IMG/VR virus record: IMGVR_UViG_3300044646_000914
Coordinates: 1 to 23,346 of that record
DNA: 23,346 nucleotides
Strand: one strand, 5' to 3'
Origin: a virus
The position numbers and the translations under genes are program-made. Of this stretch, positions 1 through 23,346 are shown in pieces. Numbering within the stretch: the first letter of the stretch is position 1; the number at the start of each line of letters is the position of its first letter. Under the pieces are notes generated by a model, which was not told the origin of the DNA, did no database searches, and saw only the letters and a list, made by a program, of their open reading frames with translations.

Positions 1-18
1 AGCGAGAAAGGAATCGAA

Positions 19-372
19 ATGACAATAGCACAAACAATCGAAACCATCCGCGTTATGGATGCATCTATCAATGGAATGGAAGTGGAATCCAAACTGATTG
101 GCACTTATGATTGGGTACTCGATAAAAACCCAAGTTGGAACTGGCTCAACTACGACTACCGTATCAAACCCGCCGCAACGCTCCGCCCATGGACAGCGGA
201 TGAGGTGCCGCTGGGGGCGTGGATGAGATTCAAGCGCAACCCGCAGGACCGAGTTCTCCTCGGCTGGGTGTCTGTCCAAGCTGACAGAGACTTGTGGCTG
301 GATGAGCGAGAGTACAGCACCGACGGCGGGAAGAACTGGCTCCCGTGTGGGGTCGTGGAGGAGGCGAAATGA
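19..372 (+). CDS. Small phage hypothetical protein, early region
   Basis: A 117-residue protein of unknown function. The ATG is preceded by a good Shine-Dalgarno-like AAAGGA (about 8 nt upstream). It is rich in Trp and charged residues, with a segment near residues 38-50 (NWLNYDYRIKP) followed by PWTADEVPLGAWMR. This layout, Tyr-Arg-Ile-Lys-Pro then a Trp-rich beta-like stretch, is one I associate with many small phage early proteins with no assigned role. There is no signal peptide or membrane segment. Its stop codon overlaps the next start as ATGA, so it is probably translated with the downstream small genes. I am confident it is coding but cannot name a function. Confidence 0.75.
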   Translation: MTIAQTIETIRVMDASINGMEVESKLIGTYDWVLDKNPSWNWLNYDYRIKPAATLRPWTADEVPLGAWMRFKRNPQDRVLLGWVSVQADRDLWLDEREYSTDGGKNWLPCGVVEEAK

Positions 373-650
373 ACCATCTTGGTGACACCAACAAAATGGT
401 CGATGACAAAACCATAATCGAATGGAACGCTGATGTCGGAACTCGGTTTCTGACGATCTATCCAGACGGATCGTTCCATATCAACCAAAACACTCCTCCG
501 CTGTACGCGCTTGGAGAACTAGCGAAGGCGTTTATCAAGCAGCAAGACCGCATCAAGCGGCTGGAGGAGGCGGGTGACAGGATGCGACTGTTCTGCGCTG
601 ATCCTGATGACTGTTTCGCTTGGGACAAAGCTAAGGAGGCCAAGCCGTGA
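369..650 (+). CDS. Small hypothetical protein with C-terminal coiled-coil core
   Basis: A 93-residue protein of unknown function. I chose the ATG inside the ATGA overlap with the previous gene, preceded by GGAGGCG, over an upstream in-frame start because the overlap pattern repeats through the cluster. The N-terminal half contains a beta-like stretch (TRFLTIYPDGSFHI). The C-terminal half has LAKAFIKQQDRIKRLEEAGD, a short amphipathic coiled-coil, then a Trp-containing tail ending WDKAKEAKP. The RIKRLEEAGD core and the tail are shared with the two following genes, so the three look like duplicated or shuffled relatives. Soluble cytoplasmic location is likely; the role is unknown. Confidence 0.75.
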   Translation: MNHLGDTNKMVDDKTIIEWNADVGTRFLTIYPDGSFHINQNTPPLYALGELAKAFIKQQDRIKRLEEAGDRMRLFCADPDDCFAWDKAKEAKP

Positions 651-871
651 GCGACACACCAAGGACGGATGCGAAGCGTGGTTTTCATGATTTGGACACC
701 GCCGTTGATGCTGAGTTTTCTGAACAACTTGAATGCGAACTGAACGCCGCCAACGAACGCATCAAGCGGCTAGAGGAGGCGGGGGATAAAATCGTTGAGT
801 CTGGATGGTCTGTACAAGATTGGAGCGGAATGTGTGTTGTATGGGCCAAAGCCAAGGAGGACAAGCTGTGA
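647..871 (+). CDS. Small hypothetical protein (SDTPRTDA type) with coiled-coil core
   Basis: A 74-residue protein starting at a GTG that overlaps the preceding TGA (GTGA). AAGGAGG lies about 9 nt upstream, so the start is well supported. It begins MSDTPRTDAKRG, a start I associate with many uncharacterised small phage proteins. Next come an acidic region (DAEFSEQLECELNAANE), the RIKRLEEAGD coiled-coil core, and a tail ending VWAKAKEDKL. The N-terminus matches the next gene (SDTLRTD) and the core matches both neighbours. No enzyme motif is visible. It may oligomerise through the helix, but that is inference. Confidence 0.75.
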   Translation: MSDTPRTDAKRGFHDLDTAVDAEFSEQLECELNAANERIKRLEEAGDKIVESGWSVQDWSGMCVVWAKAKEDKL

Positions 872-1065
872 GTGATACGCTGCGAACAGATACGCTTCTA
901 ATTATACATGACATGGATCCTGAACCAAAAGTTCTTATCAACCATGCGCGTGCCTTGGAGCGGGCGTTGAACAATGCTGACGCTAGGATCAAGCGGCTGG
1001 AGGAGGAAAACGACGCTATGCGAGCGGATCTTCTGCTCTGGAACGAGCAGGAGGTGAAACCATGA
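868..1065 (+). CDS. Small hypothetical protein (SDTLRTD type), paralogue of the preceding gene
   Basis: A 65-residue protein. I chose the GTG in the GTGA overlap with the previous stop, preceded by AAGGAGG, rather than an in-frame ATG further upstream. The upstream start would create a long overlap and would lose the alignment with the preceding paralogue. It begins SDTLRTD, has a predicted helix (HARALERALNNADARIKRLE) and ends LLWNEQEVKP. It is mostly alpha-helical and soluble. With its two upstream neighbours it forms a run of three related small genes. Function unknown. Confidence 0.7.
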   Translation: MSDTLRTDTLLIIHDMDPEPKVLINHARALERALNNADARIKRLEEENDAMRADLLLWNEQEVKP

Positions 1066-1253
1066 TCACCAAACTCCACGAACTACCGCCCGACCATCAT
1101 CTGCGGAACACGGCCATCCAGCACATCGACGTGCGGATCAAGTGCCGGCACAGCGGGACTACCCGAGACCCTCGCACCTGGCGCATCAAGAACGATACCT
1201 ACAACCGTTTATCAGACACCTGGCAGAACAACTTCGACTTCATCCTGCAATGA
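1062..1253 (+). CDS. Small basic hypothetical protein
   Basis: A 63-residue protein of unknown function, starting at ATG in an ATGA overlap with the preceding stop and preceded by GGAGGTG. It is rich in His, Arg and Asn. A central basic stretch (RIKCRHSGTTRDPRTWRIKN) could contact nucleic acid, but no recognised fold or zinc-ligand set is visible. The end (WQNNFDFILQ) overlaps the next gene by 4 nt. Its place in the coupled early cluster and its strong ribosome-binding site support a real gene; nothing more can be said about its role. Confidence 0.65.
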   Translation: MITKLHELPPDHHLRNTAIQHIDVRIKCRHSGTTRDPRTWRIKNDTYNRLSDTWQNNFDFILQ

Positions 1254-1399
1254 AATCAGCTCAACAAATCCAACAGGAGGGCACCGGCCCTTACCACCTG
1301 ACCAAGAAGGACGCTGGGGAGGCCTATCGGGCTGCCCGGAAGGTCAAGGTCGAGTTCACCAGCTTCTTTACCAGGAAGCGCGGGAAAGGCTCCAAGTGA
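1250..1399 (+). CDS. Very small Lys/Arg-rich hypothetical protein
   Basis: A 49-residue protein read from the ATG that overlaps the preceding stop (ATGA). An in-frame upstream start also exists, but it would overlap the previous gene for over 100 nt. The product is basic (KVKVEFTSFFTRKRGKGSK at the C-terminus) with a helical stretch (TKKDAGEAYRAARKVKVEF). No Shine-Dalgarno sits directly before the start, so translation is probably by coupling. It overlaps the next gene through GTGA. Function unknown; the basic tail could bind nucleic acid, but that is a guess. Confidence 0.6.
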   Translation: MKSAQQIQQEGTGPYHLTKKDAGEAYRAARKVKVEFTSFFTRKRGKGSK

Positions 1400-1587
1400 A
1401 GGACTTCGACGTGGCACGCACCATGATTGAATACGGCGGCTCTTTCGTTCGCAAGTTGGGCGCCGCGGCCCTGGTGGCCGACCAGGACAACTTGGCGAAG
1501 ATTAAGTCGACCTGGCCCGACTACTGGGCGCAGTACGCCCGGATGGCAAAACAGCTTTCGGAGGTCGAGAAACAAGCCTCCAAGTAG
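1396..1587 (+). CDS. Small helical hypothetical protein
   Basis: A 63-residue protein starting at GTG within a GTGA overlap. The product is predicted mostly alpha-helical, with ARTMIEYGGSFVRKLGAAAL followed by a Trp-Pro-Asp-Tyr-Trp segment and a charged C-terminal helix (MAKQLSEVEKQASK). The short form, with FVRKLGAAALVAD then DNLAKIKSTWPDYWAQY, is of a kind I have seen next to recombination or SSB-like genes in phages, but I cannot name the family. It is the last gene of the tight cluster before a CAA-repeat leader. Real gene likely, role unknown. Confidence 0.65.
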   Translation: MKDFDVARTMIEYGGSFVRKLGAAALVADQDNLAKIKSTWPDYWAQYARMAKQLSEVEKQASK

Positions 1588-1619
1588 ACAACAACAACAA
1601 CAACAACACGTAAGACGAT
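1588..1619 (+). promoter_or_regulatory. (CAA)6 unstructured leader before the SSB-like gene
   Basis: The 32 nt between two genes consist of six perfect CAA triplets (1589-1606), then CAC and a short ACGTAAGACGAT to the ATG. No clear Shine-Dalgarno is present. A guanine-free CAA run cannot fold, so it should leave the start codon open, and it may replace a classical ribosome-binding site for a gene likely to be needed in quantity. That role is inference. The repeat could also be a slippage-generated microsatellite. Confidence 0.5.
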
Positions 1620-2351
1620 ATGATAATCAGTGCAACAGGCGGTAAGAAAGAGTACGCACCATGCCCCGAATACACGGGCAAGGCAGTGTGTGTGGACGTG
1701 ACTCCGCTCAAGGAGTACGAGACCGAATACGGGGTGAAAAAGAAGTTCAAGCTCGCCTTCGAGATCGACTTGATCGACGACAGCCGCGACCCGGTGCAGC
1801 CCTGGGTGGTGTTTACCAAGCCCATGGTTCCGAGCCTGCATGAAAAGGCAGCACTCACCAAGTTCCTCAAGGACTGGTTTGGCCGGAAACTCAGCGAGCA
1901 GGAAAACAAGGCGCTCGACCTGGAGAGCCTCATCGGCAAGTCCTGCAGCATCGTGATCGCTCACGAGGAATCGCAGGACGGCACCCGTACCTACGCCAAC
2001 ATCAAGCTCATCATGCCGCTGAAGAACGGCGAGCTGAAGCCCTCGGGCCTGTGGGTACGCTTGCAGGACAGGCCGCCCCGGGAGGACGACAAGGTGAAGA
2101 CGGTGACGCCGGCCACCGCGGCGCCAGTTAAGATCGCCGAGGTCAAGGTCCACGTCGGTAAGTTCCGCGGCACTCCGCTCTCCGAGCTGACCGCAGACGC
2201 CGTGCGCGGCCTGGGCGAGCACTGGCTGCCCAAGGCTAAGGTGAGCCCCGGCAAGAGCCCGGAGGACATCGTGCTCATCGCCGCGCTGACCAAGCGCCTC
2301 GAGGAGATCGCCGCCCAGGAAGAACCCAACACCGACGACGTCCCGTTCTAA
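1620..2351 (+). CDS. SSB-like single-stranded DNA-binding protein with acidic C-terminal tip
   Basis: A 243-residue protein. Residues 18-135 resemble the beta-rich core of phage ssDNA-binding or DUF669-like proteins: a hydrophobic strand (GKAVCVDVTPLKEYETEYG), then KKFKLAFEIDL, then a helix ending in FLKDWFGRKL and a strand (SCSIVIAHEES). After a Pro-rich linker, residues 179-190 (VGKFRGTPLSEL) resemble the small C-terminal module of exonuclease X-like proteins. The last ten residues (EPNTDDVPF) match the acidic DDxPF tip through which bacterial SSBs recruit replication and repair partners. It sits just before a regulator and an exonuclease in the replication module. The family is inferred from layout and tail; the tail is directly visible. 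Confidence 0.7.
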   Translation: MIISATGGKKEYAPCPEYTGKAVCVDVTPLKEYETEYGVKKKFKLAFEIDLIDDSRDPVQPWVVFTKPMVPSLHEKAALTKFLKDWFGRKLSEQENKALDLESLIGKSCSIVIAHEESQDGTRTYANIKLIMPLKNGELKPSGLWVRLQDRPPREDDKVKTVTPATAAPVKIAEVKVHVGKFRGTPLSELTADAVRGLGEHWLPKAKVSPGKSPEDIVLIAALTKRLEEIAAQEEPNTDDVPF

Positions 2352-2352
2352 C

Positions 2353-2754
2353 ATGAGCACCCGAAAGTCATACATGAAACTGGCCCACCTGGTGCCCGAC
2401 GTGGTGCGGATGCGGGCCGAGGGAGAGACCCTGCAATCTATCGGGCATCATCTGGGTCTCTCGAAACAACGCATCAGCCAGGTGATACAGGCTGCCAAGC
2501 GTCAGGAGGGAATCCTGCACCAGTGGGGCTGGCCCTTCAGCGTGCGGACCTTCAACATCATCGAGCGCCTGGCGATCAAGTCCAAGGAGGACGCCATGGA
2601 CCTCTACCGTAGCGGGCACCTCCACCCGCAGGCTGTATCGGGCTTTGGGCTCAAGAGCTACGCAGAGATCTGCGAGTGGCTCGAGGTGCCGATGCTCGAG
2701 AAGCCTCCGTTCCTAACGAAGCACTGCTGCCCGCACTGCGGCAAACGCTTCTGA
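2353..2754 (+). CDS. HTH regulator with RNA polymerase alpha-CTD-like domain and Cys cluster
   Basis: A 133-residue protein in three parts. Residues 14-47 form a helix-turn-helix of the sigma-region-4 or resolvase style (ETLQSIGHHLGLSKQRISQV). Residues 61-112 resemble the alpha-subunit C-terminal domain of RNA polymerase: SVRTFNIIERL then GFGLKSYAEICEWL. The residues used by E. coli alpha-CTD for DNA contacts appear in register (Arg65, Asn68, Gly99, Lys101, Ser102, Glu105 for R265, N268, G296, K298, S299, E302). The C-terminus has Cys125, Cys126 and Cys129 (CCPHCGKRF), half of a zinc-ribbon-like site. It starts 2 nt after the SSB-like gene. A role in directing host transcription is inference; related bacterial HTH plus alpha-CTD proteins are known. 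Confidence 0.7.
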   Translation: MSTRKSYMKLAHLVPDVVRMRAEGETLQSIGHHLGLSKQRISQVIQAAKRQEGILHQWGWPFSVRTFNIIERLAIKSKEDAMDLYRSGHLHPQAVSGFGLKSYAEICEWLEVPMLEKPPFLTKHCCPHCGKRF

Positions 2755-2849
2755 TACTCTCCGGCAGCCTGTTGCTGCTGGGACTCGTGGTGCAACCGGG
2801 GGTGCGCATCGGGACAAACGCACAAATCTACCAACTCAAATCGCTTTAG
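2751..2849 (+). CDS. Possible tiny membrane protein filling the gap (CTG start)
   Basis: The 99 nt between the regulator and the exonuclease are open in one frame for 32 codons after a CTG that overlaps the regulator's stop (CTGA), and end 4 nt before the next ATG. The product would have one strongly hydrophobic segment (ILSGSLLLLGLVV) then a polar tail ending YQLKSL, as in a one-pass membrane peptide. An alternative GTG at 2676 in the same frame would give 57 residues and overlap the regulator. No Shine-Dalgarno is visible at either start. The exact fit to the gap is the main support; it could still be chance. Confidence 0.3.
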   Translation: MILSGSLLLLGLVVQPGVRIGTNAQIYQLKSL

Positions 2850-2853
2850 AACA

Positions 2854-3516
2854 ATGCCTGCCAATCCAACAATTGTATTCGACATCGAGACCGGAGCCTT
2901 GCCGTTTGGCGAGCTTGTCATACCGGCCTTTAACCCGGCCGACGTGAAGCTCGGTAACACCAAAGACCCCGACAAGATCGCCGAGCGCATCCGTCAGGCC
3001 GAGGAGAACCATGTCACTGACTACATCAAGAACGCTGCCTTGGATGCACTGAGCGGTCAGGTGCTGTGCATAGGCTACCTCCTAGATCGCAACGAGCCTG
3101 CCATACTGTCGTCTGACGCTGACGGCGAGGCCGCAATGCTGCGGCAATGGTGGGAGCTGCTCGATGCATGGGAGCGCCATACGCGCATCATTGGGTTCAA
3201 CATCAAGGCATTCGACCTGCCGTTTCTAATCAAGCGCTCCTGGAAGCACCGCGTCACAGTTCCCTATTGGATCAGAAATGGCCGCTACTGGAACGACCTG
3301 ATCGTCGACCTGCGCGAGGTGTGGCAGCTCGGGGACAACCGCGCCCACGGAAGCCTCGGAGCCATCAGCAGGCATCTAGGGCTGGGAGAGAAGACCGGAA
3401 ACGGCGCCGACTTCGCCAACCTGTGGAAAACCAACCGGCAAGCAGCTATCGACTACTGCCTGCAGGACGTGAAGCTCACGCAGCAAGTGGCGGATGTTCT
3501 GATGCCTAGCTACTAG
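2854..3516 (+). CDS. DEDDy 3'-5' exonuclease (PolB-exonuclease-like)
   Basis: A 220-residue RNase H-like exonuclease, predicted to remove nucleotides from 3' DNA ends with two metal ions. Motif I is FDIETG (Asp10, Glu12), motif II is GFNIKAFDLPFL (Asn116, Asp121) and motif III is YCLQDVKLT (Tyr201, Asp205), giving the DEDDy pattern. Asp152 in LIVDLREVW adds a conserved acidic site. The length suits a free-standing nuclease, not a polymerase; it matches the predicted PolB-related exonuclease family. It lies between the regulator and the methyltransferase in the replication module, so a role in recombination, repair or host DNA breakdown is plausible. No polymerase gene is visible in the window. 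Confidence 0.85.
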   Translation: MPANPTIVFDIETGALPFGELVIPAFNPADVKLGNTKDPDKIAERIRQAEENHVTDYIKNAALDALSGQVLCIGYLLDRNEPAILSSDADGEAAMLRQWWELLDAWERHTRIIGFNIKAFDLPFLIKRSWKHRVTVPYWIRNGRYWNDLIVDLREVWQLGDNRAHGSLGAISRHLGLGEKTGNGADFANLWKTNRQAAIDYCLQDVKLTQQVADVLMPSY

Positions 3517-3523
3517 GAACACC

Positions 3524-4723
3524 ATGACATGGATTCTACCTCGTCAGTTACACACATTGGCCTGTGCGCTGGATACGGAGGCATTGAGCTTGGACTCCAG
3601 CGAGCAATCCCAGATCTGCGCACAGTCGCTCTTTGTGAGATCGAAGCCTTCGCCATCAGCAATCTGGTTGCGAAAATGGAAGCGGGACTCATGGACCCAG
3701 CACCTATCTGGCCGAATCTTAAGACCTTCCCTTGGGAAGCATTTCGTGACCGCGTGGACATCCTCACTGGGGGATATCCATGCCAGCCCTTCAGCGCAGC
3801 CGGTCAACGTAAAGGAAAACAAGACCCGCGGCACCTCTGGCCGTGGATTGCAGATGGCATTCGACTTCTCAGACCACGGATCTGCTTCTTTGAGAACGTC
3901 GAAGGACATATCAGCCTGGGGCTGTCCGACGTCATTGAAGACTTGGCAGGAATGGGTTACAGAACGACGTGGGGCATATTCAGCGCGTCTGAAGTCGGCG
4001 CACCGCACCAGCGAAAGCGGGTGTTCATCCTGGCCGTCTCCAGTAGCTTCAGAGGTGCGGCAGGGCTTTCAGGATCGCTCCAGAGGCATGAAGGGGAGTC
4101 AGGAGAGTCTGACGACGGTGGTTGTGAAGTCATGGCCAACGCCGGCAGCCAGGGACCACAAGGACACTGGGGAGAACGTGGACATGAAGAAGGTGGCAGC
4201 GAAATCCAAACTGGCGGGATTCGTTGCAGTGCATGGCCCAGCCGTCCCGGCGAGCAGCAGTACGGATGGGAGCCGCCAAGGGTTGTGGCAGACAGCCACG
4301 GTATCGACCGGAGCGCACAAGCAGAAGGACGGGAGCATGATCGACAAGCTGGACAGGCAGGTGAAGAGCTGGGCGACGCCGGATGCAAGCGACAGGAGGA
4401 GCGACAACTGCCGTCAGGTTGGTCTGAGCAATCAGATCAAAACATGGCCGACACCAGCATCATCGGGAGTGACGGGAGGCCCGACGGGACTAGCTGGGGG
4501 AGCCGGGAACCGGGAGAAGCTGGCGAAGATGCTGCCGGATGCGGAGGCGAGAGCAATGGGATGCGGCAAACTCAACCCGCGTTGGGTGGAGACGCTGATG
4601 GGGCTGCCGGTGGGATGGACTATGCCGAGCTGTGCGTCTCCGGTGATAATCGAACGGACGAACTCAGACTGCTCGGGAATGGAGTCGTGCCGGCAACAGC
4701 GGAACGAGCCTTCCGAGTGCTGA
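3524..4723 (+). CDS. Long +1-frame overlapping ORF across the methyltransferase gene (putative overprinted protein)
   Basis: A 399-codon open frame starting 5 nt before the methyltransferase ATG and covering nearly the whole gene in the +1 frame. It is not a simple shadow: the product has a Trp/Arg-rich N-terminal half (TWILPRQLHTLACALDTEAL; IWLRKWKRDSWTQHLSGR). It also has several repeats of a SWPTPxAxD motif (SSWPSPVAS, KSWPTPAARD, KSWATPDASD, KTWPTPASS) and an ending LNPRWVETLMGLPVGWT. I recall similar motifs in annotated phage and metagenome proteins near dcm genes, but cannot verify that here. AGGAA lies about 5 nt from this ATG. It may be a real overprinted protein, a conserved by-product of the methyltransferase frame, or an annotation artefact in databases. 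Confidence 0.4.
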   Translation: MTWILPRQLHTLACALDTEALSLDSSEQSQICAQSLFVRSKPSPSAIWLRKWKRDSWTQHLSGRILRPSLGKHFVTAWTSSLGDIHASPSAQPVNVKENKTRGTSGRGLQMAFDFSDHGSASLRTSKDISAWGCPTSLKTWQEWVTERRGAYSARLKSAHRTSESGCSSWPSPVASEVRQGFQDRSRGMKGSQESLTTVVVKSWPTPAARDHKDTGENVDMKKVAAKSKLAGFVAVHGPAVPASSSTDGSRQGLWQTATVSTGAHKQKDGSMIDKLDRQVKSWATPDASDRRSDNCRQVGLSNQIKTWPTPASSGVTGGPTGLAGGAGNREKLAKMLPDAEARAMGCGKLNPRWVETLMGLPVGWTMPSCASPVIIERTNSDCSGMESCRQQRNEPSEC

Positions 4724-4758
4724 TGAAAGAGCTATACACCGCCCCGGCTGTCAGCTAG
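3529..4758 (+). CDS. dcm: C5-cytosine DNA methyltransferase (Dcm family)
   Basis: A 409-residue DNA (cytosine-5) methyltransferase that moves a methyl group from S-adenosylmethionine to cytosine. Motif I is GLCAGYGGIELGL (residues 11-23). Motif IV is GGYPCQPFSA with catalytic Cys85. Motif VI is FENVEG (ENV at 122-124), motif VIII is QRKRVFIL (161-168) and the motif X region is LLGNGVVPATAERAF near residue 380. The region between VIII and X is rich in Gly, Glu, Gln and Ser with scattered MA(N/D)(A/T) and VADS repeats, not a clear target-recognition fold, so specificity cannot be read. No restriction endonuclease is adjacent; it is probably an orphan phage enzyme that protects DNA from host restriction. 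Third-position GC is less uniform than in the structural genes, and a second frame overlaps the gene. Confidence 0.92.
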   Translation: MDSTSSVTHIGLCAGYGGIELGLQRAIPDLRTVALCEIEAFAISNLVAKMEAGLMDPAPIWPNLKTFPWEAFRDRVDILTGGYPCQPFSAAGQRKGKQDPRHLWPWIADGIRLLRPRICFFENVEGHISLGLSDVIEDLAGMGYRTTWGIFSASEVGAPHQRKRVFILAVSSSFRGAAGLSGSLQRHEGESGESDDGGCEVMANAGSQGPQGHWGERGHEEGGSEIQTGGIRCSAWPSRPGEQQYGWEPPRVVADSHGIDRSAQAEGREHDRQAGQAGEELGDAGCKRQEERQLPSGWSEQSDQNMADTSIIGSDGRPDGTSWGSREPGEAGEDAAGCGGESNGMRQTQPALGGDADGAAGGMDYAELCVSGDNRTDELRLLGNGVVPATAERAFRVLMKELYTAPAVS

Positions 4759-4903
4759 GGAGCGGCCTGTCGACGTGAGCTGTAGGAGGTGAGCGTCGAA
4801 ACCAACTGAAGGCATGACAAATTTTATCCCCACCACCACAGGCATTCGCAGCTCCTTCCTGCGATCTCCTACCCTGTGACTGGTGGGGATTCTTATTTGA
4901 CCC
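4759..4903 (+). promoter_or_regulatory. Structured noncoding leader before the initiator gene
   Basis: This 145-nt gap is unusually long for the early module. It holds a 6-bp stem (4770-4775 with 4794-4799) whose loop displays GTAGGAGG, then a larger nested stem-loop at 4826-4890. The loop sequence GTAGGAG (4782-4788) is exactly complementary to CTCCTAC (4866-4872) in the bulge of the second structure, so a long-range or pseudoknot pairing is possible. The initiator ATG follows 14 nt after the second structure with no Shine-Dalgarno. It may be an attenuator, translational control element or terminator. No convincing sigma70 promoter was found. Confidence 0.5.
4826..4890 (+). terminator. Three-tier stem-loop; possible terminator or control hairpin
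   Basis: Three nested perfect stems are visible. ATCCCCACCA (4826-4835) pairs with TGGTGGGGAT (4881-4890), CACAGG (4837-4842) with CCTGTG (4873-4878), and TCGCAG (4846-4851) with CTGCGA (4859-4864). The terminal loop is CTCCTTC, which resembles the anti-Shine-Dalgarno end of 16S rRNA. The stem is preceded by AAATTTT and followed by TCTTATTT, so it could end transcription after the methyltransferase. The T-tract is interrupted, so control of the initiator gene is equally possible. Confidence 0.5.
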
Positions 4904-5599
4904 ATGATAATCGAACCCGACTTCTTAGATCACTGGAAGACCCGCCTGCTGATGCGGCTGCTCGACACCGAGGCAGCCCCAAACTACGTCATCCGACTCT
5001 GGTCTCATTGCCAGACCCGGAAGACAAACAAGTTCCCGGAATGGAGCCCGGCCATTCTGGCATCGGTCTGCCGATGGCCCGGTGATGCTGATCAGTTCTG
5101 GTCTGCAATGATGCAGACATTCTGCCGGCACGAAGATGGACACCTGATCGCTCACGAGTGGGACGAGGTGAACGCCAGCCTGATTGCTGCCTGGTCCAAT
5201 GGAGGCAAAGGAGGGCGCCCAAAGAAACCCATGGGTAACCCACGGGTTAACCCAGAATCGAATCCGGTTAACCCACGGCTAACCCATGGGGTAACCGATA
5301 GAGAAGATAGAGAAGATAAGACAGAGAAGATACAGGCGGACAAGCCGCCCACCGCTCGTTTCCAGAAGCCTACGCTCGAAGAGCTGACTGCTGAAGCCAT
5401 TAAGATCGGCCTACCCATCACCGAGGTCGACAAGTTCTGGAACTACTACGAGTCCAACGGTTGGAAGGTTGGAAAGAACCCGATGAAGTCCTGGCCTGCT
5501 GCCTTGAGGAACTGGTTGTCTCGGCTCAATGCTTCCCCCGATGGGTCCGGTAAGTCCGGCGGGCGGAAATTTACAAACAGCATCGCCGACTACCAATGA
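4904..5599 (+). CDS. Replication initiator or helicase-loader-like protein
   Basis: A 231-residue protein placed directly before the DnaB-type helicase (4-nt overlap). The N-terminal part (1-95) looks like a winged-helix DNA-binding domain (MRLLDTEAAPNYVIRLWSHC, then FPEWSPAILASVCRWPGDAD). A Gly/Lys linker (NGGKGGRPKKP, 99-109) leads into a Pro/Asn-rich repeat (110-130) and a charged run (TDREDREDKTEK). The C-terminal motif FWNYYESNGWKVG...MKSWPAALRNWLSR (178-207) is one I associate with phage replisome organisers. The linker DNA carries phased repeats and a purine tract, as in the lambda O gene, whose origin lies inside the initiator gene. The role is inferred from layout; the start lacks a Shine-Dalgarno. 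Confidence 0.7.
   Translation: MIIEPDFLDHWKTRLLMRLLDTEAAPNYVIRLWSHCQTRKTNKFPEWSPAILASVCRWPGDADQFWSAMMQTFCRHEDGHLIAHEWDEVNASLIAAWSNGGKGGRPKKPMGNPRVNPESNPVNPRLTHGVTDREDREDKTEKIQADKPPTARFQKPTLEELTAEAIKIGLPITEVDKFWNYYESNGWKVGKNPMKSWPAALRNWLSRLNASPDGSGKSGGRKFTNSIADYQ
5226..5297. repeat. Iteron-like repeats; candidate replication origin inside the initiator gene
   Basis: Five copies of AACCCA begin at 5226, 5237, 5249, 5270 and 5281. Four extend to a form of AACCCAYGGSK; the one at 5249 is degenerate. The spacings of 11, 12, 21 and 11 nt are close to one or two helical turns. Perfect palindromes occur at the junctions (ACCCATGGGT at 5227-5236, GGGTTAACCC at 5244-5253, GGTTAACC at 5266-5273). Helically phased repeats within the initiator linker are the hallmark of lambda-like iterons that bind the initiator dimer. 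Function is inferred; the repeat is directly visible. Confidence 0.6.
5298..5333. other. Purine-rich strand-asymmetric tract beside the iterons; candidate unwinding element
   Basis: Directly after the repeats the + strand is almost pure purine with T and few C, built from repeats of GATAGAGAA and AGAGAAGAT. It is locally much richer in A+T than its surroundings. In lambda the iterons are followed by an A+T-rich region that melts when the initiator binds, and this tract occupies the same place. It encodes the charged DREDREDKTEK run, so protein-level low complexity is an alternative explanation. Confidence 0.45.
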
Positions 5600-6891
5600 G
5601 CGACCCCTACTTTGCCCAGGACGACGAGTACGGCCTCATCGGCGCCTGTCTTTCCGGTGGTTCGGATGTCTGTCACGAGGTGTTCGCCAAGATCCCGACT
5701 GCAGCTATCCAGCACGACAAGTTGCGCTGCCTGTACGAGATCACCAAAAGCCTGGTCGCCAAGACCGAGCCGGTCAACCTGACGACGGTGGTCAAAGAGT
5801 GGCAGCGCTCAATTCCTCAGATTACCCCACCATTTGAGGAATTGAACAAGGCAGACGAGCTGTGTCCCAGCCCGGCCAATCATCCGGCCTTCTCCCAGGC
5901 TGTCCTAGAAGCCTACCATAGACGCCAGCTCAGAACCGCTGGAGACCGTCTGATCCGTGAGTCTGCTGTCTCCACCCTCTCCGTCGATCAAATCGTCTCC
6001 AATGCCGAAGCAGGGCTCACCGTTGAGGCATCTAAAGAGGAGGTGCAATCGTCCAAGTCCGTTGTCAGCCGTTTCATCGACTCCACACAGGAAAGATTCT
6101 CAAGGCAGGGCCAGCTTTCCGGGATCACCTCGGGCTTCCACAGGCTCGACCAGATGACCGATGGGTTTCAATACGGTGAGCTGGCCATCATTGCAGCCCG
6201 ACCCAGCATTGGGAAGACAGCCATTGCCATCGCCATTGCCAAGGCAGCAGCCATCGACTCCCGTATACCCACCCTGTTCGTTAGCCTGGAGATGTCCGAC
6301 GAGTCCATCGTGCGCCGTATGGTCTCGGCTATTGGCAGCATACCAATGCAGGACATCAAGACCGGCCAGCTCGACCAGGGAGGAATGAAGGCAATGTCCA
6401 GTGCATCAGCCAAGATCGCAGGCAGCCCCATCCATTTTGTGTCCGGTTCATCTGTATCGAACATCGCAACGATCACCGCGGTAATCCGCCGTGCTGTACG
6501 CAAGTGGGGCGTGAAGCTGGTGCTGGTCGACTATCTGCAAAAGATCCACGGCAGTAGGGCTGCAGAGAAGAAAACGTATGAGATTGCAGAAGTTTCGGGC
6601 AGACTCAAAGGCGTGGCCTCTGATACCAAGACAGCCGTGGTTGCCCTGGCCCAGCTCAATCGGGAGAACGAGAAGGACAAAGGCCGAGTACCTCGGCTCA
6701 CCGACCTGGCCGACTCCGGGCAGATTGAAAGGGACGCTGACCTTGTGTTACTGCTCAACCGTGAACGCCATGAGGCCCAAGGTGAGGCTGTGATCGCCAT
6801 CGCCAAACAGCGAGACGGTGAGTGCGGCCTGGTTCCTCTGTGGTACGACGGCCAGTACTGCCGCTTCACCGACCCGCCCCCGATCTACTGA
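5596..6891 (+). CDS. dnaB: DnaB-type replicative DNA helicase
   Basis: A 431-residue hexameric 5'-3' DNA helicase of the RecA-like DnaB family, the motor of the phage replication fork. The N-terminal helical domain (about 1-150) includes DEYGLIGACLSGG. The C-terminal ATPase has Walker A ARPSIGKTAIA (201-211), the catalytic segment LFVSLEMS (227-234), Walker B KLVLVDYLQ (307-315), the LAQLNRE sensor (351-357), DSGQIERDAD (373-382) and the AIAKQRDG arginine-finger loop (401-408). The Walker A has Ile where most relatives have Gly or Met (RPSIGKT). The length is normal for the family. It overlaps the initiator gene by 4 nt and the next gene by 1 nt (TGATG), which fits a replication operon. Confidence 0.95.
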   Translation: MSDPYFAQDDEYGLIGACLSGGSDVCHEVFAKIPTAAIQHDKLRCLYEITKSLVAKTEPVNLTTVVKEWQRSIPQITPPFEELNKADELCPSPANHPAFSQAVLEAYHRRQLRTAGDRLIRESAVSTLSVDQIVSNAEAGLTVEASKEEVQSSKSVVSRFIDSTQERFSRQGQLSGITSGFHRLDQMTDGFQYGELAIIAARPSIGKTAIAIAIAKAAAIDSRIPTLFVSLEMSDESIVRRMVSAIGSIPMQDIKTGQLDQGGMKAMSSASAKIAGSPIHFVSGSSVSNIATITAVIRRAVRKWGVKLVLVDYLQKIHGSRAAEKKTYEIAEVSGRLKGVASDTKTAVVALAQLNRENEKDKGRVPRLTDLADSGQIERDADLVLLLNRERHEAQGEAVIAIAKQRDGECGLVPLWYDGQYCRFTDPPPIY

Positions 6892-7235
6892 TGAAAACCA
6901 AGTACGACCTAGACAGGACCAAATTGCTGCACGACAGCCCGAGGCTGGTGCAGTGGGCCATCAACAAGGGCCTGATGTCCTACCCGCTGAGCCAGAAGTT
7001 CCTAGCGGACGGTTCGCCCGACCCCAACATCGAGTCGACCGAGTACGTCCACCCGGACAAATACACCCCGCAGTTCTGCCGGCGTGCCTACGATCTCCGG
7101 GAGCTCGGAATGACACTCAATGACTTGGCAAAAGCAATTGGAGTATCCCGCGGATCGGTGCCGTATATATTGGCAAAGGGTCACGAGGCTTTCCTTGAAT
7201 CAGAACGAATCAAACACAACTCTAAATCAGAATGA
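6891..7235 (+). CDS. Small HTH DNA-binding protein
   Basis: A 114-residue protein. I chose the ATG overlapping the helicase stop (TGATG); an in-frame upstream start would overlap the helicase by about 70 nt. The N-terminal part (SPRLVQWAINKGLMSYPLSQ) is helical and Trp-containing. A C-terminal helix-turn-helix lies at about 67-98 (LRELGMTLNDLAKAIGVSRG), with a typical Gly-Val-Ser turn and recognition helix (SVPYILAKG). The tail is charged. It may regulate transcription or act as an accessory replication factor; nothing in the sequence decides between them. It overlaps the next gene through ATGA. Confidence 0.7.
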   Translation: MKTKYDLDRTKLLHDSPRLVQWAINKGLMSYPLSQKFLADGSPDPNIESTEYVHPDKYTPQFCRRAYDLRELGMTLNDLAKAIGVSRGSVPYILAKGHEAFLESERIKHNSKSE

Positions 7236-8041
7236 ATAACTCAGAGGATCTGATAAAAGATCCATTCATCCACGCGCAACAGCCCAACTCGGTGGTGCAG
7301 GAGCCAACCAAGGCAGGCACCCGCCCATCTATCCACGTCTCGATGTACGCCTACGGTGGCATCAGTGCTGCCTGCATGATGTCCTGGGTCGACCTGACGG
7401 CCACGTTCGCCCGCTCAGACAGGCAGACCGATCTGCGCACCATCCGGGAGGATGCACTGATCAGCCGCTCCCGTTGCCGCGCCACCAAGTGGTTCCTGGA
7501 CTCCGGCAAAGATGTGTGGGTCCAATTGGACCACGACATCGAGTTCACTGCAGCCGATATAGTCCGCATGGCCGAGCTAGCCCATGAACACCAGGCAACG
7601 GTCTGCATCCCCTACTCATGCCGGTCGCTCCCGGCCCGACCAGCCCTACGCCCGAAGGTGGAGCACCTGCAGGCCCTGAAACACCAGGTGAATGATGCCG
7701 AGTGCGCTTCCGAGCTTGTTCCTGTCACGATGTTCGCATCGGGATGCCTCGCAATCACTCGAGGTTGCCTTATGAGCGCACTTGATTGCTTGGGAGGGTC
7801 AGGAGTGCAGAACCCCTATCGGATCGACTGGTGCGACGATGTGAGGGTCGAGCGCTTCCCGACCCTGTGGATGCCGTTCGCCATGGAGTCCATGCCCGGT
7901 AAACTCGAGTATCTCAGTGAGGATTACGCCGCTGCAGTCAGGATGACCCTGGCCGGAGTGAAGCACTACTCCATGAAGCCCAAGAAACAGCTCAACCACT
8001 GGGGAGAGTTTCCCTTTAGCTTTGCGCCTTATGCCGGGTAA
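7232..8041 (+). CDS. Glycosyltransferase-like protein (GT-A style)
   Basis: A 269-residue protein with features of a nucleotide-diphospho-sugar transferase. After a short disordered N-terminus it has IHVSMYAYGGISAACMMSWV, an early beta-strand and helix as in GT-A enzymes. An acidic LDHDIEF (about 99-105) sits where the metal- and sugar-nucleotide-binding DxD motif normally lies, preceded by a hydrophobic strand (VWVQL). Further on are MFASGCLAITRGCL (167-180), IDWCDDVRV (198-206) and EYLSEDYAAAVRM (226-238), where the Ser-Glu-Asp could supply the catalytic base. Many phages carry such proteins next to replication genes, some modifying DNA bases, others unknown. Sugar donor and acceptor cannot be inferred. 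Confidence 0.65.
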   Translation: MNNSEDLIKDPFIHAQQPNSVVQEPTKAGTRPSIHVSMYAYGGISAACMMSWVDLTATFARSDRQTDLRTIREDALISRSRCRATKWFLDSGKDVWVQLDHDIEFTAADIVRMAELAHEHQATVCIPYSCRSLPARPALRPKVEHLQALKHQVNDAECASELVPVTMFASGCLAITRGCLMSALDCLGGSGVQNPYRIDWCDDVRVERFPTLWMPFAMESMPGKLEYLSEDYAAAVRMTLAGVKHYSMKPKKQLNHWGEFPFSFAPYAG

Positions 8042-8648
8042 GAAGGACAAGAAGCCGAGCATCGAGGACGTCGCCAAGGCAGCCGGAGTCAATTACCTGT
8101 ACACCCAGCGCGTGTTGGCAGGTAACACCGAGATCCCCCAGGCAACGCAAGAGAAGGTCTTCAACGCGGTCAAAGAGCTCGGGTACGTCAAAAGCCACCA
8201 CCCCAATCAACACTTCAACAACAAGCTGACCCAAGAGAAAGCGGACGCTGTCGTCGCTGGTATCCTTGAGAACAAGTCGCTTGAGAAGATAGCGGAAGAT
8301 ACCGGACTAAGCCCTACGACTGCGTTTAAGCTGATCCGAGGCGTTAAGGTCCCAGTCGATTACCCTGAAAACGAGGAGGACTGGCGCAAGGATGTGACGG
8401 GTTTTCTGGAGGTTGCGATCTGGAAGGGCACCAAGCGACTGGCCGAATCCTCTATTAACTTGATCGATGATCGTGGACTTCCCGTAGCGGTCGCCGTGCT
8501 GACCGACAAACTCGCTGTAATTAAGGGGCAACCCACCTCAATTCACCTCGCCATGACGGCCTCTGTGAGCCATCGCGACCTGATGAAGGACCTGAAAGAA
8601 CGCGACGTGACGCCCGTGAACGACGAGCAGACGCCCGACCTGGTTTAG
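8031..8648 (+). CDS. LacI-type HTH protein, candidate small terminase subunit
   Basis: A 205-residue protein. I prefer the ATG at 8031, 11 nt inside the previous gene, over a TTG 9 nt earlier. Residues 9-53 match a LacI-family DNA-binding headpiece (PSIEDVAKAAGVNYLYTQRV, then LAGNTEIPQATQEKVF and KELGY). There is no sugar-binding domain. A second helix-turn-helix follows at about 66-104 (ILENKSLEKIAEDTGLSPTT). The C-terminal part (GLPVAVAVLTDKLAVIKGQP, 149-168) resembles helical segments (DKxxLLxGxPT) I associate with small terminase-like phage proteins. It is the last gene before the spacer and large terminase, the usual place for a small terminase. A transcription regulator is the alternative. 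Confidence 0.55.
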   Translation: MPGKKDKKPSIEDVAKAAGVNYLYTQRVLAGNTEIPQATQEKVFNAVKELGYVKSHHPNQHFNNKLTQEKADAVVAGILENKSLEKIAEDTGLSPTTAFKLIRGVKVPVDYPENEEDWRKDVTGFLEVAIWKGTKRLAESSINLIDDRGLPVAVAVLTDKLAVIKGQPTSIHLAMTASVSHRDLMKDLKERDVTPVNDEQTPDLV

Positions 8649-8660
8649 GTAGTGGTCCAA

Positions 8661-8837
8661 AATGTCCTACCCCTACCGCGGCAGCACCACCGAAAACCAC
8701 GCATTTAGGCCTGTTTCGGGCACTCATGCCTACAATAGCAGTTATATTCACTTCGACACTCAAACACGCAGCAAACCCCTGCAAACATTGATCGAAACGC
8801 ACTTTAGCACCCCTCGGCAGACCCAATGTCCTACCCC
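8661..8837. repeat. 13-bp direct repeat pair AATGTCCTACCCC
   Basis: Identical 13-bp copies lie at 8661-8673 and 8825-8837, 164 nt apart, in the terminase spacer. Both lie outside confident genes. Their identity in an otherwise non-repetitive stretch suggests a protein-binding site or a recombination scar. No flanking inverted ends or target duplication pattern was found, so there is no case for a mobile element. Confidence 0.55.
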
Positions 8838-8963
8838 GTTACACAAGGCAGACACCAGGCCGCCCGGGCCCCCGGGGGAGGGGGTCGGGCAATCCGCGGC
8901 GACGCTAAAAGTCGACGGGTTCTCTAAAACGAAAAATATAAACAAACACACCCCACACAGCCT

Positions 8964-9003
8964 TCAGTCATCCTCAGTCATCCTCTGTCCTCTTCTGTAA
9001 AGT
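8964..9003. repeat. Decameric tandem repeat upstream of terL
   Basis: TCAGTCATCC occurs twice in perfect tandem (8964-8973, 8974-8983), followed by two looser units TCTGTCCTCT and TCTGTAAAGT, keeping the 10-nt register. A 10-nt period would place copies on one face of the helix, as in protein-binding arrays. It ends about 16 nt before the terminase start, so it could be a small terminase binding site, an operator or the 5' leader. Confidence 0.5.
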
Positions 9004-9019
9004 GAGTGGAATCCCCCCT

Positions 9020-10726
9020 ATGTCACACCCCCTCTGCCTCACCTGCTCCAAGCCCTTCGAGATCATCAAGCAGCGCGAAGGCCCCAAGCAGAAGCGCTTC
9101 TGCACCGAGGCCTGCAACACCGCCTGGTGGAACGAGCAGCCGTTGCACCCCGTCATCCCCCGGGTAGACGCCTCGCACCCCCGGGCACTCGAGCTGAAGC
9201 AGAAGCGCACCCAGCTCGTGCTGCTCGAGAAGGCCGACCCCTACACCTACGGTTTCATCCCTGACCACTGGGAGATCGCCAACACCGAGTACGCAGCCAC
9301 CCAGGAGCTGCTGATCTCCGGCGGCAACCGCGCCGGTAAAACCCTCTGGGCCGCACGCCGCGTGGTGCAAACCCTCCTCGAGAAGGAAAACGCCAGCGTC
9401 CTCTGCTGCCACACAAGCCACGCCACCTCAGTCACCGTGCAGCAGCCCGCAATCTACAACTACCTGCCCGTCGCCCTCCGGGCCACCAAGAAGGGCCGTA
9501 TTCACTACCTGAACTACAGCCGCAAGAATGGCTTCACCGACGGCTCATTCATCCTGCCCAACGGATCACGCTGTGACTTCCTGAACTACACGCAGAGCGA
9601 GAACACCATCGAAGGCCGCGAGGCCGACCTGATCTGGTGCGACGAGCTGGTCCCGCAGTCCTGGGTGGACACACTCCGCTACCGCCTCATCACCCGCCGC
9701 GGCAAGCTCCTGGTCACCCAGACACCCCTCGAGGGCGTGGCCAGCGTCTACAAGGAGTTCACCGCCGGCTCCTCAATCTCCGCTTTCCACGACGCCGAGC
9801 TCATCAAAGGCAAGCAAGCGCTCCCCACCTGGCCCCTCGGCAAGGCCGCCCGCACCATGGTGCAGCCCCAGACCAACCGGCGCACCGTGTTCTTCTTCTC
9901 GGAAGACAACCCGTACAACCCCTTCGACGAGATGAAGAGCAAGCTGGTCACCTCGCCCATGGGCCAGATCCTGACCCGGGCCTACGGCTGGGCCTCGGAC
10001 AACATCGGCAAGGCCTTCGCCCGTTTCCGCCCGGATATCCACTGCATCCCGGCCTCCAAGGTGCCCCCCGGCGGCACCCTGTACATGGTCTGCGACCCCG
10101 CTGGCGCCCGGAATTGGTTCTGTTTGTGGTTGTTGGTCTACGAGGACGGCAAGCGGGTTGTGGTGCGGGAGTTCCCGGACTTCAGCAACTACGGCGAGTG
10201 GGCCCTGCCCTCCGAGAAGCCCGACGGCAAGCTCGGGCCTGCCCAGACCTTGGATGCCGGGCGGTCGATATCCGAGTACCGTAACCTATTCAGGACCATT
10301 GAGGCCGAGCTCGGTTACGGCGAGCCTGTGATGCGCCTGATCGACCCCAAGGCCGGCGGTTCGCCCGCACTATCCGAGGCCGGCGGCACAACCCTGATCG
10401 ACCTCCTGGCCGAGTCCGACAACCCCCAGGACGAGCCCATGGCATTCGTACCGGCACCCGGCGTGCCCGTCGACCAGCGCACCAGCGCCATCAACAGCCT
10501 CCTCTCCTACGATGCCACCCAGCCGCTCACCCCGCTCAACGAGCCCTCGCTCTATATCACCGACGACTGCGTCAACCTTACCTACGCACTCTCCGAGCAC
10601 ACCGGGCGCGACGGGCAGAAGGGTGCGACCAAGGACCCCATCGACTGCTTGGGGATGCTCTTGGTCTCCGGTCTTGCGTTCGTAGGCCATGGGGGCTTTG
10701 ATTGCCGCGGCGGCGGTGGATACTAA
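9020..10726 (+). CDS. terL: Terminase large subunit (ATPase/nuclease) with N-terminal zinc finger
   Basis: A 568-residue DNA-packaging motor. I chose ATG at 9020, with GAGTGGA about 9 nt upstream, over GTG at 9002. Residues 6-32 hold a zinc-finger-like Cys set (CLTC...CTEAC; Cys6, 9, 28, 32). The ATPase has Walker A SGGNRAGKT (about 100-108), Walker B ADLIWCDEL (202-210) and the coupling motif LLVTQTP (230-236). The RNase H-like nuclease has acidic residues in YMVCDPAG (Asp359), RLIDPKAGG (Asp442) and KDPIDCLG (Asp539, Asp542). The protein translocates DNA into the empty head and cuts it to length. Length suits the family apart from the extra zinc finger. It precedes the portal gene. Confidence 0.93.
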   Translation: MSHPLCLTCSKPFEIIKQREGPKQKRFCTEACNTAWWNEQPLHPVIPRVDASHPRALELKQKRTQLVLLEKADPYTYGFIPDHWEIANTEYAATQELLISGGNRAGKTLWAARRVVQTLLEKENASVLCCHTSHATSVTVQQPAIYNYLPVALRATKKGRIHYLNYSRKNGFTDGSFILPNGSRCDFLNYTQSENTIEGREADLIWCDELVPQSWVDTLRYRLITRRGKLLVTQTPLEGVASVYKEFTAGSSISAFHDAELIKGKQALPTWPLGKAARTMVQPQTNRRTVFFFSEDNPYNPFDEMKSKLVTSPMGQILTRAYGWASDNIGKAFARFRPDIHCIPASKVPPGGTLYMVCDPAGARNWFCLWLLVYEDGKRVVVREFPDFSNYGEWALPSEKPDGKLGPAQTLDAGRSISEYRNLFRTIEAELGYGEPVMRLIDPKAGGSPALSEAGGTTLIDLLAESDNPQDEPMAFVPAPGVPVDQRTSAINSLLSYDATQPLTPLNEPSLYITDDCVNLTYALSEHTGRDGQKGATKDPIDCLGMLLVSGLAFVGHGGFDCRGGGGY

Positions 10727-10737
10727 CAAAAGACACT

Positions 10738-12825
10738 ATGCAAGGAGATTCCTACAAGCAGGCAACCGACGTGATGGCACGGGTCGGCGACGAGCCCAAT
10801 GTCAGCGCACTGACCGAGGAGCTGCGGCGTTCGGCCACCGACTACGGCGTCTTCGCCCGTGTCGAGAATGCCGAGAATGTGCGCTACTGCCGCTGGCCTG
10901 GTCAGACCGACGACGGCAAGAAGTGGAATGATGCCAACCGCAACAAGCCGGCATTCCCCTGGGACGGCGCCTCCGACACCCGCATCCCGCTTGCCGACGA
11001 GGTGATCAACGGCCTCGTGGACCTCTGCAGCACCTCCTTCTGGCGCTCGATGCTCCGCGTCAGCCCCACCAACATCAGCCAGCTTGATCAGGCCGTCACC
11101 GCGCACAACCTGATGGACTGGACGGTCAATGCGAAGATGTACAACGACCTCACCCGCGAGGTCGAGCTGCTCTCCCAGTACCTATGGACCTACGGCTGGG
11201 CCGGTGTGCACGTCACCTGGCAGCAGGAGATGGGTCAGAAGGAGCAGTACCTGACCATGGACCAGATCATGGCTCTGGCAGCCCAGTCCCCACAGGACTC
11301 CATCCTTGCCGACCTGCCCAACCTCATCGCCAATCCCGAGGCCGACGACCAATCCGCAGAGCTCCTCCTCTCGGCCTTCCCCAACCTGCGCAAGCGCCGG
11401 GCCCTCAAGGCCATCCGCGACCTGCGCACCGAGGGCGAGTGCGACTTCCCCATCCCGACCATGGTCACCAACAAGCCCATGGTGGCAGCCCTCGCACCCT
11501 ACGACGAGCTGGTCTTCCCGCCCGAGACCACCGACATCCAGTCCGCCCGGGTGGTGTTCCGACGGTTTTACATGACCGAGGCCGAGCTCTTGAACAAGGT
11601 CGAGACCGAGGGCTGGGACGCCGAGTGGGCCCAGGAGGCGATCAACACGATGGGCCGTTTCAGCGACTACTCGGCCTACACCTACGCTGCTGTCGGCCTG
11701 GCCGAAAACTCCATCCTCGACCGCGAGAACCTGATCGAGGTGGTCTATAGCTACCAAAAATCAATCGACTCCGACGGCATCCCGGGCGTGTTCTACACCG
11801 TATTCAGCCCTCAGGTGGGCGACAAATGGGGCTACTTCGACCTCTTGGACTACACGCACGGGCAGTACCCGTTTGTGGTGTGGCGCAGTGAGCTCATCCA
11901 CCGCCAGATCACCGAGAGCCGGGGCGTGCCCGAGGTCTGCTCGACCTGGCAGCACGAGGTCAAGGCCCAGCGCGACTCCATCTTCGACTACACGTCCCTG
12001 GCCACCCTGCCGCCCATCGAGGTCCCCAAGACCCGCGGCGGCAACCTGAAGATCGGCCCGGCGATCCAGATCCCGGTCCTGCGCCGCGGCGAGATCGGCT
12101 TCCTGCAACCGCCCGCCCGCGAGCCCAGTGTGGCCTTCCAACTGATCGCAGCCATCGAGGCCCAGACCGACCGCTACTTTGGGCGCCCGACCGAGAAGGT
12201 CCCCCCGGTGATCACCCAGATGCGCCAGCAGCGCCTGATCAACAACTGGCTGCACGGCTGGACCGAGGCGTTCCGCCAGGTGCTGTCCCTCACCCTGCAG
12301 TACATCGGCCCCGCCGAGATCCAGCGCATCACGGCCTCGGCCACCCCGCTCCCGCCCGACATTCAGGACTTCGACGTGATGCTGAAGTTCGACATCCGCG
12401 AGCTCTCCACCGACCTGGTCACCGAGAAGCTGAAGGCCATCAGCACCCTCGTCCTGCCCCTCGACACCGCCGGCGTCATTGACCGAGCCAAGCTGATCTC
12501 TGTGGCTCTCCGGGCCATTGATCCCAACCTGGCCAGCGAGCTGGTCATGCAGCAGGGCCCTGCCGCGCAGAAGATGTTCGGTGAAACCAACGACGAGGTG
12601 GCGCTGATGAGCCTCGGCAACCCGCCCCAATTGCGCGAGAACGACCCTACAGCAGCCATGCGCCTGCAATTCACTCAGCAGGTGCTACAGAGCAACCCGA
12701 AGTACCAGCAACAGCTCCAGCAGGACCCGCTCTTCCAAGCCAACCTGCAGAAGTACATTGAGAACCTGCAGTTCTCGGTGCAACAGCAGCAGAACGCCGT
12801 CACCGGCAGACTCGGAGTCCAATGA
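10738..12825 (+). CDS. Portal protein
   Basis: A 695-residue protein, the ring at the capsid vertex through which DNA enters and leaves. I chose ATG at 10738, 11 nt after the terminase stop; an upstream in-frame start would overlap terL. The N-terminal region (AFPWDGASDTRIPLADEVIN, near residue 80) is a typical long-portal feature. Helices and a wing-like region follow. A conserved segment (EVCSTWQHEVKAQRDSIFDY, near 400) is seen in podovirus-type and SU10-like portals. The C-terminus is Gln-rich (QQQQNAVTGRLG), as in a barrel or crown. No clear Shine-Dalgarno precedes the start. The assignment rests on position, size and these segments. Confidence 0.85.
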   Translation: MQGDSYKQATDVMARVGDEPNVSALTEELRRSATDYGVFARVENAENVRYCRWPGQTDDGKKWNDANRNKPAFPWDGASDTRIPLADEVINGLVDLCSTSFWRSMLRVSPTNISQLDQAVTAHNLMDWTVNAKMYNDLTREVELLSQYLWTYGWAGVHVTWQQEMGQKEQYLTMDQIMALAAQSPQDSILADLPNLIANPEADDQSAELLLSAFPNLRKRRALKAIRDLRTEGECDFPIPTMVTNKPMVAALAPYDELVFPPETTDIQSARVVFRRFYMTEAELLNKVETEGWDAEWAQEAINTMGRFSDYSAYTYAAVGLAENSILDRENLIEVVYSYQKSIDSDGIPGVFYTVFSPQVGDKWGYFDLLDYTHGQYPFVVWRSELIHRQITESRGVPEVCSTWQHEVKAQRDSIFDYTSLATLPPIEVPKTRGGNLKIGPAIQIPVLRRGEIGFLQPPAREPSVAFQLIAAIEAQTDRYFGRPTEKVPPVITQMRQQRLINNWLHGWTEAFRQVLSLTLQYIGPAEIQRITASATPLPPDIQDFDVMLKFDIRELSTDLVTEKLKAISTLVLPLDTAGVIDRAKLISVALRAIDPNLASELVMQQGPAAQKMFGETNDEVALMSLGNPPQLRENDPTAAMRLQFTQQVLQSNPKYQQQLQQDPLFQANLQKYIENLQFSVQQQQNAVTGRLGVQ

Positions 12826-13064
12826 AACTGAACGACGAACAACTCTCGGAGGCCCTGTCAGTGTCCGAGGAGCACCCGGTGCTCAAGGCCATTGGCCAGG
12901 TCATCGACGACACGCTACGGGACGAGGTACACAGCGCCCTCCTCCCATCGCTTTCCGCGGAGGACCGTGCCTACAACGCAGGCCGGGCAGCCGCGATCAA
13001 GGATCTCATCGCACAAATCAGTGCGCTGCGAAACGGGAGAGACTTGACTTCCGGTCAATTCTAG
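12822..13064 (+). CDS. Small helical protein after the portal
   Basis: An 80-residue protein whose ATG overlaps the portal stop (ATGA). It is predicted alpha-helical (QLSEALSVSEEHPVLKAIGQ, then SAEDRAYNAGRAAAIKDLIA) and mildly acidic, ending in NGRDLTSGQF. Small helical proteins of this kind commonly sit between portal and scaffold in phages, where their function is unassigned. Context suggests head assembly; no motif tells more. A Cys-free, soluble product is expected. Confidence 0.7.
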   Translation: MKLNDEQLSEALSVSEEHPVLKAIGQVIDDTLRDEVHSALLPSLSAEDRAYNAGRAAAIKDLIAQISALRNGRDLTSGQF

Positions 13065-13143
13065 GCTCTCACTCACACAACGGCTTCTTGGTTGGCCTCA
13101 ACAACCATGGTTGCAGCATACCCGGCTTGCAGGGTCTAAAAGC
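13065..13143. promoter_or_regulatory. Short intergenic region with a 12-bp palindrome
   Basis: The 79-nt gap contains the perfect palindrome CAACCATGGTTG (13102-13113) and a competing hairpin GGTTG/CAACC (13090-13094 with 13102-13106). The palindrome could be a dimeric operator site or form a hairpin in the leader of the scaffold gene. No T-tract follows it, so it is not a normal terminator. No promoter boxes are convincing. Confidence 0.35.
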
Positions 13144-14154
13144 ATGGACATCCAAACGACACAGGAAGCGCCCCTGTCTAAAAACACGGCACAGCCCCCA
13201 ATCAACCCGATGCAGTTCGACGAATCGGCGTTGGCCAAGTTGCTGAAGACACGATTCAGCGGGGAGGAGGAGAAGGCGTCAGACGTCGAGCAACAAGCGC
13301 CGGAGCCGGAAGCCACTTCAGTGGACGATCAGGCCGAGGATGCGGAGCCGACCGCAGAACAAACGGATGCGCAGGCCGAGTCGCCTGAGCAGGATGTTCT
13401 TTCCGAGACCGAAGAGAACAGCGACGAGGAATCGCTGGGCTACCGCAAACGCATCGACAAGCTCACGCGCCAGAAGAAAGAGGCGCTGGAGAAGGCCGAG
13501 GCGCTCGAGCGGGAGCTCAACGATGCCAAGACCAAACTGGAGCAGACCAACGACAGGCCGACCGCGGTGCAGTCCGCTGCAGACCCGTTTGCCGATGTCT
13601 GGGAAGTGTCGAAACTCAACGATGAGTGGAGCAAGGCCCGGAATCTTAAACGGTGGTGCGAGGACAACATCGACGGCTGCGAAGTAGAGGGCAAGGAGTA
13701 CAGCGCGGATGACGTGAAGCAGATCAAGCGGCGTGTAGAAGACGCCATCGACCTGCACATCCCGAATCGCGCCCGCTTCCTGCAGAACTACCAGCAGATC
13801 AAGCCCATCGCGGAACAGCTCTACCCATGGTGGAAAGACCGTTCGGCTACCGAGTACACCGAGGCGCAGGCCGTCCTGCGGCAACTGCCGCAGATTGCCT
13901 CACTGCCGGAGTACCAGGTGCTGGTCGGTGACTTCATTGCCGGGCGCAAGTTGCGTCTGGCGCAGGAGTCCGCCAAGGGCAAGCCATCTGCCACCCGCCC
14001 ACTGGTCAAGGCACCCAGTCAGCCTGGTCGACCGACCGCAATCCCTGCATCAAAGAAGGATGCGGCCAAGGTCGGCCTGGATAAAGCCAAGTCGCAGTTC
14101 CGAAAGTCCGGGACGACCACCGAATTAGCCCAAGTACTCAAAAGGATGCTCTAA
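13144..14154 (+). CDS. Scaffolding protein-like head assembly protein
   Basis: A 336-residue protein. I chose ATG at 13144 after the gap; an in-frame TTG 33 nt upstream would start inside the palindrome. Residues about 35-100 are a long acidic, disordered Glu/Asp/Gln/Ala-rich stretch. A Lys/Glu coiled-coil follows (RKRIDKLTRQKKEALEKAEA) up to about 145. The C-terminal part has a helical domain (FLQNYQQIKPIAEQLYPWWK), then a basic Lys/Pro/Ser tail (KGKPSATRPLVKAPSQPGRP) ending in LAQVLKRML. An acidic N-terminus, coiled-coil and basic C-terminal tail, directly upstream of the major capsid gene, is the typical scaffold layout. I see no protease motif. Confidence 0.75.
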   Translation: MDIQTTQEAPLSKNTAQPPINPMQFDESALAKLLKTRFSGEEEKASDVEQQAPEPEATSVDDQAEDAEPTAEQTDAQAESPEQDVLSETEENSDEESLGYRKRIDKLTRQKKEALEKAEALERELNDAKTKLEQTNDRPTAVQSAADPFADVWEVSKLNDEWSKARNLKRWCEDNIDGCEVEGKEYSADDVKQIKRRVEDAIDLHIPNRARFLQNYQQIKPIAEQLYPWWKDRSATEYTEAQAVLRQLPQIASLPEYQVLVGDFIAGRKLRLAQESAKGKPSATRPLVKAPSQPGRPTAIPASKKDAAKVGLDKAKSQFRKSGTTTELAQVLKRML

Positions 14155-14157
14155 ACC

Positions 14158-15219
14158 ATGCCCCTACTTCAGCCCAACCAGGGCGGCTCTGTGCCGCTCG
14201 CTTCAACCTCCGCCGCTCGTGAAGATCTGGCGGATTACATCGCCATCGTCGATGCCAAGTCGACCCCGTTCGTGTCCATGGCCCCTAAGGGCCGTGACAT
14301 CGGCAATATGCAGTTCTCTTGGCAGGTCGATAACTACGGCGCCCCCGTGCTCGCCGGCGTGGTCGACGGCACCGACGTGACCGTTGCCAGCGCCTCGAAC
14401 CCGGTGGTCAACCGGACCCGCTTGAACAACTACGGCCAGGCCTTCCGCCGGGACCTGCGCATCGGTTTCATCGCCGAGACTCAGGACGTTGCTGGTGTGA
14501 CCGATGAGTTGGCCAACGGCATTGCCAAGAAGCTCGTCGAGATCAAGCGCGACATGGAGTCGACCTTCATGTGCACCAACCAAGCTGCCCAGGCCGACAA
14601 CGGTTCGAGCAACGCCTACCTGACCGGCTCCCTCGGCAACTGGCTGACCAGCACCAACGCCTCGAACATCGGTGCGTGCGCTTCCGGTTCGCCCTTCCTG
14701 CCGGCCTCCGGCGCGGTTGACACCACGGCTTCCGCCTCATTCACTGAGGCGACCGCTCAGAACGTGCTGACGGCCATCTACAGCGCCACCGGCACCTTCC
14801 GGGACTACGATTGTATCCTGGGCACCACGCTCAAGCGTGCGTTCACCAACCTCACGGCCTCGGGTGTTACCCAGGTTGTCAACGCCAACAGCATCGCTGC
14901 CACCAGCGTCCGTACCTTCAACCAGGACCTGTCCAGTGATAGCTTCAAGGCGTCCATCGACATTTTCGAGGGCGACTTTGGTCGCTTGATCCTGCACCCG
15001 TCCACCTTTGTCGGTGGCAAGACCAGCACTTCCCTGACCGCCCAGGCCTTCAAGGGCTACGTCATCCCGATGGACATGGTCGAGGTGCGCTACGCCAAGC
15101 TGCCCCAGGTCAAGGATCTGCCTGACGCCGGTGGCGGCCCTGCCCGCCTCGTTGAGGCCATTGCCGGTCTGGTTTGCAAAAACCCGTCGGGCTTTGGTAT
15201 GTTCAACGGCGCGAGCTAG
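14158..15219 (+). CDS. Major capsid protein (SU10-type HK97 fold)
   Basis: A 353-residue shell protein, preceded by AAAAGGA. N-terminal features fit the SU10 major capsid family: REDLADYIAIVDAKSTPFVS (21-40), then NMQFSWQVDNYGAP, and a central helix (VEIKRDMESTFMCTNQAAQA) equivalent to the family's long spine helix. The later Ala/Thr/Ser-rich region (ALLGTLKRAFTNL-like segment, then FEGDFGRLILHPSTF) and the ending LPQVKDLPDAGG also fit. The HK97 fold is inferred from family membership, not visible directly. Codon use is strongly GC-ending and regular, as expected for a highly expressed gene. A strong terminator follows directly, and scaffold precedes by 3 nt. Confidence 0.88.
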   Translation: MPLLQPNQGGSVPLASTSAAREDLADYIAIVDAKSTPFVSMAPKGRDIGNMQFSWQVDNYGAPVLAGVVDGTDVTVASASNPVVNRTRLNNYGQAFRRDLRIGFIAETQDVAGVTDELANGIAKKLVEIKRDMESTFMCTNQAAQADNGSSNAYLTGSLGNWLTSTNASNIGACASGSPFLPASGAVDTTASASFTEATAQNVLTAIYSATGTFRDYDCILGTTLKRAFTNLTASGVTQVVNANSIAATSVRTFNQDLSSDSFKASIDIFEGDFGRLILHPSTFVGGKTSTSLTAQAFKGYVIPMDMVEVRYAKLPQVKDLPDAGGGPARLVEAIAGLVCKNPSGFGMFNGAS

Positions 15220-15232
15220 TCTTAGTTTCAAC

Positions 15233-15272
15233 GGGGGAGGTCCACTCCGGGCCTCCCCCTCTTTCCTTTCTC
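15233..15272 (+). terminator. Rho-independent terminator after the major capsid gene
   Basis: GGGGGAGG (15233-15240) pairs perfectly with CCTCCCCC (15252-15259) around an 11-nt loop, followed by a T-rich tract TCTTTCCTTTCTC to 15272. It sits 13 nt after the capsid stop and next to the next start codon. Such a terminator would lower transcription of downstream genes relative to the capsid gene, which is common in phages. Confidence 0.75.
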
Positions 15273-15656
15273 ATGGCTCACAATTCCGCATCCTCTGTCA
15301 TCGCAAACGCTCTCGACGACCTGCCCGGCGAACTGCGCCGCGCCGTCATCAAGGAGTTCCAATCCGGCATCCAGAAGGACTGGGTGCAAGCTGGAATACA
15401 GCAGAAGCGCATCGCCAAGGACTCTGATCGAGAGGTCCGCGCTATCGACGGCATCGGGCGGCTGCGGATGCGGATCGACCCCACGCTCTACCATGCCTGG
15501 GGCAGCAAGTACGGCTACGATTGCTGGAAGGACTCCCAATTTTTGAAAGAGGTCGAGCGGGATAACCCCGAGGTGCGAGTGCGCTGCGGGGCTACACGCT
15601 TGCAGGTTGGATGGAGCGGTGGCACAAAACGCAGCAGTCAGAAGTTCACCCTATGA
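15273..15656 (+). CDS. Small hypothetical virion-region protein
   Basis: A 127-residue protein. I chose ATG at 15273, after the terminator; an in-frame upstream ATG at 15174 would lie within the capsid gene. The N-terminal half is helical (SSVIANALDDLPGELRRAVI). The C-terminal half has a conserved-looking aromatic segment (LYHAWGSKYGYDCWKDSQFL) and an Asn-Pro-Glu-Val-Arg-Val-Arg-Cys run, as in a small folded domain. It could be a head or connector accessory protein given its place after the capsid gene, but I do not recognise the family. It overlaps the next gene through ATGA. Confidence 0.7.
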   Translation: MAHNSASSVIANALDDLPGELRRAVIKEFQSGIQKDWVQAGIQQKRIAKDSDREVRAIDGIGRLRMRIDPTLYHAWGSKYGYDCWKDSQFLKEVERDNPEVRVRCGATRLQVGWSGGTKRSSQKFTL

Positions 15657-15907
15657 ATGTCGGATCAAACCGCCAACTGGCCGGCGAATACGGTGGCCGG
15701 TACATCGACGCCTCCGCGGGCACTGTGACCGGCAACTACATGGAGATCCATGCCGTTGCCACGACCATCCTCGGCGCCGTCTCGTCCAACATCACCAACT
15801 TCCCTGCCGGCGTGACCATCCAGGCCGGCGATTCGATCTCGGGCGTGTTTACCTCGGTGGCTGTATCCTCCGGGGCGATCATCGCCTACAACCGCAAGTG
15901 GGTCTAA
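15653..15907 (+). CDS. Small beta-rich protein, possible head decoration protein
   Basis: An 84-residue protein read from the ATG overlapping the previous stop (ATGA). The sequence is almost all beta-like with Gly/Thr/Ala/Val repeats (GGRYIDASAGTVTGNYMEIH, then NFPAGVTIQAGDSISGVFTS) and few charges. This composition and its position just after the capsid genes fit small decoration or head-fibre proteins, which often have such jelly-roll-like stretches, but there is no diagnostic motif. The pattern Gly-Asp-Ser-Ile-x-Gly-x-Phe then Ala-Ile-Ile-Ala-Tyr may mark a conserved small virion family. Function inferred from context only. Confidence 0.65.
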   Translation: MNVGSNRQLAGEYGGRYIDASAGTVTGNYMEIHAVATTILGAVSSNITNFPAGVTIQAGDSISGVFTSVAVSSGAIIAYNRKWV

Positions 15908-15908
15908 A

Positions 15909-16148
15909 ATGCGTCTCGGACTAGGACTAGGACTCGGCGTGCAGCAAGCCCTTGGTGGGGCTGGCGGCGGCGCCGACCTGCCTATCATCCGGCGCGACCT
16001 GCTGCAGGAGGACGACTTCTTCGTTTTCCTCGAGGACGGTACATCCAAGATCGTCATCACTTTCGGTACTTTCGATTCCCTGCTGCTGGAGGACGCCTCG
16101 TTCCTCCTGCGGGAGGACACCGGCAAACTCATCATCCAAGCCAACTGA
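15909..16148 (+). CDS. Small Leu/Asp-repeat protein of the virion region
   Basis: A 79-residue protein starting 1 nt after the previous stop. It opens with a Gly/Leu run (LGLGLGLGVQQALGGAGGGA) that may be flexible. It then shows an internal repeat of the form LL-x-E-D-x2-F-x-x-x-ED-G/T: LLQEDDFFVFLEDG (residues about 31-44) and LLLEDASFLLREDTG (about 58-72). Short proteins with repeated LLLEDG-like motifs are frequent among uncharacterised phage structural-region genes. The role could be as a short fibre or spacer; this is inference. No signal peptide is visible. Confidence 0.6.
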   Translation: MRLGLGLGLGVQQALGGAGGGADLPIIRRDLLQEDDFFVFLEDGTSKIVITFGTFDSLLLEDASFLLREDTGKLIIQAN

Positions 16149-16151
16149 CCC

Positions 16152-17321
16152 ATGCCAGACACAAAAATCACGGCCCTAACGGCCATCACCACGGTTGATC
16201 CGGCAGCGGACGTGCTGCCGATTGTCGACATCTCGGACACGTCCATGGCGGCCTCTGGCACGACCAAGAAGGTCACCAGCAACCAGATCCTCGGCGCAGG
16301 CGGCACCGCCACCCTCGCCTCCGCCACCATCACCGGCGATCTGACGGTGGATACCTCGACGCTGAAGGTGGATTCGGCGAACAATCGGGTGGGTATTAAT
16401 ACTGCCACGCCGACTGCTGGCAATGTGTTGGATATTGTCAGTGCTACCAGCAATAACTTCATCAGGTTCACTGATTCTGTAAATGCCACTGGATACCTTG
16501 GAATTGCATCCACAGGATCTGCTTATCTTCACGGCAACAACAACAAGGTAAGTCTTAGCTGTTCAACGTCTAACACGACTCCGACTGAGCAATTGCGAAT
16601 CACTGCACCCGGTGTTTTCGAATTCCTCGACGGCGCTGGCGGCACTCGAATGACCCTCAACAGCACGGGGCTGGCCGTGGGGACTGTGCCTTCAAGCTAC
16701 AAATTTGAAGTAGGAAATGGAGGATCTGATACTCGTGCGATTTTCAATCCGAACAATGCGTTTTCTATTGGTGTTAAGAATGGCGCGAACCAGCTTGGTG
16801 GATGGATCGGATCTGCTGGAAACAACATCCTGACTTTCTCAGGAAATGATGGAACCATGAAGGTTACCATTGATAATCCCGGCAACGTCGGCGTGGGGGT
16901 TACGCCGAGTGCGTGGAGTTCTCCTTACAAGTCGATTGAGTTGGATGGTGGTAATCTCTCAGTTTATCCGACTACAGACTTCTACATCTCTCAGAACGCT
17001 GTAAATGTCGGTGGTTGGAAGTACAAAGCAACTGGCTTTGCTTCTCAGTACATCCAAGTCAATAGCCAGCACCGCTGGCAAATCGCCGCTTCAGGCACCG
17101 CTGGCAACGCCATCACCTTCACCCAAGCGATGACGCTCGACGCGAGCGGGAATCTGTTGGTGGGTCTTACTGCTGCCGGAACCACCGCTGCCAAGACCAT
17201 CCAGATTGCCGATGGCACCGCCCCTACGGCAAACGTTTCTGGCGGCCAGCTCTACGTCGAAGCCGGTGCGTTGAAGTACCGTGGAAGCTCTGGCACTGTC
17301 ACCACGCTCGCTAACGCCTAA
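16152..17321 (+). CDS. Tail fibre or spike-like protein
   Basis: A 389-residue protein. The N-terminus (DTKITALTAITTVDPAADVL, then PIVDISDTSMAASGTTKKVT) matches a common phage fibre start that anchors to the virion. The body shows a recurring motif of Gly/Asn-Val-Gly-Ile/Val: NNRVGINTATP (about 77-87), GLAVGTVPSS, GNVGVGVTPS and GNLLVGLTAAG, as in repeat-built trimeric fibres. The end (YVEAGALKYRGSSGTVTTLA) is also common in such proteins. There is no C-terminal endosialidase-type chaperone. DNA of the middle (about 16440-17070) is richer in A+T with different third-position use, consistent with a swapped host-binding part. Receptor unknown. Confidence 0.75.
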   Translation: MPDTKITALTAITTVDPAADVLPIVDISDTSMAASGTTKKVTSNQILGAGGTATLASATITGDLTVDTSTLKVDSANNRVGINTATPTAGNVLDIVSATSNNFIRFTDSVNATGYLGIASTGSAYLHGNNNKVSLSCSTSNTTPTEQLRITAPGVFEFLDGAGGTRMTLNSTGLAVGTVPSSYKFEVGNGGSDTRAIFNPNNAFSIGVKNGANQLGGWIGSAGNNILTFSGNDGTMKVTIDNPGNVGVGVTPSAWSSPYKSIELDGGNLSVYPTTDFYISQNAVNVGGWKYKATGFASQYIQVNSQHRWQIAASGTAGNAITFTQAMTLDASGNLLVGLTAAGTTAAKTIQIADGTAPTANVSGGQLYVEAGALKYRGSSGTVTTLANA

Positions 17322-17332
17322 TCCATACCACC

Positions 17333-17743
17333 ATGAACATCTCCATTGTCTGGATCATCGAACGCCTTCTCGTCAAACCGACCGAAGGCTCCCTCACCGA
17401 TGTCGTCATCACCGCCGACTGGCGTTGCAACGGCACCGAAACCACCGGCTCTGGCGACACCGAGCAGACCTTCAGCGGCACCTGCTACGGCTCCTGCTCA
17501 TTCGCGCCGCCGACTGGTAGCTTCACTCCGTATCCTGACCTCACGCAGGATCAGGTTCTTGGTTGGTGCTACGCCAACGGAGTCGATCAAGCGGCCATCG
17601 AAGCGAACGTCACCGCGCAGATCAACAACCAGATCAACCCGCCCGTGGTGAGTCTGCCGCTGCCGTGGGTGCCGCCGGTGCCTCCGCCCGAGCCGGTTGT
17701 TGTTGCCGAGCCTGAGGTTGTTGCCGATGCTCCCGCCGCATGA
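17333..17743 (+). CDS. Small proline-rich virion-region protein
   Basis: A 136-residue protein starting 11 nt after the fibre stop. The N-terminal domain (SLTDVVITADWRCNGTETTG, about 20-39) is beta-like, with Cys-x3-Cys-like and FSGTCYGSCSFAPP. It then has YPDLTQDQVLGWCYAN (about 64-79) and a helix, and a tail rich in Pro, Val and Glu (PPVPPPEPVVVAEPEVVADA). This order, NGT-containing beta-domain, then LTxxQVLGW, then PLPW, recalls a small protein I associate with cyanophages (DUF7936), usually near fibre genes. Function there is unknown. A second open frame overlaps it but lacks such features. Confidence 0.7.
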   Translation: MNISIVWIIERLLVKPTEGSLTDVVITADWRCNGTETTGSGDTEQTFSGTCYGSCSFAPPTGSFTPYPDLTQDQVLGWCYANGVDQAAIEANVTAQINNQINPPVVSLPLPWVPPVPPPEPVVVAEPEVVADAPAA

Positions 17744-17892
17744 TCAAGATCGAACTCACTCCCCAGCAGTTCAACCAACTCTATGAGCTGCTCGTCATTG
17801 GAATGAAGGCCGGCAACGTGACCAACATGAAGGTCGGCCTTCCTCTTGTGGAACTCCTCGAAACCGCAGCAGCCCAACACAAGCCTGAGTAG
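17740..17892 (+). CDS. Very small helical protein
   Basis: A 50-residue protein whose ATG overlaps the preceding stop (ATGA). The sequence is MIKIELTPQQFNQLYELLV, then IGMKAGNVTNMKVGLPLVEL and a short charged end. It is an amphipathic helix pair with no membrane segment. It lies between the fibre-region protein and the two membrane proteins, so it could belong to the lysis or fibre groups. Its good reading-frame fit and coupled start make it likely real; function is unknown. Confidence 0.6.
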   Translation: MIKIELTPQQFNQLYELLVIGMKAGNVTNMKVGLPLVELLETAAAQHKPE

Positions 17893-17895
17893 GAC

Positions 17896-18066
17896 ATGAC
17901 CAACGATTCATCGACCAACGCCGTCACTGTAGCCATCAGCGCAGCCGCTGGCCTGACCGCTGCATCGTTGGCCCCTATCCTCACCCAGTGGGTCCAGCTA
18001 GGAACCGCCGTGCTGGGGTTCCTATGCATGGCCTACGGCACCTACAAACTGTTTTTCGGAAAATGA
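17896..18066 (+). CDS. Small holin-like membrane protein A
   Basis: A 56-residue protein with a hydrophilic N-terminus (MTNDSSTN) and two hydrophobic segments, VTVAISAAAGLTAASLA and GTAVLGFLCMAYGTYKLFF, joined by PILTQWVQL. The short basic end is GK. A small two-segment protein next to another membrane protein, just before a spanin-like pair, is typical of a phage lysis cassette. It overlaps the next start through ATGA. It may be a holin or an antiholin; which of the two adjacent proteins makes the hole cannot be told. Confidence 0.6.
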   Translation: MTNDSSTNAVTVAISAAAGLTAASLAPILTQWVQLGTAVLGFLCMAYGTYKLFFGK

Positions 18067-18245
18067 ATCCCAACATCGCATCCCTCATCCGCCACGGCCT
18101 CACCGCCGCCGGCGGTTTTGTCATCGCCCGCGGCCTCGCTTCCTCCGAGCAGATCACCGAGCTGGTTGGGGCTCTGCTGTCGCTGGCCAGCGTCGGCTGG
18201 TCCATCAAGAGCAACCTCAAGAAGCCTGCCGATCCGAAGCAGTGA
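18063..18245 (+). CDS. Small holin-like membrane protein B (Pam3-gp28-like)
   Basis: A 60-residue protein. I chose the ATG in the ATGA overlap; an in-frame upstream start falls inside the previous gene. It has an Arg-His-containing start (IASLIRHGLTAAGGFVIARG) and a second hydrophobic stretch (ITELVGALLSLASVGWSI), then a Lys-rich tail (KSNLKKPADPKQ). The pattern RHGLTAAGGxxxARG...LxGALLxLASVGWSI resembles the putative phage holin family named after Pam3 gp28. It would sit in the inner membrane and form lesions at the end of infection. The family name is from memory and should be checked. Confidence 0.65.
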   Translation: MNPNIASLIRHGLTAAGGFVIARGLASSEQITELVGALLSLASVGWSIKSNLKKPADPKQ

Positions 18246-18415
18246 ACTGGATCTACCAGATCCTGAAGGCCCTGCTCGATTGGCTGCGGGAAACACCACC
18301 CACCGATATCCAACATGGAAAAGCACCCGAGGCTCTCAAGAACGATCTGGCTGATCGCATTGCTGGACTGCCTCGGTTGCCAGATGACCAAGGTGGTCCT
18401 GGTCCCTTCCGGTGA
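18242..18415 (+). CDS. Small amphipathic protein, possible inner spanin-like partner
   Basis: A 57-residue protein read from a GTG overlapping the preceding stop (GTGA). It starts NWIYQILKALLDWLRE, an amphipathic helix that could insert in the membrane, followed by TPPTDIQHGKAPEALKNDLA and a Gly/Pro-rich end. The following gene starts inside it in the +1 frame and overlaps for about 100 nt. Nested pairs in the order small membrane-anchored protein then lipoprotein are typical for Rz/Rz1-type spanins. The N-terminal helix is shorter than a normal membrane anchor, so the spanin assignment is weak. Confidence 0.45.
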   Translation: MNWIYQILKALLDWLRETPPTDIQHGKAPEALKNDLADRIAGLPRLPDDQGGPGPFR

Positions 18416-18539
18416 TCCCGTGATGCTCGCGAAGCCTACCAAGGCCAGCGTGTACGGATTCGATTCAAACAAGAAGCTGGTGGGACCGTCCACGGTGACG
18501 CTGCCGGCCGGCTGGTACGTGCTACCGAAGTCCCAATGA
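18315..18539 (+). CDS. Lipoprotein-like protein, possible outer spanin
   Basis: A 74-residue protein beginning with a basic start (MEKHPRLSR), a hydrophobic stretch (TIWLIALLDCLGC) with a cysteine where a lipobox would be, then QMTKVVLVPSGDPVML. The box is imperfect (CLGC instead of L-x-G/A-C). The mature part has VPSGDPV, ASVYGFDSNKK and TLPAGWYVLP, a motif series I associate with small phage lipoproteins beside holins. It begins inside the preceding gene in the +1 frame and overlaps by about 100 nt. Outer-membrane attachment and a lysis role are inferred from signal, overlap and neighbours. Confidence 0.6.
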   Translation: MEKHPRLSRTIWLIALLDCLGCQMTKVVLVPSGDPVMLAKPTKASVYGFDSNKKLVGPSTVTLPAGWYVLPKSQ

Positions 18540-18781
18540 TCAACTACAAGGGCAACAAGTTCAGCGGCTACAACAAGCCCAAGGCAACCCCCGGGGAGTC
18601 CAAGAAGTCCGCGGTCCTGGCCAAGGAAAACGGCAAGGTTAAGCTCGTGCGTTTTGGCGACCCGGACATGAGCATCAAGAAGCACATCCCGGAGCGCCGG
18701 GCCAACTTCCGCGCTCGTCACGGGTGTGACAACCCGGGATCGAAACTCTCGGCCAAGTACTGGTCCTGCAAAGCCTGGTAA
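18536..18781 (+). CDS. Conserved-looking small basic phage protein
   Basis: An 81-residue protein starting in the ATGA overlap with the lipoprotein. It is basic, with INYKGNKFSGYNKPKATPGE at the start, KSAVLAKENGKVKLVRFGDP next, and RRANFRARHGCDNPGSKLSA then KYWSCKAW at the end. Phage proteins of the type KFSGYNKPK...RFGD...FRARHxC...YWSCxxW are common in environmental phages near connector genes but unassigned. The two Cys in the C-terminal part could bind metal. Located between the lysis set and the connector, it may be a virion or DNA-binding protein; unknown. Confidence 0.7.
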   Translation: MINYKGNKFSGYNKPKATPGESKKSAVLAKENGKVKLVRFGDPDMSIKKHIPERRANFRARHGCDNPGSKLSAKYWSCKAW

Positions 18782-18784
18782 CCA

Positions 18785-19714
18785 ATGAGAACCGTCACCT
18801 ATGACTACGTGCTGCAACGCGCCTGTGAGCTCACTGGGCGCGTTTTCTCAACGCTGACCACCGAGGAGTCCAACTTCTTCCGCACGTTCATCTCCATGTC
18901 ACTGCGGAGCGCCTGGGAGTGCTTCGACTGGCCTGAGCAGACGGTCTACCAACAGGAGTTCTTTGCGCCAACCTATTCCTACTCGGCAACCTACAACGCC
19001 GGGGACGTGGTCTACTATCCGGTCGAGGAGAAGTACTACCAGTGGGTCAACATCACCCCGACCAGTGGCCAGACGCCGACCGTTAATGGTCCCAAGGGCT
19101 CACTCAACTCAATCTATTGGGCCGAGGCTCAACCCAGCTACGGCAACAACGACGGCAACTGGGACTTCAGCACCGCCTACACTGTCGGGCAGATTGTGCT
19201 GTATCCAGTGACCCAAGAGCACTATCAGGCCTATGCTGTCCCACCGGCTGGAACCGTCCCCACCAACACCGCCTACTGGGGCATCCTGAACAAGTTCCTG
19301 CGCAACATCTCGCAGACCAACAACCCCGACGGCACTACCCGGGCAGTCCCCATCGGTGAGACCTTCTCGGTCTGGCCGGGCGACCCCCGCGTGTCCTGGC
19401 GCCAGCAGGAGGCCACCTACACCTTCACTGATGACGGCGTGCTGGTCGGAGATCAGTTGCCCTACGTCTGGCTCGAGTTCCGCAAGACACCTCCCCTGCT
19501 CTCGACCGCCGGTGAGGCCAGTGCCTACGCTTTCCCCTACCGCTTCTCGGAGATCTGCGCACTCAAGGCCGCGGGTCAGATGCTGCGGGTCGACGGCAAG
19601 ATCGACCTGGGCAACCAGTTCTTGGAGTTAGGGGAGGTTGAGCTCACCAAGGAGATCGACAAGGTGGCGCTGCAAGAGAAATATGTGCGCCAGATAATCG
19701 TGCCGTCCCGGTGA
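18785..19714 (+). CDS. Head-tail connector or tail tube-like protein with two carbohydrate-binding-like inserts
   Basis: A 309-residue protein. Residues 1-60 are helical and Cys-containing (YDYVLQRACELTGRVFSTLT), as in gp4/gp11-like connector adaptors. The C-terminal part (FPYRFSEICALKAAGQMLRV; DKVALQEKYVRQIIVPSR) returns to a helical frame. Between them lie two similar short segments, 66-113 (YSATYNAGDVVYYP...YYQWV) and 125-168 (WDFSTAYTVGQIVLYPV...YQAY). Each resembles the compact chitin-binding domain (CBM5/12) with the Y-x-G-x2-V-x-Y then Y-Q-x pattern and P-T-x-Y-W end. The inserts could bind glycans on the cell surface. Connector identity is from context and shape, so moderate certainty. 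Confidence 0.65.
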   Translation: MRTVTYDYVLQRACELTGRVFSTLTTEESNFFRTFISMSLRSAWECFDWPEQTVYQQEFFAPTYSYSATYNAGDVVYYPVEEKYYQWVNITPTSGQTPTVNGPKGSLNSIYWAEAQPSYGNNDGNWDFSTAYTVGQIVLYPVTQEHYQAYAVPPAGTVPTNTAYWGILNKFLRNISQTNNPDGTTRAVPIGETFSVWPGDPRVSWRQQEATYTFTDDGVLVGDQLPYVWLEFRKTPPLLSTAGEASAYAFPYRFSEICALKAAGQMLRVDGKIDLGNQFLELGEVELTKEIDKVALQEKYVRQIIVPSR

Positions 19715-19715
19715 T

Positions 19716-22541
19716 ATGCCTGACCTGCCTCAAATCGGTGGAATCGACGATGGATTCGTTGGAGTGGTATCGCGCATTGACCCTGCGCTGATCCCGGCCT
19801 CCTACGTTTCCAACGCCGTCAACCGACGTTTCGAGGATCAGGTCATCAAGAACCGCTGGGGCATCGTGCAGCCTAAGTGGGGCGGTCGCTGGTCAGTCGG
19901 ATCGCGCATCGTTACACTGACCGCTAGCTCCTCGGTGGGTGTGCCCGTCTCGGGCGATCAGATCCCGGCCAACTCACAGGTAGTCTGCGACGTTGGCCTG
20001 AATCAGCAGATCTTCTCCAACGGCACGCTCTGTACGCTGGACGACAACACTAACGCTACCTTCAGCACTGCAGCGTTCAGCTTCTCACCGTCGCCCGCCA
20101 ACAAGACGGTTCAGTTCTACGGCTCGACCGCTCCCTTTGATGAGATCTTAGGCGTCCTGCCCTACCGTGACCCGGACACCGGCGCCAACGCCCTCCTGGT
20201 TGCAGTCAACGAAGCCCGCTCCTCCGACGGTGGCCAGGGCAAGGTCTGGTGCATCCGGCCCAACCAGTCGCCCGTGGAAGTGTCCATGAACGGGCACGAC
20301 ATCTACCTTCCGGTGCGCCTCATTCAGGCCACCAACGGCGTGGTCATGCTGCGCCCTGGCAACGCCCGCTACTACTTCGACAGCGTCATCGGCATCGTCT
20401 ACGACTCCATCGACACTGAAGGCGGCGACGCGCTACTGTGCGAAAGTGGTGCGCTTCTTTCTCAAGAGGCATCCACCGAGGTCACACTGAACGTGGTTCC
20501 TGACTTGGCGACCGGAGACATCGTGAATGTCGGCCAGGTTGGCAGTGCTGCTCCCCTCTGGAATGCGTCCCTCGGTTCCGGCCAGGGCTTCCAGCTCTAC
20601 GTCAACGTCGTCAATCAAGAGGTCTCGCTGCACCTGACTCTCGCTGATGCCCGGGCCAAGACCAACTCGCTGGCACTGAACCCGGAGAACAACGCCCGAT
20701 ACTATATTGAGCTGGCCAGCAATACGACCGGCTACGACCTGGCGCAGGACATCGTCAACAACCTGAACGACGGGATGCCGATCCTGATGCAGAGCACGGC
20801 AACCAACCCGTCTGCGCTCGACGCCGGGTTCGACCGCATCCCGTCCACTCTTTCGATCAACAGTTCAGACGCTACCGCGGACACCATTGCGGTCTTCAAC
20901 CACAACTTCATCCCGGGCGATCAGGTCACGCTGACCAACATTGAAAACGGTGGGGCCAACGTCACCAACAAGATCTACTACGTCTACCCGGTCGACAACA
21001 ACACGCTGCGCCTGTTCTCGGGCACGACCGAGGAGACCGACTCGCTGAACGACGCCAATCGGGCAGTCATACAGCTCACGACCAGTGGCACGTCGCCCAA
21101 CATTTCAATCATCGACGTCGTTATCCTTAACCAGGGCTCCGGCTACCTCTCGGCCCCGGTGATCACGGTCTCCGGCACATTCAGTGTGGCCGCCAGCCTG
21201 ACCACTACCGTCACCGACGGAATCGTCAGCGCAGTCACCATCGTCAATGCGGGCGTCTATTCAACAACCCCCACTGCCTCGGTGGCCATGCCTTCGACCC
21301 TGGTGGATGTCACCACGTCCAACATCACCGGCAGCATCAAGCGCTCGAGTGCTTCCGGTTCCTCGGTGCCCCCGGGCCGCGAGGGTCTGTACTTCCAGAA
21401 CCGCCTGCTGCTGCTCTACGGTAACGACTACCTGGCTGTCTCCGACGTGCTGGACCCGCTGCACTACAGCCCAATCCTGAATGAGTTCAAGCTGAACACC
21501 GGCAGCAATGACCGGGTGGTGGCCCTGTACCCGTTCAACGCCACCACGCTGCTGGTCTTCAAGGAGCGCTCGGTCCTGGCCGTGGAGAACCTCTACGGCG
21601 ACCTGTCGACCACCCGCTTGACCGAGGTCACCCGGGAGTTCGGGTGTGTGTCACAGGCCTCCATCGCAGGCACAGGCTCCGACGTCATCTTCCTCTCCCA
21701 ACGCGGCATCATCAGCCTCCGGCAGACCGAGTTCGGCATCAGCCAGTCGGTGGTGGTGCCGTTGTCCGACCAGATTCAGAATCTCGTCGACGACATCGAC
21801 CAGGCCTACTGGGGCAATGCCTGCGCGACCTACTTCGCCAACCGCTACATCCTGAGCGTGCCGGTAGAGGGCGGTGACGGCACCAACCAGCGCACGCTGG
21901 TCTACAACTTCCTGAACAAGGCCTGGGAAGGCTACTGGGAGGGCTCGCTGCTCGTTCCGAAGTACTGGTGCCGCGTGATCGTGGCAGGCACCGATACGCT
22001 GTGCTGGGCCGACCAGAGCGGCCTGATCCACCAGTTCGACCCGCTCGGGCTTGTGGACGTAGACCGCACCGGCGTGCTGGCCCAGATCAGCACCGAGGTT
22101 CGTTTCCGCGGCTACACCGGGGAGGACAACGTCGACCATAAGCAGTGGACCGACATCCAGTTCGAGCTGGGCAACTGGAATACCCGCTATTCCATCACCG
22201 CGCAGTTCGACGGCGTGAATGAGTCCTACGTGGTCGCAACCGATCAGACCAAGGATCGCACGGCCTACTACACCTACGGCAGTGGCACCTACAACACGAA
22301 CAACACCGCCGACAACTTCCTGGCCCCGTACCGCGAGGACTACTCGGTGACCACCCAGTTCCGCACCGGCAACAACGGGTGGAAGGCCGGCCTGCATCAG
22401 TTCTTCAGTCACAAGGCCCGCCTGCGCAAGCACTCGGCCTCTGTGCAGCCCCTGATCACCACCGACCAGGGCTCCCTCGACATCTACAGCGCCAAGGTCA
22501 TCGGCATCGCATTCCGACTCTACGGCAAGAACGACGTCTAA
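19716..22541 (+). CDS. Large beta-rich virion protein (tail tube B / hub-like)
   Basis: A 941-residue protein starting 2 nt after the connector stop. It opens PQIGGIDDGFVGVVSRIDPA and IPASYVSNAVNRRFEDQVIK, a start I know from phage structural proteins placed after connector genes. The body is beta-rich with few helices: a middle with Ig-like strand repeats (about 370-540) and a region with FQNRLLLLYGNDYLAVSDVL (about 555-575). A following part contains VVALYPFNATTLLVFKERSV and IFLSQRGIISLRQTEFGISQ, as in beta-propeller-like blades. No enzyme motif is visible. It resembles tail tubular protein B or a tail nozzle in function by position and size. Host-range or baseplate function is the alternative. 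Confidence 0.65.
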   Translation: MPDLPQIGGIDDGFVGVVSRIDPALIPASYVSNAVNRRFEDQVIKNRWGIVQPKWGGRWSVGSRIVTLTASSSVGVPVSGDQIPANSQVVCDVGLNQQIFSNGTLCTLDDNTNATFSTAAFSFSPSPANKTVQFYGSTAPFDEILGVLPYRDPDTGANALLVAVNEARSSDGGQGKVWCIRPNQSPVEVSMNGHDIYLPVRLIQATNGVVMLRPGNARYYFDSVIGIVYDSIDTEGGDALLCESGALLSQEASTEVTLNVVPDLATGDIVNVGQVGSAAPLWNASLGSGQGFQLYVNVVNQEVSLHLTLADARAKTNSLALNPENNARYYIELASNTTGYDLAQDIVNNLNDGMPILMQSTATNPSALDAGFDRIPSTLSINSSDATADTIAVFNHNFIPGDQVTLTNIENGGANVTNKIYYVYPVDNNTLRLFSGTTEETDSLNDANRAVIQLTTSGTSPNISIIDVVILNQGSGYLSAPVITVSGTFSVAASLTTTVTDGIVSAVTIVNAGVYSTTPTASVAMPSTLVDVTTSNITGSIKRSSASGSSVPPGREGLYFQNRLLLLYGNDYLAVSDVLDPLHYSPILNEFKLNTGSNDRVVALYPFNATTLLVFKERSVLAVENLYGDLSTTRLTEVTREFGCVSQASIAGTGSDVIFLSQRGIISLRQTEFGISQSVVVPLSDQIQNLVDDIDQAYWGNACATYFANRYILSVPVEGGDGTNQRTLVYNFLNKAWEGYWEGSLLVPKYWCRVIVAGTDTLCWADQSGLIHQFDPLGLVDVDRTGVLAQISTEVRFRGYTGEDNVDHKQWTDIQFELGNWNTRYSITAQFDGVNESYVVATDQTKDRTAYYTYGSGTYNTNNTADNFLAPYREDYSVTTQFRTGNNGWKAGLHQFFSHKARLRKHSASVQPLITTDQGSLDIYSAKVIGIAFRLYGKNDV

Positions 22542-22547
22542 AACACC

Positions 22548-23276
22548 ATGCCACTCTTCGTAAACGTCACCCCAGGCACCACGATCAGCCCGACGACCAC
22601 GCTGTCGGCCTCGACGCTCAATCTCCTGGGCACGCCCACGGTCAACATCACGGGCACCATCGACGGCGGCACGCTGACCATCGGCGCCAACTCGGTGAAC
22701 ACCTCGGCAATCCAAGATCTGTCTGTCATCACCAGCAAGATCGCCGACAACGCTGTCACCAACGCCAAGCTGGCGACGATGCCGGCCAACACGATCAAGG
22801 GAAACAACACCGGGTCGACCGCAACCGCATTGGACCTGACGGTGGCCAACGTCAAGACCATGCTCTCCCTGGTGCCCGACGAGGTCACCATCGAGACCAG
22901 CGGCACAAACATCCGGCTGAAGGACAACTCGGTCACGTCGGCCAAGCTATCCATGGCCCCGCAGGCCAGCAGTTCGGCCACTCCAAACGTCAACGTCGGA
23001 ACAAGCCTGACCTGGGATCTGACGCCAGCGACCAACCCGACCATCACGCTGACGTTCGGAGCCAATGACGATGGCAAGACCGTGCTGGTAAAGGTGAAAC
23101 AGACCGCAGTCGGAAATCTTGCAATCACTGCCTGGGCAGCCACCGGAAAGACCATCTATTGGCAGGGCGGTGTTACACCGACACTGACCACGAGCGCAAA
23201 CAAGGCTGACTTGTTTGTCTTCACCTGCATCGGGTCCAACGTCTACGGCAAACAGGTAGCCAACTTCGCAGCCTAA
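22548..23276 (+). CDS. Second tail fibre-like protein
   Basis: A 242-residue protein starting 6 nt after the large protein. It has Thr/Ser-rich beta-strands ([20 protein letters not shown]) and then [20 protein letters not shown] and [20 protein letters not shown]. These are well-known phage fibre patterns ([26 protein letters not shown]). The later part ([40 protein letters not shown]) is a small beta-domain, perhaps the tip. It could be a short fibre, a partner of the first fibre-like protein, or a whisker. The reading frame is intact to the stop, and a further gene begins on its last base. Confidence 0.75.
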
Positions 23277-23346
23277 TGCACGCAGCCTGGTTCAACGAGG
23301 GAGCAGCGACACCGACCGGCACCACGGTGCCGATCATCTATTCCAA
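23276..23346 (+). CDS. Partial gene cut by the window end
   Basis: An ATG overlapping the previous stop (TAATG) opens a frame that runs to the end of the window without a stop. It reads [20 protein letters not shown] then IYS. Its start fits the tight spacing of this region and probably continues as a small virion-region protein. Too little is present to say more; the missing sequence lies downstream. Confidence 0.5.
   Translation, partial: MHAAWFNEGAATPTGTTVPIIYS

Follow-up and report, generated by a model that had tools for sequence, protein, structure and literature searches.

What occupies the junction between the early genes and the replication operon of this phage, and how might it act on the genes behind it? 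The sequence analysed, here called the window, is a virus record of 23,346 bases, and all element coordinates are window positions on the plus strand. The replication operon opens with a putative initiator gene, whose product matches PHROG 9474, 15768 and 28809 (E 2e-7 for PHROG 9474, replication initiation protein) and none of the Pfam families, and continues with a DnaB-like replicative helicase. Within the initiator gene, a cluster of TAACCCAYGG repeats in both orientations (5225-5301), which holds all three exact copies in the window, is followed by a GA-rich stretch extending to about 5336, and repeats and stretch together have the sequence of a likely lambda-O-like replication origin. 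The gap ahead of the initiator had been described in a first-pass annotation as a structured noncoding leader, either a switch controlling initiator synthesis or a terminator.

The secondary structure given there is present in full: a 6-bp stem (P1), a three-tier stem-loop with helices of 10, 6 and 6 bp (P2, P2b and P3) capped by a CTCCTTC loop, and a GTAGGAG motif in the P1 loop that is exactly complementary to CTCCTAC (helix K1; Table 1). The 3′ strand of K1 is unpaired in the minimum-free-energy (MFE) structure of the window. Folding also bears out the stability expected of such an RNA, with an MFE z-score of -4.0 for 4768-4903 and only one of 200 shuffled sequences equally stable. However, other leaders have z-scores anywhere from -1.2 to -4.6, and the case must rest on comparison and not on energy by itself. 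Two features go beyond the earlier description, a U-tract behind P2 and a second tertiary helix, K2, that joins the P3 loop to bases ending a few nucleotides from an invariant ATG. In the window alone K2 amounts to 5 bp (GAAGG/CCTTC) and is not significant by itself; it is claimed because of the relatives. A further helix, P0, which would join codons 2-4 of the leader ORF to the sequence ahead of the gene start, occurs in the MFE structures of several leaders and is not claimed, as it looks poorly kept in others (e.g. L211).

Table 1 Features of the leader element and of the first two genes of the operon behind it.
Feature	Position	Strand	Description
Folded leader element	4770-4903	+	Conserved across uncultured phage contigs
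P1 hairpin	4770-4799	+	TCGACG 4770-4775 / CGTCGA 4794-4799; 8-nt loop
K1, 5′ strand	4782-4788	+	GTAGGAG, in P1 loop
K2, 5′ strand	4808-4812	+	GAAGG, immediately upstream of leader-ORF ATG
Leader ORF	4814-4879	+	MTNFIPTTTGIRSSFLRSPTL; 21 codons + TGA (4877-4879)
P2, 5′ strand	4826-4835	+	ATCCCCACCA; 10 bp with P2 3′ strand; window MFE and covariation
P2b, 5′ strand	4837-4842	+	CACAGG; 6 bp
P3 hairpin	4846-4864	+	TCGCAG 4846-4851 / CTGCGA 4859-4864, 6 bp; loop CTCCTTC 4852-4858
K2, 3′ strand	4854-4858	+	CCTTC, inside P3 loop
K1, 3′ strand	4866-4872	+	CTCCTAC, between P3 and the 6-bp stem, directly 5′ of P2b 3′ strand
P2b, 3′ strand	4873-4878	+	CCTGTG; window MFE and covariation
P2, 3′ strand	4881-4890	+	TGGTGGGGAT; window MFE and covariation
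U-rich tract	4891-4899	+	After P2; terminator-like
Putative replication initiator	4904-5599	+	MIIEPDFLDHWKTR...; first gene of the operon; PHROG 9474
DnaB-like replicative helicase	5596-6891	+	Second gene of the operon

Relatives were collected by a search with the initiator protein, which returned 61 viral loci, by a deeper alignment-based search that added more, and by two DNA-pattern scans that added loci not selected via the initiator. These loci yielded 92 distinct leaders belonging to one subfamily, and 27 divergent representatives were aligned for covariation analysis (alignment A2). The covariation check against homologous phage regions proposed in the first-pass annotation came out clearly, with 95.0% of 1071 cells paired, as compared with 81.3% after column shuffling and 38-47% when partner strands were slid by 1-3 columns. 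Double-sided changes were found at 29 of 40 pairs (shuffled mean 14.6; none of 500 shuffles reached as many), a count that treats sequences rather than independent evolutionary events, and all five covariation measures exceeded all 500 shuffles. Shared inheritance is unlikely to be the sole cause, because the lineages are divergent and the pair types many. Cells with G-U outnumbered those with A-C by 44 to 12 overall and by 32 to 3 in the nested stems, which points to plus-strand RNA as the conserved molecule. A conserved, pseudoknotted plus-strand RNA before the initiator is thus strongly supported by the sequence comparison.

All seven helices covary individually. In P1, helices 1 and 2 are paired in 93% and 100% of cells, the stem gains outer pairs in relatives, and a G.A-rich internal loop is followed by two inner pairs, GC/GC in some leaders and GG/CC in others, a GC/CG swap of an inner pair. 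P2 (helix 5) was counted at 89%, an underestimate because alignment A2 shifts P2 of the window's clade by one column, while P2b (helix 6) reached 97% with four of five pairs double-changed and P3 (helix 7) 100% with all five. K1 is paired in all 27 representatives (100%), with compensatory changes at five of its seven pairs and the other two invariant, and occurs as several alleles (GTGAGAA/TTCTCAC, CTAGGAA/TTCCTAG, GTAGGAA/TTCCTAC, GTAGGAG/CTCCTAC and GTGGAAA/TTTCCAC). Similarly, K2 is paired in 91.2% of cells and double-changed at all seven pairs that it forms across relatives.

In a second subfamily (L041/L055, L096/L098, L097, L252 and L296), which has diverged much further, the parts follow one another in the same order but their sequences differ. 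Its K1 pairs (GTGAGAA/TTCTCAC, TTCGCAC/GTGCGAA, TTTGCAC/GTGCAAA and GTAGCGT/ACGCTAC) all match at seven of seven positions, a 14-bp P2 runs into a P2b of 6-7 bp directly 3′ of K1, and K2 spans 4-7 bp, with its partner 3′ of P3 and not within the P3 loop. In Rfam 15, no family matched the window at its gathering score, the best sub-threshold score for 4700-4960 being 14.6 bits against a cut-off of 50, and four leader variants had no nucleotide match among named phages. Under stricter filters and without a positive control, searches for prophage copies returned none in 300 genomes from the order of an Aquabacterium genome (G041) and none in 288 genomes from the phylum of a Limisphaerales genome (G043). 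A 26.5-bit match in a Limisphaerales genome (L316) appears to be unrelated sequence lacking the hallmarks of the element. No description of the element appears in the literature covered, which was incomplete.

The label noncoding fits only in part, since the structured gap also contains a short leader ORF (4814 to a stop at 4877-4879) that is conserved in relatives. It is present in all 92 distinct leaders, mostly with 28-40 codons as compared with 21 in the window, and its ATG lies between P1 and P2 in every representative and is invariant in alignment A2. Across the 92 leaders the ORF ends between -24 and +56 nt from the next start, mostly at -3, -1, +4, +17 or +26, the +4 stop being partly automatic because all these genes begin with ATGA; in L040, L044 and L047, among others, it overlaps the ATG of the next gene. 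In nearly all relatives the end of the ORF meets or overlaps the start of the gene behind it. In the window it stops 24 nt before the initiator, inside the 3′ strand of P2b. In each of 18 representative leaders compared, the stop of this frame falls between -31 and +17 nt relative to the gene start, whereas the other two frames often end far away. In many leaders one of these two is nevertheless open as well, owing to the high GC content of the region, so openness of the ORF alone is weak evidence. Indels shift the frame of the second half of the peptide in some phages (L163, L071 and L036) without closing the ORF or moving its end away from the start of the gene, and the simplest reading is that translation, not the peptide, is under selection. 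The sequence thus points to a translated leader ORF. A conserved signalling peptide is ruled out by the same indels, and a frameshift or read-through fusion to the next gene by the variable frame relation between ORF and gene (-3, -1, +4, +17).

The initiator does lack a Shine-Dalgarno motif, as first noted, but this is no special feature of the gene, since the whole phage is without such usage: SD-like motifs precede 2 of 20 phage genes, as compared with 3 of 20 at a control position, which suggests that the host initiates translation without them. What does set the leaders apart is their 3′ end: ahead of the next gene, the 92 leaders contain 6.3 T per 10 nt, as compared with 1.9 per 10 nt ahead of 462 other genes on these contigs, and the two distributions hardly overlap. 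This U-tract is kept although three different reading frames cross it, and it directly follows a GC-rich stem, the sequence arrangement of an intrinsic terminator. An exception is the pair L041/L055, which lacks the tract and in which the gene starts further downstream, behind a G-rich stretch. P2 ends 13 nt before the initiator ATG, a distance at which direct occlusion of that start would be partial. Three relatives without the leader (L043, L045 and L046) have a plain intrinsic terminator and a Shine-Dalgarno motif at the same junction. Elsewhere in the window, a strong intrinsic-terminator-like hairpin (15233-15259; GGGGGAGG...CCTCCCCC followed by TCTTTCC) stands right after the gene at 14158-15219, which is capsid-like by position, and the phage therefore seems to use such terminators.

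The view of the element as a control of initiator synthesis was right about the structured RNA before that gene and too narrow about its target. The leader follows the early genes (exonuclease or methyltransferase) and precedes the replication operon, and it occurs exactly once in each of the 36 records with a match, which rules out several copies per genome with orthogonal loops. The first gene behind it varies (the initiator of the window, a DUF1376 protein, an HNH-like protein, a 70-aa protein, a C5 methyltransferase and others; the HNH label and some other names were assigned by eye), which excludes an initiator-specific element, and maps of sufficient length show a putative initiator, belonging to one of three types, and usually a DnaB-like helicase further downstream. 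Because the leader heads the operon before several unrelated first genes, it would control the operon and not one initiator, and since the K1 allele is also independent of the gene behind it, the element is best described as a regulatory cassette of the operon. Several features of the surrounding junction may be noted. Depending on the phage, a C5-methyltransferase gene may lie on one side of the leader or on the other (10183-11013 in L139; 3529-4758 in the window), and HNH-like genes occur directly behind it in L137, L152 and L296, marking the junction as a hot spot of gene exchange. Many phages also carry, 9-10 nt ahead of P1, a tail of some 8-9 in-frame codons that closes with TAG (window 4720-4769; the same stretch in L011, L016, L019 and L022), and it is present even where the upstream gene had stopped earlier in that frame.

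On this sequence evidence, the element is probably a switch gated by its leader ORF, a terminator combined with translational coupling that would serve as the 5′ cis-regulatory leader of the replication operon. In the nascent transcript P1 would fold first, leaving the start of the leader ORF open. Once P3 and the following strand emerge, K2 would close that start, and K1, formed between the P1 loop and the strand 3′ of P3, would lock P1 to the stack on P2b in a compact double-pseudoknot fold. P2 would then zip up beside the U-tract, RNA polymerase would stop or slow, and the start of the next gene would be crowded. A ribosome that loads on the leader AUG before K2 closes would instead melt P2, P3, K1 and K2 by translating the leader, allowing transcription to read through, and on terminating beside or over the next start codon it may reinitiate there, such that the replication operon would be expressed only when the leader is translated. 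We infer the folding order, the attenuation, the coupling and any signal that tips this balance. The covarying helices, the G-U excess, the conserved ORF with its start beside K2 and its end near the next gene, the U-tract, the single copy per genome and the constant position at the operon head count in favour of the gated switch, as do the leaderless relatives with their plain terminator and Shine-Dalgarno motif at the same junction, while the early ORF stop and 5-bp K2 of the window, the missing U-tract in L041/L055, the weakness of ORF openness as evidence and the partial occlusion by P2 count against it. Switch and terminator, presented at first as alternatives, need not exclude each other: stem and U-tract do resemble a terminator, and the leader ORF lies inside it.

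It is possible, if rather unlikely, that the switch is purely translational, with the fold occluding the leader start and partly the operon start, coupling alone setting expression, and the U-tract keeping the ribosome-binding region unstructured. An open, A/U-rich start region is important in hosts without Shine-Dalgarno use, and both the missing motif in this phage and the leader stops that adjoin or overlap the gene start would fit. However, a T-rich stretch ahead of the start is not shared by the other genes on these contigs (1.9 versus 6.3 per 10 nt), and the U-tract begins right where the stem ends, the arrangement seen in terminators. Control of the plasmid kind appears unlikely; here the loops would be bound by an antisense RNA acting in trans on P1, or by a phage or host protein, and this partner would decide between K1 and repression, with K1 alleles as specificity tags. 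Such control is known for replicons with a pseudoknot and leader peptide (PMC8125031, PMC10724649) and would account for several co-varying K1 alleles that are independent of the downstream gene, but with G-U allowed, strands from different alleles still pair at 5-7 of 7 positions, so such tags would be leaky. Less probable still is an ordinary intrinsic terminator between the early (methyltransferase/exonuclease) and replication operons, with the replication genes served by their own promoter or by leak-through. Stem, U-tract and the plain terminator at the same junction in relatives lacking the leader agree with this, yet P1, K1, K2 and the conserved ATG and ORF would be unneeded and are kept across very diverged sequences, and a promoter scan of the window, using a sigma-70 consensus that may not be the host's, found no such site. 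A single-stranded DNA element (origin or recombination site) is very improbable, although it would adjoin the initiator gene at a junction where modules exchange, as the far greater tolerance of G-U than of A-C fits plus-strand RNA and the likely repeat-containing origin lies elsewhere, inside the initiator gene.

The element may, tentatively, represent a phage RNA switch of a new class: a loop lying within the leader ORF would fold back on the ORF's own start and close it, a second kissing helix would lock the fold, and the intrinsic terminator would be built from the ORF itself. Such a device would act as a co-transcriptional timer, with the operon switched on only when a ribosome loads early enough, and as a portable cassette whose loops diversify while downstream genes are swapped.

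The nearest known parallels are plasmid systems. Initiator control of the IncI-alpha/IncB/IncL-M type, as in ColIb-P9 repY-repZ, was reportedly described by Asano and Mizobuchi in 1998. As in those systems (including IncL/M repB-repA with RNA I), the phage leader has a 5′ hairpin whose loop forms a pseudoknot with a downstream strand, and its leader ORF is short and ends at or near the next start. In IncL/M and related plasmids, initiator expression depends on the pseudoknot and is translationally coupled to a leader peptide (PMC8125031; PMC10286972; PMC10724649). In contrast, the phage element has no sequence relation to these leaders that we could find, its first genes differ, and the initiator of the window is not homologous to their RepA/RepZ in PHROG and Pfam comparison. 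The plasmids transcribe their antisense RNA I opposite the 5′ hairpin; in the window a sigma-70 scan, which may not reflect the promoters of the host, showed no promoter-like site. In the predicted fold the K1 partner is unpaired inside a long stem, whereas in the plasmids the leader ribosome has to release a partner that is otherwise sequestered, and the phage element adds the U-tract and K2, which would close the leader ORF's own start.

In IncFII plasmid R1, tap-repA is controlled by the antisense RNA CopA. There, translation of the leader ORF, and not its product, reportedly permits initiator synthesis (Blomberg et al. 1992, cited in PMC5304414). The phage leader ORF likewise appears to be kept for translation and not for its product; R1 is not known to have tertiary contacts like K1 and K2. 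REx-C modules of Pseudomonas plasmids are self-contained combinations of stem-loop and leader peptide before different rep genes (PMC5304414). They resemble the phage leader as a portable stem-loop and leader-ORF module before different genes, but they are plasmid-borne and unrelated in sequence, no pseudoknot is inferred for them, and an antisense RNA is proposed. In ribosome-mediated attenuators of the trp/pyrBI type, a leader ORF overlaps an intrinsic-terminator-like stem and U-tract, as it does here. Unlike these, the phage leader has no run of control codons, its amino acids are not conserved, and tertiary helices would close the leader start.

The phage element thus plausibly works like the pseudoknot and leader-peptide control of plasmids without being a member of that group. 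Such initiator control is already known from plasmids; here a distinct and strongly covarying version is the standard head of a phage replication operon, suggesting that phages, too, arrived at this solution, by way of another RNA. In a phage group without Shine-Dalgarno use, the element bears on how the translation of one operon is gated, and it forms a compact natural device whose leader start, kissing loops and terminator can be separated for individual tests.
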